From positions 1 through 64,000 of the forward strand of contig JAPLCC010000048.1 in assembly GCA_026392415.1 (NCBI GenBank): DNA of 64,000 bases. The letters run 5' to 3'. The translations under genes and the position numbers were made by a program. Shown here in pieces: positions 1 to 64,000 of the stretch; positions within the stretch are counted from its first letter, which is position 1, and each line of letters begins with the position of its first letter. The notes beneath the pieces are model-generated. The model saw nothing but the letters and a program-made list of their open reading frames with translations. It did no database searches and had not been told where the DNA came from. This DNA comes from Propionibacteriales bacterium (GTDB taxonomy: Bacteria > Actinomycetota > Actinomycetes > Propionibacteriales > Nocardioidaceae).

Positions 1-1020
1 TCGAACCCGCTCTCCGACCTGACCGACCAGCTCCAGAACCTCCTGGGCGGCGGCCTGCCGGGCACGGCCAAGGCGGCCGCGCCGGCAAATCCGCTGTCGA
101 TGATCGTCGATGTCGACGGCTACGTCTCGGTGAGCCGGATGACAGCCGTGGACGGCCCCGTCGTCACCGCGTCCCGGTCGACCCTGGGGGAGGTCAAGCT
201 GCTCGGCGGCCTGATCACCATGGGTGGCATCGAGACCGTCGCCCGGGCGTCGACGGACGGCGTGAAGGGCGCGACCTCCGGCAAGGCGACCTACGGCAAG
301 ATGGCCATCGCTGGTCAGGAGTTCTCGATCGGCCCCGACGGGGTCGAGGCCGCGGGCACCACCTCGCCCATTCCCGGGCTCAAGGACCTGCCTGCCGACG
401 CCCTCGAGCAGCTCGGCGTCACGATCATCGTGCCCAAGCAGGTGCGCGATGTCGACGGTGACCAGGCCCGCTCCGTCTCAGCGGGTCTGCAGGTCGTGAT
501 CAACACCAAGATCCTCGCACCGCTCCTCAAGGCACTGCCCGTGGGCGTGCTGGCCGAGCTGATCCCGGCCGAGGCCGGCCCGCTCAAGGGCGTCGTGGCC
601 GGGTTGTCGAACCTGGCGCCGACGATCGTGCTCACCCTCGGGGTCGCGACGGCGACCGTCGACACCGTGCCGCCGATCGATGCGATCGCTCCCGTGGGTG
701 TTCCCCCGGCAGCAGGGGTGGTCGAACCGCCCAAGGCCGGCAGCGTCGGCGTACCCCCGGCCGCCGCCGGTGGAGCCGCCCCGGTCAACGCCGCTCCGCC
801 CGCCGACGGTGCCCCGGTCGCCGACCTCGTGGACGCCGCCCCTGCCAGTGCCGGACTGCCCGACCTGTTCTCGATCCCCGGGATGCTCCTGCTCGCTGCC
901 TTCATCGCGGCCGCCCTCGCCGGGAGTTGGTTCCGGCGGCTCGGCGTCGCAGCGCTCGGCGCAGGCGCTCCCTGCAGCTATGGCCTCGACAGCGGCCTCC
1001 CCGACCTTCGAAAGGCGTGA
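1..1020 (+). CDS. Partial cell-surface protein with C-terminal membrane anchor
   Basis: The reading frame is already open at the first base, so the true start and any signal peptide lie outside the window; 339 residues are visible. The first 200 or so residues are rich in Val, Gly and Thr with alternating polar and hydrophobic positions, which suggests a beta-rich extracellular domain. A low-complexity Ala/Pro/Val linker follows (about residues 225-285), then one hydrophobic helix (LLLAAFIAAALAG) followed by an RR pair and a short tail. This is the layout of actinobacterial choice-of-anchor surface proteins, and the choice-of-anchor P family is the closest I can name. There is no LPxTG motif at the end. 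The next gene starts 4 bases downstream, so the two are probably co-transcribed. No enzymatic function is visible. Confidence 0.6.
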   Translation, partial: SNPLSDLTDQLQNLLGGGLPGTAKAAAPANPLSMIVDVDGYVSVSRMTAVDGPVVTASRSTLGEVKLLGGLITMGGIETVARASTDGVKGATSGKATYGKMAIAGQEFSIGPDGVEAAGTTSPIPGLKDLPADALEQLGVTIIVPKQVRDVDGDQARSVSAGLQVVINTKILAPLLKALPVGVLAELIPAEAGPLKGVVAGLSNLAPTIVLTLGVATATVDTVPPIDAIAPVGVPPAAGVVEPPKAGSVGVPPAAAGGAAPVNAAPPADGAPVADLVDAAPASAGLPDLFSIPGMLLLAAFIAAALAGSWFRRLGVAALGAGAPCSYGLDSGLPDLRKA

Positions 1021-1024
1021 TCCG

Positions 1025-1573
1025 ATGACCACCGTCCCCCGTTCCGCGACCGCACTTCCCCGCGCCGGAGAGGCTTCGCGTTCCGGCATCGCGCCGCTGA
1101 AGAACGACCACGCGGTCCTGCTCCAGCTGGTCCTCTTCTGGGCGGGTGCGATCATGCTCCCGCTCGGCCTGGTGGTGATCGTGCTCGGTTGGTACGGCGC
1201 CGCGAACACGCCGTACCAGTACGACCAGCTGTCCTACCTCGTCTCCGGCGGCCTGCTCGGCCTCGGCCTGACGTTCGTCGGAGGGTTCCTCTACTTCGGA
1301 GCCTGGCTGGCCCGGATCGCGGCCGACGGGCGTGAGTCCACCAAGCGTCTCGCCGACACGCTCCTGTTGCTGGCCGAGGTCACCGCCAGTTCCGCCACCG
1401 TCGATGTCCGGGGCGCCGACCTCGGTGCCATCCCCGTGGTCGCCGGCGACGGCACCACCATGCACCGGCGGGACTGCTCCCTGATCGCCCACCGCGACGA
1501 CCTCGCACCGGTGGGTGAGGACAACGGGCACCTGGTGCTGTGCCGGGTCTGTCGTCCGGGATCTGCCGGCTGA
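1025..1573 (+). CDS. Small two-helix membrane protein with a C-terminal Cys/His motif
   Basis: This 182-residue protein is of unknown function. Residues 1-30 are polar, and two membrane helices follow (VLFWAGAIMLPLGLVVIVLG and a Gly/Leu-rich segment around LVSGGLLGLGLTFVGGFLYF). The C-terminal half is soluble and ends with an H-R-R-D-C cluster and, about 30 residues later, C-R-V-C. This spacing could bind a metal and resembles small treble-clef or rubredoxin-like modules, but that is inference. The ATG at 1025 lies 4 bases after the stop of the surface protein gene, which suggests a functional pair at the envelope. The stop codon directly abuts the stop of the convergent MFS gene, with no bases between them. 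Confidence 0.7.
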   Translation: MTTVPRSATALPRAGEASRSGIAPLKNDHAVLLQLVLFWAGAIMLPLGLVVIVLGWYGAANTPYQYDQLSYLVSGGLLGLGLTFVGGFLYFGAWLARIAADGRESTKRLADTLLLLAEVTASSATVDVRGADLGAIPVVAGDGTTMHRRDCSLIAHRDDLAPVGEDNGHLVLCRVCRPGSAG

Positions 1574-2737
1574 TCACCGCCCGTCGGGAGGACTGAACCA
1601 GCGCGCCAGCGGGATCAGCGCCAGCACCAGCACCATCGGAACGACGAACCCGAAGCGCAGTTGGTCCTTGCCCACCACGCCGGTGAGCACGGCGCCGAGC
1701 AGGCCGCCGACGTAGTTGAACTGGTTGAACCGGGCAATGACGGCGTCGACGCGCTCGGTCGACCCGCCGGCGAGTCGCGCTGCCGCCGAGAAGCTGAGCG
1801 GGGCGACCACCGAGATGCCCGTTCCGACGATCGTGAAGCCAAGGACGGCGATCGGCCAGGTCGGTGCGAAGGTGACCACGGCGAGTCCGCAGCAGGCGAC
1901 GACGGCACCGATCCGCAGGACCGGCGGGGCGCCGTACTTCTGGACCAGGCGGTCGCCGGCCAGGCGTACGACGAGGCTGGCGAGGAGGTAGGGCAGCGTG
2001 GCCAGCGCGACGAAGCGGGACGGCGCGTCGAGCACCTCGTCGACGTAGACGGCGCCCCACGTCTGGGCGGCCGTGTCGACCATGTAGAAGACGACCATGC
2101 CGAGCCCGACCATCAGGATCGGCCGCCAAGGGATGCCGAGGGCGGCGTCGGGATGGGCGGCCGCCCGGTCCTCGGAGGCGGTCGCCGTGCGCGGCAGGAA
2201 TGCTCCCGCTGACATCAGGACCGGTACGACGGCGATCGCCGCGGCCCATGCCAGGTCGAGGTCGGCCGTGGCGAGGGTGACGCCGGCGCCCAGCAGGCCG
2301 CCGAAGGTCCAGCCGCCGTGGAAGCTCGGCAGGATCGGGCGCCCGTAGCGGTGCTCGAGGGCGACGGCCTGCATGTTCGTGGTGGCGTCCACGACGCCCA
2401 GCCCGACGCCGTACACACCGACGCCGGCGAGGAAGGCGAGCCAGGCCGGCGAGGCGAGCATCAGGGCGGAACCGACGGCGACCAGGACCAGCCCGATGCG
2501 CAGCAGGGAAGCGCTCGAGGCGCGGGCGGACAGCTTCTCGGCGAGCACGGAGCCCGCGCCGGCGAGCAGCACGATGCCCAGCAGGACCCCTGAGACGCCG
2601 AGCTCGGTGAGGTCCCAACGGTCCTTGAGATCGGGGAGCCGGGTCGTCAGCCCGATGAAGACGAAGCCCTGGGTGGCGAATGCGGCCGCCACGGCGAGGC
2701 GATGACGCGCGAGAACGCGCTGGTCGTGGGGGGCCAT
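1574..2737 (-). CDS. MFS transporter
   Basis: This is a 387-residue integral membrane protein with about 12 hydrophobic helices, the normal size for the major facilitator superfamily. The sequence after the first helix (GLTTRLPDLKDRWDL) matches the loop 2-3 region of the YbjJ/Fucose-permease-like MFS subgroup. The substrate cannot be read from the sequence; relatives are usually annotated only as MFS exporters or sugar transporters. The ATG at 2737 sits 6-7 bases behind a CAGGAT -10 box on the minus strand, so the mRNA is probably leaderless. The gene is divergent from a histidine phosphatase gene, and the promoter region is a near-mirror image that includes both start codons. Confidence 0.85.
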   Translation of the reverse strand: MAPHDQRVLARHRLAVAAAFATQGFVFIGLTTRLPDLKDRWDLTELGVSGVLLGIVLLAGAGSVLAEKLSARASSASLLRIGLVLVAVGSALMLASPAWLAFLAGVGVYGVGLGVVDATTNMQAVALEHRYGRPILPSFHGGWTFGGLLGAGVTLATADLDLAWAAAIAVVPVLMSAGAFLPRTATASEDRAAAHPDAALGIPWRPILMVGLGMVVFYMVDTAAQTWGAVYVDEVLDAPSRFVALATLPYLLASLVVRLAGDRLVQKYGAPPVLRIGAVVACCGLAVVTFAPTWPIAVLGFTIVGTGISVVAPLSFSAAARLAGGSTERVDAVIARFNQFNYVGGLLGAVLTGVVGKDQLRFGFVVPMVLVLALIPLARWFSPPDGR

Positions 2738-2786
2738 GGCGGGATCCTGTCACCCCCGGGCGCCCACTGGCAGGATGTCGCCATGG
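2734..2786. promoter_or_regulatory. Mirror-image divergent leaderless promoter region
   Basis: Two 18-base arms (2734-2751 and 2769-2786) are inverted copies with three mismatches. Each arm holds CAGGAT as a -10 box, followed 6-8 bases later by CCATGG with the start codon. One promoter drives the MFS gene leftward and the other drives the phosphatase gene rightward. The arms could also form an operator. No -35 boxes are evident. Confidence 0.55.
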
Positions 2787-3343
2787 CCGACTCTGCGTAC
2801 CTCGTCCGCCACGGAGCAACCGAATGGAGCGTCTCGGGCAAGCACACCTCATCGACGGACCTGCCGCTGCTGCGCGACGGCGAGGAGGGCGCGCGTCTGC
2901 TGGCTCCCCGGCTCGCGTCGGTGGCGTTCGCCGAGGTGCTGACCAGCCCGATGCAGCGCGCGCGGCGTACGGCGGAGCTCGCCGGCTTCGGCGACGCGGA
3001 GGTCTGCGCCGACCTCGTGGAGTGGGGGTACGGCGAGTACGAAGGCCGCACGACGCTGGAGATCCGTGAGGAGGTGCCCGGTTGGACGGTGTGGACCCAC
3101 GGTTGTCCGGGTGGCGAGAGCGCGGCCGACGTGACTGCCCGGTGCGATCGCGTCATCGAGCGGATCCGGGCCGCGTCGGGGCCGGTGCTGCTGTTCGCGC
3201 ACGGCCAGTCCCTCCGGGCCCTGGCAGCCCGCTGGATCGGCCTGACCGCCGGCGACGGCCGGATGTTCCGGTTGGACACCGCCACCGTTTCCGAGCTCGG
3301 CCACGAGCGCGAAACGCCGGTCCTGTTGCGCTGGAATGCTTGA
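2783..3343 (+). CDS. Histidine phosphatase family protein
   Basis: This 186-residue enzyme has the RHG catalytic motif at residues 9-11 (YLVRHGATEWS), the second Arg region (SPMQRARRTAE), the catalytic acid near EWGYGEYEG, and the second catalytic His in FAHGQSLRAL. This is the complete set for the phosphoglycerate-mutase-like superfamily branch 1. Small actinobacterial members of this kind are usually phosphatases of sugar phosphates or other small substrates (CobC/GpmB-like), and no cobalamin genes lie nearby to suggest CobC. The ATG at 2783 was preferred over the upstream in-frame start at 2702 because it sits at leaderless distance from the CAGGAT box and the protein begins two residues before the normal core. 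Confidence 0.88.
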   Translation: MADSAYLVRHGATEWSVSGKHTSSTDLPLLRDGEEGARLLAPRLASVAFAEVLTSPMQRARRTAELAGFGDAEVCADLVEWGYGEYEGRTTLEIREEVPGWTVWTHGCPGGESAADVTARCDRVIERIRAASGPVLLFAHGQSLRALAARWIGLTAGDGRMFRLDTATVSELGHERETPVLLRWNA

Positions 3344-3375
3344 CTCGCGGGCCGTGGCGCAGGACGGTGGCCACC

Positions 3376-4065
3376 ATGTCGATCGATGAACCCGGCGGCG
3401 GGGCGGGTGCGGCCGTCCGGGTCGAGTGTCCACGCTGTCCGGCGCCGGTCGCCGAAGTCGGCGACGGCACGTGGTCGTGCCCCGAGCACGGCGTGGTCGA
3501 CCCGCTGTGGCGTCCGCACGCGCCGTCGTACGACGCGTTCGCGGGGCACCTTCGTCGGGTCGGCGAGTTTCCGACGTACCTGCCGTGGCCGCTGGGGCCC
3601 GGTTGGACGGTCAGCGACTTCGCCGCCGTCGCCTCGAACGCCGGACCCGCCTCGGCCACGCTGACGTGTGTCTCCGGGGCCAGCCAGCTCGACGGACCGG
3701 TCGACGTGATGGTGATCAGCGAGGAACCGGGCACCGGCTTCGGTGCCCGGGTGGCGGGACTGACCGGGGACGGCGCGGTGGAGCGACTCGATCCCGGGCA
3801 GGAGATCGGCGAGGGCCCACCGCCCGTGCGCGTGCGGGTCGACCAGCACCCGGTCGGGCTCTGGTCGGTGTCGGTCAGCGGTTCGCCGGGGGAGTGGGAT
3901 CGCTCGGTCCTCGCCGGTGAGGCCGGCGGGCGCTGGTTGTGGCTGGTCCTGCGGCCCGCCTCCGCGATCCTGTTGCTCCGCGACGACTGGATCCTGCGCG
4001 ACGTGTCGGCAACGGGACCGCAACTGGTGGCCCTGCCCTTCGGCGGTGCGGCGCCGGCCTGGTGA
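3376..4065 (+). CDS. DUF6758-like protein
   Basis: This 229-residue soluble protein starts with a zinc-ribbon-like segment (CPRCPAPVAEV followed by WSCPEHG, about residues 18-40) and continues with a conserved-looking globular region containing YLPWPLGPGWTVSDF. The length, the N-terminal CPRC and the neighbourhood (a channel-type protein, PHP and MarC genes) fit the actinobacterial family I know as DUF6758, whose function is not known. The ATG at 3376 follows CCACC without a strong Shine-Dalgarno sequence; the in-frame start at 3082 lies inside the phosphatase gene and was rejected. The two catalytic-looking Cys pairs probably bind zinc. Confidence 0.7.
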   Translation: MSIDEPGGGAGAAVRVECPRCPAPVAEVGDGTWSCPEHGVVDPLWRPHAPSYDAFAGHLRRVGEFPTYLPWPLGPGWTVSDFAAVASNAGPASATLTCVSGASQLDGPVDVMVISEEPGTGFGARVAGLTGDGAVERLDPGQEIGEGPPPVRVRVDQHPVGLWSVSVSGSPGEWDRSVLAGEAGGRWLWLVLRPASAILLLRDDWILRDVSATGPQLVALPFGGAAPAW

Positions 4066-4140
4066 CCTCGGGACTTTCCCCATTCTGCTGACTGTCCGGC
4101 CCTGATAGGCAAGCATCCCTCCGGTGAGAGGGAGGTCTTG

Positions 4141-6111
4141 ATGGCACGGACTGGTCAGGAAATGCGGCGGCGTACGGCCAAGGCGATCGGGCAGCGGACA
4201 GAAGCGCCGCGGAGCACGGGGTCCCCGGCGACCGGGTTGAGGGCCCAACTGCGCTACGGCTTCGACAACACCATGTCGCGAGGAACGCCCGCGCTGGTCG
4301 GATGGCTGTTCGCCGTCACGCTGGTGCTGGTGTTCTTCTTCGCCGTCATCGATGTCATCTCGAGCCTCCGTGACGAGGACCTCGGCTTCTGGAAGGCGTC
4401 CTTCCAGGCGTTGATGCATGCGCTCGACCCGGGCACGGTCGCCGGTGACACCGGCAGCTGGCAGTTCCTCGTCACGATGCTCGTGCTCACCGTCGCCGGG
4501 CTCTTCATCGTCAGCGCGCTGATCGGTGTCATCGCCGCAGGGATCGACGCCCGGATCGCCGACCTGCAGCGTGGGCGGTCGGTGGTGCTCGAGTCCGGGC
4601 ACACGGTCATCCTGGGCTGGTCCGACTCGATCTTCACCGTGATCAGCGAGATCGCGATCGCCAACGAGAGCCGTCGCAAGCCGGTCATCGCCGTCCAGGC
4701 CGACCGGGACAAGGTCGAGATGGAGGAGGACATCCGCGCCAAGGTCGCCGACCTGCGCGGAACTCGCGTCGTGTGCCGGTCCGGGTCTCCGTCCGACCTC
4801 GACGACCTCGCGATCGTGAGTCCCGGCGCCTCCCGCTCCGTGGTGGTGCTGTCGCCGGACGCGCCGAGCGGCCGCGAGGGGTTCGACCCGGACCGCGAGG
4901 TGATCAAGTCACTGCTCGCCCTGCGGTCGACCGATGACGGTCCGAACGGCCCGCGGGTGGTCGCGCAGCTCCGTGATCCGTCGAACCTCGAGGTCGCCCG
5001 GCTGATCGGCCGCGACCGCGCGGCCGGCCTCTCGCTGCTCGACGTGCGCGAGACCGTTGCCAAGCTCGTCGTCCAGACGTCGCGCCAGTCCGGAGCGGCG
5101 GCGGTCTACCGCGAGCTCTTCGACTACGACGGCGACGAGATCTACTTCCTCGAGCAGCACGGCCTGGCTGAGGCGACGTACGCCGATGCCCAGCTCCACT
5201 TCGAGACCCTCACCGTGATCGGCGTGGTCGGGCCCGGCGGTGTCCGGCTCAACCCCGCCGCAGGCACGGTCGTCGGTGCACAGTCGCTGGTGGTCGTCGC
5301 CGAGGACGACTCGATCCTGGCGGCGGCGCCGCAGTCGACCGCCACCGTTGATCGCGGCGCTTTCGCCGTACGGCCGATCGAGGAGCCTCGCCCGACGCAC
5401 GGCGTGGTCCTGGGCTGGAACGAACGGGCTCCGATCATCGTCAGCGAGCTGGACCGGTACGCCGCTCCCGGCTCGACACTCACCGTGGTGACGTCGTACG
5501 GCGCGGAGGGGCTGCCCGCCACCGCGAACCTGGTGGTCACCGTCGTCGAGGAGAGCACGACGCGCCGCGCGGTGCTCGACACCCACGTCGCCACGCACGT
5601 CGATCAGGTGATCGTGCTGTGTTATTCCGACGACCTCGATGCCGAGGCCGCGGATGCCACCACCCTCATCACGTTGCTGCACGTGCGCGACATCCTTGCC
5701 CTGGCGTCGAGCCAGGCCCCGGTCGTCAGCGAGATGATGGACGACCGGAATCGTGCTCTCGCCCAGGTCGCCGACATCGACGACGTCGTCGTCAGCGGCG
5801 AGATCGTCAGCCTGATCGTCGCCCAGCTGGCCGAGGACGACCGGATCGAGCCGGTCTTCCACGATCTGCTGCAGGCCGACGGCAGCGAGATCTACCTCCG
5901 GCCGGCGAGCTGGTACGTCGTTCCCGGGCGCGAGGTCGACTGGGCCACCGTGGTCGCGGCCGCGAGCGAGCACGGCGAGACGGCCATCGGATTCTCGTCG
6001 GCATCGCTCGCCGAAGGCGGCTCGCGGTTCGGGGTCGTGGTGAACCCCGCGAAGAGTGATCGGGTCGAGGTCCACGAGGGTGACCGGGTCGTGGTGCTCG
6101 CTGAGCTCTGA
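4141..6111 (+). CDS. CASTOR/POLLUX-type ion channel or NAD-binding transport protein
   Basis: This 656-residue protein has a basic N-terminus, two membrane helices (about residues 52-76 and 118-144, including LVLVFFFAVIDVISS and VTMLVLTVAGLFIVSALIGV) with a pore-like segment between them, and then a long cytoplasmic region with two RCK-like Rossmann modules, the first beginning GHTVILGWSDSIFTVISEI. This architecture is typical of the CASTOR/POLLUX-related putative ion channels that actinobacterial annotations often call NAD-binding lipoprotein or TrkA-N protein. By family knowledge it should conduct or regulate cations at the plasma membrane. A Shine-Dalgarno GGGAGG lies 5-6 bases before ATG 4141, favouring it over TTG 4138. 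The downstream spacer carries a 65-base dispersed repeat. Confidence 0.8.
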   Translation: MARTGQEMRRRTAKAIGQRTEAPRSTGSPATGLRAQLRYGFDNTMSRGTPALVGWLFAVTLVLVFFFAVIDVISSLRDEDLGFWKASFQALMHALDPGTVAGDTGSWQFLVTMLVLTVAGLFIVSALIGVIAAGIDARIADLQRGRSVVLESGHTVILGWSDSIFTVISEIAIANESRRKPVIAVQADRDKVEMEEDIRAKVADLRGTRVVCRSGSPSDLDDLAIVSPGASRSVVVLSPDAPSGREGFDPDREVIKSLLALRSTDDGPNGPRVVAQLRDPSNLEVARLIGRDRAAGLSLLDVRETVAKLVVQTSRQSGAAAVYRELFDYDGDEIYFLEQHGLAEATYADAQLHFETLTVIGVVGPGGVRLNPAAGTVVGAQSLVVVAEDDSILAAAPQSTATVDRGAFAVRPIEEPRPTHGVVLGWNERAPIIVSELDRYAAPGSTLTVVTSYGAEGLPATANLVVTVVEESTTRRAVLDTHVATHVDQVIVLCYSDDLDAEAADATTLITLLHVRDILALASSQAPVVSEMMDDRNRALAQVADIDDVVVSGEIVSLIVAQLAEDDRIEPVFHDLLQADGSEIYLRPASWYVVPGREVDWATVVAAASEHGETAIGFSSASLAEGGSRFGVVVNPAKSDRVEVHEGDRVVVLAEL

Positions 6112-6139
6112 GTGATGCCGCTCGGCCAGTGATGCCGGC

Positions 6140-6204
6140 AGCGCGGCGAGAGGCGTCATCTGCGAGCTTGCTCGCCGCCCGGCGCCGAAGACGCGCTCGG
6201 CCAG
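6140..6204. repeat. Dispersed 65-base palindromic repeat, copy A
   Basis: This copy and the one at 44896-44960 are the same length and identical over the first 9 and last 16 bases. Complementary termini (AGCGCG and CGCGCT) enclose a hairpin with a TT loop (GCGAGC-TT-GCTCGC at 6162-6175). In the other copy the hairpin sequence differs but the pairing is kept. The 13-base sequence CTCGGCCAGTGAT occurs at 6121-6133 and again at 6196-6208, across the right end of the element. Copy A lies between the channel and PHP genes. It is REP/BIME-like; its function is unknown. Confidence 0.6.
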
Positions 6205-6265
6205 TGATCAGGATGACATCGTCGCCGGATCGTTGTCAGACAATCCGCGGGACTAGCCTTCTCCA

Positions 6266-7135
6266 GTGACGATTGATCTGCACACCCACTCGCGCGTGAG
6301 CGACGGCACCGAGTCGCCTGCCGACCTGGTGCATGCCGCCGCGGCCGCGGGGCTGCACGTCGTCGCCCTGACCGACCACGACACCACGGCGGGTTGGGAC
6401 GAAGCCGTGGCCGTCGCCGAGGACGCCGGCATCGCGCTGGTCCGCGGGATCGAGATCAGCACCCGCTTCCGTGGCGCCGGGGTGCACCTGCTGGCCTACC
6501 TGCCCGACGCCGCCGACGCTGCCCTGCAGGCCGAGCTGGGCCGGATCGTCGACGGCCGCGAGGACCGCGTTCCGGCCATGCTGGCGCGGCTGCGCGACCT
6601 CGGCATCCCCGCCACCGCGGAGGCACTGGCCGAGGTCTCCGGCGGCAACACGGTCACCGGCCGCCCGCACATCGCGGACCTCCTCGTCCGACTCGGCGTC
6701 GTGGCCGACCGTGACGAGGCGTTCACCGGCTACCTCACCGAGGGTGGCCCGGCGTACGTCGACAGGTACGCCACCGACCTCGTGGACATGATCGCCCTGG
6801 TGAACGGCGCCCGTGGCGTCGCGGTGATCGCCCACCCCTGGGGCCGCGGTTCGGCCGGTGTGCTCGACGAAGCGGCCTTCGGCGTACTCAAGGAGGCGGG
6901 GCTGGCCGGGATCGAGGTCGACCACCTCGACCACGACCCGCACGCGCGCGACGGCTTGCGCCGGATCGCCGATCGGCTCAACCTGATCGTCACCGGCTCC
7001 AGCGACCACCACGGCGCCGGGAAGGTCGGCCACGACCTCGGTTGTGAGACCACGGCGCCCGCTCAGTTGCAGCGGATCGTCGACCGCGCTGCGGCGCTCG
7101 GATCGCCGACCACGGTCGTCGGAAAGGTGAGCTGA
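6266..7135 (+). CDS. PHP-domain phosphoesterase (RNase AM/YciV-like)
   Basis: This 289-residue metal-dependent phosphoesterase carries all four PHP motifs: D-L-H-T-H (His 6 and 8), TDHDT, an Asp/Glu motif near GIEIS, AHPWG and the C-terminal SSDHHG. Stand-alone PHP proteins of this length (the YciV/TrpH group) hydrolyse 3',5'-nucleoside bisphosphates or trim short RNA 5' ends. The GTG at 6266 lies 6 bases behind TAGCCT, a leaderless arrangement. The marC gene begins one base after the stop, so the two are probably co-transcribed, as in other actinobacteria. Confidence 0.85.
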   Translation: MTIDLHTHSRVSDGTESPADLVHAAAAAGLHVVALTDHDTTAGWDEAVAVAEDAGIALVRGIEISTRFRGAGVHLLAYLPDAADAALQAELGRIVDGREDRVPAMLARLRDLGIPATAEALAEVSGGNTVTGRPHIADLLVRLGVVADRDEAFTGYLTEGGPAYVDRYATDLVDMIALVNGARGVAVIAHPWGRGSAGVLDEAAFGVLKEAGLAGIEVDHLDHDPHARDGLRRIADRLNLIVTGSSDHHGAGKVGHDLGCETTAPAQLQRIVDRAAALGSPTTVVGKVS

Positions 7136-7136
7136 C

Positions 7137-7745
7137 ATGCTCGAGTACGTCCTGCTCGTCGAGGTGTTCGTGACCCTGTTCGTGATCATGGACCCCGTCG
7201 GCACGGTGCCGATCTTTCTGTCGCTGACCGCCGGCCGCAGTCCGTCGAGCGCGAAGCGCCTCGCCTGGCAGGCGGTGGCGGTGTCGTTCTTCGTGATCAC
7301 GCTGTTTGCCTTCTTCGGCCAGCAGATCCTCAACTACCTGCACATCTCGCTGCCTGCGTTGCAGTGCGCAGGCGGCCTGCTGCTCCTGCTCGTCGCGCTC
7401 GAGCTGTTGACCGGCAACGAGAAGGAACAGAAGGCCAGCGGCGACACCAACGTCGCGCTCGTACCCCTCGGCACCCCGCTGCTCGCCGGCCCGGGCGCGA
7501 TCGTCGCGACGATGCTGTTCGTCCAGGACATCGACAGCTGGATGAGCGGCCTGTCCGTCGCCCTCGGCGTCGTGGCGGTGCACCTCGCGCTCTGGGCCGC
7601 GATGCGTTACTCCCTGCCGATCCTGCGCGTCATCCGCGAAGGCGGCGTCCTCCTCGTCACCCGCATCGCCGGCCTCCTGCTCTCCGCCATCGCCGTCCAG
7701 CTCGTCGCCGACGCCGTCCGCGCCTTCATCTCCGGCGAAGGCTGA
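7137..7745 (+). CDS. MarC family membrane protein
   Basis: This 202-residue protein has about six hydrophobic helices and the MarC/UPF0056 signature near the N-terminus (FVIMDPVGTVPIFLSLT) and in the centre (PLLAGPGAIVATML). The family is widespread and its role is unresolved; despite the name it is not an established multidrug-resistance determinant. The ATG at 7137 is one base from the PHP gene stop. Downstream, a 97-base inverted repeat separates it from the convergent SDR gene. Confidence 0.9.
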   Translation: MLEYVLLVEVFVTLFVIMDPVGTVPIFLSLTAGRSPSSAKRLAWQAVAVSFFVITLFAFFGQQILNYLHISLPALQCAGGLLLLLVALELLTGNEKEQKASGDTNVALVPLGTPLLAGPGAIVATMLFVQDIDSWMSGLSVALGVVAVHLALWAAMRYSLPILRVIREGGVLLVTRIAGLLLSAIAVQLVADAVRAFISGEG

Positions 7746-7746
7746 G

Positions 7747-7843
7747 GCGCGAAGTGTGGCTCGTGGTCACGCGAGGTGTGGCAAATGGTCGCGAGGCGTA
7801 GCCAAACCCCGCACCTCGGATGACCAATCTCCACACTTCGCGC
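7747..7843. terminator. Long imperfect hairpin between convergent genes, built from tandem units
   Basis: Perfect 13-base arms GCGCGAAGTGTGG (7747-7759) and CCACACTTCGCGC (7831-7843) flank nested pairings TGGTCA/TGACCA (7764-7769, 7821-7826) and CGAGGTG/CACCTCG (7772-7778, 7812-7818). The left side is made of imperfect 20-22-base direct units starting CGCGA at 7748, 7770 and 7790. The position between convergent stops suggests a bidirectional transcription end, but there is no T-tract. Confidence 0.55.
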
Positions 7844-8604
7844 TACTTGCGGCCCAGGCCCTGAAGACGCTGGAGGGCGCTGCGGGGGACGAGCTTGCTG
7901 CCGGTGACGATGGCCTTGTAGCGACGGGACGGGATCGACAGGGCGCGGCCCTTGTCGAAGTCGGCGAGGGCGTCGTGGACCAAGCGGTCGGGTTCGAGCC
8001 AGAGCAGCTTCGGGGCCGACGAGTCGCGGTCGACACCCAGGCGCTCGTGGAACTCGGTCTTCACGAAGCCGGGGCACAGGGCCATCACGGTGACGCCGCG
8101 CTCGGCGTACTCCGCGTGCGCCCACGCACTGAAGGAGTTCACCCACGCCTTCGCTGCGCTGTAGGTGCCGCGAGGCAGGAAGGCAGCGACGCTGGAGACG
8201 TTGATGACGCCGCCGTGGCCCCGCTCGACCATGCCTGCGAGCGCCGCGTGCGTCAGTCGCAGTACGGCGCGCACCAGCACGTCCTGTTGCGCTTGTTCCA
8301 CGTCGATGGGGTTGTCGAGAAAGCCGTTCTTGAGGCCGAAGCCCGCGTTGTTGACGAGCAGGTCGACCGGCCGGTCGCGGTCCGCAAGCCGTTGCTCGAC
8401 GAGCCCCAGCTGCGCGGGATCGGTGAGGTCGGCAGCGAGCACCTCCACCTCGACGGAGTAAGACGTGCGCAACTCCGCAGCGACGGCATCGAGGCGTGCG
8501 GTGTCGCGTGCGACGAGGACGAGACCGTTGCCCCGTCCGGCGAGCTGACGGGCGAACTCCAGGCCGATCCCGGCGGTGGCGCCGGTGACGAGTGCAGTGG
8601 GCAT
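7843..8604 (-). CDS. SDR family NAD(P)-dependent oxidoreductase
   Basis: This 253-residue classical short-chain dehydrogenase has the cofactor motif TGATAGIG (TGxxxGxG) near residue 7, the NNAGFG motif, a catalytic Ser in INVSSVAAF, and Tyr and Lys in Y-S-A-A-K. The N-terminal motif and an Arg in LVARD suggest NADP(H). The C-terminal LVPRSALQRLQ is common in SDRs that annotation pipelines call DltE-like or short-chain oxidoreductases; the substrate is unknown. ATG 8604 was preferred over TTG 8616 because it begins directly before the first beta strand. The stop codon overlaps the right arm of the intergenic hairpin. Confidence 0.88.
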   Translation of the reverse strand: MPTALVTGATAGIGLEFARQLAGRGNGLVLVARDTARLDAVAAELRTSYSVEVEVLAADLTDPAQLGLVEQRLADRDRPVDLLVNNAGFGLKNGFLDNPIDVEQAQQDVLVRAVLRLTHAALAGMVERGHGGVINVSSVAAFLPRGTYSAAKAWVNSFSAWAHAEYAERGVTVMALCPGFVKTEFHERLGVDRDSSAPKLLWLEPDRLVHDALADFDKGRALSIPSRRYKAIVTGSKLVPRSALQRLQGLGRK

Positions 8605-8684
8605 GGTCGTAGTCAATCAGCGACGCGCACCCGATGCACCGCCCATCCACCCGGACTGCGGCAATGTCCGGCATGATGGTCCTG

Positions 8685-9479
8685 ATGAAGATCGACAAGG
8701 CTCCCCGCACCACGATCCTCGCCGTCGCCAACCAGAAGGGCGGCGTTGCGAAGACGACCAGCGTGGCGTCCGTGGGGGCGGCCCTGGCCGAACTCGGCCA
8801 GTCGGTGCTGCTCGTCGACCTCGACCCGCAGGCGTGCCTGACCTTCTCCCTCGGCATCGACCCCGAGGACCTCGAGCTGTCCGTCCACCACGTCCTGACC
8901 AAGGGCACCGCGATCAGTGAGGTCATCATCGCGACCGAGGACGGCGTCGACCTCCTCCCCGCGACGATCGAGCTCGCCCGCGCCGAGGCTGACCTGCTGA
9001 CCCGCACCGGCCGCGAGCACGTCCTGCGCGGTGTGCTCGAAGATCTGGCAGCCACCGGCACGCACTACGACTGGGTGCTCCTCGACTGCCCGCCGTCACT
9101 CGGTGTGCTCACCGTCGCCGCGCTCACCGCGGCCACCGGGGTCCTGATCCCGCTCCAGTGCGAGACCCTGTCGCATCGAGGCGTCGGCCAGCTCCTCGAC
9201 ACCGTGCACGACGTACGCCGCTTCACGAACCGTGACCTCGAGGTCTGGGGCGTCCTGCCCACGCTGTACGACGGCCGGACCAACCACGCGCGCGCCGTAC
9301 TCGACACCATCTCGGAGACCTACGACCTCGAGGTCGTCGAGCCGCCGATCCCGAAGACCATCAAGTTCGCCGAAGCACCCGCTGCGGGCCGCTCGATCCT
9401 CGCGACCAGCCGCACCAGCAAGGGCGCCCAGGCCTACCGCGACGTGGCCGGAACGCTGCTCAAGCGGGCGGCGCGCTGA
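8685..9479 (+). CDS. ParA/MinD-family ATPase (orphan)
   Basis: This 264-residue P-loop ATPase has the deviant Walker A box NQKGGVAKTT with the signature Lys, a Walker A' LLVDLDPQ and Walker B LLDCPPS. ParA-family proteins position chromosomes, plasmids or protein assemblies by ATP-dependent binding to the nucleoid. No parB-like gene or parS-like repeat follows, so this is an orphan chromosomal ParA of the type found next to RNA helicase genes in actinobacteria. Several in-frame ATGs exist (8664, 8673, 8676, 8685); 8685 gives MKIDKAPRTTILAVANQ, the usual short lead. The start is uncertain by up to 7 residues. Confidence 0.88.
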   Translation: MKIDKAPRTTILAVANQKGGVAKTTSVASVGAALAELGQSVLLVDLDPQACLTFSLGIDPEDLELSVHHVLTKGTAISEVIIATEDGVDLLPATIELARAEADLLTRTGREHVLRGVLEDLAATGTHYDWVLLDCPPSLGVLTVAALTAATGVLIPLQCETLSHRGVGQLLDTVHDVRRFTNRDLEVWGVLPTLYDGRTNHARAVLDTISETYDLEVVEPPIPKTIKFAEAPAAGRSILATSRTSKGAQAYRDVAGTLLKRAAR

Positions 9480-9482
9480 CCC

Positions 9483-10190
9483 GTGAAGCACGTACGAGAG
9501 ACGGCTGGACGACATCGGGCGGCGGCACGCCCCCGATACGGCCGGATCTCCGTGCTGGGAGCTTCCGTCGCGGTCACGGTCGTCGCGGTCGCGGGCGGCT
9601 TCGGATTGTTGCCGAACGGGCCTGATCGATCGGACGCGGCCAGTTCGTTGAGCGCGACTGACGCGCGCGACGACACCGACACGACCGCGCTCGACGCGGC
9701 GGCCTCGGACGACGAGCAGGCGCCGGCGACCGGACTGGCCGACGCTGACGGCAGCACCCGGATTGCTGCCTCGACCGAATCGACGAGTCTGCCGGCACGG
9801 TCGGGCACCGGTCGACGGATCGTCTTCAGCGAGAGCCGCCAGCGGGTGTGGCTCGTCGACGGTGACAACGACGTCGTGCGGACCTACCTCGTCTCCGGCA
9901 GCATCGAGGACAACCTCGACCCGGGCACCTACGAGGTCTACTCCCGTAGCCGCAACGCGGTGGGCATCGACGACTCCGGCACGATGGAGTACTTCGCCCG
10001 GTTCACCCAGGGCACCCAGGGCGCCGCGATCGGTTTCCACACGATCCCCGTCGACGACGGCGCACCGGTGCAGACACTGAAGCAGCTCGGCACCCCGCTG
10101 TCCCACGGCTGCATCCGCCAGAAGCGCAGTGACGCGATCGCGCTGTGGGACTTCGCGCCGACCGGGACGACGGTCGTCGTCACTGCCTGA
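9483..10190 (+). CDS. L,D-transpeptidase (YkuD)
   Basis: This 235-residue envelope enzyme has a basic N-terminus, a hydrophobic helix at about residues 22-42 (signal anchor) and a Ser/Thr/Asp/Ala-rich spacer. The YkuD domain ends with the active-site motif SHGCIR (residues 207-212, nucleophile Cys 210) and has the upstream conserved His in IGFHTIP. Such enzymes form 3-3 peptidoglycan cross-links or attach proteins to the wall. The domain is short and lacks an Ig-like module. The GTG at 9483 is 3 bases after the parA stop, so the two genes are likely transcribed together. Transcription ends before the convergent helicase gene, where a hairpin lies. Confidence 0.87.
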   Translation: MKHVRETAGRHRAAARPRYGRISVLGASVAVTVVAVAGGFGLLPNGPDRSDAASSLSATDARDDTDTTALDAAASDDEQAPATGLADADGSTRIAASTESTSLPARSGTGRRIVFSESRQRVWLVDGDNDVVRTYLVSGSIEDNLDPGTYEVYSRSRNAVGIDDSGTMEYFARFTQGTQGAAIGFHTIPVDDGAPVQTLKQLGTPLSHGCIRQKRSDAIALWDFAPTGTTVVVTA

Positions 10191-10203
10191 GGCGGTGGGT
10201 TGG

Positions 10204-10248
10204 CGAAAAAGCGCCGATCCGGGCCACGGTGTGCGTGACCCGGATCGG
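10204..10248 (-). terminator. Intrinsic terminator of the DEAD-box helicase gene
   Basis: A perfect 10-base inverted repeat CCGATCCGGG (10214-10223) and CCCGGATCGG (10239-10248) encloses a 15-base loop. On the minus strand it is followed by GCGC and then TTTTTC, the classic intrinsic terminator layout for the helicase transcript. It may also stop the convergent L,D-transpeptidase transcript, but on that strand no T-tract follows. Confidence 0.75.
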
Positions 10249-10268
10249 ATGCGTTCGAGGTGTGAGCC

Positions 10269-11966
10269 TCAGGCGGTCTGAGCGGTGTCGCTCGCGCCAC
10301 CGGCGCCACCAGTGCCACCGGTACGGCGACGGCGACGGCGGTTGCGGCTCGCGCCGGCCGGACGCTCGGCGCCCTCGGCCGTCGTACCCTCGGCCGCCGG
10401 GGCGGCTGCGGGCTTGTCGCCCTCGGCGGTGACGCCGCTGCGGGTGCGGGTGCGCGTGCGCTCGCCACCCTCGCGGGGCTTGCGCTCGCCACCCTCGCGG
10501 GGCTTGCGCTCGCCACCGCGACCACCACGGTCGTTGCCGCCACGACCACCGCGGTCGCCGCCGGCTTCGGCGCGTTCGCGGTCGGCCCTGGAGACGTGCG
10601 GCGGGGCCGGGATGAGCCGACCCTTGGTACCGGGAGCGATGCCCTGGTCGTGGTAGAGGTGCTCGGAGGTGGAGTAGGTCTCCAGGGGCTCGTCGAACGG
10701 CAGGTCGAGCGCCTTGTTGATCATCTTCCAGCGGTGCACGTCGGTCGCGTCGACCAGCGTGATCGCGATGCCCGAGGCGCCGGCGCGGCCGGTGCGGCCG
10801 ATCCGGTGGACGTAGGTCTTGTCGTCCTCGGGGCAGGTGTAGTTGACGACGTGGCTGACGCCGGAGACGTCGATGCCTCGAGCGGCGACGTCGGTCGCGA
10901 CGAGGACCTGGATCTTGTCCTCGCGGAACTTGTTGAGTGCCTTCTCGCGCGCGACCTGTGCCATGTCGCCGTGCAACGGGCTGGCCTTGAAGCCGCGCTC
11001 GACGAGCTCATCGGCGATCCGCTGCGCCTGGCGCTTGGTGCGGGTGAAGACGATCATCTTGTCGGCGTCCTCGGCCTGCAGCAGGCGACCGATGATCTCC
11101 GGCTTGTCGAGGTCGTGGGCGAGGTAGATGAACTGGGCGGTGGCAGGCACCGTGGAGTTCTCGTACGACGACTCGGCCCGGATGTTCATCGGGTGCCGCA
11201 TGTGCGTGCGGGCCAGTGCGACGATCGCCGCGGGCATGGTCGCCGAGAACAGCATCGTCTGGCGGGTCTCGGGGGTGAGGCGCAGCAACTTCTCGACATC
11301 GGGCAGGAAGCCGAGGTCGAGCATCTCGTCGGCCTCGTCGAGGACCAGTGCGTGCACGTGGGAGAGGTCGAGCACCTTGCGGTTGGCGAGGTCGATGAGC
11401 CGGCCCGGCGTACCGACGACGATGTCGACGCCGCTCTCGAGCGCCTCGATCTGGCCGTCGTAGCCGACGCCGCCGTAGATCGTGAGGACGCGCAGGCCGC
11501 GGTCACGGCTGGCGAGCTCGAGGTCGCTGGAGACCTGGATGGCCAGCTCGCGGGTCGGCGCGACGATCAGCGCCTGCGGCTTGCCCTCGGCGATCTCGAT
11601 GTAGTCGGGGTCCTTCGTCGCGATGCTGCGCTGCAGCACCGGGATGCCGAAGGCGAGGGTCTTGCCCGTGCCCGTGCGGGCCTGCCCGATCAGGTCGGTG
11701 CCGACCAGCGCGACGGAGAGGGTCATCTCCTGGATCGCGAAGGGGTGGACGATGCCGCCGCGCTCGAGCGCGTCGCAGATCTCCGAGTGGACGCCGAGGT
11801 CGCGGAAGGTGATCCCGGGGACCACCTCGACCTGCTCCTCGGTGAGGGTTTCGATGCCAGCCGCCAGAACCTCTTCGGTGGTGACGTCGCTGGTGGGTTC
11901 GTTCGTGGAAGTGCTCAGGGCCGTGTCGCTTTCGTGAGTGTCGTCAGCCGCGGTGACAAACGCCAT
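10269..11966 (-). CDS. DEAD-box ATP-dependent RNA helicase
   Basis: This 565-residue protein has an acidic Ser/Thr-rich N-terminus (about 55 residues) and the full DEAD-box core: the Q motif region, ARTGTGKT (Walker A), PTRELAIQ, TPGRLID, DEAD, SAT, the helicase C domain with FTRTKRQAQ and VATDVAARGID, and HRIGRTGRAG. The 100-residue basic tail contains RGG-type repeats, two copies of GERKPREG, and ends with an Arg cluster and Gly-rich residues, as in cold-shock/ribosome-biogenesis helicases (DeaD/RhlE type), where the tail binds RNA. ATG 11966 is 3 bases inside TTG 11969. The codon repeats in the tail are coding, not a DNA repeat element. Confidence 0.93.
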   Translation of the reverse strand: MAFVTAADDTHESDTALSTSTNEPTSDVTTEEVLAAGIETLTEEQVEVVPGITFRDLGVHSEICDALERGGIVHPFAIQEMTLSVALVGTDLIGQARTGTGKTLAFGIPVLQRSIATKDPDYIEIAEGKPQALIVAPTRELAIQVSSDLELASRDRGLRVLTIYGGVGYDGQIEALESGVDIVVGTPGRLIDLANRKVLDLSHVHALVLDEADEMLDLGFLPDVEKLLRLTPETRQTMLFSATMPAAIVALARTHMRHPMNIRAESSYENSTVPATAQFIYLAHDLDKPEIIGRLLQAEDADKMIVFTRTKRQAQRIADELVERGFKASPLHGDMAQVAREKALNKFREDKIQVLVATDVAARGIDVSGVSHVVNYTCPEDDKTYVHRIGRTGRAGASGIAITLVDATDVHRWKMINKALDLPFDEPLETYSTSEHLYHDQGIAPGTKGRLIPAPPHVSRADRERAEAGGDRGGRGGNDRGGRGGERKPREGGERKPREGGERTRTRTRSGVTAEGDKPAAAPAAEGTTAEGAERPAGASRNRRRRRRTGGTGGAGGASDTAQTA

Positions 11967-12109
11967 CAATCAATGCGGCTGTTTCACACTCAGCCGCGCA
12001 CATACGTGGGCAGGTTGCCCGGGGCGGGCCTTCTCGCTCGGCCTCCACGGTGGCGTGGGGCGGGTCGGGCAGGCGCTCGCGCCTCTCATGGTACTTGTAC
12101 CCTGCCCGC

Positions 12110-12823
12110 ATGGCTGAATCCGTCGACGCGCCCGCTGCTGCGGCCCCACCGGTGCCCGACACCGACCCGGCCTACCGCGAGGCCGTCATCGACCTGCTCG
12201 GCGCCATCTCCTACGGTGAGATCTCCGCCTTCGAGCGGCTGGCCGAGGACTCCAAGCTCGCCCCGACGCTGCCGGACAAGGTGGACCTGGCCACGATGGC
12301 GAGCATCGAGTTGGCCAAGGTGCACCGCCTGCACGACCGGATCCGGGCCTACGGCGCGGACCCGTTCGCGGCGATGGCACCGTTCAGCGCGCCCATCGAC
12401 GAGTTCCACGGCCACACGGCGCCGGCCGACTGGTACGAGGGCCTCGTCAAGGCCTACGTCGGTGACGGGCTCGCCAACGACTTCTACCGCGAGATCGCGG
12501 CCTACCTCGACCCCGAGACCCGCGACCTCGTCGTGTCCTCCATGGAGGAGGGCACCCACTCGGCGTTCGTGGTCGACCGGGTCCGGGCCGGCATCGTCCA
12601 GGACGCCCGACTCGGCGGTCGGCTGGCCCTGTGGGGACGCCGCCTGATGGGTGAGGCGCTCACCCAGGCCCAGCGGGTCGCAGCGGACCGCGACGCGCTG
12701 TCCGCGCTCCTCGCCGGCGGCGTGGACCGACCGGGCCTCGACCTCGCCGCGCTCGGTCGGATGTTCACCCGGCTCACCGAGCGGCACATGGCCCGCATGG
12801 CCGAGCTCGGCCTCGAAGCCTGA
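12110..12823 (+). CDS. Ferritin-like fold protein
   Basis: This 237-residue mostly helical protein is predicted to fold as a four-helix ferritin-like bundle. Carboxylate/histidine positions typical of the fold can be seen, for example EISAFERLAED, IELAKVHRLHDR, E-E-G-T-H-S and RLTERHMARM. Actinobacterial relatives next to the DEAD-box helicase gene are annotated as ferritin-like fold-containing protein, distantly related to tRNA 2-methylthio-N6-isopentenyl adenosine hydroxylase (MiaE). Substrate and metal are unproven. The ATG at 12110 lies behind GTACCCT at leaderless spacing. Confidence 0.78.
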   Translation: MAESVDAPAAAAPPVPDTDPAYREAVIDLLGAISYGEISAFERLAEDSKLAPTLPDKVDLATMASIELAKVHRLHDRIRAYGADPFAAMAPFSAPIDEFHGHTAPADWYEGLVKAYVGDGLANDFYREIAAYLDPETRDLVVSSMEEGTHSAFVVDRVRAGIVQDARLGGRLALWGRRLMGEALTQAQRVAADRDALSALLAGGVDRPGLDLAALGRMFTRLTERHMARMAELGLEA

Positions 12824-12829
12824 GCGCCG

Positions 12830-13279
12830 ATGGTCGACGACGCCCGCCTGATCGAGAAGCTGCTCTTCACCTACGCCGACGGCGTGGATGCCGGTGACCT
12901 GGCTGCGGTCGGGGCGCTCTTCCGCCACGGTCGGGTCTGCGGCGAGACGCCCACGGGACCGGTGACCCTCGCGGACGGGCCGGACGCCGTGGAGGCGTTC
13001 TACCGCTCGATCATCCGTCTGTACGACGACGGCACGCCCCGCACCCGGCACATCACCACCAACGTGGTGGTCGACGTGGATCCCGAGGCGGGCACGGCGA
13101 GCGCCGCGTCGTCGTACACCGTGTTCCAGGCGACGGAAGGACTGCCGCTGCAGGCGGTCATCATCGGGCGCTACGCAGACACCTTCCGGCGGATCGAGGG
13201 CACCTGGTGGTTCGAGACCCGCACGATGCGGGCCGACCTGACCGGCGACCTCAGTGCGCACCTGCTGCATCGCCCGTGA
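12830..13279 (+). CDS. NTF2-like/SnoaL-type protein
   Basis: This 149-residue protein begins with the helical N-terminus and YADGVDAGDLAAVGALF typical of the nuclear transport factor 2 fold, followed by a predicted curved beta sheet (VTLADGPDAVEAFYRS, TRHITTNVVVDVD, WWFETRTM). Members include SnoaL-like cyclases, ketosteroid-isomerase-like enzymes and ring-hydroxylating dioxygenase beta subunits; nothing nearby assigns a substrate. It starts 6 bases after the ferritin-like gene, so they probably form one transcript. Its last 29 bases overlap the end of the convergent fatty acid hydroxylase gene. Confidence 0.8.
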   Translation: MVDDARLIEKLLFTYADGVDAGDLAAVGALFRHGRVCGETPTGPVTLADGPDAVEAFYRSIIRLYDDGTPRTRHITTNVVVDVDPEAGTASAASSYTVFQATEGLPLQAVIIGRYADTFRRIEGTWWFETRTMRADLTGDLSAHLLHRP

Positions 13280-14180
13280 CGTTCGCCGCGGCCTGAGGGT
13301 CGGCGCCGAGCGCTGAAGGCGCCCAGCCCGGCGGACCGAACAGGTAGCCCGCCTTGTCGCGCCAGCTGTCGGCGGAACGGACGTTGCGGGTGATCTGCGC
13401 GTAGTCGCCGTACTGGAGCTTGAGCAGGTTGTAGGTCTCGACCTTCTTGGTCAGGCCGTACGTCGGACGGTGCAGCTCGGGCTGGAAGGTGCCGAACATG
13501 CGGTCCCAGATGATCAGCATCCCGGCGTAGTTCTTGTCGAGGTACTCCGGGTCCGAGCCGTGGTGAACCCGGTGGTGGGAGGGCGTGTTGAACACGAACT
13601 CGATCGGCCGGGGGAGCTTGCCGATGGTCTCGGTGTGCACGAAGAACTGGAAGATCAGGTTGAAGCCGAAGGCGACGTAGATGGTCCACGGCGAGAACCC
13701 GAGGAAGGGGAGCGGGAGCCAGAAGAAGAACTCGAACCACGGGTTCCACTTCTGTCGCAGCGCCGTCCCGAAGTTCATGTACTCGCTCGAGTGGTGGGCC
13801 TGGTGTGCTGCCCAACCGACGTTGACACGGTGCACGAACCGGTGCGAGCAGTAGAAGCCGAGGTCGACGCCGATCAGGACCAGCGGCCAGTACCACCACG
13901 CGTCGATCGAGAGGTGGAACGGCGCCAGGTGCACGAAGACCAGGGAGTAGACCAGGAATGACCCGACCTTGAACGCCAGTGTGAAGACGAGGGAGATGAG
14001 TCCCATGGACAGGCTCGCGCGGGTGTCCTTGCCGAAGTAACCGGTCGGAGGCTTGCCGGTCACGGGGTCGTCGTCGTGGTCGAGCCACTTGAGAGCGGCG
14101 AGCTCGATAAGGAGCGTGAGCACGAAGAACGGGATCGCGTAGGTGACCGGGTTCTTCATCGGGTCGAGCAGGTGCTCCAT
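13251..14180 (-). CDS. Sterol desaturase/fatty acid hydroxylase family protein
   Basis: This 309-residue integral membrane protein has about four to five helices and the histidine clusters of the di-iron fatty acid hydroxylase superfamily: HRFVHR, HQAHHSSEYMN and HHRVHHGSD. These ligate the two irons on the cytoplasmic face. Bacterial members hydroxylate or desaturate fatty acids, sterols or carotenoids; the substrate is not clear here. A good Shine-Dalgarno (AAAGGAGA) lies 6 bases before ATG 14180. The divergent TetR gene 67 bases away is the likely regulator. Confidence 0.88.
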   Translation of the reverse strand: MEHLLDPMKNPVTYAIPFFVLTLLIELAALKWLDHDDDPVTGKPPTGYFGKDTRASLSMGLISLVFTLAFKVGSFLVYSLVFVHLAPFHLSIDAWWYWPLVLIGVDLGFYCSHRFVHRVNVGWAAHQAHHSSEYMNFGTALRQKWNPWFEFFFWLPLPFLGFSPWTIYVAFGFNLIFQFFVHTETIGKLPRPIEFVFNTPSHHRVHHGSDPEYLDKNYAGMLIIWDRMFGTFQPELHRPTYGLTKKVETYNLLKLQYGDYAQITRNVRSADSWRDKAGYLFGPPGWAPSALGADPQAAANVTGDAAGAH

Positions 14181-14247
14181 GACGTCTCCTTTGATGTGAC
14201 TCGGGAGTAAGTTACCACGAAGTCAATTGATCGGCTAGGGTCGTGAC

Positions 14248-14895
14248 ATGACCTCCGCCACGTCCGCCGCCCCGGCGTCGGTACGCCGCTCCGGCACCAA
14301 GGGTGTGGCCCGCGCAGATCGCGAGCAACAGATCCTCGACGTGGCCGGTCGGGTCTTCGCCGAACACGGCTTCACCGCGACATCGGTCGCCGACATCGCC
14401 GAGCGGGCCGGCATCTCCAAACCGCTGATCTACAACTACTTCGGTTCCAAGGAAGGTCTCTTCGAGCGCTGCCTGCAGGTCGCCTCGGAGTTGCTGGTCG
14501 CCGAGATCGAGCGCACCGCGCAACTGGACGTCGTCGGCATCGACCGCGCGCTGGCCACGCTCGACGGGGTGTTCAGGGTGCTGGCGGGCCGCCCCTGGGC
14601 CTGGCAGATCGCCGACGATGCGACGGCCCCGGAGGTGGGTCTGGCCCTTCTCGACTCCTACCGGCGTCGGCTGGAGGACATCGCCGTCGTCGGGGTCGGT
14701 CAGCTGCTGACCCTGGCGGGGGACCACGACCCGCTCGACCTCGAGGCGCTGACGGCGGTGTGGAGCAGCGTGTTCAGCGCGCTCGTCGCCTGGTGGATCG
14801 AGCATCCCGACGTGACCCCTCAGGAGATGACGTCTCGGTGCGGCCGCTTGTTCGGTGCCGTCTTCGGAGTCGTTCCGGCAGCGCCCGACGCCTGA
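14248..14895 (+). CDS. TetR family transcriptional regulator
   Basis: This 215-residue protein has an N-terminal TetR helix-turn-helix (residues about 25-75, with ILDVAGRVFAEHGFTATS, IAERAGISKPLIYNYFGSKE) and a helical C-terminal ligand-binding and dimerisation domain. The divergent position relative to the fatty acid hydroxylase gene suggests that it represses that gene and itself in response to a lipid-like ligand (inference). ATG 14248 lies about 7 bases after TAGGGT, a leaderless -10. An 8-base palindrome TCAATTGA at 14223-14230 in the shared spacer is a candidate half of the operator. Confidence 0.88.
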   Translation: MTSATSAAPASVRRSGTKGVARADREQQILDVAGRVFAEHGFTATSVADIAERAGISKPLIYNYFGSKEGLFERCLQVASELLVAEIERTAQLDVVGIDRALATLDGVFRVLAGRPWAWQIADDATAPEVGLALLDSYRRRLEDIAVVGVGQLLTLAGDHDPLDLEALTAVWSSVFSALVAWWIEHPDVTPQEMTSRCGRLFGAVFGVVPAAPDA

Positions 14896-15291
14896 TCAGC
14901 GGCCGAGGAAACCGGCCGTCAAGGCGGCGGCGAGCAAGATGCCGAGGGCCAGCAGGAACACGAGTCCGCCGGTGAATCCTGGTCGAGGGCCGCCGGTGCG
15001 CAGGGCGATCTCCATCCGGGTCCAGCGTTGCCAGCCGACGCCGAGCGCAGCGGCGCTGACGGTCAGCAGGCCCAGGGACAGCAGCACGCGGGCCGTCGTC
15101 GAGAACTCCAGGGCCGGTGAGGCGACCGCGACGGCACCGGCGACCAGCGCGAGCGAGGTGCGCACCCACGCGAGGAAGGTCCGCTCGTTCGCGAGCGAGT
15201 CGCGTGCCTCGGCATCGACTCCGACGTCGTAGACCCGGCGGGGTCGACGCGGTGTCGGAGGTGGCTGTGCGGGAGTGTCGGGCGCGGGCAC
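14896..15291 (-). CDS. DUF202 (YidH-type) membrane protein
   Basis: This 131-residue protein has a Pro-rich N-terminus, then the DUF202 signature LANERTFLAWVRTSLAL and three hydrophobic helices. DUF202/YidH proteins are small inner membrane proteins without an established function. The stop abuts the TetR gene stop with no intervening base (TGATCA). The start is ATG 15291. Confidence 0.88.
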   Translation of the reverse strand: MPAPDTPAQPPPTPRRPRRVYDVGVDAEARDSLANERTFLAWVRTSLALVAGAVAVASPALEFSTTARVLLSLGLLTVSAAALGVGWQRWTRMEIALRTGGPRPGFTGGLVFLLALGILLAAALTAGFLGR

Positions 15292-15372
15292 GAGGCCAGC
15301 ATGGCGGGTCCGGCCGCCGCACGTCCGGGGAACGCACGGTGGGTGCTGCCCGATCTGGTGCCCTCCGCGGTC

Positions 15373-16698
<1,326 letters not shown>

Positions 16699-16727
16699 TC
16701 GACCGATGGCCTGAAGAGGACACGACC

Positions 16728-17336
16728 ATGGCTGCGTCACAGGGCGAGCGCCGCAGGTCCCGCAAGCCGGGCCGTTCCCAGTCGGGACGGTCGGGGCCGC
16801 GGTACGCCGAGCGCCTGAAGGTCGAGCGCAAGCTCGCGGCACGTGATCGCCAGGCAGCCCTGGACCGTGCTCGGGTCGAGCACCAGAAGAAGTCGCGGCT
16901 GACCGGTCGCGCCGCGATCCTGGTCCTCGTGCTCGCCGTGCTCGCCGTGTCCTACGCGTCGTCGCTGCGGGCCTACCTGCAACAGCGCAGCCACATCGAG
17001 GCGCTCGAGAGCCAGATCGTCGAGCGCGAGTCCGACATCGACGACCTCGAGCGCGAGAAGGCTCGCTGGGAGGACCCGTCGTACGTCGCCCAGCAGGCGC
17101 GGGTGCGGTTCAACTACGTCATGCCCGGTGAGACCCCGTTCATCGTGCTCGACGCCGACGGCAACCCGCTCGACGCCTCGGCCGAACTCGGTGACCCGTC
17201 CACGGTCGCCGACCCGGACGACCGCGTCTGGTACGAGGATGCGTGGGATTCGATGAAGGTCGCCGGCAACCCGCCGACCGACGTGCGTGCGCCCAAGGAC
17301 CAGATCCGGGCGCCCAAGGAGGACCTGGACGAGTGA
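16728..17336 (+). CDS. FtsB/DivIC-like septum formation initiator protein
   Basis: This 202-residue protein has a strongly basic N-terminal cytoplasmic tail of about 60 residues, a single membrane helix (AAILVLVLAVLAVSYASSL), then a leucine/charged coiled coil (HIEALESQIVERESDIDDLEREKARWED) and the DivIC motif DPSYVAQQARVRFNYVMPGE. The C-terminal extension is acidic and Pro-rich. In divisomes FtsB/DivIC pairs with FtsL and FtsQ. Location directly after eno is the standard actinobacterial position of this gene. Start ATG 16728, 29 bases after eno. Confidence 0.9.
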   Translation: MAASQGERRRSRKPGRSQSGRSGPRYAERLKVERKLAARDRQAALDRARVEHQKKSRLTGRAAILVLVLAVLAVSYASSLRAYLQQRSHIEALESQIVERESDIDDLEREKARWEDPSYVAQQARVRFNYVMPGETPFIVLDADGNPLDASAELGDPSTVADPDDRVWYEDAWDSMKVAGNPPTDVRAPKDQIRAPKEDLDE

Positions 17337-17836
17337 GCACCGACGAGGCCGTCATTGCCGCACAACTCGGTCGGCAGCCTCGCGGGGTGCACGCGATCGG
17401 GCATCGGTGCCCGTGCGGTCATCCCGACGTGGTCACCACCGAGCCGCGGTTGCCGAACGGGACGCCGTTCCCGACGACGTACTACCTCACCTGCCCGCGG
17501 GTGAACTCCCGCATCGGCACGCTCGAGGCATCCGGGTTGATGAAGGAGATGCAGGACCGGCTCGGCACCGATCCCGAGCTCGCTGCCGCCTATCGGGCCG
17601 CGCACGTCGCCTACCTCGCCGACCGTGCAGCGGTCGCGGAGTCCGGTGGCTTCGACGTCCCAGAGATCGACGGCATCTCGGCCGGCGGCATGCCCGATCG
17701 GGTCAAGTGTCTCCACGTGCTCGCGGGGCACGCGCTCGCTGCTGGCCCCGGCGTCAACCCGCTCGGTGACGAGGTGCTCGAGATCCTCGGCGACTGGTGG
17801 GCCAAGGGCCCGTGCGTCTCCGTCACCGATGACTGA
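17333..17836 (+). CDS. DUF501 domain protein
   Basis: This 167-residue cytoplasmic protein of unknown function has the DUF501 pattern HRCPCGHPDVVTTEPRLPNG, TYYLTCPR and DRVKCLHVLAGHALA, with conserved Cys and His that look metal-binding. The GTG start overlaps the stop of the divisome gene (GTGA), and AAGGAGG lies about 10 bases upstream, so the pair is translationally coupled. It also overlaps the ppx start by 8 bases. Placement between ftsB-like and ppx genes is conserved in actinobacteria. Confidence 0.9.
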   Translation: MSTDEAVIAAQLGRQPRGVHAIGHRCPCGHPDVVTTEPRLPNGTPFPTTYYLTCPRVNSRIGTLEASGLMKEMQDRLGTDPELAAAYRAAHVAYLADRAAVAESGGFDVPEIDGISAGGMPDRVKCLHVLAGHALAAGPGVNPLGDEVLEILGDWWAKGPCVSVTDD

Positions 17837-18749
17837 CGAACGGATCGCCGCGATCGACTGCGGCACCAACACCATCAAACTGCTGGTCGGTGACCCTGCC
17901 GGCGACCCCGCGGGTGTGCGCCGCGAGAGCCGGATGGTCCGGCTGGGCCAGGGCGTGGACGCGACCGGCCTGCTCGCCCCCGACGCGCTGGCCCGCACGT
18001 TCGCGGCCATCGACGAGTTCGCCGCGATCATCCGCGAGGCGGGTGTCGAACGGATCCGGTTCTGTGCGACCTCGGCGACCCGCGACGCCGGCAACTCCGC
18101 CGAGTTCACGGACGGAGTGGTGTCCCGACTCGGCATCGTGCCCGAGGTGCTGTCGGGCATCGAGGAGGCGCGGCTGGCCTTCGGGGGAGCGGTGCGCGGA
18201 CTGGCCGCGGCGGGCCTCGCGAGTCCGGTGCTGGTGTTCGATGTCGGCGGCGGCTCCACCGAGCTGATCCTGGGTGATCCTGCCGAGGGACCGACAGGTG
18301 CGCACTCGATGGACATCGGCTCGGTGCGCTTGCACGAACGGCACGTCCGCCACGACCCGATCAGCGCCGAGGAGGTCGCTGCGGTCGTCCGCGACATCGA
18401 CGCCGCCCTCGACGCCTCGCCCGTCGACCCGGGCGCCGCCGCAGTCGTGATCGGCATCGCCGGCACGAACACGACGGTCGCGGCCGGCACCCTCGGCCTG
18501 GCCGCCTACGACCGGACGCTGATCCACGGCCAGGTGCTCTCCGTCGACGCCGTCCAGGCGCACGTCGAGGCGCTCCTGGGCATGACGGTCGCCGGGCGAC
18601 GCGAGCTCGGCTGGATGCACCCGGGTCGTGCGGATGTGATCGATGCGGGGGCCTTGATCGTCTCCCGGGTGCTCGCGCGGGTTGGCGTACCGACGATGAC
18701 GGTGGCGGAGACCGACATCCTCGACGGCATCGCCTGGTCACTGGTCTGA
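17829..18749 (+). CDS. ppx: Ppx/GppA-type exopolyphosphatase
   Basis: This 306-residue member of the ASKHA superfamily shows AAIDCGTNTIKLLV (phosphate 1 motif), FCATSATRDAGN, SGIEEARLAFGGA and FDVGGGSTELI (phosphate 2 motif). It is the short, two-domain form common in actinobacteria. The expected reaction is release of phosphate from polyphosphate or from (p)ppGpp-type substrates. ATG 17829 overlaps the end of the DUF501 gene by 8 bases, which suggests coupling within the eno-ftsB-DUF501-ppx run. Confidence 0.92.
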   Translation: MTDERIAAIDCGTNTIKLLVGDPAGDPAGVRRESRMVRLGQGVDATGLLAPDALARTFAAIDEFAAIIREAGVERIRFCATSATRDAGNSAEFTDGVVSRLGIVPEVLSGIEEARLAFGGAVRGLAAAGLASPVLVFDVGGGSTELILGDPAEGPTGAHSMDIGSVRLHERHVRHDPISAEEVAAVVRDIDAALDASPVDPGAAAVVIGIAGTNTTVAAGTLGLAAYDRTLIHGQVLSVDAVQAHVEALLGMTVAGRRELGWMHPGRADVIDAGALIVSRVLARVGVPTMTVAETDILDGIAWSLV

Positions 18750-18809
18750 GCCGACCCGATCCGATCCGGACTGCCATCCCCGATGAGCGGGGACTGGAAT
18801 GATGGCGGC

Positions 18810-19334
18810 GTGAGCACCGACCTCTTCGCCGTCACCGTCCTCGGTCACGATCGTCCCGGCATCATCGCGGCGACCACTGCTGGCCTCGCCGAGCTCGGGC
18901 TCAACATCGAGGACACCACGATGACGCTGCTGCGCGGGCACTTCTCGATGATGCTGCTCTGCCGGGGTTCTGCCGGCCGGGCCGAGATCGAGGCTGCGCT
19001 CGCTCCGCTGGCCGCAGACGGTGACCTCGACGTCGCCGTGCGGCCGGTGACCGACGAGCCGTCGCACGCCAGTGATGGCACCCCATGGGTGTTGACCGTG
19101 CACGGCGGCGACCGCTCGGGCATCGTGTCGGCGATCGTGGCCGAGGTCGCGGCCATCGGCGGCAACATCACCGACCTCACCACCCGTCTCGCCGGTGACC
19201 TCTACCTGCTCGTCGCTGAGCTCGACCTGCCCGCCGGCACGGATGCGTCCAGGCTCGACGCGACGGTGAGCGCAGCCGCAGCGGGCCTCGGCGTCACCGC
19301 TTCGTTGCGGCCGGTCGAGGCCGACGATCTGTGA
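18810..19334 (+). CDS. Double-ACT domain protein (GcvR-like)
   Basis: This 174-residue protein consists of two ACT domains in tandem (about residues 3-78 and 90-170), each beginning with a hydrophobic strand and the GxDRxGI turn (LGHDRPGIIA and HGGDRSGIVS). Proteins of this layout resemble the glycine cleavage regulator GcvR, which senses amino acids; the ligand here is unknown. GTG 18810 was chosen because AATGAT lies 7 bases upstream as a leaderless -10 box; ATG 18783 would place the start before that box. The stop overlaps the def start (GTGA). Confidence 0.85.
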   Translation: MSTDLFAVTVLGHDRPGIIAATTAGLAELGLNIEDTTMTLLRGHFSMMLLCRGSAGRAEIEAALAPLAADGDLDVAVRPVTDEPSHASDGTPWVLTVHGGDRSGIVSAIVAEVAAIGGNITDLTTRLAGDLYLLVAELDLPAGTDASRLDATVSAAAAGLGVTASLRPVEADDL

Positions 19335-19909
19335 GCACTCCCGTGGACACGGAGCAGGGGAGTGCGCGGCTCGCGGCGTGGTCCGAAGCCGAGCTCGGCG
19401 TCGAGGGCGCCGTGCTCGACGTGGTCCGGGCGCCGGCCGGTGTGCTCTCGGCTCGGGGCGACGACGTCGACCCGACCGCGCCCGAGGTCGTGCAGCTCGC
19501 CGCCGACCTGGTCGCGACCATGCGGGTCAGTCCGGGCTGTGTCGGCCTCGCAGCCAACCAGGTCGGAGTGGGCGCGCGGGTCTTCTGCGTCGACGTGTCC
19601 GACCACCCGAAGGCGCGCACCCGGCACGGCACCTTCGTGCTCTGCAACGCCGAGGTCGTCGAGGCGAGCCGCAACGAGAAGGCGCGGGAGGGATGCATGA
19701 GCGTCCCCGACTTCACGGGTGACGTGAAGCGCGGCTCGCGGCTCGTCGTGCGGGGCCAGCTGCCGGCCACCGGCGAGGAGGTCGTCTTCGCGACCGACGC
19801 GTTCGAGGCCCGCGCGCTGCAGCACGAGATCGACCACACCGACGGGCTGTTGTTCCTGGATCGGGTGGCCGGTGCCCACGCCATCTATCCTCGCCAGACC
19901 TACTTGTGA
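19331..19909 (+). CDS. def: Peptide deformylase
   Basis: This 192-residue protein has all three deformylase motifs: GLAANQVG (residues 72-79), EGCMS (120-124) and HEIDH (165-169); the Cys and both His bind the metal and Glu 166 is catalytic. It removes the formyl group from nascent N-termini. Motif 2 has Met where Leu is usual (EGCLS), a common type 1B or III variation. The GTG start overlaps the ACT-protein stop by four bases, so the genes are coupled. The tRNA gene follows after 6 bases. Confidence 0.95.
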   Translation: MSTPVDTEQGSARLAAWSEAELGVEGAVLDVVRAPAGVLSARGDDVDPTAPEVVQLAADLVATMRVSPGCVGLAANQVGVGARVFCVDVSDHPKARTRHGTFVLCNAEVVEASRNEKAREGCMSVPDFTGDVKRGSRLVVRGQLPATGEEVVFATDAFEARALQHEIDHTDGLLFLDRVAGAHAIYPRQTYL

Positions 19910-19915
19910 GGGAAC

Positions 19916-19989
19916 GCCCCCGTATCCCAACTGGCAGAGGACGCCGGCTTAAAACCGGCACAGTCTGGGTTCGAATCCCAGCGGGGGCA
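19916..19989 (+). tRNA. tRNA with UAA anticodon (Leu by anticodon), class I shape
   Basis: A complete cloverleaf can be drawn. The acceptor stem GCCCCCG pairs with CGGGGGC and the discriminator is A. The D arm has AACTGGCAGA in the loop. The anticodon stem GCCGG/CCGGC holds the loop CTTAAAA, which gives anticodon UAA for codon UUA (Leu). The T arm is CTGGG-TTCGAAT-CCCAG. CCA is not encoded. The variable region is only ACAGT, five bases, whereas bacterial tRNA-Leu is a class II tRNA with a long variable arm. The UAA anticodon and the class I body therefore conflict, so the amino acid identity is uncertain. Confidence 0.85.
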
Positions 19990-19993
19990 CCGT

Positions 19994-20287
19994 TCAGAAG
20001 GTCCGGGACTCGACGAGCGTCAGGATCCGCGGTTCGCCGTGTGCAGCCAGCTGCTGCTGGGACTGCGGCGTCTGCCAGACTTTCTGCAACAACTGGCCGA
20101 AGGCCTCGGCGACGCCGGTCGTGTCGAAGTCGAGCTCGACAATCACCTCGTGCGGGTCGTCGGTGCGTCGGGTGACGCGGTAGGAGCGGACCCCGTTGTC
20201 CGCCCGGAATCGGTCGAACCTGTCGAAGGCCTGCTTCCAGCTGTCGTAGTCGTGGACGGTGTTCTCGATGTGGAGTGTCGTGGTCAT
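19994..20287 (-). CDS. Small dimeric alpha/beta-barrel-like protein
   Basis: This 97-residue protein has the repeated beta-alpha-beta rhythm of the antibiotic biosynthesis monooxygenase-like fold: LHIENTVHDYDSWKQAFDRF, YRVTRRTDDPHEVIVELDF and helix VAEAFGQLLQKVWQ. The family assignment is by pattern only and no active site can be named. ATG 20287 is preferred to the upstream in-frame start, since it begins directly at the first strand. It is divergent from a LuxR-type regulator gene with an 18-base palindrome between them, so it is the probable target of that regulator. Confidence 0.65.
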   Translation of the reverse strand: MTTTLHIENTVHDYDSWKQAFDRFDRFRADNGVRSYRVTRRTDDPHEVIVELDFDTTGVAEAFGQLLQKVWQTPQSQQQLAAHGEPRILTLVESRTF

Positions 20288-20321
20288 GGGGCAAGCCTGC
20301 GCGGCTGTGACGACCTCGAAC

Positions 20322-20339
20322 ATCCCCGAACTCGGGGAT
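20322..20339. promoter_or_regulatory. Perfect 18-base palindrome, candidate operator
   Basis: ATCCCCGA-AC-TCGGGGAT has perfect 8-base arms. It lies in the 86-base spacer between the small alpha/beta protein gene (minus) and the LuxR-type regulator gene (plus), upstream of TACGCT, the probable -10 box of the regulator. It is the likeliest binding site for the neighbouring regulator (inference). Confidence 0.5.
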
Positions 20340-20373
20340 CCTGCGGTTGCTCGAACCGTCCTACGCTGCAGGG

Positions 20374-21324
20374 GTGGACCTGATCGCGCGCGCCGAGCAG
20401 CACTGTCGCGCGGGGCTCTCCGACCGCGTGTTGCGCGAGCGACTGCTCGAGACCATCCGTTCCGCGGTGCCTTTCGACGCCCACGTCTTCGCCCTCACCG
20501 ACCCGGTCACCGGGGTCGGGAGCTCACCCCATGCCACCGTTCCGGGTGAGGCGATGGTGCAGTTGCGCGACGTCATTCGCCGGCGTTACCGGGGTCTTGA
20601 CCCCGGCGAATGGCTGTCGTGGCTCGGCAGGTTCGCCGTCACCGATGTCGCCCTGGTGACCTTCGCCGACCGGTACGGCGCCTGGGGCTGGCTGGAGCTC
20701 TGGCGGACCGGCGGTACGCCGTACCGACCCGAGGAGCGTGCCGCGCTCGACGCACTGCGCCCGGTCGTCACGACCGGGTTGCGCCTCGCCGCGGCGCGGA
20801 CCTTCGTCGATCCTCCCGACGACCTGGTGCAGCTGGAACCCGGCGTCGTGCTGCTCGACGGTGCCCTCCAGGTCCGGTCGCAGACGGATGCGGCTGGTGA
20901 GGCGCTGCTGCGGCTGCTCCCGCCGGAGGAACCCGTCCCGCCCGTGCCCGCAGCGGCGTACAACGTGGGCGCGGCGCTGCTCGCTCGCGACGAGGCTGGC
21001 CGACCGTGGGAGCCGTCGGCCCGTGTGCACCTCGGGGCCAACCGCTGGGTCAGCGTTCGCGCCGCCCGTCTGGGTTCGGAGATCGCGGTCTCGATCGGGC
21101 CCGCCACGGCCGCGGAAAGGACTGACCTCCTGGCCCGGGTGCACGGGCTCTCGCCGCGCGAGACCGAAGTGCTCGGGCTGGCTGTGCACGGCCTGGACAC
21201 TCGGGCGATCGCCGAACGCCTGGTCATCGCGCCGACCACGGCCGAGGACCATCTCCGGGCGCTGCTCGCCAAGACCGGTTCCGCTTCGCGACAGGTGCTC
21301 ATGTCGCGAGCCCTTGGCGTCTGA
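20374..21324 (+). CDS. LuxR-type HTH transcriptional regulator
   Basis: This 316-residue protein ends in a LuxR/GerE helix-turn-helix (about residues 255-315: LSPRETEVLGLAVHGLDTRA, IAERLVIAPTTAEDHLRALL). The N-terminal 200 residues resemble GAF-like sensing regions (AVPFDAHVFALTDPVTGVG, RYGAWGWLELWR). No response-regulator receiver domain is present, so the input is probably a small ligand. GTG 20374 lies 7 bases after TACGCT and gives a leaderless mRNA; an in-frame TTG at 20347 precedes that box. Confidence 0.85.
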   Translation: MDLIARAEQHCRAGLSDRVLRERLLETIRSAVPFDAHVFALTDPVTGVGSSPHATVPGEAMVQLRDVIRRRYRGLDPGEWLSWLGRFAVTDVALVTFADRYGAWGWLELWRTGGTPYRPEERAALDALRPVVTTGLRLAAARTFVDPPDDLVQLEPGVVLLDGALQVRSQTDAAGEALLRLLPPEEPVPPVPAAAYNVGAALLARDEAGRPWEPSARVHLGANRWVSVRAARLGSEIAVSIGPATAAERTDLLARVHGLSPRETEVLGLAVHGLDTRAIAERLVIAPTTAEDHLRALLAKTGSASRQVLMSRALGV

Positions 21325-21336
21325 CACCCTCCTTTC

Positions 21337-21358
21337 TTGACTTCAGGTCGACCTGAAG
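21337..21358 (+). promoter_or_regulatory. MerR-type palindrome overlapping a -35 box
   Basis: TTGACT (21337-21342) overlaps the perfect palindrome CTTCAGGTCGACCTGAAG (21341-21358). A -35 hexamer at the outer edge of a dyad, followed by an over-long spacer, is the layout used by MerR-family regulators. No clear -10 is seen at 19-20 bases. The downstream methyltransferase gene starts at 21374. Confidence 0.5.
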
Positions 21359-21373
21359 CGGGAGAGTGTCTCC

Positions 21374-22063
21374 ATGCGCCACCACGACCACAAGCACTCT
21401 CACGACGACGACCTCGACACGCTCCGCCAGGCCCTGACCGCCGAGGCATGGAACGAGCGGTACTCCGGCAGTGACCGGGTCTGGAGCGGCAAGCCCAACC
21501 AGCGCCTCGTCGAGCAGGCCGCCGACCTCGATCCCGGCACCGCGCTCGACGTCGCCTGCGGGGAGGGCGGCGACGCGATCTGGCTCGCCCGCCAGGGTTG
21601 GGAGGTCACCGCGGTCGACGTGTCGGAGGTCGCCCTGGAGAAGGTCGCCACGCATGCGGAGGACGCCGGTGTCTCCGGCCACCTCAGGATCGGCCTGTAC
21701 GACGCGCTGCGCGAACCCCGGCCCGCGGGCCACCACACCTTCGACCTGGTGACGGTCAGCTTCCTCCACGTCCCGGTCCCCGACTTCGACGTCATCTACC
21801 GGGGCATCGCCGAGGCGGTCGCGCCGGGCGGGCGGTTGCTGGTCACCGCGCACCACCCCCACGACGTCGAGTCGGGTGCCCGCCACTCGCACGGCGACGG
21901 GTTGCTGTTCGAGCCCGAGCGGGTGCTCGAGGCGCTGGGGGTAGCCGCGGACGGCTCTCCGTGGGTGGTCGAGGTCGCCGAGATCCAGGACCGCGAGCAG
22001 GCGATGCCGGACGGACCGATGAAGGTGCGTGACACCGTCGTGCGACTGCGCCGCGCGGGCTGA
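21374..22063 (+). CDS. Class I SAM-dependent methyltransferase with His-rich N-terminus
   Basis: This 229-residue methyltransferase has motif I LDVACGEGGDAIWLARQG, motif II EVTAVDVS and the post-I acidic residue, as in the TehB/thiopurine methyltransferase group. The N-terminus HHDHKHSHDDD has five His in eleven residues and could bind metal. TehB-like enzymes detoxify tellurite or selenite, and others act on thiols or quinones; the substrate here is unknown. The upstream MerR-type dyad suggests induction by a metal, oxidant or drug (inference). Start ATG 21374, preceded by GGGAGA. Confidence 0.8.
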   Translation: MRHHDHKHSHDDDLDTLRQALTAEAWNERYSGSDRVWSGKPNQRLVEQAADLDPGTALDVACGEGGDAIWLARQGWEVTAVDVSEVALEKVATHAEDAGVSGHLRIGLYDALREPRPAGHHTFDLVTVSFLHVPVPDFDVIYRGIAEAVAPGGRLLVTAHHPHDVESGARHSHGDGLLFEPERVLEALGVAADGSPWVVEVAEIQDREQAMPDGPMKVRDTVVRLRRAG

Positions 22064-22098
22064 GGATCACCTTCGCGCGGTCGGCTCGTTGAACGAGC

Positions 22099-23616
22099 GT
22101 GCGGACTGGAACGCGTTCTATCGTCCTGGCGGTCACGGCTGCCCTCCTCGCCGGCGGGCTCACCGGCCTGAGCCCGGCGCGCGCCCAGGAGTCGGCTCCG
22201 CTGGCGGGGCCAGCGGCCGTCGAACGAGCGCAGGCGGAACCGGCGCAGCCACAGCTGCGCCGCAAGGGCCGCTGGCTGGTGGACGAGCAGGGTCGGGTCG
22301 TGATCGTCCACGGCTTCAACCTGGTCTGGAAGCTCGACCCCTACGTGCCACCGGACACCGCAGAGGGATTCACCGAGGCCGACGCCGAGTGGCTCGCGCA
22401 GTACGGGTTCAACGGCGTACGCCTCGGCACCTTGTGGGCGGGCCTGACCCCGGACGCCCCCGGCGTCGGCGACCCGGCGTACCGCGACGGTTGGCAGCGG
22501 GTGATGGACCTGCTCGCCGACCGCGGCATCTGGATGCAGCTCGACATGCACCAGGACCAGTGGCACGAGACCTATGGCGGCGAGGGCGTCCCGGACTGGG
22601 CGCTGCACCGTCCGAAGCTGTTGAGCCTGCTTCCGCCGATCAACCTGCCGTTCCCGATGGGTTACTGGACGCCGGAGAACTCGCTGGTCTTCGACGAGTT
22701 CTGGGCCAACAAGCACCACGGCGTCGACGACTGGGCCGCCGCCTGGCAGGTGGCGGCGGGTTGGTGGAAGAACCAGTCGCACCTCATGGGCTACGACCTC
22801 ATGAACGAACCGTGGATGGGTCTGGAGTGGCTCGCCTGCTTCACCGGCGGGTGCCAGAACGCCTACGTGAAGGAGCTCCAGCCGGCCTTCGAGAAGGCCA
22901 CCCGCGCCATCCGTCAGATCGATCCCGACAACGTGGTCTGGTGGGAACCCCAGCAGCTCGCGGCCGGTCGACCGGTGCCGACCTTCCTCGAGCCGATGGC
23001 GGGGGAGGACCAGCTCGGCTACTCGTGGCACAACTACTGCCAGGACGTGTTCCTGGAGTCGCAGGGCCTGCCCTTCGGCAACGTCGAGAACTGCTGGAAG
23101 TTCAGCCAGGAACGTACGTCGACCGCACTCGCCCAGGCCAAGCGGATCAACGCCGCGCCCATGATGAGTGAGTGGGGCGCGACCGACAACCTTCGCGCGA
23201 TCGAGATCGACGCGGCCGTGGCCGACCAGAACCTGATGGGCTGGTCGCACTGGGCCTACAAGCAGTGGCAGGACCCGACGACCGCCGATGACGCACAGGG
23301 GATGTTCCACGACGACACGGACTTCTCCTCGGTCAAGCAGGAGAAGCTGCGGTTGCTGGTACGGACCTACGCACAGGCCACGGCGGGGGAGCCGCTGTCG
23401 ATGAGCTTCGACGCGAAGACGGGGGACTTCTCCTACAAGTACCGCGCCAGCGGCATCGAGGCGCCGACCGAGATCTTCGTCAGCCCGCTCCACTACGCCG
23501 ACGGCTACCGCGTCGAGGTCACCAACGGCACCTGGGCACCCGGCCCGGCCGGTCGGATCCTGGTGCGCCCGGTCACGGCGGGCAGCGAGGTCGTCGTCCG
23601 GGTCACGGCACGCTGA
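22099..23616 (+). CDS. Secreted glycoside hydrolase family 5 (endoglycoceramidase-like)
   Basis: This 505-residue exported enzyme has a clear signal peptide (IVLAVTAALLAGGLTGL, cleavage after ARA at about residue 29). The catalytic barrel includes VIVHGFNLVWK, a WLAQYGFNGVRLGTLW strand, the acid/base in DLMNEPWMG (Glu 237) and the nucleophile in MMSEWG (Glu 358). These motifs and the C-terminal beta domain after residue 420 match the GH5 endoglycoceramidase/glycosylceramidase group of actinobacteria. It would cleave glycolipids or related beta-glycosides outside the cell. Start GTG 22099; no strong Shine-Dalgarno. It stands alone, 35 bases after the methyltransferase gene. Confidence 0.88.
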   Translation: MRTGTRSIVLAVTAALLAGGLTGLSPARAQESAPLAGPAAVERAQAEPAQPQLRRKGRWLVDEQGRVVIVHGFNLVWKLDPYVPPDTAEGFTEADAEWLAQYGFNGVRLGTLWAGLTPDAPGVGDPAYRDGWQRVMDLLADRGIWMQLDMHQDQWHETYGGEGVPDWALHRPKLLSLLPPINLPFPMGYWTPENSLVFDEFWANKHHGVDDWAAAWQVAAGWWKNQSHLMGYDLMNEPWMGLEWLACFTGGCQNAYVKELQPAFEKATRAIRQIDPDNVVWWEPQQLAAGRPVPTFLEPMAGEDQLGYSWHNYCQDVFLESQGLPFGNVENCWKFSQERTSTALAQAKRINAAPMMSEWGATDNLRAIEIDAAVADQNLMGWSHWAYKQWQDPTTADDAQGMFHDDTDFSSVKQEKLRLLVRTYAQATAGEPLSMSFDAKTGDFSYKYRASGIEAPTEIFVSPLHYADGYRVEVTNGTWAPGPAGRILVRPVTAGSEVVVRVTAR

Positions 23617-23672
23617 GGACTTTCGCGGGAACGTTCCTACCCGGCTGAGCGTTTTCTCTTCATCGAGCCACC

Positions 23673-23678
23673 TAGACT
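23673..23678 (+). promoter_or_regulatory. Putative -10 box of the Bax-inhibitor-like gene
   Basis: TAGACT lies 76 bases before ATG 23754 and gives a leader of about 70 bases that ends with GGAGGAG. No clear -35 is seen; GTTTTC lies at about the right distance. Confidence 0.4.
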
Positions 23679-23753
23679 GGTGGTACAGACGAAAGCGTGA
23701 CCAGGGCAGCCACCGTGGCGGTCCGGCAGACGCCCGAGCCTGCGGAGGAGATC

Positions 23754-24584
23754 ATGCGCAGCAACAACCCGGTGTTCAACCGCTCGGAGGAGTTCAACCG
23801 CTCCGGTGGAGCCGCCTACCAGGACTTCGGTCAGCAGCAGTACCCCGGCTACTCGCAGCCGGGTAGCCCCACGACCGAGTCCCGCCAGGGCCGGATGACG
23901 ATCGACACGGTCGTTCAGTCGACGGCCATCACCCTCGCGGTCACGATCGTCGTCGCAGCGGCCACGTGGTTCCTCACCCCCGACATCGAGGACGACGCAG
24001 CAGTCGCCGCGCTCGGCACTGCCCTGCTCGTGGGCTCCGGTGCCGCGTTCATCCTGTCGCTGGTCAACTCGTTCAAGAAGGTCATCAGCCCGGCGCTGGT
24101 CATCGCTTTCGCCGTCGCCGAGGGTGTCGCCCTCGGTGCGCTGAGCAAGTTCTACGACGCGATGTTCCCGAGCGACCAGTACGGCGGCATCGTCGTGCAG
24201 GCCGTGATCGGAACGTTCGCTGCCTTCGCCGGCACGCTCGCCGCCTACAAGTTCTTCGACATCAAGGTCGGCGACAAGTTCCGCACGTTCGTCGTCGCGG
24301 CGATGTTCGGCATGGTGGCCCTCGGCCTGATGGAGCTCGTGCTGAGCATGTTCGGCAGCCAGCTCGGTCTCTTCGGATTCGGCCCGCTCGGCCTGGTCTT
24401 CGCGATCGGTGGTCTGGTGCTCGGCGTGTTCATGCTGATCCTGGACTTCGACTTCATCGAGCGGGGTGTTGCTGCTGGCATCCCCGAGCGTGAGTCGTGG
24501 CGTGCGTCCTTCGGGCTGCTCGTCAGCCTGGTCTGGATCTACACCAATCTGCTCCGGATCCTCGCGATCCTGCAGTCCGACTGA
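23754..24584 (+). CDS. Bax inhibitor-1/YccA family membrane protein
   Basis: This 276-residue protein has a polar N-terminus (MRSNNPVFNRSEEFNR, typical of actinobacterial members), then about seven membrane helices starting near residue 62, with the conserved acidic stretch DFDFIERG between the last helices. The family includes YccA, YetJ (a pH-sensitive calcium leak channel) and Bax inhibitor-1. ATG 23754 has GGAGGAG 6-8 bases upstream; the GTG at 23697 was rejected because it lacks one and adds an untypical extension. Confidence 0.92.
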   Translation: MRSNNPVFNRSEEFNRSGGAAYQDFGQQQYPGYSQPGSPTTESRQGRMTIDTVVQSTAITLAVTIVVAAATWFLTPDIEDDAAVAALGTALLVGSGAAFILSLVNSFKKVISPALVIAFAVAEGVALGALSKFYDAMFPSDQYGGIVVQAVIGTFAAFAGTLAAYKFFDIKVGDKFRTFVVAAMFGMVALGLMELVLSMFGSQLGLFGFGPLGLVFAIGGLVLGVFMLILDFDFIERGVAAGIPERESWRASFGLLVSLVWIYTNLLRILAILQSD

Positions 24585-24596
24585 TCTGAGGGCCGA

Positions 24597-25658
24597 CTAC
24601 TCGTCGGACCTGACGGCCTCCGGCCCACCTGTGGTGGGTTCGGGGGCCGTCGCCATTTCGTGGGCCTCGGGGGCCTCGCCGGGCACGTGCTGGCGGCTGC
24701 GACGGTGCCGCAGCTCCACCCACAGGCCGCGAACGCCAGCCCGCAGGCCGCCGATCTCGGTGCCGTCCAGCTCGGTGCCGGGTTCGTTGACGGCCTGGAT
24801 CGCTGCCCGGCTCACCGGCATCACGCCCTCGCCACGGAACGCCTCGAGCTCGGCCTCGGCGGCCGGGACCTGCTCGAGCGCGGCCAGCACCGAGGGGACG
24901 AGGACTCCGGCGAGCGCCTTGTAGCCTTCCACCGACGGATGGAACTGGTCCGGTCCGAAGAGGAGCGCCGGTGCGGCCGCGAACTCCGGGCCGAGCACGT
25001 CACCGAGGGACACGGTCCGGGCACCCGCTTCGATGACCGCGATGGTCTGGGCGGCAGCGAGCCGACGCGACCAGGCGCGGGCGACCTGTCGCAGCGGGGG
25101 AGCGATCGGCTGCACCGTGCCCATGTCGGGGCAGGTGCCGACGACGACCTTCGCGCCGGCATCCATCAGTCGCCGTACGCCCTCGGAGAGGTAGCGCACC
25201 GAATGCGAGGGCCGCATCGTGTGGGTGACGTCGTTGCCCCCGATCAGGATCACGGTGACGTCAGGCTCGATCGGCAGGGCCCGGTCGACCTGACGGGCGA
25301 GGTCCGAGGACTTCGCGCCGACGACACAGAACTCCTTGAGGTAGACCCGTCGATCGGCGTGCTCGGCGATCGCGCTGGCGATCAGCGCTCCCGGCGTCTG
25401 CTCGACCCGATCGACGCCGTAGCCGGCGGCGCTGGAGTCGCCCAGGAGTGCCACCTTGATCGCCGGGCCGGGGCGGCCCCGGCCGTACCAACCCGTGGCG
25501 TCCGGCGGCGGCTCGTCGCGTGCCGGGCCGATCGTCCGGCGGGCCAGCCTGGCCTCGGCGCTGAGCACGCCGTAGAGGCCGGCGCCGAGCGCGGACAGGC
25601 CGCCGCCGCCGTACAACGCGGCGGCGGCCAGCTTGCGGGCTGCAGCGGCTTTGGTCAC
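24597..25658 (-). CDS. SGNH/GDSL hydrolase
   Basis: This 353-residue protein has a basic N-terminus, one hydrophobic segment (about residues 10-30, a signal anchor), and an SGNH domain with block I ALLGDSSAAGYG (nucleophile Ser), block III IGGNDV, and the C-terminal D-Q-F-H-P with the catalytic Asp and His. The last 70 residues are an Ala/Glu-rich tail. SGNH esterases act on acyl, acetyl or sugar esters; an envelope substrate is plausible given the membrane anchor. GTG 25658 is divergent from the cystathionine beta-synthase gene. Confidence 0.88.
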   Translation of the reverse strand: MTKAAAARKLAAAALYGGGGLSALGAGLYGVLSAEARLARRTIGPARDEPPPDATGWYGRGRPGPAIKVALLGDSSAAGYGVDRVEQTPGALIASAIAEHADRRVYLKEFCVVGAKSSDLARQVDRALPIEPDVTVILIGGNDVTHTMRPSHSVRYLSEGVRRLMDAGAKVVVGTCPDMGTVQPIAPPLRQVARAWSRRLAAAQTIAVIEAGARTVSLGDVLGPEFAAAPALLFGPDQFHPSVEGYKALAGVLVPSVLAALEQVPAAEAELEAFRGEGVMPVSRAAIQAVNEPGTELDGTEIGGLRAGVRGLWVELRHRRSRQHVPGEAPEAHEMATAPEPTTGGPEAVRSDE

Positions 25659-25709
25659 GCGGGCAACCTTAGGAGATGCGTCCTACGGACGGACGGCTAC
25701 GGTGAGGTC

Positions 25710-27095
25710 ATGGAGTACGTCGAGTCACTGCTGGAGCTCATCGGGAACACCCCGCTCGTCCGGTTGAACAAGTCGCTGGACCTGCCGGGTGACGGGCCGC
25801 TGGTCCTCGCGAAGGTGGAGTACCTCAACCCCGGCGGCTCGGTGAAGGACCGGATCGCGTCGCGCATGATCGAGGCGGCTGAGGAGTCCGGCGCGCTCCT
25901 GCCCGGCGGCACGATCGTCGAGCCGACGTCCGGCAACACCGGCGTGGGGCTGGCGATGGTGGCGCAGCAGAAGGGCTACCACTGCATCTTCGTGTGCCCC
26001 GACAAGGTCAGCGAGGACAAGCGCAACGTCCTCAAGGCGTACGGCGCCGACGTGGTCGTGTGTCCCACGGCTGTCGCGCCGGAGCACCCCGACTCCTACT
26101 ACAACGTCAGCGACCGGCTCGCCTCGCAGCCGGGTGCCTGGAAGCCCGACCAGTCCTCCAACCCGCACAACCCGCGCTCCCACTACGAGGAGACCGGCCC
26201 GGAGATCTGGCGCCAGACCGAAGGCAGGATCACGCACTTCGTCACCGGCATGGGCACCGGCGGCACGATCAGTGGTGTCGGTCGCTACCTCAAGGAGCAG
26301 AACGCTGCTGTCCAGGTGATCGGCTCCGACCCGGCCGGCTCGGTCTACTCCGGCGGCACCGGTCGCCCCTACCTCGTCGAGGGTGTCGGTGAGGACTTCT
26401 GGCCCGAGACCTACGACCGCGACGTCGCCGACCGCGTCATCGAGGTCTCCGACGCGGACTCGTTCGCCTTCACCCGACGCCTGGCCCGCGAGGAGCAGAT
26501 GCTTGTCGGCGGCTCCTCCGGCATGGCCGCGTTCGCCGCCCGACAGCTGGCCCACGAGCTGGCCGCGGAAGGAAAGAACGACGCGATCATCGTCGTCCTG
26601 CTGCCTGACTCCGGGCGCGGCTACCTCAGCAAGGTCTTCAACGACGACTGGCTGGCCCAGTACGGCTTCAGCACCGGCCTGCCCGCCCCGGCCCGGACCG
26701 TCGGCGAGATCCTGCACAGCAAGACCGAGGGACTGCCCGCGCTGGTGCACACCCACCCCAACGAGACCATCGCCGAGGCCGTCGCCATCCTCCAGGAGTA
26801 CGCCGTCTCGCAGATGCCGGTCGTGCGCGCCGAACCGCCGATCGTTGCCGCCGAGGTCGCCGGCTCCGTCTCCGAGCGGGCGCTGCTCGACGCCCTCTTC
26901 ACCGGCAAGGCCAAGCTGACCGACCCGGTCGAGGCGCACATGTCGCCGGCGCTGCCGACCATCGGGTCGACCGAGGACGCCACCGATGCAGTGCCGCTGC
27001 TCGAGTCCGCGGATGCGGTCCTGGTGCACGAGGACGGCAAGCCGATCGGCGTCCTCACACGCCACGACCTGTTGATGTTCCTCGCCCGCGGCTGA
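25710..27095 (+). CDS. cbs: Cystathionine beta-synthase
   Basis: This 461-residue PLP enzyme of fold type II has IGNTPLVRLNKS, the PLP-Lys motif GGSVKDRI (Lys 46), the phosphate loop PTSGNTGVGLA, MGTGGTISGVGRYLK and two C-terminal CBS motifs (about residues 340-461). It condenses homocysteine with serine (transsulfuration); cysteine-synthase activity is possible. Unlike the human enzyme it has no haem domain. ATG 25710 with GTGAGG upstream. A GNAT gene starts 4 bases after the stop. Confidence 0.93.
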   Translation: MEYVESLLELIGNTPLVRLNKSLDLPGDGPLVLAKVEYLNPGGSVKDRIASRMIEAAEESGALLPGGTIVEPTSGNTGVGLAMVAQQKGYHCIFVCPDKVSEDKRNVLKAYGADVVVCPTAVAPEHPDSYYNVSDRLASQPGAWKPDQSSNPHNPRSHYEETGPEIWRQTEGRITHFVTGMGTGGTISGVGRYLKEQNAAVQVIGSDPAGSVYSGGTGRPYLVEGVGEDFWPETYDRDVADRVIEVSDADSFAFTRRLAREEQMLVGGSSGMAAFAARQLAHELAAEGKNDAIIVVLLPDSGRGYLSKVFNDDWLAQYGFSTGLPAPARTVGEILHSKTEGLPALVHTHPNETIAEAVAILQEYAVSQMPVVRAEPPIVAAEVAGSVSERALLDALFTGKAKLTDPVEAHMSPALPTIGSTEDATDAVPLLESADAVLVHEDGKPIGVLTRHDLLMFLARG

Positions 27096-27099
27096 CCCG

Positions 27100-27594
27100 G
27101 TGCGCCTGCCTGACGGCGTCCGCGAAGCCACGCCCGCGGACGTCCCCGACATCCTGCGCCTGATCCGTGAGCTCGCCGCCTACGAGCGCGAACCCGACGC
27201 GGTCGAGACGACGGAGGCGCTTCTCCAGACCTGGCTGTTCGAGTCGGACCCGGTGGCCTCGGTGCTCGTCGCGGAGGCCGAGGGCCGGGTGGTCGGGATC
27301 GCCCTGTGGTTTCGCACCTACTCCACGTGGACCGGCGTGCCCGGCATCTACCTCGAGGATCTGTACGTCGAGCCGGGCCGGCGAGGCAGCGGGCTCGGCA
27401 AGGCGCTGCTCGCGTCGCTCGCCCGGATCGCCGTTGACCGCGGCTACCGTCGGGTGGAGTGGGCCGTGCTCGACTGGAACACCCCGTCCATCGAGTTCTA
27501 CCAGGCGCTCGGTGCCCGCCCGATGGCGGACTGGACGACCTACCGGCTGACCGGCGACGCGCTCGAGGAGCTGTCGGGGCTTGGCGGCTCGTAG
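27100..27594 (+). CDS. GNAT family N-acetyltransferase
   Basis: This 164-residue single GNAT domain has the acetyl-CoA-binding motif A LEDLYVEPGRRGSGLGKALL and a C-terminal VLDWNTPSIEFYQALGA. The overall pattern is that of the spermidine/thialysine acetyltransferase (SSAT-like) branch. It follows cbs by 4 bases and may be co-transcribed; whether it acts on an amino acid product of that pathway is not known. The last 55 bases overlap the convergent GNAT gene. Confidence 0.87.
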   Translation: MRLPDGVREATPADVPDILRLIRELAAYEREPDAVETTEALLQTWLFESDPVASVLVAEAEGRVVGIALWFRTYSTWTGVPGIYLEDLYVEPGRRGSGLGKALLASLARIAVDRGYRRVEWAVLDWNTPSIEFYQALGARPMADWTTYRLTGDALEELSGLGGS

Positions 27595-28535
27595 TAACGA
27601 CAGCCGTGGTGGGGCGACAGGCCGAGTGCTGCCCACAGGGCCTGCCCGTCGGTGTTGTCGGTCTCGACGTGCAACCAGGCGGTCATCGCACCTTGTTCGG
27701 CGCCCCATTCGAGGAGCTCGCCCACGACGGCCGTGGCCAGTCCGCGGCGGCGGTGCGTGGGGTCCACGGTGATGCCGTGCAGACCGAGCCAGTCGCCGTC
27801 GATGGCGGCGTGTCCCTCGGCGAGCGGATCGCAGCCGGAGCCGACACTCGCAACGGCCCGCGGACCACTGACCACGAGCTCGACAGGTCGCACGGGCGGC
27901 GGCAGCGATCGTCGGACGCGGGAGAGGGAGGCGAGCCAGAGCTCGGACTCCCCGTGGTCGAGCGGCCGCCAGCCGGCGGCCCGGAAGACGTCCTCCTCGG
28001 GTGACCCGAGCTCGACCTGTGCCAGCGGGTCGCGCCCGCGCTCGGCATAGAACGCCTCGATCCCCGCAACGGCCTCGGCCATGGGCAGCCCCGGCTCACC
28101 CATGGCCAGGCACGAATTGGCGCGCTTGAGCACGCGACCGACCGGCGCCGGGTCGAAGCGCAGTTGCCACTCACCCAGCGCGACCCGTTCGACCGTTGGC
28201 CACAGGGTGGCAGTGTGCGACTCCGACTCCCGGGCCGTGACCCGGTGTCGCACGGAGGGCCGGGGCGGCACCGGCTTGCCCGACACGATGTCGACGAGCG
28301 CGATCGTGACCGCGTCGCCGGTCTCGGGCTGCACGACACAGACGCCGTCCGCCCAGGCCGTGCAGACACCGAGCAGGTCGGTCATCGCCGGCCCACCGCT
28401 GGGACCGGTCTCGCCACGCACGATCCGTCGTACGACGACGCGCTGACCGACCACGTGCGGGCCCAGAGTGTGGCCGGCGGGATGGTCGGGCGACGGATCT
28501 TGTCCAGAAGGGGAGGGTCTGCGCGCGGAAGGCAC
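27540..28535 (-). CDS. GNAT acetyltransferase with N-terminal SH3-like module
   Basis: This 331-residue protein has an N-terminal beta module (GQRVVVRRIV, TDLLGVCTAW, VVQPETGDAVTIALVDIVSGKPVPP) that resembles the small SH3-like domains of actinobacterial GNAT fusions, a central region, and a C-terminal GNAT domain with ITVDPTHRRRGLATAVVGELL. The substrate is unknown. GTG 28535 was chosen because TAGTAT lies 7 bases upstream on this strand, a leaderless arrangement; the ATG at 28574 would lie upstream of that promoter. The gene is divergent from fdxA and its -10 box overlaps the -10 box of fdxA. Confidence 0.78.
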   Translation of the reverse strand: MPSARRPSPSGQDPSPDHPAGHTLGPHVVGQRVVVRRIVRGETGPSGGPAMTDLLGVCTAWADGVCVVQPETGDAVTIALVDIVSGKPVPPRPSVRHRVTARESESHTATLWPTVERVALGEWQLRFDPAPVGRVLKRANSCLAMGEPGLPMAEAVAGIEAFYAERGRDPLAQVELGSPEEDVFRAAGWRPLDHGESELWLASLSRVRRSLPPPVRPVELVVSGPRAVASVGSGCDPLAEGHAAIDGDWLGLHGITVDPTHRRRGLATAVVGELLEWGAEQGAMTAWLHVETDNTDGQALWAALGLSPHHGCRYYEPPSPDSSSSASPVSR

Positions 28536-28542
28536 GGTGGGG

Positions 28543-28552
28543 ATACTAGGCT
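28543..28552. promoter_or_regulatory. Overlapping divergent -10 boxes of the GNAT and fdxA genes
   Basis: On the plus strand TAGGCT (28547-28552) is the -10 of fdxA. On the minus strand TAGTAT (28548 down to 28543) is the -10 of the GNAT gene. They share two bases, so the two promoters cannot be opened by polymerase at the same time. Confidence 0.5.
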
Positions 28553-28642
28553 GACCCCCGGACACGAAAGCCATTCGTATTGGTCGCAGCCGTGTCGCCC
28601 CCGCAGTGTCCGCAGTTGAAGGCCTTGTCCAGGAGGAACTCG

Positions 28643-28972
28643 ATGACCTACATCATCTCGCAGCCGTGCGTCGACCTGAAGGACCGTGCGTGCGTCGATG
28701 AATGTCCGGTCGACTGCATCTACGAAGGCAAGCGGATGCTCTACATCCACCCCGACGAGTGCGTCGACTGTGGTGCGTGCGAGCCCGTGTGCCCGGTGGA
28801 AGCCATCTTCTACGAGGACGACGTCCCGGAGGAGTGGAAGGACTACTACGACGCCAACGTCAAGTTCTTCGACGACCTCGGCTCGCCCGGCGGTGCCGCC
28901 AAGATGGGCGAGATCGACAAGGACGCCGAGCTCGTGGCGGCGCTCGAGCCGCAGATCCACGACGAACACTGA
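28643..28972 (+). CDS. fdxA: Seven-iron ferredoxin
   Basis: This 109-residue ferredoxin has the Cys pattern C9-x7-C17-x3-C21-x3-C25 and C40-x2-C43-x2-C46-x3-C50. C17 instead of a close C-x2-C in the first cluster indicates a 3Fe-4S plus 4Fe-4S protein, the FdxA type of actinobacteria. It is an electron carrier. The C-terminal 55 residues are acidic ([18 protein letters not shown]), usual for the family. AGGAGG lies 6 bases before ATG 28643. The dapC gene follows after 3 bases, a conserved actinobacterial pairing. Confidence 0.96.
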
Positions 28973-28975
28973 GTC

Positions 28976-30091
28976 GTGACCGAGCCTGTCTCGCGGCGGC
29001 TTCCCGACTTTCCCTGGGACCAGTTGACGCAGTACGCCGAGCAGGCGCGCGCACATCCCGACGGGATCGTCGACCTGTCGATCGGCACACCGGTCGACCC
29101 CACGCCTGAGGTGGCGCAGGCTGCGCTCGCGGCGGCGGCCGACTCGCCCGGCTACCCGCTCACCATCGGGATCCCCGAGGTCCGGCAGGCCGTCGTCGAC
29201 TGGCTGTCCGGCACGCATGGGGTCACGGGGCTGGGCCTCGACCAGGTCCTTCCGCTGATCGGCTCGAAGGAGTTCATCTCCAACCTGGCCGCCCACCTGG
29301 GCCTCGGCCCGGGTGACGTCATCGGCTACCCGGCGCTGGCCTACCCGACCTACGAGGTCGGTGCCGCCTATGTCGGCGCGACCCCGGTCGCGACCGACTC
29401 ACTGACCAGTTTCGGCCCCGAGACGCCGAAGCTGCTCTGGATCAACTCGCCGTCCAACCCTTCGGGCCGGGTGCTCCCGAAGGAGCACCTCAAGAAGGTC
29501 GTCGACTGGTGCCGCGAGCGTGGCGTGCTGCTCGTCTCCGACGAGTGCTACCTCGACTGCGTCTGGGACGGCGACGCCGTCTCGGTGCTGCATCCCGACG
29601 TCTGCGGCGGCTCGGCCGACGGCATCCTCATCGTCCACTCGCTGTCGAAGCGCTCGAATCTCGCCGGCTACCGCTGCGGCTTCGTCGCTGGTGACCGCGC
29701 TGTGATCGCCGAACTGCTCGCCGTACGCAAGAACCTCGGTCTGCTGATGCCGGGCCCCACCCAGCGCGCGATGGCGGCCGTCCTCGGCGACGAGACACAC
29801 GTGGCCGAGCAGCACGACCGCTACCTCGCACGCCGTACGAAGCTGCGCGCAGCGCTCGAGGCTGCCGGCTACACGATCGAGCACTCCGAGGCCTCGCTCT
29901 ACCTCTGGACCACCAAGGGTCCCGACGGTCCCGACTGCTGGTCGATGGTCGCCGACCTGGCCGCGCAGGGGATCCTCGTCGCGCCGGGCGCGTTCTACGG
30001 CACGGCCGGCGCCCACCACGTCCGGGTGGCGTTGACCGCCACGGACGAACGGGTGGACGCCGCCGTCGCCCGGCTCACCCCACGAGCCTGA
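28976..30091 (+). CDS. dapC: Succinyldiaminopimelate transaminase
   Basis: This 371-residue class I/II aminotransferase has SIGTPVDPTPE at the N-terminus, SPSNPSGRVL, SDECYLDCVW and the PLP-Lys in HSLSKRSNLAGYRCGF. Position directly after fdxA is the typical location of actinobacterial dapC. It would make N-succinyl-LL-diaminopimelate in lysine and peptidoglycan precursor synthesis; dapD and dapE lie 4.5 and 11 kb downstream. Start GTG 28976, 3 bases after fdxA. Confidence 0.93.
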   Translation: MTEPVSRRLPDFPWDQLTQYAEQARAHPDGIVDLSIGTPVDPTPEVAQAALAAAADSPGYPLTIGIPEVRQAVVDWLSGTHGVTGLGLDQVLPLIGSKEFISNLAAHLGLGPGDVIGYPALAYPTYEVGAAYVGATPVATDSLTSFGPETPKLLWINSPSNPSGRVLPKEHLKKVVDWCRERGVLLVSDECYLDCVWDGDAVSVLHPDVCGGSADGILIVHSLSKRSNLAGYRCGFVAGDRAVIAELLAVRKNLGLLMPGPTQRAMAAVLGDETHVAEQHDRYLARRTKLRAALEAAGYTIEHSEASLYLWTTKGPDGPDCWSMVADLAAQGILVAPGAFYGTAGAHHVRVALTATDERVDAAVARLTPRA

Positions 30092-30134
30092 CGGAACCGG
30101 TCACGGGCCGGACTCCGCCGCAAGCCGACGTCCT

Positions 30135-30524
30135 TCAGGCGGGGATGGTCGCGAGCTTCTCGAGCATGTGGTTCATCGCCGCCAGGTGCTCGTGCTGGGC
30201 ACTGAACAAGATCACGTCGGCGTCCTCCTCGACCCGTACGGAGTGTCCGGCCGGCCAGTAGAAGACGTCGCCGCCGCTGCAGGTCTCCTGCGAGTCGTCG
30301 GCGTAGGTCACCACGACGCGCCCGTTGAGCATGTAACCCCAGTGCTCGGCCTGGCAGGCGTCGTCAGGCAGGCCCTGGAGCAGCGGCGCGATGTCGACCC
30401 CGGCCGCGAGCGTGAAGTACTCGGCCGCGAGCGGGCCGGAGCCGATGCCGAAGTCGGGCAGGTGGCGGGCGGTGGCGCCGAGGGCGTTCATCTTGATCGG
30501 GAGATCGGTCTTCGGGAGGTGCAT
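30135..30524 (-). CDS. Cupin-domain protein
   Basis: This 129-residue single cupin has a beta-rich core with AEHWGYMLNGRVVVTY (motif 1, with a single His) and GGDVFYWPAGHSVRVEED (motif 2). A C-terminal helical segment contains QHEHLAAMNHML. The metal-binding set is incomplete compared with classic cupins, so a sensing or binding role is as likely as catalysis. AAGGAG lies 6 bases before ATG 30524. It is divergent from a TPR-type regulator gene, probably its controller. Confidence 0.8.
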   Translation of the reverse strand: MHLPKTDLPIKMNALGATARHLPDFGIGSGPLAAEYFTLAAGVDIAPLLQGLPDDACQAEHWGYMLNGRVVVTYADDSQETCSGGDVFYWPAGHSVRVEEDADVILFSAQHEHLAAMNHMLEKLATIPA

Positions 30525-30566
30525 GACGGGCTCCTTGTGCTTGGGAAACTACTTCACCCCTGAGGC

Positions 30567-30583
30567 GTGACAAGCGGTGTCAC
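30567..30583. promoter_or_regulatory. Palindromic operator candidate GTGACA-N5-TGTCAC
   Basis: Perfect 6-base arms at 30567-30572 and 30578-30583 lie between the cupin and TPR-regulator genes. The right arm overlaps CACAAT (30581-30586), the probable -10 box of the leaderless regulator gene. Occupation of the dyad should block that promoter. Confidence 0.5.
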
Positions 30584-30592
30584 AATGCGACA

Positions 30593-32524
30593 GTGACGAC
30601 CCAGGACCTCCCCGCCGCCCTTGAGCTGCGGGCGATGCAGGCCTACGCCGCGGGAGAGTTCGAGGCCTCGGTCACCGCGTGGGAGCGCCTGTACGACGTC
30701 CAGGAAGCCGCCGGTGAGCCGGTCCAGGCTGCCCGGGCGGCCGCCATGGTCGCGCTCAACCTGCTGTGTGAGACCGGGCTGCTCGCGCCGGTGCGCGGCT
30801 GGGTGGTGCGAACGCGGCGATCACTCGGCGAGGCCGAGACCGGTCCGGTGCATGCTCTGCTCGCGATCATCGAGACCTACGAGCGCTTCCTGTCCGGCGA
30901 TCCTGAAGCGGCGCTGGAGCCGGCGCGGGCGGCGGTCGAGCTCGGCAAGCGCTTCGGCGTCGATCCGGCCCATGGCCTGGGCCGCACGGCATTGGCCCGA
31001 CTGGCGATCCACGGCGGCGACATCGACCGCGGGATCGCGATGCTCGACGAGCTGGCCGTCGATCTCGGTGCCGGGATCTTCGACCCGCTGACGACGGGCA
31101 ATGTCTACTGCGAGCTGATCTGTGCCGCCCAGTGGCTCGGGCGTCACGACCGCGCCCGCGAGTGGACCGAGGTGATGGACCGATGGCGCCGGGGCCGCGC
31201 CTTCGGCGGACCCAACGGTCGCTGCCGGATCCACCGGGCCGAGCTGCTCCGGGTCACCGGGCCGGCCGCGGCCGCTGAGGAGGAAGCGCTCGCGGCGTGC
31301 GTCGAGCTCCGGCCGTGGATGCGTCGCGAGTTCGGCTGGCCGCTGGTCGAGCTGGGCAACATCCGTCTGCGCAGGGGCGATCTCGTCGGCGCCGAGGAGG
31401 CGTTCCTCGAGGCACACGAACGTGCCTGGTCGCCGCAGCCCGGCCTCGCGCTGGTGCGCCTCGCGCAGGGCCGGGCCGATGTCGCCGAGGAGATGGTGCG
31501 CGGCGAGATCGAGCACCCGATGGAGGTGCCCTGGAAGGAACGCCCGCCCTTCGGCGACCTTCGCCTGGTGCCCCTGCTCGCGGCCCGTTCCGAGATCGCC
31601 GAGGTCCGCGGTGACCGGTCCGCGGCACAAGCCGCCGCCGAGGGATTGGCCGCCATTCAGGCCCGCTACCCGAGCCTCGCGCTCCGTGCCGAGGCCGCCC
31701 TGGCCCGGGCGCGGGCGGCGCTGGCGGCCGGGATGCCCGACCTGGCCGTCGAGCCGGCGCAGACAGCCGTGGCGTGCTGGGCCGAGCTCGGGGCGCCGTA
31801 CGACGTCGCGACGGCGCGGGTTGTCCTGGGCCGTGCTCGCCGCGAGTCCGGAGCCGATGACCTGGCACGCATGGACTGGAAGTCGGCAGCCACGGGATTC
31901 CGTGAGTTCGGCGCCGAGCACCGGGCGGTCGCGGTGGATGCCCTTCTCGAACCACCGACCGAGTCACCGTCGGTGTCCGTCGGCCCGACGGCGGCCTTCC
32001 TGGTCCGGTCCGGCGACCGCTGGGAGATCGGTTGCCGCGACCGGCGGGCCTGGATTCCCGACCTGAAGGGTGTACGACTGCTGGCGACACTGCTCGCTGC
32101 ACCGGGCCAGGAGTTCCACGTCGTCGACCTGGTCGGCGCCGGCATCGTCGAGGCGGGGCTTCCCGTCCTGGACGACGAGGCGCGGGCGGCGTACCGCCGT
32201 CGGCTGGCGGACGTGGAGGACGACCTCGCCGAGGCCGAGCGCGACAACGACGAGGCGAGGCGGGTGCTCGCCGAGCGTGACCGCGACTACCTGATGGCGG
32301 AGCTGTCGAGCGCCGTCGGCCTCGGTGGCCGGAGCCGCACGTCGTCCGGCACCGTCGAACGCGCCCGCACCAGCGTGACCCGGTCGCTGCGCTACGCCCT
32401 GGCGCGGATCAGCGAACAGTTGCCCGAACTGGGCGGCCATCTCGACGCGGCCGTCCGCACGGGCACGGGCTGCAGTTACCGCCCCGACCCGGTCTCGCCG
32501 CTCGACTGGCGGGTCCGTTCCTAA
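30593..32524 (+). CDS. TPR-rich regulator-like protein with conserved C-terminal domain
   Basis: This 643-residue protein is made of helical TPR-like repeats over about residues 1-440 (repeated small/aromatic pairs and Ala-rich helices such as LALRAEAALARARAALAAG). A linker and a C-terminal domain of about 180 residues follow (KGVRLLATLLAAPGQEFHVV, DDEARAAYRRRLADVEDDLA, SRTSSGTVERARTSVTRSLR, LDAAVRTGTGCSYRPD). This C-terminal domain is found in actinobacterial ATPase or LuxR/cyclase-like regulators, usually with the TPR part, and its function is not established; no ATPase or HTH is seen here. GTG 30593 lies behind CACAAT at leaderless distance. The stop overlaps that of the next gene by 4 bases. 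Confidence 0.7.
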   Translation: MTTQDLPAALELRAMQAYAAGEFEASVTAWERLYDVQEAAGEPVQAARAAAMVALNLLCETGLLAPVRGWVVRTRRSLGEAETGPVHALLAIIETYERFLSGDPEAALEPARAAVELGKRFGVDPAHGLGRTALARLAIHGGDIDRGIAMLDELAVDLGAGIFDPLTTGNVYCELICAAQWLGRHDRAREWTEVMDRWRRGRAFGGPNGRCRIHRAELLRVTGPAAAAEEEALAACVELRPWMRREFGWPLVELGNIRLRRGDLVGAEEAFLEAHERAWSPQPGLALVRLAQGRADVAEEMVRGEIEHPMEVPWKERPPFGDLRLVPLLAARSEIAEVRGDRSAAQAAAEGLAAIQARYPSLALRAEAALARARAALAAGMPDLAVEPAQTAVACWAELGAPYDVATARVVLGRARRESGADDLARMDWKSAATGFREFGAEHRAVAVDALLEPPTESPSVSVGPTAAFLVRSGDRWEIGCRDRRAWIPDLKGVRLLATLLAAPGQEFHVVDLVGAGIVEAGLPVLDDEARAAYRRRLADVEDDLAEAERDNDEARRVLAERDRDYLMAELSSAVGLGGRSRTSSGTVERARTSVTRSLRYALARISEQLPELGGHLDAAVRTGTGCSYRPDPVSPLDWRVRS

Positions 32525-33480
32525 CGGAAGACGTCGACGTGCACGTGGTCGCGGTGCTCGAGGATCTTGATGTCGCCCGGGGAGTTGGGCGGGTCGTAGT
32601 CCCTCCAGCCCTCGCGGCCGGCGGTCCAGATCCGGTCGTCGAAGATGACCGTGCGTACGTCGAGGCGCGCGGCGTTGGCCACGAGGTAGTGCGCCATGGC
32701 CCAGCCGCGGATGTTGTTGGCCTTGCTGATCGGACGCACGAAGACGTCGATGGCACGGCCGTCGTAGTGCGCCGACCCTTCGATGTGGCCGCTGTCGACT
32801 CCCTCGGGCGCGTAGCCTCCGAGGGACAGGTTGCCGAACCGCTCCAGGAGTTCCTTGCGCGTGGCATTGGCACGTGCGGTCAACCCGTTGGGAGTGAGGT
32901 CGGCGTCGGCCGAGGGCGCCCCGCCGTCGAGGTCGCAGGTGAAGGTCGCGGGGGAGTAGCCCGCGAGGGCCGAGGCCAGGGCCCGGCCGTCGGCCTCGTG
33001 GTCGGCGTACGCATCGGGGAAGGCGGAGCGCTGCACCTTCTGGGCAGCGACCGTGATCTCCATGTCCTCGTAGCCGTCGATCTTCACCAGTGCGTCGTAG
33101 AACGCATTGGTGGAGTAGACCGGGTCGAGGATCTGTTCGCGGGTGCCCCAACCCTGCGACGGGCGTTGCTGGAAGAGGCCGAGCGAGTCGCGGTCGCCGT
33201 AGTCGATGTTGTCGAGCTTCGACTCCTGGTAGGCCGTGGCCAGCGCGATCGACGCGGCCCGTGCGGGCAGCCCCCGACGTACGGCGATGGAGGCGATCAG
33301 TGAGGCGTACTCCGCCTGTTCGGCGTCGATCTCGACCGTGTGCTCGTCGACGGTGACGGTGCAGTCACCGTCGGGACCACCCACCAGGTTCTCGGTCACC
33401 CTGAGCACGGCGATGCCCACGCCGACGACCGTCGCCAGGGCGGCGATGCCGACGACGACGGTCGTTGCAGTGCGCTTCAC
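32521..33480 (-). CDS. Transglycosylase-like envelope protein
   Basis: This 319-residue protein has an N-terminal membrane anchor or signal (about residues 6-27), then a lysozyme-like region with ALATAYQESKLDNIDYGDRD and SLGLFQQRPSQGWG, in which Glu 86 would be the catalytic acid. The C-terminal region (about 215-319; TPNGLTARANATRKELLERFG, SGHIEGSAHYDGRAIDVFVR, YLVANAARLDVRTVIFDD) resembles the conserved domain seen at the end of other actinobacterial secreted wall proteins. It probably trims peptidoglycan. Start GTG 33480; the long in-frame extension upstream belongs to dapD DNA. Confidence 0.75.
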   Translation of the reverse strand: MKRTATTVVVGIAALATVVGVGIAVLRVTENLVGGPDGDCTVTVDEHTVEIDAEQAEYASLIASIAVRRGLPARAASIALATAYQESKLDNIDYGDRDSLGLFQQRPSQGWGTREQILDPVYSTNAFYDALVKIDGYEDMEITVAAQKVQRSAFPDAYADHEADGRALASALAGYSPATFTCDLDGGAPSADADLTPNGLTARANATRKELLERFGNLSLGGYAPEGVDSGHIEGSAHYDGRAIDVFVRPISKANNIRGWAMAHYLVANAARLDVRTVIFDDRIWTAGREGWRDYDPPNSPGDIKILEHRDHVHVDVFR

Positions 33481-33521
33481 GGCTACCAGTCTGCGTGACG
33501 GCTGGTGACGGGCCGGGCTGG

Positions 33522-34460
33522 TCAGTTGGCGTGCAGTGCGGCGTTGAGGGCGATGCCCTCGCCCTGCCACGGCACGGCCTCGACGGCGCCCGAGACCGAG
33601 TTGCGACGGAACAGGACGTTGCTTGCGCCGGACAGTTCGCGTGCCTTGATGACCCGCGAATCCTTGCCGGGCTCGAGCACCGTGACCTTGGTGCCGGCGG
33701 TGACGTAGCAGCCCGCTTCGACGACGCAGTCGTCGCCGAGAGAGATGCCGATGCCTGCATTGGCGCCGAGCAGGCAGCGCTGGCCGATGGAGACGACCTC
33801 CTTGCCGCCGCCTGACAGCGTGCCCATGATCGAGGCGCCACCGCCGACGTCGGAGCCGTCGCCGACGACGACTCCGGCGGAGATCCGGCCCTCGACCATC
33901 GAGGTGCCGAGCGTGCCGGCGTTGAAGTTCACGAAGCCCTCGTGCATGACCGTGGTGCCCTCGGCCAGGTGCGCGCCGAGGCGGACCCGGTCGGCGTCGG
34001 CGATCCGCACGCCGCCCGGAATGACGTAGTCGACCAGGCGCGGGACCTTGTCGACGCCGAAGACGGTGACGTGCTTGCCTGCAGCCTGCAGGCGGGCGCG
34101 GGTGAGCTCGAAGCCCTCGATGGCGCACGGACCGGCCGAGGTCCACACGACGTTGGTCAGCAGGCCGAACACGCCGTCGAGGTTCTGTCCGTGCGGTGCC
34201 ACCAGGCGGTGCGAGAGCAGGTGGAGGCGCAGCCACACGTCGGTGGTGCCCGCCGGCGCCGTGCCCAGGTCGGCGATCTCGATGAGGTCGACCTTGCGGG
34301 TCACCCTGCGCGCCTCGTCGATGCCCTCGAGAGCGAGCAGGTCGGCCGGAGCCTCCGCGTCAGCAGGCTTCTCGCCGAGAGCCGGCGTCGGGAACCAGAC
34401 GTCGAGAACGGTCTGGTCGGCGGCGTACGTCGTCAGGCCGAAGCCCCATGCGGCAGTCAC
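33522..34460 (-). CDS. dapD: Tetrahydrodipicolinate N-succinyltransferase
   Basis: This 312-residue protein is of the actinobacterial DapD type: N-terminal domain ([20 protein letters not shown]), then a left-handed beta helix of hexapeptide repeats ([59 protein letters not shown]). It transfers succinyl from succinyl-CoA in lysine/diaminopimelate synthesis. GTG 34460 lies 8 bases after TAGGAT on the minus strand, so a leaderless mRNA is likely; the annotation-style longer frame reads into the thioesterase gene. It follows that gene by 11 bases. Confidence 0.93.
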
Positions 34461-34471
34461 GTGGATGAATC

Positions 34472-35266
34472 CTATCCGTTGGCGAGGATGGCGAGCTGGC
34501 GGCTCTGGGCGATCAGTCGGCCCTGGTCGTCCCAGAGCTCGACGTCCTCGTCGTGGTAGCCGGCGAGCACGTGGCGGGTCACGACGTGGCCGAGGGCCCA
34601 CACGGTCTCCGGGCGTCGACGGAAGTGAACCGTGAGCTGGATGGTCGCCGAAGCGAGGTGACCGATCTCGGCGGTCACCGGCGCGAAGGCGTCGACCATC
34701 GCACCGGCGAGAAGGGCGTCGACCGGACGCCCGTCGGCGGCGCGGATCCAGCCGAGGGACTCGGTGACGCCGCTCGGCGCGCCGGAGAGCCAGCCCGGGA
34801 CCTCGGCAGAGCGATAGAGGTACCGGTCGAGGACCGGGACCATGCCCTCGGGCACCAGGGCCCCGAAGTCCTCGCAGTCCTCTGGACGCGGCATGTCCGG
34901 AGCAGCGTGTGGGGCGTGCTCGACGGTGCCCGCAGCGTCCCAGTCGTGGGTGCTCACGACCGCGTGGGCGATCTCCTTGCCTGCCTGGACCAGCACGGCG
35001 TCGTACGTCGAGACGCGGCGTCCGGCGCGGACCTCTCGGACACTGATGTCGGCCGGACCCGGGCTTGCCGGGCGGAAGTAGGTGATCGCGATGCTGAGAG
35101 CGTCGGGGTGGGCCGATTCCTGCATCACGGCATGCAGCAACAGGGCGAGGACGTAGCCGCCGTTGGGGGTCTGGTTCGCGGTGTTCCAGTCGGCCGTGAC
35201 CTGGACCCGGTGGGTGCCGTCAGCGATGCGCACCGACGCCAACGCGTCGTCGAGGAGATGACTCAC
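34472..35266 (-). CDS. Thioesterase family protein (double hotdog)
   Basis: This 264-residue protein has two hotdog-like halves: [21 protein letters not shown] with the helix, [19 protein letters not shown], and a second unit around [33 protein letters not shown]. This matches the TesB-like acyl-CoA thioesterases of actinobacteria (thioesterase family protein). The likely reaction is hydrolysis of acyl-CoA. GTG 35266 lies 8 bases after GAGAAT on the minus strand. It begins 4 bases after the DinB-protein gene stop and precedes dapD. Confidence 0.85.
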
Positions 35267-35270
35267 CCGG

Positions 35271-35765
35271 TCATTCTCCCGTGCGCCCGTCGATGCACTC
35301 ACGGAGCAGGTCGGCGTGGCCGGTGTGGCGGGCGTACTCCTCGATCATGTGCACGAGGATGTCGCGCACTGCAGACGTCTCGCCGTCGCTGTTGTAGACG
35401 ACCTCGGCGGCCATCGAAGCGTCGTCCTGGGTGTCGAGCCACTCGTCGGCAAGGACGATCTGGTGCCGCCACTCGGCGAAGGCCTCTTCGACGCATGCGG
35501 CGGTGCCGATGGCCGCGTTGAAGTCGAAGTCGCGATCCGCGGGGTCGGTGAACGGGCGAGGCTGGTCGAGATTGCCCTGCAGCGCCCGTTGGAACCACGC
35601 ATGCTCGACGTACGCCATGTGCCGGACCAGGCCCAGAAGACTCAGCGTGCTCGGCGGCACGGACCGCGTTGCCAGGTGCTCGGGGGAGAGGTCGTCGCAC
35701 TTGCGGGCGAACATCTTCCGGTATTCGCCGAGGTAGTCGCGGTAGTTCGCCAGTTCTCCGGTCAT
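35271..35765 (-). CDS. DinB/DUF664-type protein
   Basis: This 164-residue four-helix-bundle protein has the DinB-like pattern: LTHxxxxE-type LVRHMAYVEHAWFQ, a central region with RDFDFN, and the C-terminal VRDILVHMIEEYARHTGHAD, giving three His positions for metal. Actinobacterial DUF664 members are mycothiol-dependent enzymes or of unknown function. ATG 35765 is favoured over GTG 35774. The gene is divergent from the ileS leader. Confidence 0.85.
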   Translation of the reverse strand: MTGELANYRDYLGEYRKMFARKCDDLSPEHLATRSVPPSTLSLLGLVRHMAYVEHAWFQRALQGNLDQPRPFTDPADRDFDFNAAIGTAACVEEAFAEWRHQIVLADEWLDTQDDASMAAEVVYNSDGETSAVRDILVHMIEEYARHTGHADLLRECIDGRTGE

Positions 35766-35815
35766 GGCGACCACCGTAGGTCGAATCCGGTTTCCCCATC
35801 GGTGGCCCGCCGCCG

Positions 35816-35821
35816 TAGGCT
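35816..35821 (+). promoter_or_regulatory. Putative -10 box of the ileS leader
   Basis: TAGGCT predicts transcription start near 35828, which leaves a leader of about 217 bases before ileS that contains the full T-box. TTTCCC at 35791 is a weak -35 candidate. Confidence 0.5.
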
Positions 35822-35827
35822 GTGGAC

Positions 35828-36044
35828 AACAGCGTCTGAGCCGTCATCAGCGGCGAGCTTCGGGAAGAAAAGTCGGTGGTCGAGGAGGTCGCGCAGCGAC
35901 CGTCTCGAGATCCGGCTCAGTAGAACCCGGCGGGTGGGCCCGTCACAGCCCTGAATGAGTGGTCGTCCCCCGGGTCGGCAAGCGAGGTGGTACCGCGGCA
36001 GACGTCGTCCTCGTGCCGATCACGACGACGCAGGAGACCACCCG
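35828..36044 (+). ncRNA. Translational T-box riboswitch controlling ileS
   Basis: The conserved T-box sequence AGGTGGTACCGCGG is at 35985-35998; its bulge TGGT pairs with the uncharged tRNA end. A short Stem I hairpin (GCCG at 35840-35843, CGGC at 35851-35854) has a 7-base loop TCATCAG that holds ATC at 35846-35848, an isoleucine codon in the specifier position for ultrashort actinobacterial T-boxes. Stem II has base CGGG/CCCG (35861-35864, 35926-35929), an S-turn-like loop with AGTAGAA (35919-35925), and helix AGTCGG/CCGGCT. Downstream, ACCACC (36037-36042) can pair with GGTGGT (35986-35991) near the Shine-Dalgarno AGGAG (36032-36036). There is no terminator T-tract, so control is probably of translation initiation. 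Confidence 0.9.
35875..35913. repeat. REP-like palindrome forming the tip of T-box Stem II
   Basis: GGTCGC-GCA-GCGACC (35887-35901) is flanked by TCGAG and CTCGA (35880-35884, 35904-35908) and forms a hairpin with one mismatch and one wobble. The sequence resembles a palindrome (GGTGGTCGAGGAGGTCGC followed by its partial inverse) that I recall as dispersed in intergenic regions of Nocardioides genomes. Here it sits at the apex of Stem II in the ileS leader. The dispersal is from memory, not from this window. Confidence 0.5.
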
Positions 36045-39000
36045 ATGACCTATCCGAAGGTCACCACCGACCCGACCGCCGACCCGAGCAACGGGCAGGG
36101 CGCCGTTCCCGGCTCCCCGAAGTTCCCCCTCATCGAGGAGGGGGTCCTGGCCTACTGGGCCGAGGACGACACCTTCCGGGCGTCGGTCGAGCAGCGCGAC
36201 CCGGGCAAGGGCGGCGAGAACGAGTTCGTCTTCTACGACGGCCCGCCGTTCGCCAACGGCCTTCCGCACTACGGCCACCTCCTGACGGGCTACGTCAAGG
36301 ACATCGTGCCGCGCTACCAGACGATGCGCGGCAAGCGTGTCGAGCGCCGCTTCGGCTGGGACACCCACGGCCTGCCGGCCGAGCTGGAGGCGATGCGCCT
36401 CAACGGCATCAAGACCACCGACGATATCGTCGAGATGGGCATCGACAAGTTCAACGACGCCTGCCGCGCTTCGGTGCTGAAGTACTCCGGCGAGTGGCGC
36501 GACTACGTCACCCGCCAGGCGCGCTGGGTCGACTTCGACAACGACTACAAGACCATGAACCCCGAGTTCATGGAGTCGGTCCTGTGGGCCTTCAAGGGCC
36601 TGTTCGACAAGGGTCTGGTCTACGAGGGCTTCCGGATCCTGCCCTACTGCTGGAACGACGAGACGCCGCTCTCCAACCACGAGCTGCGGATGGACGACGA
36701 CGTCTACCAGGACCGTCAGGACCCTGCCCTCACCGTCGGATTCCGCCTCGACTCAGGCGAGCTCGCGCTGATCTGGACCACCACCCCATGGACCCTTCCG
36801 TCCAACATGGGCGTCGCGGTCGGCCCGTCGATCGAGTACGTCGTCGTCGAGTCCGACCTTCCGACGGGCACCGTCGAGCGGTACCTCCTCGCCAAGGCCA
36901 GGTTGGCGTCGTACGCGAAGGAACTGGGTGAGGAGCCGAATGTCGTCGAGACGCTGACCGGCGCCGACCTCGCCGGGCGCAGCTACACGCCCCCGTTCAC
37001 CTACTACGCCGGCAGCGACAACGCGCACCGCGTGCTGGCAGCGGACTTCGTCACGGTCGAGGACGGCACCGGACTGGTGCACCTCGCGCCGGGCTTCGGC
37101 GAGGACGACAAGGCCGTGCTGGACGCAGCGGGCGTCGAGACCGTCGTGCCTGTCGGCAAGGACGGGCGTTTCACGTTCCCCGTCACCGATTACGAAGGCA
37201 TGCAGGTCTTCGACGCCAACCCGCAGATCATCGGTGACCTCAAGTCAGGGACGGCGTCGGTCAGCGCGGGCACGGTGCTGGTGCGCCGTGAGTCCTACAA
37301 CCACTCCTACCCGCACTGCTGGCGTTGCCGCGAGCCCCTGATCTACATGGCGGTCTCGTCCTGGTTCGTCGAGGTCACGAAGATCAAGGAGCGGATGGGC
37401 CAGCTCAACCAGGACATCCGCTGGACGCCCGAGCACATCAAGGACGGCCAGTTCGGCCGCTGGGTGGAGAACGCGCGCGACTGGTCGATCACCCGCAACC
37501 GGTTCTGGGGCAGCCCCGTACCGGTGTGGAAGAGCGACGACCCGACGTACCCGCGGATCGACGTCTACGGCTCCTTCGAGGAGATCGAGCGTGACTTCGG
37601 TCGGCTGCCGCTCAACGCCCAGGGTGAGCGCGACCTGCACCGCCCGTGGGTCGACGAGCTGACCCGCCCGAACCCCGACGACCCGACCGGGAAGTCGACG
37701 ATGCGGCGCGTCACCGACGTGCTCGACGTGTGGTTCGACTCGGGGTCGATGAGCTTCGCGCAGGTGCACTACCCGTTCGAGAACACCGACTGGTTCGAGC
37801 AGCACTTCCCGGCGGACTTCATCGTCGAGTACATCGGGCAGACCCGAGGCTGGTTCTACACGCTGCACATCCTGGCCACGGCGCTGTTCGACAAGCCGGC
37901 GTTCTCGTCGTGCATCAGCCACGGCATCGTGCTCGGCTCCGACGGCAACAAGATGTCGAAGTCGCTGCGCAACTACCCCGATGTGTCCGAGGTCTTCGAC
38001 CGCGACGGCGCCGACGCGATGCGCTGGTTCCTCATGGCCAGCCCGATCCTGCGTGGTGGCAACCTCGTGGTGACGGAGCAGGGCATCCGGGAAGCCGTGC
38101 GTCAGGTGATGATCCCGCTCTGGAACACGTGGTACTTCTTCGCGCTCTACGCCAACGCCGAGCACTACGACGCCCAGGGCTCGACCGACTCCACCGATCC
38201 GCTGGACCGTTACCTGCTCGCCAAGACCCGCCAGTACGTCGAGAAGCTCACCGGCGAGCTCGACGACTACGCCATCGCCGATGCCTGTGAGACGACGCGC
38301 GGGTTCTTCGACGTGCTGACCAACTGGTACGTCCGCCGCTCGCGCGAGCGTTTCTGGGAGGGCAAGCCCGAGGCGTTCGAGACGCTGGCCGCCGTCCTCG
38401 ACGTCGTGTGCCGGGCCGTGGCCCCGCTGCTGCCGTTGACGACCGAGGAGATCTGGCGCGGACTGACCGGCGGCCGTTCGGTGCACCTCGCCGACTGGCC
38501 CGACGTCTCGGCGCTCCCCGCGGACGACGCCCTCGTCGCAGCGATGGACCAGGTCCGCGAGGTCTGTTCGGCCACGTCGGCGCTCCGCAAGGCCGGCAAG
38601 CTCCGCAACCGCCTGCCGTTGGCCCAGCTCACCGTCGTGGTGGCCGACCCGGCGGCCCTCGAGCCGTTCAGCGGGATCATCGCCGACGAGCTCAACGTGA
38701 AGTCCGTACGCCTGGTCTCCGCGGAGTCGGGTGAGGCCGCTGGCTATGGCGTCGAGCAGAAGCTCACCGTCAACGCCCGTGCGGCCGGCCCTCGCCTCGG
38801 CAAGGACGTGCAGCTCGCGATCAAGGGCTCGAAGTCCGGCGACTGGTCGGTGGCCGACGACGGCACCGTCACCTCGGGCGGCCTCGCGCTGGTGGAGGGG
38901 GAGTACTCCCTCGAGACCGCGGCCGGCGATGCCGCCGAAGGTGCCGCCACCGGCATGCTGCCGACCGGCGGATTCGTCGTGCTCGACACCGTCGTGACGC

Positions 39001-39272
39001 CCGAGCTGGCCGAGGAGGGCCTTGCCCGTGACCTCGTTCGTGCCATCCAGCAGGCCCGCAAGGACGGCGGGCTGGACGTCACCGACCGCATCGAGCTGAC
39101 CATCGGCGGGACCCCGCCGGTGCTCGAGGCCGCGCGCAACCACGAAGCGCTCATCGCGGGCGAGACCCTGGCGACGTCGTACACGGTCAGCGACAGCGGC
39201 GACGCCGACGGCTCGACGGCTGTGGTCGTGGGTGAGGGCGAGCAGGCCGCTGTCCGGGTGACGCTCGCCTGA
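36045..39272 (+). CDS. ileS: Isoleucyl-tRNA synthetase
   Basis: This 1075-residue class Ia synthetase has the HIGH-motif variant [10 protein letters not shown], the editing-domain region, and KMSKS ([12 protein letters not shown]), then an anticodon-binding helical domain and a long C-terminal extension. The length and the HYGH form fit the long actinobacterial/eukaryote-like IleRS type, some of which are less sensitive to mupirocin. It charges tRNA-Ile. ATG 36045 follows AGGAG in the T-box sequestrator; the in-frame start at 35955 lies inside the T-box and was rejected. Confidence 0.98.
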
Positions 39273-39278
39273 CCAGCG

Positions 39279-40721
39279 TCAGAAGACGTACGGCTGGTCT
39301 CCGCCGTGTCGCGGCGGCGGGGGCGGCGGCACGTACGGGTCCTGCCAACCGAGCTCGGCGCCTTCCAGCTCCTTGAAGTTGGCGCCGAGCTTGTCCTTCG
39401 CCCACGCGTCGGTGTCGCGGAAGTAGCCAGCGGCCTCGGCCAGGGCCTCGCCAGCCCGCACGGCCTCAGCACCCGAGTCGTTGAGCAGCGGGATCAGCTG
39501 CCAGGCCAGGTCGCGCCAGGCGAAGTAGGGACCGTAGACGCCGTAGCCCACCTGGTAGGGGCGGATCCAGAGGTACTCGGTGTTGCTGAGCTCGATCTGG
39601 TCAGCTGCCTTGAGGAAGGCCCGGGCGATGGTCGGCATCGATTCGTAACCGATGTGCTCCAGGGTCGAGTACGTCACGTCGACGATGTCGTCGCCGATGT
39701 TGACCTGACCCTTGCCGGGCTCGATATGGAACACCTTGCGGTTGTTGTTGTCGGTGACCGAGGCCAGCATGCTGACCAGCATCGAGTTGATGCCGGTGTC
39801 CTGGCTCTTGGCCTTCTCCTCCAGCGTGGTGAAAGCGCTCTGGAAGGCGGCGTAGACGTCATCAGGTGAGCCACCGCTGGTCGACAGCGGGTCCGCCTTG
39901 TCCTGGGAGAGCAGGCCCATCGCCGTGCTCAGGAACGACGATCCGGCGCCCAGTGCGCCCACCGCGGCGGCGGCAGGGCCGGTCGCGAATTTGCCCACCA
40001 GGTCGGCGGTCGCCGAGACGACGGTGAGGGCCGTCTTGAAGTCGTCGCCGACCGATTGCTGTTCGCGGCTGTCCTTGAAGGCGGTGGCCACGTTTCCGAC
40101 CAGGTTCGCGGTGTCCTGGCGACACGTGTCGAACAGGCTCTTCTCACCCGTCAGGGCGACGCCGAGGCAGGCAATGGCCTCGCAATGACCTCCGAGGACC
40201 GTCTCCAACCTGTCCGGACCGTAGTTGTCGTAGAAGGCGCTGATGGTGTGGCCGGCGTCCTGGCCGTCCGGGATGAACTTGCGGATGTAGCCGATCTTCT
40301 CCAGGTCCGGGTTGGGGAACTTGGAGTTGCCGCTGCCACCGGACACCGCGACCATCTGCACACCCAGCTGGCAGGCAGCGATGAGGTCGTCGAGGGTGCT
40401 GCCCTTCTCGATGCGGTCCCAGCCACTCACCGTCGTGTCGAGCTTGCCGCGCCACGACGACACCTTGCCCTCGAAGTCCGCCTTGAGCGCCGGGGACTCG
40501 ACCCAGGGATCACTGGTGCCGCCGCTGTAGCCGCCGCTGTAGGCCTGGCCATCGACAGAGATGGAGCCCACCCACGAGCTCTCGCCGTAGTTCTCGACCT
40601 TCGTGACCGAGTTGTTGCCCTGGTCGAGGATCCAGCCGTCCATGTGCGTGTACTCGGCAAAGGCGGCCTCGTGTGCTGCGTTGTCGAGCAGCGTGTCGAG
40701 CTGTTCGTAGTCGTAGTCCAT
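39279..40721 (-). CDS. Uncharacterised helical protein with WXG-like motif
   Basis: This 480-residue protein was not matched to a named family. There is no signal peptide. Residues 60-115 contain [21 protein letters not shown], in which S-W-R-G resembles the WxG turn of type VII substrates. The middle is Ala/Gly-rich helix ([20 protein letters not shown]) with a Lys/Asp-rich segment, and a C-terminal helix-turn-helix-like pair ([20 protein letters not shown]) precedes a tail ending with six prolines. The pattern fits an ESX/type VII-associated protein, but no secretion gene is in the window. ATG 40721 has GGAGAG upstream; the TTG/GTG starts further up overlap the divergent dapE promoter. Confidence 0.6.
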
Positions 40722-40831
40722 GGCGCTGCTCTCCGAGATCAGTGGGGCTGGGGACCGCCGTCTCGTACCCGCGGGCATCGAACCGAAACCAGGGCGGGTC
40801 GTGCCGGCCCCGTGCAGCGGACTGGTTGACT

Positions 40832-41923
40832 GTGACCGTGCCCGTTCTCGACCTGTCCGCCGACGTCGTCACGCTGACCCGGCAGCTGGTCGACATCGAG
40901 TCGGTCAGTCGCAACGAGCGGGTGATCGCCGATGCGGTGGAGGCGGCGCTTGCGGCGCTGCCCCACCTCTCCGTCAACCGTCGAGGCAACACCCTGGTGG
41001 CACGCACGGACCTCGGTCGGACCAGCCGGGTCGTGATCGCCGGGCACCTCGACACGGTGCCGATCAACGGCAACCTCCCCAGCCGGCTCGAGGGCGGGGT
41101 CCTGCACGGTCTCGGCACCTGCGACATGAAGGGTGGCGACGCGGTCATCCTTCGCCTGGCCGCCACCGTGCCCGAGCCGGTGCACGACGTCACCTTCGTG
41201 CTCTATGACTGCGAGGAGATCGACTCCTCCCTCAACGGTCTGCGGTTGCTCAGCGAATCCGATCCGGCGCTGCTGGAGGCGGACTTCGCGATCCTGATGG
41301 AGCCGTCGAACGCCGGTGTCGAGGCCGGTTGCCAGGGCACGCTGCGCGTCGAGGTCCGCACCCACGGTGAGCGTGCCCATTCGGCCCGTAGCTGGAAGGG
41401 CGTCAACGCGATCCACGCGGCGGCCGCCGTACTCACGCGGTTGGACGAGTACGACGCCCGCTGCCCGGTCATCGACGGGCTGGAGAACCACGAGGGACTC
41501 AATGCCGTCGGCATCAGCGGTGGCGTCGCCGGCAACGTGATTCCCGACGAGTGCGTCGTCACGGTCAACTTCCGGTTCGCGCCGGACCGCTCCGAGGGCG
41601 AGGCCCTGGCCTTCGTGCAGGAGTTCTTCGACGGTTTCGACGTCACCCTGACCGACTCCGCGCCCGGCGCACTGCCCGGGCTCGACCATCCCGCCGCGAG
41701 CGCCTTCGTCGACGCGGTCGGCGGCGTGGTCAATCCGAAGTTCGGCTGGACCGATGTCGCGCGCTTCACGGCGCTGGGCGTGCCGGCCGTGAACTACGGA
41801 CCCGGGGACCCCCTGCTCGCGCACAAGCAGGAGGAGTTCGTCGAAGTGGCGCAGATCGAGCAGTGTGAACGGCAGTTGCGGCAGTGGCTCCTCGGAAACC
41901 CCACACGGGAGGATCAGGAATGA
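40832..41923 (+). CDS. dapE: Succinyl-diaminopimelate desuccinylase
   Basis: This 363-residue M20-family peptidase has [11 protein letters not shown] (metal His and Asp), [22 protein letters not shown] with catalytic Glu, and [13 protein letters not shown]. It removes succinate from N-succinyl-LL-diaminopimelate, the step after DapC. GTG 40832 was chosen as the first start after the divergent promoter region; 40838 is an alternative. The stop overlaps the next gene by four bases (ATGA). Confidence 0.92.
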
Positions 41924-42648
41924 CCAAGCGAAGCGGCCCCGGACCTCGTCCCAGCAAGGGACGCCCGGAGGGATCCACCACCGACCAGCGGTTGCTCGAC
42001 AGCCGCGGCGACGGCGGCTGGGTGCACACCGACACCTGGCGGGTGCTGAAGATCCAGGCAGAGTTCGTCGAGGGGTTCAACGACCTCGCCGAGCTGGGCC
42101 CGGCGATCTCGGTCTTCGGTTCCGCCCGTATCCCGGCGACGCATCCGGCGTACGACATCGGCGTCCGCGTCGGTGCGGCCCTGGCGAAGGCCGGCTTCGC
42201 CGTCATCACCGGCGGCGGCCCCGGCGCCATGGAGGCGGCCAACAAGGGCGCGATGGAGGCCGGCGGCGAGAGCGTCGGTCTCGGCATCGAACTGCCGTGG
42301 GAGGCCAGGCTCAACGACTACGTCGGCTTCGGACTGAACTTCCGGTACTTCTTCGTCCGCAAGATGATGTTCGTGAAGTACTCCCAGGGCTACATCGTGC
42401 TTCCTGGCGGCCTCGGCACCCTCGATGAGTTGTTCGAGGCGATGACGCTCGCCCAGACCTTGAAGATCACCCAGTTCCCCATCGTGCTGATGGGCGTCGA
42501 GCACTGGCAGGGACTGCTGGACTGGATGCAGGGCTCGATGCTCGAGGACGCCCGCATCAAGCAGTCCGACCTCGACATGCTGACCCTGACCGACGACGTC
42601 GACGAAGCCGTGGCGCTGATGGTCGCTGCCCGCGAGCGCCACGCCTGA
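41920..42648 (+). CDS. LOG-family Rossmann-fold protein (TIGR00730)
   Basis: This 242-residue protein has [14 protein letters not shown] and [13 protein letters not shown], the two signatures of the LOG (Lonely Guy)/TIGR00730 family. Members hydrolyse nucleoside monophosphates to free base and ribose 5-phosphate, and some activate cytokinins. The N-terminal 40 residues are extra and basic ([15 protein letters not shown]). GGGAGG lies 8 bases before ATG 41920. Adjacency to dapE is common in actinobacteria. Confidence 0.9.
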
Positions 42649-42658
42649 GGAGGAATCT

Positions 42659-42994
42659 GTGTCCCATCCGATGATGTGGGTCTTTGCCGTCCTCATCGTG
42701 CTCGCCATGGGCGGCGTCGCGATGCTGGCCGCCGGACACGGCGAACCGATGGCCCCGGCGTACGACGACCGCCCTGATGCTCTGGTCCCCGCTGATCGCC
42801 GGATCGACGCGGGTGACCTGCGTCGGGTCCGCTTCTCACTGGCTTTTCGCGGCTACCGGATGTCGGAGGTGGACGCGCTGCTCACCCGGATGGCCACCGA
42901 GATGGAGGCTCGCGTGACGGTCAGAACCCCGGAGTACTGGGGGAAACCGACCGTCGAGGCCCCCGGGGACACCGAAGATCCCACGTCGGACTGA
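42659..42994 (+). CDS. DivIVA-domain membrane protein
   Basis: This 111-residue protein has one membrane helix (WVFAVLIVLAMGGVAMLA) and a short DivIVA-like segment (IDAGDLRRVRFSLAFRGYRM, SEVDALLTRMATEME). It is much shorter than DivIVA/Wag31 and lacks the long coiled coil, so it is a small pole- or septum-associated relative. It follows the LOG gene by 10 bases with GAGGAGGAA as Shine-Dalgarno. Confidence 0.82.
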   Translation: MSHPMMWVFAVLIVLAMGGVAMLAAGHGEPMAPAYDDRPDALVPADRRIDAGDLRRVRFSLAFRGYRMSEVDALLTRMATEMEARVTVRTPEYWGKPTVEAPGDTEDPTSD

Positions 42995-43125
42995 ATCCTC
43001 GCCGACGAAGCGACACCTACCCGTGGCTGCGCGGGTTGTGTGCCATGGGCGATAATGGTGCAGCGCACAGTCGAGTGCACAGGGCGCACGACAATTCGCG
43101 GAAGTTAGTGGAAGAGGGGTGCCGC

Positions 43126-43293
43126 ATGGCGGCAATGAAGCCTCGGACCGGAGACGGTCCGCTCGAGGTCACCAAGGAGGGACGCGGCATCGTGATGCGC
43201 GTTCCGCTCGAAGGTGGTGGCCGACTCGTGGTCGAGCTCAATGCCGAGGAGGCCACTGCGCTCGGCGACGCGCTCAAGAACGTGGTCGGGTGA
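43126..43293 (+). CDS. DUF3117 protein
   Basis: This 55-residue protein is nearly invariant in actinobacteria (MAAMKPRTGDGPLEVTKEG, then GRLVVELNAEEATALGDALK). Its function is unknown. ATG 43126 was chosen from family length; the upstream GATAAT (43051-43056) is a promoter candidate. Its stop overlaps the start of pepA (GTGA). Confidence 0.93.
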   Translation: MAAMKPRTGDGPLEVTKEGRGIVMRVPLEGGGRLVVELNAEEATALGDALKNVVG

Positions 43294-44897
43294 CCTCACC
43301 CGCTGCCACCAGCCCCCCGGAGTCGGGCCTTCCAGGCCAGGTCTCACCGCCGGAGTTCGCGCTCAGCGACCTCCTGCCCGGCGCCATCATCGGCGTCGAT
43401 GTCGTCGCGCTCCCGGTTCTGCCGGGTGACGGCGATGTCCCCTTCCTGCTCGGTCCGGGCGCCGCGGAGCTTGCCGACGAGCTCGATCTCGACCTCGTCG
43501 GCATCGCCGAGGTCCACGGTCTGACCGGCTCTACCGCCGAGGTCGCGACCGTCCCGGTCCCCGGCGGTACGACGGCCAACCCGGACCTGCGCCTCGTGGT
43601 GCTCGTCGGGGTGGGCGCCGCTGCGCCGATCGACCTGCGCCGCGCCGGTGCGGCCCTCGCGCGCGCCACCTTCGACCGGGACGCCGTCGCGACGTCGATC
43701 CCCGTCGTCGCCGGCGAGGGTATGGCCGATGCGCATGCGTCGGTCGAGGCCTTCGTGATCGGCTCGATGCTCGGCGGATTCGTCTTCCACTGGCGTTCGC
43801 AGGGGCCGCCGCGCACCCCGGTGCGCCGGGTCGTCATCGCCGGTCCCGACGTGGCCGGCGACCGCGCCGTGCTCGAACGGTCGGTGGCGCTGGGAGGTGC
43901 CGGCTGGCGCTCGCGTCTGCTGGCGACCGTCCCCTCCAACTTGAAGAACCCCGCCTGGCTCGTCGAGCAGGCCGAGACGATCGCCACTGCGGCCGGTCTC
44001 GACCTGCAGGTCTGGGACGAGCAGGACCTCGCCGCCGAGGGCTTCGGCGGCATCGTTGCGGTCGGTGCCGCATCGGTCACCCCTCCGCGACTGATCCGCC
44101 TCGACTACACCCCGCGTGGTGTCAGTGCCCGCGCGGCGAAGAAGCTGCCCCTCGTGGTCCTGGTCGGCAAGGGCATCACCTTCGACTCGGGCGGCCTCTC
44201 CATCAAGCCGGCCGCCTCCATGGGCACGATGAAGCGCGACATGACCGGCGGGGGTGTCGTCCTCGCGACGATGGCCGCGCTCGCCGACGTCGACTGCCCG
44301 GTCCGGGTCATCGGTCTGGTCGCCGCAGCCGAGAACGCCATCTCCGGCAGCGCGCTCCGCCCGGGCGACGTGATCCGCCACTGGGGCGGCCGCACGACGG
44401 AGGTGGGCAACACCGACGCCGAGGGCCGACTGGTCCTCGGCGATGCCCTCGCCTATGCCGTCACCGAGCTCGCACCCGACGTCGTCCTCGACATCGCGAC
44501 CCTGACCGGAGCGGTGAAGGTGGCGCTCGGCCAGCAGGTCGGTGGGCTCTTCGCGACCGACGACGCCCTCGCGGCGGCCCTGTTCGACGCCGGTGAGTGC
44601 GCCGGTGAGCCGTTGTGGCGGTTCCCGCTCTACGACGGCTACGAGGACAAGCTCGCGTCCAAGATCGCCGATGCGAGCAACGACCCGGGAGGGGCCGGCG
44701 CGATCACGGCTGCGTTGTTCCTGCGGCACTTCGTCGGCGACGTACCGTGGGCGCACCTCGACATCGCCTCGGTCGGCGACGTCGACAAGGACTGGCACGA
44801 GTGGACCGCCGGGCCATCCGGTTTCGGCGCTCGCCTCCTGCTCACCTGGCTCGGTTCACCCGAACCCCTCGCCGGCATCGGCGAGTCAGGCCGGTAG
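43290..44897 (+). CDS. pepA: Leucyl aminopeptidase (M17)
   Basis: This 535-residue cytosolic aminopeptidase has an N-terminal macro-like domain and a C-terminal catalytic domain with VGKGITFDSGGLSIKPA (first metal ligands), the DMTGGG loop and the signature NTDAEGRLVLGDAL. It should release N-terminal amino acids from peptides with two divalent metals. GTG 43290 overlaps the DUF3117 stop. It ends at the start of repeat copy B. Confidence 0.95.
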   Translation: MTSPAATSPPESGLPGQVSPPEFALSDLLPGAIIGVDVVALPVLPGDGDVPFLLGPGAAELADELDLDLVGIAEVHGLTGSTAEVATVPVPGGTTANPDLRLVVLVGVGAAAPIDLRRAGAALARATFDRDAVATSIPVVAGEGMADAHASVEAFVIGSMLGGFVFHWRSQGPPRTPVRRVVIAGPDVAGDRAVLERSVALGGAGWRSRLLATVPSNLKNPAWLVEQAETIATAAGLDLQVWDEQDLAAEGFGGIVAVGAASVTPPRLIRLDYTPRGVSARAAKKLPLVVLVGKGITFDSGGLSIKPAASMGTMKRDMTGGGVVLATMAALADVDCPVRVIGLVAAAENAISGSALRPGDVIRHWGGRTTEVGNTDAEGRLVLGDALAYAVTELAPDVVLDIATLTGAVKVALGQQVGGLFATDDALAAALFDAGECAGEPLWRFPLYDGYEDKLASKIADASNDPGGAGAITAALFLRHFVGDVPWAHLDIASVGDVDKDWHEWTAGPSGFGARLLLTWLGSPEPLAGIGESGR

Positions 44898-44960
44898 CGC
44901 GGCGGGAGGCGCCTCCAGGCAGCTTGCTGCCTCGGTCGAGCCGGAGACGCGCTCGGCCAG
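44896..44960. repeat. Dispersed 65-base palindromic repeat, copy B
   Basis: This element has the same length and the same ends as copy A (6140-6204), but the hairpin is AGGCAGC-TT-GCTGCCT (44917-44932). Its bases differ from copy A while the pairing is kept. It sits between convergent pepA and the O-methyltransferase gene and could also act as a terminator. Confidence 0.6.
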
Positions 44961-44965
44961 AACGG

Positions 44966-45622
44966 TCAGTCGACTTCCGGGATCCATTCCTTCTTGGCGA
45001 CCAGCAGGCCGTCGCCCACGGGCAACAGCGCCGGCACCAGACCCTCGGTCGCGGCGACCTGCTGCACGAGGTCGCGGATCGCGACCGTCTCCTCGTCGCG
45101 CTGGGCCGGGTCGGCGACCTTGCCGTGCCAGAGCGCGTTGTCGAAGGCCACGACGCCGCCGGGACGAAGCAGGCGCAGCGCCTCGGTGAGGTAGGCGCCG
45201 TACTCGCGCTTGTCGCCGTCGGCGAAGACGAGGTCGTAGTGGCCGTCGGTGAGGCGGGGGAGGACGTCGAGGGCGGACCCGGCGATCGTTCGGGCCCGCT
45301 GGGGTGCCACACCGGCCTCCTTGAAGGATTCGCGGGCCAGCCGCTGGTGCTCGGCCTCCACGTCGACGGTCGTGAGGACGCCGTCGGAGCGCATTCCGCG
45401 CAGCAGCCAGACGCCGGAGACGCCGGTGCCGGTGCCGATCTCGACGACGGCGCGGGCCTCCAGCACGGACGCCAGGAACCGGAGAGCGGCGCCGCTGCCG
45501 GAGCCGATCGGGGTCACGCCCACCTCTGCGGACCGCGCGCGGGCGGCGGCGAGGACTTCGTCCTCGTCGACGTAGGTGTCGGCGTACGTCCAGCTGGTTG
45601 CGTTGATCGGTGTCGGAGCCAC
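44966..45622 (-). CDS. O-methyltransferase
   Basis: This 218-residue cation-dependent methyltransferase of the COMT type has motif I VEIGTGTGVSGVWLLRGM, VDVEAEHQ and FADGDKREYGAYL with the metal Asp. It corresponds in position to Rv1220c, which lies divergent from sigE in mycobacteria; the substrate is unknown. GTG 45622 lies 7 bases after TTAGGGT on the minus strand; GTG 45631 would overlap that box. Confidence 0.88.
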   Translation of the reverse strand: MAPTPINATSWTYADTYVDEDEVLAAARARSAEVGVTPIGSGSGAALRFLASVLEARAVVEIGTGTGVSGVWLLRGMRSDGVLTTVDVEAEHQRLARESFKEAGVAPQRARTIAGSALDVLPRLTDGHYDLVFADGDKREYGAYLTEALRLLRPGGVVAFDNALWHGKVADPAQRDEETVAIRDLVQQVAATEGLVPALLPVGDGLLVAKKEWIPEVD

Positions 45623-45672
45623 GGGTCTCACCCTAAGGCTCGCGGCCGCTCCGGCGGCGGACCCGACGCCGG

Positions 45673-45698
45673 GGAACACAAGTTCCACTCCATTCGTT
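45673..45698 (+). promoter_or_regulatory. ECF sigma (SigE-type) promoter candidate upstream of sigE
   Basis: GGAAC (45673-45677) and CGTT (45695-45698) are spaced by 17 bases, the consensus -35 and -10 of actinobacterial SigE promoters. GGAAC-ACAA-GTTCC (45673-45686) also forms an inverted repeat. It fits the autoregulatory promoter expected upstream of sigE. Confidence 0.6.
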
Positions 45699-45724
45699 GT
45701 GGCCAATGTTGAGGGAGTTCACAG

Positions 45725-45751
45725 GGAACACTCAGGACCCAGCCCTACGGT
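45725..45751 (+). promoter_or_regulatory. Second SigE-type promoter candidate
   Basis: GGAAC (45725-45729) is followed after 18 bases by CGGT (45748-45751). This is a second, weaker match to the ECF pattern, 48 bases before the sigE start. Either or both sites could drive sigE and the anti-sigma gene. Confidence 0.4.
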
Positions 45752-45798
45752 GAGAGGACCAGACCACCTTGGTACTGACCCAGCGGAAGAAGGCCACG

Positions 45799-46336
45799 AT
45801 GAAGGAGCCCGTCGATCCCCAGGTGTCCGAACAGGACCTGAACTGGGAGAGCATCGTCGACCAGCACTCCGATCGTGTCTACCGCCTTGCGCTGCGCCTG
45901 ACCGGCAACCGCCACGACGCCGAGGACCTCACCCAAGAGGTGTTCGTCCGGGTCTTCCGCTCGCTGCACACCTACTCGCCCGGCACGTTCGAGGGCTGGT
46001 TGCACCGGATCACCACGAACCTGTTCCTGGACCAGGCCCGCCGCAAGCAGCGGATCCGCTTCGATGCGCTCTCCGACGAGCGTGCCGCGCGCCTCGCCAG
46101 CTCCTCGCCCGCACCCGAGGTCGCCTTCGCCGACCTGAACTTCGAGGACGACGTCGAGGCTGCCCTCGCGTCGCTCCCGCCCGACTTCCGCGCCGCTGTC
46201 GTGCTCTGCGACATCGCGGATCCACCGCGGTCGCGCGCTCCTGCGCTCGGCGCTGGCGCACCGCGCCCCGCAGGAGGGTCGCACCCGTTACCTCGGACCC
46301 GCGACCGTGTCCCTGGCCGGGGGAGCAACCGCGTGA
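45799..46336 (+). pseudogene. sigE: ECF sigma factor SigE, broken by an internal frameshifting deletion
   Basis: Region 2 is intact ([40 protein letters not shown]) and region 4.1 is present up to RAAVVLCDI at 46215. The frame then reads [11 protein letters not shown]. One base later, in another frame, the normal end of the family appears from 46217: [10 protein letters not shown], running to a TGA at 46334-46336. Family members have about 21 residues between CDI and RIHRGR (the recognition helix of region 4.2). Here one base remains, so about 62 bases appear lost. The protein cannot bind -35 DNA. The changed frame continues into the anti-sigma gene without a stop. The start ATG 45799 follows GAAGAAGG. 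This may be a real mutation or an assembly error. Confidence 0.85.
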
Positions 46337-46803
46337 TCGGACACCTCGGCAACCGGATCAGCGCGCTCCTCGACGGACAGTTGTCCGCGAAGGACACCGA
46401 AGAGGCGTGGGCGCACGTCTACTCCTGCCACGCCTGCCGTGACCTCGTCGAGCGCGAGGGATGGGTCAAGACCCGTCTCGCAGGTCTCTGCGGGGGCGAG
46501 CGCAATGCGCCTTCGGCGCTCAAGGGATCGTTGCTCAGCATGCCCCCGGGCGACGCCTTCCTGGTCGAGGCCGACGCGGGCCACGGCTCACGGCGCGGTG
46601 CCGTGTTGATCGGGGGCAGCGCGGTCGGTGCCGCGATGGTCGGCGTCCTCGCGTTCGGCCTGACGTCCGGCGGCGTGCCGCCCGCCGACCGCCGACCGCC
46701 GGCCACACAGATCAACACGAGCGTTCCGTCAGCGCCCGCCAGTGGAGCGACCACGCCGGCCACGGGCACAGCGGTCACTCCCATTCGCCGGATGCTTCCG
46801 TAG
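46333..46803 (+). CDS. Zinc-finger anti-sigma factor (RseA-like)
   Basis: This 156-residue anti-sigma factor has the ZAS motif H28-x3-C32-x2-C35 and one membrane helix ([20 protein letters not shown], about residues 88-107), with a Pro/Thr-rich tail outside. It would hold SigE at the membrane until stress. The GTG start overlaps the normal sigma stop (GTGA) with GGGGGAG upstream, so it can be translated by itself. In this sequence the frameshifted sigma frame also reads through it, giving a potential 335-residue fusion. Confidence 0.88.
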
Positions 46804-46851
46804 GAGTGGCCGCGTCCGGGTCGGGCTGGGTCGATCAGACATGATGAGTAC

Positions 46852-48210
46852 GTGAACGACGAGTACGACGCCGACCGGGAACCCACCGAGCCGATCGAGG
46901 GTGCCCCGCAGTGGGCACCTCCGTCGCCGGGTTCGGAGCGTCCCGCAGCCGCGACACCCGAGCCGACCACGCCGTTGCCGCTCGCACCGTCGCTGATGCC
47001 GCCGGCACCGCCCGTCCCGCCGAGCGCCGCCGACCTCTCGATCACGCGACCGGTCCTGGGCGCAAGCCATGACGCCGCGCCCCATCACCGCGGCAACGGC
47101 CCGTCCCGTCGCATCTGGCCCGCCATCGTGGCGTTGTCCCTGGTCGTCGGACTCGGCGGCGGCTTCCTCGGTGCCCTGGCCTACGACAAGATCGCGGACG
47201 ACGGCGCGAGTGGCCCCGGGTTCGCTGACGGTGGGCTCTCGGACGTCGACCTGGAGGACCTGCCGCCGCTCGAGGCACCCGGCTCGATCGCCGCGGTCGC
47301 ACAGGCGGTGTTGCCGAGCACGGTCCAGATCATCGCGGAGTACGACGGACAGGAGGCCGGCGCGACCGGCTCCGGCTGGGTGATGGACAAGAACGGCCAC
47401 ATCATCACCAACAACCACGTCGTCGCCTCGGCTGCCAAGGACGACGGACCGATCGTGGTCGTCGACCACGATCGCAACCGGTACGAGGCAACGGTCGTCG
47501 GCCGTAGCCCGGTCTACGACCTCGCGGTCCTGTACGTGAAGGACTTCGAGGACCTGGTCCCCGCCAAGCTCGGGTACTCCAAGAAGCTGCGGGTCGGTGA
47601 GCCGGTGGTCGCCATCGGCTCCCCGCTGAGCCTGCCCGACACGGTCACCTCCGGCATCGTGAGCTACCTCCAGCGGCCGGTCACCACGGGCTCCTCGGCC
47701 GACGAGTCGTCGTACATCAACGCGGTGCAGACCGACGCGGCGATCAACCCCGGCAACTCCGGCGGCCCTCTCGTCAACATGCAGGGCGAGGTGATCGGCG
47801 TGAACTCCGCGATCGCGACCGCCGGCGGCGGCTCGATCGACTCCGAGGCCGGCAACATCGGCGTCGGTTTCGCCATCCCGGTCGAGCAGGTCCGCACGAC
47901 CGCCGACCAGATCCTCAAGACCGGCAAGGCGCAGTACCCCGTCATCGGTGCCAAGGTGAAGACGGGCGGCATCCCGACCGGCGAGGGCGCCGAGCTCGAC
48001 GAGATCCTCGCGAACAGCCCGGCGAAGGACGCCGGACTGCGCAAGGGCGACCTGATCACCCACATCAACGGCGACCGCGTCACCGAAGGCATCGCGCTGA
48101 TCGTCGCGATCCGCAGCTACCAGCCCGGACAGACGGTGGAGTTCACCATCACCCGCGGCAACACCGAGGGCAAGTTGGTCAAAGTGGTGTTGAACGGCGA
48201 GGACGGCTGA
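46852..48210 (+). CDS. HtrA/DegP-type serine protease with PDZ domain
   Basis: This 452-residue membrane protease has a Pro-rich cytoplasmic N-terminus, one membrane helix (IVALSLVVGLGGGFLGAL), a trypsin-like domain with His 189 (NNHVVA), Asp 223 (YDLAVLYV) and Ser 303 (NPGNSGGPLV), and one PDZ domain (about residues 365-452). It matches the mycobacterial HtrA encoded after sigE and rseA. It degrades misfolded envelope proteins. GTG 46852 lies behind CATGAT at leaderless spacing. Confidence 0.93.
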   Translation: MNDEYDADREPTEPIEGAPQWAPPSPGSERPAAATPEPTTPLPLAPSLMPPAPPVPPSAADLSITRPVLGASHDAAPHHRGNGPSRRIWPAIVALSLVVGLGGGFLGALAYDKIADDGASGPGFADGGLSDVDLEDLPPLEAPGSIAAVAQAVLPSTVQIIAEYDGQEAGATGSGWVMDKNGHIITNNHVVASAAKDDGPIVVVDHDRNRYEATVVGRSPVYDLAVLYVKDFEDLVPAKLGYSKKLRVGEPVVAIGSPLSLPDTVTSGIVSYLQRPVTTGSSADESSYINAVQTDAAINPGNSGGPLVNMQGEVIGVNSAIATAGGGSIDSEAGNIGVGFAIPVEQVRTTADQILKTGKAQYPVIGAKVKTGGIPTGEGAELDEILANSPAKDAGLRKGDLITHINGDRVTEGIALIVAIRSYQPGQTVEFTITRGNTEGKLVKVVLNGEDG

Positions 48211-48213
48211 GCG

Positions 48214-48447
48214 TCAGTCGGACTCGCTGTCCACGAACGGGTGCTCGGCGACGTACTGCTCGGCTGACCTGTACTGCTGCTGGATGTACTCCTCCAGCCG
48301 CGATCCCTCGACGCGCCACTGCCCGCGGCCGCCGATCTTGATCGCGGGCAGCTCGCCTCGGCGCACCAGGGCGTAGACCTGCGCGCTGGAGGTGTTGAGG
48401 ACCTCCGCGACGTCGGCGAGCGTGAGGAACCGTGGGGTGCTGGCCAT
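48214..48447 (-). CDS. BldC-like/excisionase-type HTH protein
   Basis: This 77-residue DNA-binding protein has a MerR-like winged helix: FLTLADVAEVLNTSSAQVYA, LVRRGELPAIKIGGRGQWRV. It is of the BldC/AlpA/excisionase type. BldC is a developmental regulator in Streptomyces. Alone it could bind promoters near the divergent SAF gene. Start ATG 48447. Confidence 0.85.
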   Translation of the reverse strand: MASTPRFLTLADVAEVLNTSSAQVYALVRRGELPAIKIGGRGQWRVEGSRLEEYIQQQYRSAEQYVAEHPFVDSESD

Positions 48448-48546
48448 GGCTCCATCGTCGCACCCCGCATCGACCACTGCGTGGTCGGCGCGACGAGTTG
48501 TGGACGGCCAGGTGACGTGCGCCGCCGCGGACTGCATGATGTTCGC

Positions 48547-49230
48547 GTGTCCAGAGATCTCGGGATTTCTCCGGGCACGTCCGTTCCGCTGAATGCCACG
48601 CGCGTGGCACGGCCGGGCTGGCGTGACCCCAGGTTGTGGATCGGCATTGCGCTGGTCACCGGTTCGGTCGTCGCCGGAGGCCGCCTGTTTGCGGCCGCTG
48701 ACGACACGGTGCAGGTCTGGGCCCTCACCCAGGACCGGGGCAGCGGCTCCCCAGTGGTCGAGGACGACCTGACCGTGCAACGGGTGCGGTTCATCGACGG
48801 CGCCGCGCTGGGGCGGTACTTCCCGGCCAGTGAGCCGGTGCCGGCGGACCTCGTGCTGACCCGTGCGGTCGGCGCGGGCGAGTTGCTCGCCCGCACCTCC
48901 GTCGGCGCGGCCGACCAGAAGGAAGTGCTGCGGGTGCCGCTCGAGGTCGACCCGAACCGGGTGCCACCGGACGTCGAGACGGGGTCGGTCGTCGACGTGT
49001 GGGTGACCGACGGCGCCGGTCTCGCCAAGGGTGCGACCGGGCAGACGGCGACCCTCGGGCCCGCCCTCAGCGAGGTCACGGTGGTCGCCGCTCCGGAGTA
49101 CGACGACACGTTCGCCGTCACCGGTGCGCGGCAGCTGGTGGTCGCCGTCGAGGACCCTGCCGCCGCCGACTTCGAGCGCCTGCTCGGCTCGCTCCAGGAG
49201 CCGGTCATCCGGATCCTCCAGAGGTCCTGA
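48547..49230 (+). CDS. SAF-domain membrane protein (CpaB/RcpC-like)
   Basis: This 227-residue protein has one N-terminal helix (WIGIALVTGSVVAGGRLFA) and a SAF domain (PVVEDDLTVQRVRFIDGAAL, DLVLTRAVGAGELLARTSV) followed by a beta-rich region. CpaB-like SAF proteins assist assembly of Tad pili or related surface appendages. GTG 48547 lies behind CATGAT at leaderless distance. It is followed 7 bases later by the CpaE-like gene. Confidence 0.8.
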   Translation: MSRDLGISPGTSVPLNATRVARPGWRDPRLWIGIALVTGSVVAGGRLFAAADDTVQVWALTQDRGSGSPVVEDDLTVQRVRFIDGAALGRYFPASEPVPADLVLTRAVGAGELLARTSVGAADQKEVLRVPLEVDPNRVPPDVETGSVVDVWVTDGAGLAKGATGQTATLGPALSEVTVVAAPEYDDTFAVTGARQLVVAVEDPAAADFERLLGSLQEPVIRILQRS

Positions 49231-49237
49231 GGCCGCG

Positions 49238-50440
49238 ATGATCGTCGTACTGCTGGTGTCCAGTGGCGCCGCCTGGGAGGCGCGCGGTCTCGCGGCGCTG
49301 CAGGCCCACCCGGGAACGGTCGTGCTCAAGCGCTGCGTCGACGTCGACGACCTCCTGGCCGCCGCCAGCACTGGTCAGGCCGAGGTGGCCGTGCTGGGCG
49401 TCGACCTCCCGGGCCTGGACCAGACCGTGGTCGACGACCTGACGAGGTACGGCGTACGCGTCGTCGGCGTCGCCGCGGACCCCGACCTCACCCAGCCGCG
49501 GGCCGCGCGGATCGGGATCGCCACCGTGCTGGACGCCGCGCGGGTCGACGATCTCGGCGCCCTGGTCACCGCGCTGCCCGCCGACGCCACTCTGCCGGCG
49601 ATCGCTGTGGCGTTGCCGGGCGAGGACCCGCCCCCGTCGCTGGACGGTGCGATGGTCGGTCGGATCATCGCCGTGTGGGGCCCGGGCGGCGCACCGGGCC
49701 GCACCACCCTGGCCGGTGGCATTGCTGCCGAGCTGGCGCGCCGGGGCCTCGGGACGCTCCTCATCGATGCGGACCCGCACGGCGGCGCCGTCGCGCAGCA
49801 ACTCGGCATCCTCGACGAGGTGTCCGGGTTGCTCGCTGCCGCCCGACTGGTGGCCGCAGGCACCCTCGAGCAGCGTTTCGCCAGCGTGCAGCGTCGGCTG
49901 TCGGACCAGTTGCGCGTGATCACCGGACTGCCGCGCGCCGATCGTTGGGTGGAGGTCCGGCCGGGAGCACTGACGGAGATTGCTGAGGCCGGTCGGCGTG
50001 GGGGACAGGTCGTGATCGACACCGGCTTCAGCGTGGAGCGCGACCTCGCCAGCGACCTGGGCCGGCCCGGTCGCAACGACCTGACCCGCGAGGCCCTGGA
50101 GATCGCCGACGAGGTCCTGCTCGTGGGCGCCGCGGACCCCGTCGGTCTCGCTCGCCTGGCCAGGGCGATCACCGAGCTCCACGAGTTGCGACCAGCCGCG
50201 CCTGTGCGGGTGGTCGTCAACCGGATGCGCCCCAGCCTCGGCTGGCGGGAGGCCGATGTCCTGACGATGCTCGCCGGCTTCGGCGCCAGCCTCGGCGTGC
50301 ACTTCCTGCCCGACGACCAGCCCGCCGTCGACAGGGCCCTGGTCGCCGGCCGTCTGCTCGTCGAGTCGGGGGAGTCCGCCCTGACCCGCGCCATCGGTGG
50401 GGTGCTGGACGCCATGGCGTCTCGTCGCGCGACCTCGTAA
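49238..50440 (+). CDS. CpaE-type MinD-like ATPase
   Basis: This 400-residue protein has an N-terminal receiver-like region without a phosphoacceptor set (about residues 1-130) and a ParA/MinD ATPase domain: GPGGAPGRTT (deviant Walker A lacking the usual second Lys position), LLIDADPHGG, and VVIDTGFS. It resembles CpaE, which localises Tad pilus machinery, and Ssd, a septum site protein. No CpaF ATPase gene follows. Start ATG 49238. Confidence 0.82.
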   Translation: MIVVLLVSSGAAWEARGLAALQAHPGTVVLKRCVDVDDLLAAASTGQAEVAVLGVDLPGLDQTVVDDLTRYGVRVVGVAADPDLTQPRAARIGIATVLDAARVDDLGALVTALPADATLPAIAVALPGEDPPPSLDGAMVGRIIAVWGPGGAPGRTTLAGGIAAELARRGLGTLLIDADPHGGAVAQQLGILDEVSGLLAAARLVAAGTLEQRFASVQRRLSDQLRVITGLPRADRWVEVRPGALTEIAEAGRRGGQVVIDTGFSVERDLASDLGRPGRNDLTREALEIADEVLLVGAADPVGLARLARAITELHELRPAAPVRVVVNRMRPSLGWREADVLTMLAGFGASLGVHFLPDDQPAVDRALVAGRLLVESGESALTRAIGGVLDAMASRRATS

Positions 50441-50502
50441 GGAATCAGCTGTCCGCGACGTCATTCGCCTCGGAAGAATCATCATCTGCTGAGGAGCTGC
50501 AT

Positions 50503-51249
50503 GTGGACTGTCTGCCCAACACCGGAGGTCCCTCGCTGGCTCTCGCGGGCCTTGCGATCGTGCTGGTCATCGCCGGCATCGCCCTGATCGCCTCCACTCG
50601 CGGTCGTGGAGACCGGCTCGCGACCGGGACCGGTGTCGTGCTGGTCGTGGCCGTTGCCGCGGCTTGCTCCGGACTCGTCGAGCCACCTCCGGCATCGGCC
50701 ACGACCGAGTGTCCCCCGACGACTGCGACCTCCACCTCGACGCCGGGACAGGTGGCTTCGGGCTCGGCGCCCACGGACTCGGCATCCACTCCGACCACCG
50801 GTCCTGCCCCAGTCACCGATGCCGCAGTCCTCACCACCAGCACGCTGCTGCAGGGCGGGGGCCTCACCTTCGCCGTGGAGGTCGGCACGGGCCCCGCCGC
50901 CGAAGCAGCCACGCCCACGGGCACGAGCGTGCAGATCGAGCTGACGTTCACGCACCCCCGCGGTGGCCCGTCGGTCGACAACACGGTGGTCCTCGAAGGG
51001 ACGACCCAGGGCATCGACTGCCCTCCGCACAGCACCGGCGACGCGCTGACCGTCCCTGCCCACGGCACCTTGACGATCTCCTGTGTCCTGACTGCCCCGA
51101 TTCCCATCGGCGGGCCGACGCAGCTGGTGACGTTCGCGACGGCGCCGGGTTGGCAGGGGGCTCCGGCCATCCGGGCGGTGGTCACGGTGCCGAGCGGCCA
51201 CACGGACGCTGACCCCTCCAACGACACCCACGCGTCCGACATCCCCTGA
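50503..51249 (+). CDS. Membrane/extracellular protein beginning with an LPNTG sorting-type signal
   Basis: This 248-residue protein starts MDCLPNTGGPSLALAG, followed by a hydrophobic helix and ASTRGRG, the exact layout of a C-terminal cell-wall sorting signal but at the N-terminus. A second helix (TGVVLVVAVAAACSG) is followed by a Thr/Pro/Ser-rich linker (about residues 65-105) and a beta-sandwich-like domain ending DADPSNDTHASD, typical of CARDB/DUF11-like surface domains. The GTG at 50503 has GAGGAG upstream. The frame is open for a short distance upstream, but no plausible start codon lies there. Confidence 0.65.
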   Translation: MDCLPNTGGPSLALAGLAIVLVIAGIALIASTRGRGDRLATGTGVVLVVAVAAACSGLVEPPPASATTECPPTTATSTSTPGQVASGSAPTDSASTPTTGPAPVTDAAVLTTSTLLQGGGLTFAVEVGTGPAAEAATPTGTSVQIELTFTHPRGGPSVDNTVVLEGTTQGIDCPPHSTGDALTVPAHGTLTISCVLTAPIPIGGPTQLVTFATAPGWQGAPAIRAVVTVPSGHTDADPSNDTHASDIP

Positions 51250-51276
51250 GGCGGTGGTGCGGCCGCGGGCGGGCTC

Positions 51277-52620
51277 TCAGGCGCTGAAGAGCAGGTACAA
51301 CCCACCCGCGGTGAAGCCGACCATCACGATCAGCAACGGCAGCTGCCCGGTGATCTGGTCGCGCTTCGGCAGCAGCGTGAGTGCGCGATCGTGGGCCGCG
51401 ACGGCGGCCACGACATGGCCGATCACGACCGCGACCACCTTGATGGTGGCCAGCACCGACGGGTGGTAGGAGAACCAGTACGACGGCTCGACGGCCGCAG
51501 TGCCGAAGATGTCCCAGCCCTTGCCGAACGGGTCGCTGGCGCGCGCGAGGGTCTGGGTGCCGACGTCGACGAACAACGTCAGGTAGTGGGCGAGGATGTA
51601 GCCCAGGATGATCGGCACGATCGAGTGGGCATAGCGCCGTGGCAGCTCGCGGCGCGGTACCTCTCCCTTCGACGAGGTGAGCGCTGAGCCGATCGCGAAC
51701 AGCAGCCCTGCCGTCAGGCAGAAGCCCAGCAGCGCAACGTTGTCGAGCAGGACCTTGCTGACGGAGGCGTTCTGATAGGTCTTCACCCAGAACGACGACT
51801 CCCGGAACGAGTCGAAGGCGGTGCTGCCGAACAGCACCGCGACGACGGCCACCAGACCGGGGCGGGACGGGATGGTCGAAAGGTTCGCGAGCGGACTGCG
51901 CAGGACGAGCCGGCCCTCCACGCGCGCCCAGGGGGAGAGCTTGGCGATCAGCGAGGAGTAGACCTCGAACGGATCGGCGTTCTCGTAGAAGCGGTTGCCG
52001 AAGACGGCGCCACCGACGAGCATCACCCCGACGTACAGGGCGCACCACAGCCGGACCGAACCGAGCTCGGTCGGGAAACGATAGGCGAGCTCCATCCACA
52101 CGAAGGCGTAGAGACCGAACGCGGCAGGCCAGTGGCCGAGCCGTTCGGGATAGGTGAACAGCCCGACGTCGGGGTCACTTCCGGCGAGCTTCGCGATGCC
52201 GGCATTGATCGTCCGCACCGGACTGATCGCGCGCCAGACCGGCCCGAGCAGGGCGGAGGCGATCACCAGCCCGACCCACCACCAGACGTAGACGATGCCG
52301 AAGAACGGGTTGGTGAGGGTGTTCTGGCCGGCCACGGCCGTGGCGACGGTGAACGCGGCGATCAGCAGGCCGAACACCCGTAGTCCGACCCGGAAGTACG
52401 ACGACGAGGTGACCTGGTCGAGGAACATCGGCACGTGCAGACCGGCCTGCTCGGCGCCGTCGTACCGCGGTCGCCGCCAGGCGACGACGAGGACCGTGAA
52501 CGAGACCACCAACGCGGCGACCGCGCCGGAGACGGCAAGCTCCAGCGGGATCGGCAGGTCGGCCTGACCGCCGATGCCGTGGGCCTCGGGATTTCCGATC
52601 AACCCGCTCGCCCCGGTCAA
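51277..52620 (-). CDS. Uncharacterised polytopic membrane protein
   Basis: This 447-residue protein has about 10 hydrophobic helices and conserved-looking loops (NPFFGIVYVWWWVGLVIAS, SPVRTINAG, NRFYENADPFEVYSSL). I cannot name a family. TTG 52620 overlaps the stop of the cupredoxin-like gene (TTGA), so both are translated from one mRNA and probably work together. The second-to-last helix region has histidines (YILAHYLTLFVDVG, YHPSVLATIKV, GHVVAAVAAH) that could line a transport path or bind metal; this is inference. Confidence 0.75.
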   Translation of the reverse strand: MTGASGLIGNPEAHGIGGQADLPIPLELAVSGAVAALVVSFTVLVVAWRRPRYDGAEQAGLHVPMFLDQVTSSSYFRVGLRVFGLLIAAFTVATAVAGQNTLTNPFFGIVYVWWWVGLVIASALLGPVWRAISPVRTINAGIAKLAGSDPDVGLFTYPERLGHWPAAFGLYAFVWMELAYRFPTELGSVRLWCALYVGVMLVGGAVFGNRFYENADPFEVYSSLIAKLSPWARVEGRLVLRSPLANLSTIPSRPGLVAVVAVLFGSTAFDSFRESSFWVKTYQNASVSKVLLDNVALLGFCLTAGLLFAIGSALTSSKGEVPRRELPRRYAHSIVPIILGYILAHYLTLFVDVGTQTLARASDPFGKGWDIFGTAAVEPSYWFSYHPSVLATIKVVAVVIGHVVAAVAAHDRALTLLPKRDQITGQLPLLIVMVGFTAGGLYLLFSA

Positions 52621-52976
52621 CGGACTTCGAGCTGGACGATGATCTGGTCCAGTTCGTGGGACTCGACGGCCACGACGCCCGGCCGGTCGATCTGGATCGG
52701 GAAGGTCTCGGTGCCCGCCTCGTAGGCGAACTCCTGTTCGGGGTCGGAGTGCACGTGCAGCGTCCCGGCGCCATCGGAGGTGACGACCAGGTCGATCGGC
52801 TGGCCGGCGCTCACGTCGACACGATCACCGCTCGGCTCGATGGTGCCGTCCTTCTGGGTGATCTCGACGACCACCGTTTCGTCCGTGCTGGCCTTCTTCT
52901 CCTCGCCGCAGGCGGTGACGCCGACGAGCAGGGTGATGGTGGCGAGTGCTGCTCCGACGGTCCGCAGCCGATGCAT
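52617..52976 (-). CDS. Cupredoxin-like lipoprotein without copper cysteine
   Basis: This 119-residue protein has a lipoprotein signal (LATITLLVGVTAC, lipobox VTAC with Cys 21) and a small beta barrel (VVVEITQKDGTIEPSGDRVD, TLHVHSDPEQEFAYEAGTET, VVAVESHELDQIIVQLEV). It has the cupredoxin fold pattern but no Cys in the domain, so a type 1 copper site cannot form; H-V-H and a later His may still bind metal. GGAGGACCC lies before ATG 52976. It is coupled to the polytopic membrane protein. Confidence 0.8.
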   Translation of the reverse strand: MHRLRTVGAALATITLLVGVTACGEEKKASTDETVVVEITQKDGTIEPSGDRVDVSAGQPIDLVVTSDGAGTLHVHSDPEQEFAYEAGTETFPIQIDRPGVVAVESHELDQIIVQLEVR

Positions 52977-53125
52977 GGGTCCTCCTCGTGACGGGAGCCT
53001 CGATCGTGGACCGTGCGGGCCCTGCTCCGGGTTGTCTGTCAGAATCTCACGGTGACCCCAAGGCGTCCGGGATGGGGCCGGTCGTCGTAGCACTGGCGGG
53101 TCCGCACAGAGGCTGGAGATACGAC

Positions 53126-54598
53126 GTGGTGGATCGGGTGCGTCCGCGCGACCTGACGTTCCTCGCAGAGGAGACGCCGGAAACGCCGCTGCACAACGCC
53201 ACGATCGAGATCTTCGATCCGGGCGAGGGCGACGACGTCTTCGATCACGCACGCCTGGTGCGGTTGATCCGCGACCGGATCGCCTTCGTGCCGCGCTACC
53301 GGCAGCGTCTCCAGAGCGTCCCCGGCCACCTCGCCAACCCTGTCTGGGTCGACGACGAGAGCTTCGACCTGGGTTTCCACGTACGCCGTTCGGCGCTGCC
53401 GCGCCCGGGTACCTCGGAGCAGTTGCTCGAGCTCGCCTCCCGGATCGTGTCACGGCCTCTGGACCGCACCCGTCCGCTGTGGGAGATCTACTTCGTCGAG
53501 GGGCTCGAGGGCGGCAAGGTCGCGCTGCTGTCCAAGACCCACCAGGCGCTCGTCGACGGCGTGCACACCGTCGACCTCGGACAGTTGCTGCTCGACCTCC
53601 AGCCCGAGGCCCGCGCGCTCGACCCGGACGACTGGTCGCCGCGACGTTCGCCCAAGCCGGCTCGGCTGATCGCAGGCGCCGTACGCGACAACCTGCTCGA
53701 CGCCAACTCGCTGCTCGACAGCGTGCGCACGGGGTCACGCGCCGTGGCCCGCACGGCCGATCGCCGGTCTGCGCCTGCCCGCTCCTTCCTGGCCGCCGCG
53801 ACCGGGCGACGTCCGAAGAACCGCGGGGTCATCAACGGACCGTTGTCCCAGCAGCGCCGGATCGTCACCGTGGAGACCCGGCTCGCGGACTACCGCCGGA
53901 TCCGCGAGGTGCACGGTGGCACCGTCAATGACGTCATCCTGGCCACGCTCACCGGCGCCCTGCGCGCCTGGTTGATGACCCGGGCGGAGTCGCTGGGCGG
54001 CATGCGACAGGTCCGTGCGGTCGTGCCCGTCTCGGTCATCGACGAAGAGCTCGAGGCCACCTCGCTCGGCAGTCAGATCGCTGCCCACTTCGTCGACCTC
54101 CCGGTCGGTGAGCAGAGTCCGATCGTGCGCCTGCACCAGGTGTCCTACTCCTTCCAGGCGCACAAGGACACCGGCCGCAGCGTCGCCGCCAACCGGCTCG
54201 CGGGCATCGCCGGCTTCGCGCCGACGACGTTCCACGCGATCGGCTCACGGGTGGCCAACACCGAGCTCCGTCGTGGCTACCAGCTGTCGGTGACCAACGT
54301 GCCCGGCCCCCAGACCCCGCTCTTCGCGGCCGGTGCCCGGATGCTGGCCAGCTTCCCCGTGCCGCCGCTGGTGGCCGGCCACCCGCTCGCCATCGGCGTG
54401 ACGTCGTACGACGGCGGCGTGTTCTACGGCATCACTGCGGACCGGGACTGGATCCCCGACGTCGACCTCCTCGGCGTCTGTGTCCGAGAAGCGCTCGACG
54501 AACTGCTCGATCTCTCCTCGCCGACGCGACAGCGTGCCCCGCGCGGGCGCCGCGGCGTCAAGGCGGTCCCGAAGCCCGGAACCAAGGGCCGGAACTGA
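53126..54598 (+). CDS. Wax ester synthase/diacylglycerol acyltransferase (WS/DGAT)
   Basis: This 490-residue protein matches the bacterial WS/DGAT family: FLAEETPETPLHNATIEIF, RPLWEIYFVEGLEGGKVAL, THQALVDGVHTVD, GTVNDVILATLTGALR and SVTNVPGP. These enzymes make wax esters or triacylglycerol as storage lipid. The active-site motif HHxxxDG is here H139-Q140-A-L-V-D-G, with Gln in place of the second His, which could lower or alter activity. GTG 53126 (or 53129) is the best start; the frame open to 52946 overlaps the divergent lipoprotein gene. Confidence 0.88.
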   Translation: MVDRVRPRDLTFLAEETPETPLHNATIEIFDPGEGDDVFDHARLVRLIRDRIAFVPRYRQRLQSVPGHLANPVWVDDESFDLGFHVRRSALPRPGTSEQLLELASRIVSRPLDRTRPLWEIYFVEGLEGGKVALLSKTHQALVDGVHTVDLGQLLLDLQPEARALDPDDWSPRRSPKPARLIAGAVRDNLLDANSLLDSVRTGSRAVARTADRRSAPARSFLAAATGRRPKNRGVINGPLSQQRRIVTVETRLADYRRIREVHGGTVNDVILATLTGALRAWLMTRAESLGGMRQVRAVVPVSVIDEELEATSLGSQIAAHFVDLPVGEQSPIVRLHQVSYSFQAHKDTGRSVAANRLAGIAGFAPTTFHAIGSRVANTELRRGYQLSVTNVPGPQTPLFAAGARMLASFPVPPLVAGHPLAIGVTSYDGGVFYGITADRDWIPDVDLLGVCVREALDELLDLSSPTRQRAPRGRRGVKAVPKPGTKGRN

Positions 54599-54601
54599 TT
54601 C

Positions 54602-54760
54602 GTGGTTCCGCAACACCTCGGCACCCTGCACCCGCTCGAACAGGCGATCACGATCGTGCTGGCCTTCGGTCCGTTCCTGGTCCTGGGGGTCGTCATCGCC
54701 TTCCGTCGGCGCGCAGAGCGCGCTGAGGAGATGCGGGACGACCTCCAGAACGGCGACTGA
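54602..54760 (+). CDS. Small single-helix membrane protein (52 residues)
   Basis: The frame from GTG 54602 to TGA 54760 encodes one hydrophobic helix (ITIVLAFGPFLVLGVVIAF) followed by RRRAERAEEMRDDL. Third codon positions are mostly G or C, as in the neighbouring genes, which supports coding. It begins 3 bases after WS/DGAT and probably belongs to the same mRNA. It has no homologue that I recognise. Confidence 0.6.
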   Translation: MVPQHLGTLHPLEQAITIVLAFGPFLVLGVVIAFRRRAERAEEMRDDLQNGD

Positions 54761-54775
54761 CCTCGCCGGTCCCGG

Positions 54776-55258
54776 CTAGCGGCTGAGCCAGGCCTTGCCG
54801 GTGCGCTCCTCTGCGCGCAGGGCGCTGCCGATGAGCTTGGCGATCAGTTCCTCGATCTTGCCGCCGACCAGCGGAATCTTCACCGTGACCTGGAGCTCGA
54901 CCGTCTCGGTGGTGACGCCGTCGACCTCGACGAGAGTGGCGGTGCCGCGCATCTCGCCGGGCTTGCCGGGGATGGTGATGTGGACGTCGCCGTGGGTGGG
55001 GCTCGACCACTTCTCGGTCTGGACGATCGTGGTCTCGGCGCCGACGATCTTCTTCGCGAACGAGGGGACCCTGTCGGTCGGCTGGGTCATCTCGATCCGG
55101 ACGTCCTTGGCATCGACCGTGCCGTCGATCTTCACGTCGAAGGCCGTCGCTCGCTGGTTGGTGCACACCTCCTCGCGGAAGCTGGAGTCGGACAGCATCG
55201 CCGCGACGGCGTCGGCCGGTGCGTCGTAGACCATCGTGTGGAGCAGGCGTGTCGCCAT
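54776..55258 (-). CDS. DUF2505 protein, copy 2
   Basis: This 160-residue protein has the DUF2505 pattern (a START/Bet v1-like lipid-binding fold): HTMVYDAPADAVAAMLSDSS at the N-terminus and ETVELQVTVKIPLVGGKIEE near the end. It is a paralogue of the next gene, of equal length. ATG 55258 is 2 bases after the stop of copy 1. Confidence 0.85.
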   Translation of the reverse strand: MATRLLHTMVYDAPADAVAAMLSDSSFREEVCTNQRATAFDVKIDGTVDAKDVRIEMTQPTDRVPSFAKKIVGAETTIVQTEKWSSPTHGDVHITIPGKPGEMRGTATLVEVDGVTTETVELQVTVKIPLVGGKIEELIAKLIGSALRAEERTGKAWLSR

Positions 55259-55260
55259 GG

Positions 55261-55743
55261 TCAGTGGTTTCCCTTCAGCCAGGCCACGCCCACGGAGTGC
55301 TCCAGGGTCATGCCTGCGTCGATGTTGTCGGCCATCAGTTTCTCCAGCTTGCCCGCGATCAGCGGGACCTTGACGCTCACCTCGAGGTCGAACACGTGCC
55401 GGGTGATGCCACCTTCTTCGGCGAGTGCCACGGTGCCGACTGCCTTCGTCGGCTTGCCGGGCGCCTCGATCTCGTAGGTCCCGGAGGTCGCGTCGGCCCA
55501 TTCCTCGCGCACGATGGCCCGCGTGGTCTCGCCCGTGATCTTCTTGGCCAGGGCAGGCAGGCCGGCCGTGTTCTGCACCTGGTCGATGACGATGCTCATC
55601 CCGTCACCCTTCGGTGTGGTGGTCACGTCGATCGACACCACGTCCTGGGCAGCAGCGACCTTCTTGCGGAAGTCAGGATCGGCCAGCATGGCGAGCACTT
55701 CGTCTGCCCCCGCGTCGTACGCGAGTTCACGGTGAAACTTCAT
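55261..55743 (-). CDS. DUF2505 protein, copy 1
   Basis: This 160-residue paralogue of copy 2 shares FHRELAYDAGADEVLAMLAD and RHVFDLEVSVKVPLIAGKLE. Function unknown; the family is actinobacterial. ATG 55743 lies behind CATGAT at leaderless spacing, inside an inverted ATGGCGC motif that could be an operator. Divergent from the NAD-glutamate dehydrogenase gene. Confidence 0.85.
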   Translation of the reverse strand: MKFHRELAYDAGADEVLAMLADPDFRKKVAAAQDVVSIDVTTTPKGDGMSIVIDQVQNTAGLPALAKKITGETTRAIVREEWADATSGTYEIEAPGKPTKAVGTVALAEEGGITRHVFDLEVSVKVPLIAGKLEKLMADNIDAGMTLEHSVGVAWLKGNH

Positions 55744-55828
55744 GGCGCCATCATGGCGCACCGGATCGTTACTCACGGGTCGCCTCGCGATGTTGTCGTG
55801 GTCAGGTCCGACCGCCTACGTTGAGATG

Positions 55829-58800
55829 GTGTCAATGACGACGCTGAAGGCCGCCGTGACCGGGGCAGACCGAGACCGCATTTTCGAGCAGGCTGCCGCG
55901 GCAGCCGGACCACCGAAGGGCGGCGGGGGTCCACCTCGTGATGCGCTGTCGGCGCTGCTTCCGGCCTATTACCGGCACGTCGACACCGAGGAGCTGGCGT
56001 CGCGCAGCGACGTCGACATCTATGGCGCGTTCGCCTCCCACCACCATCTCGCTCTGGAGCGCAGGCCCGGTACGCCGAAGGTCCGGGTCTTCACGCCGAC
56101 CGTGGCCGAACACGGCTGGTCCGCGGCCGGGCACTCGGTGGTTGAGGTCGTCTTCGACGACATGCCGTTCCTCGTCGACTCCCTGACCATGGAGCTCGGT
56201 CAGCACCTGCGCGACATTCGCACGGTCGTGCACCCGACCTTCGACGTACGACGTGACGAGGCGGGACGCCTGCTGTCTGCCGAACCCGTGACGCCGGGCT
56301 CCGTCGCGCCGCCCGAGGGCGCCACCCGCGAGTCGTGGATGCATGTCGAGATCGGCCGCCTCGGCGGCGCGGGCGAGGACGAGAAGGTCGCGGAGGGGTG
56401 TCGTCGGGTGCTCCTCGACGTCCGGGCCTCCGTCGAGGACTGGCCGAAGATGCAGGCGCAGGTCGCCGGAATCGTTGCCGGTCTGGCCGAGGAGGCTCCG
56501 CCGGTCGATCCGGAGGAGGTCCGGCAGACCTCGGAGCTGTTGTCCTGGCTGGCCGACGAACACTTCACCTTCCTCGGGTATCGCGAGTACGTCCTGGACA
56601 AGGCACCTGCCGAGAGCGGCGACGGCGAGGAGGACGTGTTGCGTCCCGTGCCCGGCACCGGCCTGGGCATCCTGCGGGAGAAGGCCGAGGCGGGCGACGA
56701 GTCCGTTGCCTTCGGTCGGCTGCCCGACGCGGTCAAGGCCAAGGCTCGCGAGAAGACCCTGCTGGTGCTGGCCAAGGCCAACTCCCGCTCGACGGTCCAC
56801 CGGCCGGCGTACCTCGACTACGTCAGTGTGAAGACCTTCGACGCGAGCGGCGAGGTCGTCGGCGAGCGCCGGTTCCTCGGCCTGCTGTCGAGCGCTGCCT
56901 ACACCGAGTCGTTGCTACGCATCCCCCTGCTCCGCGAGAAGGCCGCGGAGGTGCTGCGGCGCAGCGGTCAGGACGCCCGCAGCCACGACGGATCCGCGCT
57001 CCTGGACACCCTCGAGACCTATCCGCGTGACGAGCTGTTCCACACGCCCGTCGACGAGCTCACCCCGATCGTCGAGGCGGCCAGCCAGGCCCGGGAGCGG
57101 CGTGCGGTGCGCCTGTTCATCCGCCGCGACACCTACGCCCGTTATCTCTCGGTGCTGGTCTACCTGCCGCGTGATCGCTACAACACCGGCGTCCGTCACA
57201 GGTTCGTGCAGATCCTGATCGACCAGATCGGCAAGGGCCGGATCGGTCCGGAGAACGTCGAGTTCAACGTCAGCATCAACGAGTCGACGACCGCACGTGT
57301 CCACTTCGTCGTCCACCTTCCCAAGGGCGAGCTGATCCCCGACGACATCGACACCACTGACCTCGAGCGTCGACTGGTCGAGGCATCGCGCTCCTGGCAG
57401 GAGGACTTCCTCCAGGCCGTGATCGCCGAGTACGGCGAGGAGACCGGTGGCCTGTTGGGTCGCCGGTACGTCGATGCCTTCCCCGAGGCGTACAAGGAGG
57501 ACTTCAATCCCCGCACTGCCGCCGTCGATCTCGGTCGCGTCGAAGGCATCACCGGTGACAGCGGCATCGACCAGTCGCTGTACGCCGATGTCGACGCCGA
57601 CGAGGGGGAGGCCCGCCTGAAGGTGTTCCGGGTCGGCGATCCGCTGTCGCTGAGCGGCGTGCTGCCCATGTTGTCCTCGATGGGGGTGGAGGTGGTCGAC
57701 GAGCGGCCGTACTCCCTGGGCGGCCTGGACCGTCGTACCCACATCTACGACTTCGGCCTGCGATACGCCGGGGCGCTGCCCGACCACGCCCGGGAACTCT
57801 TCGCCGACGCACTGCGCGCGATGTGGGACGGCTACACCGAGACCGACGGGTTCAATCGCCTCGTGCTGCGAGCGCAACTGTCGTGGCGCCAAGCGATGCT
57901 GCTGCGCGCCTACGCGAAGTACATGAAGCAGGGCAACAGCCCGTTCGCCGTCGACTCGATCGAGCAGGCCCTGGTCGACAACGTCGACCTCGCCCGGCTC
58001 CTCGTGCTGCTCTTCGAGACCCGGTTCGACCCGGGCACCGACGATGGGCGGGCCGATCGCGAGGCCGACCTCGTCGCGAAGATCCGGTCCGCGCTCGACG
58101 ACGTCGTGAGCCTCGACCACGACCGGATCCTGCGGTCGTACCTCACGCACATCCTCGCGACCCTGCGCACGAACTACTTCCAGGGTCTCGAGACGGTTGC
58201 TGCGCAACCTCCCCGACCAACGGAGTCGAGGACGACCCCGAGCCCGACACCGAAGCCCTACCTGTCGTTGAAGCTCGAACCGTCGGCCATTCCGGACCTC
58301 CCGTCACCGCGGCCGAAGTTCGAGATCTTCGTCTACTCGCCGCGGGTCGAGGGCGTGCACCTGCGTTTCGGTGCCGTGGCGCGCGGTGGTCTGCGCTGGT
58401 CCGACCGTCGTGACGACTTCCGCACCGAGGTGCTGGGTCTGGTCAAGGCGCAGATGGTCAAGAACACCGTGATCGTGCCCGTGGGTGCCAAGGGTGGGTT
58501 CTACGCCAAGCAGCTGCCTGACTCGAGCGATCGCGAGGCATGGCTGGCCGAAGGCATCGACTGCTACAAGACCTTCATCCGCGGCCTGCTCGACCTCACC
58601 GACAACCTCGTCGGCGGCGAGACCGTGCCGCCCCCGCGGGTGGTGCGCCACGACTCCGACGACTCCTACCTCGTGGTCGCGGCCGACAAGGGCACCGCGA
58701 CCTTCTCCGACATCGCCAACGGAGTCTCCGGAGACTACGGCTTCTGGCTCGGCGACGCCTTCGCCAGCGGTGGCTCGGTCGGCTACGACCACAAGGCAAT

Positions 58801-60811
58801 GGGCATCACGGCCAAGGGTGCCTGGGTGTCGGTACGCCGCCACTTCCGCGAGATGGGCGTCGACTGCCAGACCGAGGACATCACCGTCGTCGGTGTGGGC
58901 GACATGTCCGGCGACGTGTTCGGCAACGGCATGCTCTGTTCCGAGCACATCCGGCTGGTGGCCGCCTTCGACCACCGCGACATCTTCATCGACCCCGAAC
59001 CTGACGCGGCGGCGTCCTTCGTCGAGCGCCAGCGTTTGTTCGCCCTGCCGCGGTCGAGCTGGCAGGACTACGACAAGTCGCTCATCTCCGAAGGGGGCGG
59101 CGTCTTCCCGCGGAGCGCGAAGTCGATCCCGATCACGAACCACATCCGTGCTGCCCTCGGGATCGCCGGCCACGTCGAGAAGATGACGCCGGCCGAGCTG
59201 ATGCGGGCGATCCTGCTCGCGCCGGCCGACCTGCTCTGGAACGGCGGCATCGGCACCTACGTCAAGGCGTCGACCGAGACCCATGCGGAGGCGGGCGACA
59301 AGGCCAACGACGCCATCCGCGTCGACGGCGGCGAGCTGCGCGTGCGGTGCGTGGGAGAGGGCGGCAACCTGGGTTGCACCCAGCGCGGACGTATCGAGTA
59401 CGCCGTCGACGGTGGCCGGATCAACACCGACTTCATCGACAATTCGGCCGGGGTCGACACCTCGGACCGCGAGGTGAACCTGAAGATCCTGCTCGACCGC
59501 GTGGTGCTCGAGGGTGACCTGACCGGCAAGCAGCGCAACGAACTGCTGGCGTCGATGACCGACGAGGTCGCCGTACTGGTGCTGGCCGACAACTACGAGC
59601 AGAACCTCGCGCTCGCCAACGCCGCACGAAACGCGCCGTCGCTGCTGCACGTGCACGAGCAGTGGATGCACCACCTGGAGACGGAGGGCCTGCTCGACCG
59701 CGAGCTGGAGGCCTTGCCCGCCACTCGCGAGGTGAAGCGCCGCCTGGAGGCACAGGGTGCGTTGACCCAGCCCGAGCTGGCGGTGCTGATGGCCTACACG
59801 AAGATCGTGCTGGCCGAGGAGCTGCTGGCCTCCGACCTGCCCGAGGACCCGTACCTCACCCTCGACCTCGAGTCCTACTTCCCCGGGCCGGTCCAGTCCG
59901 GCTTCCGCCAGCAGGTCGGCGCGCACCCGCTGCGTCGGGAGATCATCGTCACCCAGGTCGTCAACGACCTGGTCAACGGCGCAGGCATGACCTACTGGCC
60001 GCGGCTCGCGGGGGAGACCGGCGCGAGCGCTGCCGAGCTGACCCGGGCCAACTTCGTTGCCCGCGAGATCTTCGGCTCCCTGCCATTGCGCAAGGAGCTC
60101 GAGCAGTACGACAACGTGCTCGAGGCGGCGGTGCAGACCCGGATGCGGGTCGAGATGCGCACCCTCGTCGAGCGGGCATCGCGCTGGCTGGTGACCAACC
60201 GTCGACCACCGCTCGACAGCGGCGCCACCGTCGAGCTGTTCGCCGCGCCGGTGCAGGCGACGATGCTCGAGCTGCCGCAGCTGCTGATGGGCGCCGAGCT
60301 GGCCGCGTACGAAGGGCGACGCCGCTCGCTGGAGAGCCAGCAGGTGCCGTCCGACCTCGCGGCCCGCGTGGCGTCGTACGACGTGGCGTACGCGCTGCTC
60401 AACGTCGTCGAGATCGCCTCCCGCGACGGACTGCCCCCGGCCGACGTTGCCCGGGTGCACTTCGCGCTGGGCGAGCGGCTCGGCGTCTCGGCGCTCCAGC
60501 AGCGGATCGTCGACCTTCCTCGGGCCGACCAGTGGCAGACCATGGCTCGCGCTGCCCTGCGCGACGACCTCCATGCCGTGCACGCCCAGCTCACCGGCCA
60601 GGTGCTTGCCGCCACCGCTGCGAGCGTCGAGAGCGCGGACACCGAGGACCCGCGCGAGGTCGCCGACCGGAGGGTCGCGGCCTGGGAAGCCGAGACGGGC
60701 GGCGTCGTCGAGCGGGCGGTGGCTTCGCTGACGGCGCTCTGCGCGGACGAGCCGAGCGACATCGCCAAGGTGTCGGTCGGGCTGCGCGTGGTGCGCGGCC
60801 TGCTCGACTGA
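55829..60811 (+). CDS. NAD-specific glutamate dehydrogenase, large 180-kDa class
   Basis: This protein of about 1660 residues is of the long GDH type found in Streptomyces and mycobacteria. The N-terminal ACT-like regulatory region is followed by the catalytic domain with ARGGLRWSDRRDDFRTEVLG and VKNTVIVPVGAKGGFYAKQ, and by the NAD-binding part (VVGVGDMSGDVFGNGMLCS). A helical C-terminal domain of about 400 residues completes it. It deaminates glutamate to 2-oxoglutarate for nitrogen and energy metabolism and is often regulated by GarA in mycobacteria. TACGTT (55817-55822) and leaderless spacing favour GTG 55829; ATG 55826 or 55835 are alternatives. Confidence 0.95.
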   Translation: MSMTTLKAAVTGADRDRIFEQAAAAAGPPKGGGGPPRDALSALLPAYYRHVDTEELASRSDVDIYGAFASHHHLALERRPGTPKVRVFTPTVAEHGWSAAGHSVVEVVFDDMPFLVDSLTMELGQHLRDIRTVVHPTFDVRRDEAGRLLSAEPVTPGSVAPPEGATRESWMHVEIGRLGGAGEDEKVAEGCRRVLLDVRASVEDWPKMQAQVAGIVAGLAEEAPPVDPEEVRQTSELLSWLADEHFTFLGYREYVLDKAPAESGDGEEDVLRPVPGTGLGILREKAEAGDESVAFGRLPDAVKAKAREKTLLVLAKANSRSTVHRPAYLDYVSVKTFDASGEVVGERRFLGLLSSAAYTESLLRIPLLREKAAEVLRRSGQDARSHDGSALLDTLETYPRDELFHTPVDELTPIVEAASQARERRAVRLFIRRDTYARYLSVLVYLPRDRYNTGVRHRFVQILIDQIGKGRIGPENVEFNVSINESTTARVHFVVHLPKGELIPDDIDTTDLERRLVEASRSWQEDFLQAVIAEYGEETGGLLGRRYVDAFPEAYKEDFNPRTAAVDLGRVEGITGDSGIDQSLYADVDADEGEARLKVFRVGDPLSLSGVLPMLSSMGVEVVDERPYSLGGLDRRTHIYDFGLRYAGALPDHARELFADALRAMWDGYTETDGFNRLVLRAQLSWRQAMLLRAYAKYMKQGNSPFAVDSIEQALVDNVDLARLLVLLFETRFDPGTDDGRADREADLVAKIRSALDDVVSLDHDRILRSYLTHILATLRTNYFQGLETVAAQPPRPTESRTTPSPTPKPYLSLKLEPSAIPDLPSPRPKFEIFVYSPRVEGVHLRFGAVARGGLRWSDRRDDFRTEVLGLVKAQMVKNTVIVPVGAKGGFYAKQLPDSSDREAWLAEGIDCYKTFIRGLLDLTDNLVGGETVPPPRVVRHDSDDSYLVVAADKGTATFSDIANGVSGDYGFWLGDAFASGGSVGYDHKAMGITAKGAWVSVRRHFREMGVDCQTEDITVVGVGDMSGDVFGNGMLCSEHIRLVAAFDHRDIFIDPEPDAAASFVERQRLFALPRSSWQDYDKSLISEGGGVFPRSAKSIPITNHIRAALGIAGHVEKMTPAELMRAILLAPADLLWNGGIGTYVKASTETHAEAGDKANDAIRVDGGELRVRCVGEGGNLGCTQRGRIEYAVDGGRINTDFIDNSAGVDTSDREVNLKILLDRVVLEGDLTGKQRNELLASMTDEVAVLVLADNYEQNLALANAARNAPSLLHVHEQWMHHLETEGLLDRELEALPATREVKRRLEAQGALTQPELAVLMAYTKIVLAEELLASDLPEDPYLTLDLESYFPGPVQSGFRQQVGAHPLRREIIVTQVVNDLVNGAGMTYWPRLAGETGASAAELTRANFVAREIFGSLPLRKELEQYDNVLEAAVQTRMRVEMRTLVERASRWLVTNRRPPLDSGATVELFAAPVQATMLELPQLLMGAELAAYEGRRRSLESQQVPSDLAARVASYDVAYALLNVVEIASRDGLPPADVARVHFALGERLGVSALQQRIVDLPRADQWQTMARAALRDDLHAVHAQLTGQVLAATAASVESADTEDPREVADRRVAAWEAETGGVVERAVASLTALCADEPSDIAKVSVGLRVVRGLLD

Positions 60812-60861
60812 CTGCTCGACTGACTGTTCGTCGTTGGAGGCCATGGTTAGGGTCGAGCGCG

Positions 60862-61761
60862 ATGGCTGCGATCAGTGCTCGGAACCTGACCAAGACCTAC
60901 GGCGACCTCGTCGCCGTCGATGGCGTGTCCCTGGAGGTCGACGACGGTGAGTTCGTCGGCGTGCTCGGTCCGAACGGTGCCGGCAAGACGACGCTGCTGG
61001 AGATGCTCGAGGGACTGAGGCGACCGGACGGTGGCGATGTCGAGGTCTTCAGTGAGCCGGTCTGGCCCCGCAATGCGCGGCTCCAGACCCGGATCGGCGT
61101 CCAGCTCCAGGCATCGTCGTTCTTCGAACGACTGACCGCACGCGAGCAGATCCGAACCTTTGCCAGCTTGTACGGCGTCGGGCCCGGCCCCGCTGACGAC
61201 TGGCTCGAGCGGGTCGGGCTCACCGACAAGGCCGACACCCGCGTCGAGGACCTGTCGGGCGGTCAGGCCCAGCGGCTGTCCATCGCGTGCGCGCTGGTGC
61301 ACGACCCCGAGCTGGTCTTCCTCGACGAGCCGACGGCGGCCCTGGATCCGCAGGCGCGTCGCAACCTGTGGGACCTGTTGTCATCGATCAACGACAGCGG
61401 GCGGACCGTCGTCCTGACGACCCATTACATGGACGAGGCTGAGGTGCTCTGCGATCGGGTGGCCGTCATGGACCACGGCAGGATCCTGCAGTTCGACACC
61501 CCGGCAGCGCTGGTCCGCGGGCTCGACGCCCCGGCCCGGATCACCGTCGGGCCGGGCACCTTGACGACGGAGCAGGCGGCGGCGATCCCCGGAGTCACGG
61601 AGACCGCGGACTCCGTCGACGGTGTGGTGCTCGTGACCCGCGACCCGGCCGGCGTGGTCGCGGCCCTGGCTGAGGGGCACCACCTCGACGGCGTGAAGGT
61701 GCAGACGGGCACGCTCGAGGACGTCTTCCTGTCCCTGACCGGACGGGAGTATCGCGCGTGA
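60862..61761 (+). CDS. ABC transporter ATP-binding protein
   Basis: This 299-residue ATPase has Walker A GPNGAGKTT, Q-loop QLQASSF, signature LSGGQ, Walker B LVFLDEPTAALD and the H-loop TTHYMDEAE, and a C-terminal extension as in CcmA/DrrA-type exporters. TTAGGGT lies behind ATG 60862 at leaderless spacing. The stop overlaps the permease start (GTGA). It probably exports a drug, lipid or wall component. Confidence 0.93.
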   Translation: MAAISARNLTKTYGDLVAVDGVSLEVDDGEFVGVLGPNGAGKTTLLEMLEGLRRPDGGDVEVFSEPVWPRNARLQTRIGVQLQASSFFERLTAREQIRTFASLYGVGPGPADDWLERVGLTDKADTRVEDLSGGQAQRLSIACALVHDPELVFLDEPTAALDPQARRNLWDLLSSINDSGRTVVLTTHYMDEAEVLCDRVAVMDHGRILQFDTPAALVRGLDAPARITVGPGTLTTEQAAAIPGVTETADSVDGVVLVTRDPAGVVAALAEGHHLDGVKVQTGTLEDVFLSLTGREYRA

Positions 61762-62828
61762 GCACCCGTGGCCCGTTCTGGGCGCTCTCGATCGCCATCC
61801 TGCGGGGGTTCCTGCGCGACCGTGGCGCCGTCTTCTTCGCGATCATCTTCCCGTTGATGTTTCTCGTGCTCTTCGGTGGACTGCTCGCGAACCAGGACCA
61901 GTCGAAGGTGGACCTGATCCAGATCGGTTCGGTGCCCCTGGTCGACGACCTGCCCGACGACGCCCGGGGCGCGTTCGACGCGACGTTCGAGGTGTCCGAG
62001 AAGGACGACCGCGCAGCAGCCCTCGAGGAGGTGCGCAAGGGCGACGCCGACGTCGCGATCGAGCAGCGGGGTGACCGCCTGATCGCCCACTACACGCAGA
62101 CCGACGCCGTCAAGGCCGCGGTCACCCAGGGCACCCTGCGCGCGTTCGTCGACGGAGCCAACGTCGCGGCCACGGGACAGGAACCGCGTTTCACGTTCGA
62201 GCCCGAGAGCGTCGAGGACGACTCGCTCACCGTGATCCAGTTCGTGACTCCCGGGCTGCTCGGCTGGGCGGTGGCGATGAGTGCGGCGTTCGGTGCGGCC
62301 GCGACCCTGCAGGGCTGGCGTCAGTCCAAACTGCTGCGGCGGCTCCAGCTCGCCCCGGTGTCCACGCGCACGATCGTCGCCGCACGGGTCACCGTGACGC
62401 TGCTGATCGCCCTGGGGCAGCTCGCGATCTTCCTGGGCCTGGGCGCGGCCGCGTTCGGGCTCACCCTGACCGGATCGTGGTGGATGGCCATCCCGCTCGT
62501 GGTCGTCGGCACCCTGTGCTTCATGGCGCTCGGCCTGCTGGCCGGTGCCCTGGCCAGGACGACGGAGGGTGCGGTGAACCTCGCCAACTTCCTGGTCCTG
62601 CCCATGGCGTTCCTGAGCGGCTCGTTCTTCCCGCTCGACGCTGCGCCCCAGTGGATCCAGCGACTCTCGGACCTGTTGCCGTTGAAGCACCTGAACACCG
62701 GGATGCTCGACGTGATGGTCCGGGGCGAGGGCCCGTCAGCCGCGCTGGTGCCGCTGGCGATTCTCGCCGGGTTCGCCCTCGTGGTGACGGCGCTCGCTGC
62801 GCGACTGTTCCGGTGGGAAACCACCTGA
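61758..62828 (+). CDS. ABC-2 type permease
   Basis: This 356-residue permease has an N-terminal helix, a soluble extracellular loop of about 150 residues, then five helices with QGWRQSKLLRRLQLAPVSTR and FLSGSFFPLDAAPQWIQRLS, typical of ABC-2 exporters. It pairs with the ATPase to which it is coupled by a four-base overlap. Substrate unknown. Confidence 0.92.
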   Translation: MSTRGPFWALSIAILRGFLRDRGAVFFAIIFPLMFLVLFGGLLANQDQSKVDLIQIGSVPLVDDLPDDARGAFDATFEVSEKDDRAAALEEVRKGDADVAIEQRGDRLIAHYTQTDAVKAAVTQGTLRAFVDGANVAATGQEPRFTFEPESVEDDSLTVIQFVTPGLLGWAVAMSAAFGAAATLQGWRQSKLLRRLQLAPVSTRTIVAARVTVTLLIALGQLAIFLGLGAAAFGLTLTGSWWMAIPLVVVGTLCFMALGLLAGALARTTEGAVNLANFLVLPMAFLSGSFFPLDAAPQWIQRLSDLLPLKHLNTGMLDVMVRGEGPSAALVPLAILAGFALVVTALAARLFRWETT

Positions 62829-62900
62829 GCAGATTGACGGTGCTGCGGGTCGCCTGAACCAATAGGGTTGCCTCGCACCCGACCGAGGAGATGGCACACC

Positions 62901-64000
62901 GTGTACGACATCACTGTGATCCTGGCGCAGCTCGCACTGATCATCGTCGTGGCCAGGCTGGCCGGTCTCGCCGCCGGCAAGGTCGGCATCCCGCCGGTCG
63001 TCGGGGAGATCTTCGCCGGAGTACTGCTCGGTCCCAGCCTGCTGGGCGAGAACATCAGCGGGCACCTGTTTCCCCTGGACACGCTGCCGTTCCTGAAGCT
63101 GCTCGCCAGCATCGGACTGGTCCTCTTCATGTTCGTGGTGGGACTTGAGCTCGACGTCTCGCTGGTCAAGGGCAGGGGCCGCGTCGCAGCTTCGGTGTCG
63201 GTCCTCTCGATCGCGCTGCCTTTCGCGATGGGCTTCGGACTCGCGCTGCTGCTGCAGGATCTGCGCTACCCGGGCGCCGATGTGGTCCCGTTCGCGCTGT
63301 TCATCGGTGCCGCGATGTCGATCACTGCCTTCCCGGTGCTCGCCCGCATCCTCACTGACCGTCGGATGAATCGCACGGAGACCGGCGGACTCGCACTGGC
63401 GTGCGCTGCCACCGACGACGTGCTCGCCTGGACGATGCTGGCAGTGGTCATCGGAATTGCCGGTGGAGAAGGTCACGGCCATGGCCCGGACTGGGTGATC
63501 TACCTGGCCTTCCCGTTCGTGTTGTTCGCGCTCTTCGTCGTACGGCCGATGCTGACCCGGCTCACTCGGATGTACCGCAAGGCCGGCGAGCTCACGCCGA
63601 CGATCCTCGCCATCGTGCTGGTCGGGATGCTGGTGTTCTCTGCTGCGACGGAGTACCTCGGCGTGCACTACATCTTCGGTGCCTTCCTGTTCGGCGCGAT
63701 CCTCCCGCACGAAGACGCCGCCCAACTGCGCCACGAGATCCTGGTCCGGCTCGAGCAGATCTCCGTGATCCTGCTGCTGCCCGTCTTCTTCCTCGTTGCG
63801 GGCCTGGACGTCAACATCCGCGGCCTGAGCGGGGAGAACCTGCTGCAACTGCTGGCGATTCTTGCCGTCGCGATCGTCGGGAAGTATGTCGGCGCCTACG
63901 TCGGTGCCCGCTCAGCGGGCGTGCCGCACTGGCAGGCGAACGCCCTGGGCATCTTGATGAACACCCGTGGCCTCACCGAGCTGGTCATCCTGGCCGTCGG
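62901..64000 (+). CDS. Partial cation:proton antiporter (CPA2 family)
   Basis: The frame from GTG 62901 is open to the end of the window (366 codons visible) and is cut by it. It encodes about 11 hydrophobic helices, with IPPVVGEIFAGVLLGPSLLG, FMFVVGLELD, AAMSITAFPVLARIL and CAATDDVLAW, the hallmarks of CPA2 Na+/H+ or K+/H+ exchangers including the TDD motif for ion binding. GAGGAG lies 10 bases before the start; TAGGGT (62863-62868) is a likely -10. Any C-terminal regulatory domain lies beyond the window. Confidence 0.9.
   Translation, partial: MYDITVILAQLALIIVVARLAGLAAGKVGIPPVVGEIFAGVLLGPSLLGENISGHLFPLDTLPFLKLLASIGLVLFMFVVGLELDVSLVKGRGRVAASVSVLSIALPFAMGFGLALLLQDLRYPGADVVPFALFIGAAMSITAFPVLARILTDRRMNRTETGGLALACAATDDVLAWTMLAVVIGIAGGEGHGHGPDWVIYLAFPFVLFALFVVRPMLTRLTRMYRKAGELTPTILAIVLVGMLVFSAATEYLGVHYIFGAFLFGAILPHEDAAQLRHEILVRLEQISVILLLPVFFLVAGLDVNIRGLSGENLLQLLAILAVAIVGKYVGAYVGARSAGVPHWQANALGILMNTRGLTELVILAV

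Follow-up and report, generated by a model that had tools for sequence, protein, structure and literature searches.

A sigE gene lacking 62 bases of coding sequence in a draft Nocardioides genome

The sigma factor SigE of Nocardioides and Mycobacterium tuberculosis is represented by the NCBIfam model NF007229 (PRK09647). In M. tuberculosis, sigE is followed by rseA-htrA-tatB, according to excerpts of PMC10027907. The definition of class I zinc anti-sigma factors given in an extract of PMC7406223 is an H-x3-C-x2-C motif. Sigma and anti-sigma factors can also be fused, and PMC8999054 describes such ECF–anti-sigma fusions in IutY of ECF243 and, by domain structure, in ECF48, ECF52 and ECF53. Here, we describe a sigE that lacks part of region 4.2 and whose frame continues into the adjacent anti-sigma gene. 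A survey of published titles and abstract openings returned none on this sigE lesion.

The sigE locus and its junction

The window, the whole stretch of DNA analysed, is bases 1–64000 of contig C46 (115,677 bases) of the draft genome G000, which comprises 4,185,465 bases in 60 contigs. The genes at the locus are, in order, an O-methyltransferase gene on the minus strand, sigE, an anti-sigma gene and an HtrA-like protease gene, and the counterparts of all four are in the same order in G143, a complete genome of a relative. The features are:

44969–45706, minus strand: O-methyltransferase gene upstream of sigE (Pfam Methyltransf_3, E 2e-35)
45799–46215, plus strand: intact front of sigE, residues 1–139, region 2 and linker to CDI (Pfam Sigma70_r2)
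46213–46219, plus strand: junction with 62 bases absent (gap between 46216 and 46217, with a slide of 3 possible)
46217–46336, plus strand: tail of sigE in the original frame to TGA, out of frame with the front (translation)
46216–46332, plus strand: scrambled linker of 39 residues in the fusion frame, rich in P, R, G and A (no match in Pfam)
46333–46803, plus strand: anti-sigma gene with a zinc-type motif, one hydrophobic stretch and its own GTG (alignment with 16 relatives)
46852–48210, plus strand: downstream HtrA-like serine protease gene with PDZ domain, open frame (Pfam Trypsin_2 and PDZ_2; NCBIfam degP_htrA_DO, E 1.8e-74, under the model cut-off)

Starting at 45799, the sigma frame reads normally through the residues CDI, the last codon of which ends at 46215. 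The front matches Pfam Sigma70_r2 (PF04542) over residues 20–85 (E 6.5e-21), and its best match in the PDB is chain 9m9d_F, named SigE (E 1.6e-49), which we take to be the M. tuberculosis protein. It shares 94% amino acid identity with the two nearest relatives. The first-pass annotation, made from the DNA and its open reading frames, had described a normal ECF SigE up to 46215, and the domain match, the PDB match and the frame bear this out. The gene is SigE, in a sigE/anti-sigma/htrA locus, and the names of the best-matching sequences place the draft in Nocardioides.

A single G at 46216 is the sole base between the last CDI codon and the codons CGG ATC CAC CGC (RIHR), which begin at 46217 and from which the original sigma frame runs to a TGA at 46334–46336. 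These coordinates hold as first described, with one base preceding the R-I-H-R-G-R codons. The same annotation had proposed alignment with SigE of related Nocardioides, and this revealed the extra segment in all 109 relative loci (the 29 best of a genus search and the best 80 of at least 461 confirmed matches, together representing 108 distinct gene sequences). In every one of them, exactly 21 codons (63 bases) separate CD[x] from R[IV]HR[GA]R. As G000 has 1 base in place of 63, 62 bases are missing, in agreement with the earlier estimate of about 62 bases and 21 residues.

The missing 21 residues comprise the first helix of region 4.2, its turn and the start of the recognition helix, the remainder of which is still present in the DNA, out of frame. 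This is a small correction to the earlier claim that the 21 residues are the recognition helix. At E 0.01, the window protein had no match to region 4 (PF08281), whereas that of the relative L007 matched at E 2.6e-18. Likewise, the window protein scored 226.2 bits against the NCBIfam SigE cut-off of 265, which L007 passes (308.6). These results support the view, also taken in the first-pass annotation, that the DNA as written would encode no working SigE, region 4 being lost.

The remaining sequence is well preserved. In its original frame, the sigE tail is 88% identical to that of a relative over 41 residues. Against three relatives, dN/dS was 0.07–0.14 for the sigE front and 0.17–0.25 for the anti-sigma gene; for the tail in its original frame it was 0.09, 0.06 and 0.53, the last from only 34 codons and the most distant of the three. 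There were no private changes in sigE at sites conserved in at least 80% of the 109 loci, and the departures at conserved sites, S60 and E116, are common to one or both of the nearest relatives. As the remainder of sigE looks unharmed, and so does the anti-sigma gene, the 62-base loss is either very recent or not real.

When the junction pattern was used to query 215 Nocardioides genomes, allowing up to three mismatches, the only genome returned was G000 itself. The front half of sigE was found at E 1e-30 or better in 210/215 genomes. A 46-residue region 4.2 query spanning the missing part matched at E 1.6e-19 or better in 208/215 and at E 8.1e-13 or worse in seven (G000, G136, G155, G162, G166, G191 and G163; counted from the complete table of genomes by eye). 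Of these, G136, G155, G162, G166 and G191 also have no sigE front half. Region 4.2 is thus kept, by query match, in 208 of the 210 genomes that have the front, so sigE loss is rare, and on these comparisons the lesion is private to G000. Apart from G000, G163, which is listed as 61% complete, is the only genome with a sigE front and no strong region 4.2 match.

Broken genes in the draft and the origin of the gap

The first-pass annotation had offered natural inactivation or an assembly error, and this was the right pair of options. We tentatively place first, at a little under an even chance, the loss of the 62 bases in the assembly of the draft. Two ends around a GC-rich stretch would have been joined without the bases between them, and the organism may well carry an intact SigE. 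A joining fault at this junction is what we infer from the state of the gene and of the draft. The lack of private change at conserved sites, the low dN/dS of the front and the rarity of sigE loss in the genus are all consistent with it, as are the other suspect lesions in G000.

These lesions emerged from comparison of approximately 658 kb of G000 with G143 (one 11 kb piece was in two comparisons). Three coding genes were judged broken in G000, namely sigE, an oxidoreductase-like gene in C25 and a urocanase gene in C22, versus one in G143. At C25:28557 (in L142), 52 coding bases are missing from a gene whose protein we read as flavin-dependent oxidoreductase-like. The loss begins at the end of a 141 bp exact repeat (C25:28416–28557), and in the other copy of the repeat, in C17 near 7900 (L254:2208–2348), the frame is broken at the same point. 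Outside the 141 bp exact stretch, the two paralogues are only approximately 83% identical, and a repeat-edge assembly fault is the most likely source of the double break. In C22 near 183395 (in L280), a gene that is presumably urocanase has its frame broken by a single additional base within a short run of C (TTCCCAGGG versus TTCCAGGG in G143). Both lesions are in the same 60-contig draft as sigE, and favour a draft error there.

Other parts of the comparison weigh against a draft error. Opposite C7:149089 (in L235), a short conserved gene that is intact in G000 is one base short and frame-broken in G143, so the contrast in broken genes is three to one and not three to none. As the automatic frame-phase test did not flag sigE, it misses events near gene ends and its counts are lower bounds. 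The sigE junction is well inside the 115,677-base contig, and a search with 151 bases around it found no near-exact repeat; the best other match was 80% identical over approximately 44 bases (E 0.003, among 40 scored of 167 candidates). No exact match longer than 15 bases was found elsewhere within the 1.0 Mb searched, and no second copy of the missing segment was seen in the G000 assembly, where the next match after the out-of-frame tail was 49% identical. As no near-exact second copy was found at sigE, the type of fault seen in C25 and C17 is not reproduced there.

Most flagged events were set aside. Those in the window near 2778, 8605–8619 and 30534–30554 are intergenic by alignments and ORFs. 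By eye, C25:108218, C25:134654, C25:174017, C46:101644, C22:139293, C22:61922, C11:78550, C11:274292, C11:275374, C11:105173, C7:56791 and three further C11 events are intergenic or gene-boundary changes, as are the flagged events of the further-region comparison other than urocanase. Realignment at C46:96974 gave no shift. In-frame stops within stop-to-stop ORFs were many in both G000 and G143, among those listed. At C48:92189 of G000, approximately 40 intergenic bases present in G143 are missing, so that the stop of the upstream gene overlaps the start of the following one. One short dispersed repeat (L146:11590–11638, approximately 46 bases) has at least 27 matches in G143, with 40 of 596 candidates scored.

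Scarcely less probable than a draft error, and nearly level with it, is a real and very recent deletion that inactivated sigE, arising over a TCG repeat through either end joining or slippage during replication. The 62-base deletion could slide by 3 bases (TCG) in four of the five relatives shown and by 0 in the fifth. Random 62-base deletions slide by 3 bases in approximately 6% of cases, and we regard the slide as a weak sign of slippage. It speaks for a real deletion and against a draft error, as does the lack of a repeat at the site. A hairpin in the missing segment was rejected as the cause, as perfect 4–7 base stems are present in 104 of the 108 relatives scored (one of the 109 was dropped by the motif used) and are not special to G000. 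The clean small indels of G000 relative to G143 comprised 30 deletions and 11 insertions, and further regions, without the flank filter, added seven deletions and two insertions. This excess may be a mark of true compaction in a smaller genome (4.19 Mb for G000 versus 5.17 Mb for G143), in which other genes are broken too. In M. tuberculosis, sigE null mutants have been made and studied (excerpts of PMC10027907). After a real deletion, the cell would make region 2 with a scrambled tail able to run on into the anti-sigma factor; a separate anti-sigma factor could still be initiated from the GTG of its gene, and control of stress through SigE would be lost. Against a real deletion are the strong region 4.2 match in nearly all front-bearing genomes, the absence of signs of decay elsewhere in sigE and a lesion of the same draft, in C25 and C17, that is best read as a joining fault.

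The anti-sigma gene and the frame that enters it

The anti-sigma gene begins at its own GTG at 46333, with GGGGGAG at 46319–46325, seven bases upstream, so a separate anti-sigma factor can be made. The H-x3-C-x2-C motif of class I zinc anti-sigma factors is present (residues 206–213 of the fusion frame), and H28, C32 and C35 of the gene are invariant in the 17 aligned rows (the window and 16 relatives). At E 0.01 the protein had no match in Pfam, and its match to NCBIfam antisig_RsrA (E 8.6e-8) was 32.2 bits against a cut-off of 62.5. Only its position next to sigE suggests that this putative anti-sigma factor would bind and inhibit SigE. In three relatives, L007, L010 and L016, sigE and the anti-sigma gene are separated by a similar insert of approximately 70 bases (core CCGCTTCGCTCCTCCGG) that has a start codon on either side. 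L008 lacks the insert, and a 21-base probe for it found none in the window.

As the first-pass annotation had stated, the shifted frame has no stop before the anti-sigma gene. It is open from 45799 to a stop at 46801–46803 and encodes 334 amino acids that include region 2, the zinc-type motif and, near residues 268–286, a hydrophobic stretch. That annotation had emphasized a single fused protein; the frame for one is present, but the emphasis is unsupported. In 101 of the 109 relatives this frame likewise continues beyond the sigma stop, in 96 of them for at least 150 bases; in five it stops within 71 bases and in eight it closes before the sigma stop. In most relatives a start codon overlaps the sigma stop, lying one base to its left (GTG at -1 in 92 and ATG at -1 in 13), so a frame shifted in this phase enters that of the anti-sigma gene. 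Given the 96 relatives in which the frame remains open, the fusion frame is for the most part a side product of high GC content and gene overlap. With the start of the anti-sigma gene retained and the junction found in 1/215 genomes, we consider the frame mostly incidental and probably not a new protein design.

It is accordingly very unlikely that a single deletion step created a functional fusion, in which membrane-tethered sigma region 2 joined to the anti-sigma factor would act as a sink, a dominant-negative or a self-locked stress regulator. The three elements in one frame and the existence of complete sigma–anti-sigma fusions (PMC8999054) lend it something. So do the two nearest relatives, which would give no fusion, as in L007 the shifted frame ends 71 bases beyond the sigma stop, where that locus has its insert, and in L008 it ends before the stop; openness is thus not automatic in this branch. 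Against it, besides the frame's openness in other relatives and its restriction to one genome, are the absence of region 4 and a linker made of out-of-frame sigma DNA. Ribosomal frameshifting at the junction, favoured by a tail frame that remains open as far as its stop, has a negligible chance of restoring a working SigE, as the product would still be without approximately 20 region 4.2 residues that are kept in all 109 relative loci.

Comparison with known systems

If the deletion is real, G000 comes from a naturally occurring sigE null strain of a genus in which sigE is near universal, and the strain would be useful for asking what role SigE has outside mycobacteria. If instead the draft is in error, it calls for caution: where sigma and anti-sigma genes overlap in GC-rich DNA, a small indel can produce what looks like a plausible fusion protein.

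The gene resembles SigE of Nocardioides and M. tuberculosis in its front 139 residues and differs in that region 4 is unmatched and the score, 226 bits, is below the cut-off. With the ECF–anti-sigma fusions described in PMC8999054, it shares a sigma factor, a zinc-type anti-sigma factor and a hydrophobic stretch in one frame. However, an ECF52-like fusion would have both sigma regions, 2 and 4, complete ahead of its anti-sigma portion, whereas G000 has no region 4 match, its linker is out-of-frame DNA and its junction is confined to a single genome of the genus. The junction also differs from the C25/C17 lesion of the same draft in having no repeat, but like frame-broken genes in draft assemblies, sigE in G000 has one clean frame-breaking loss that relatives do not share, in a gene that is otherwise unharmed.
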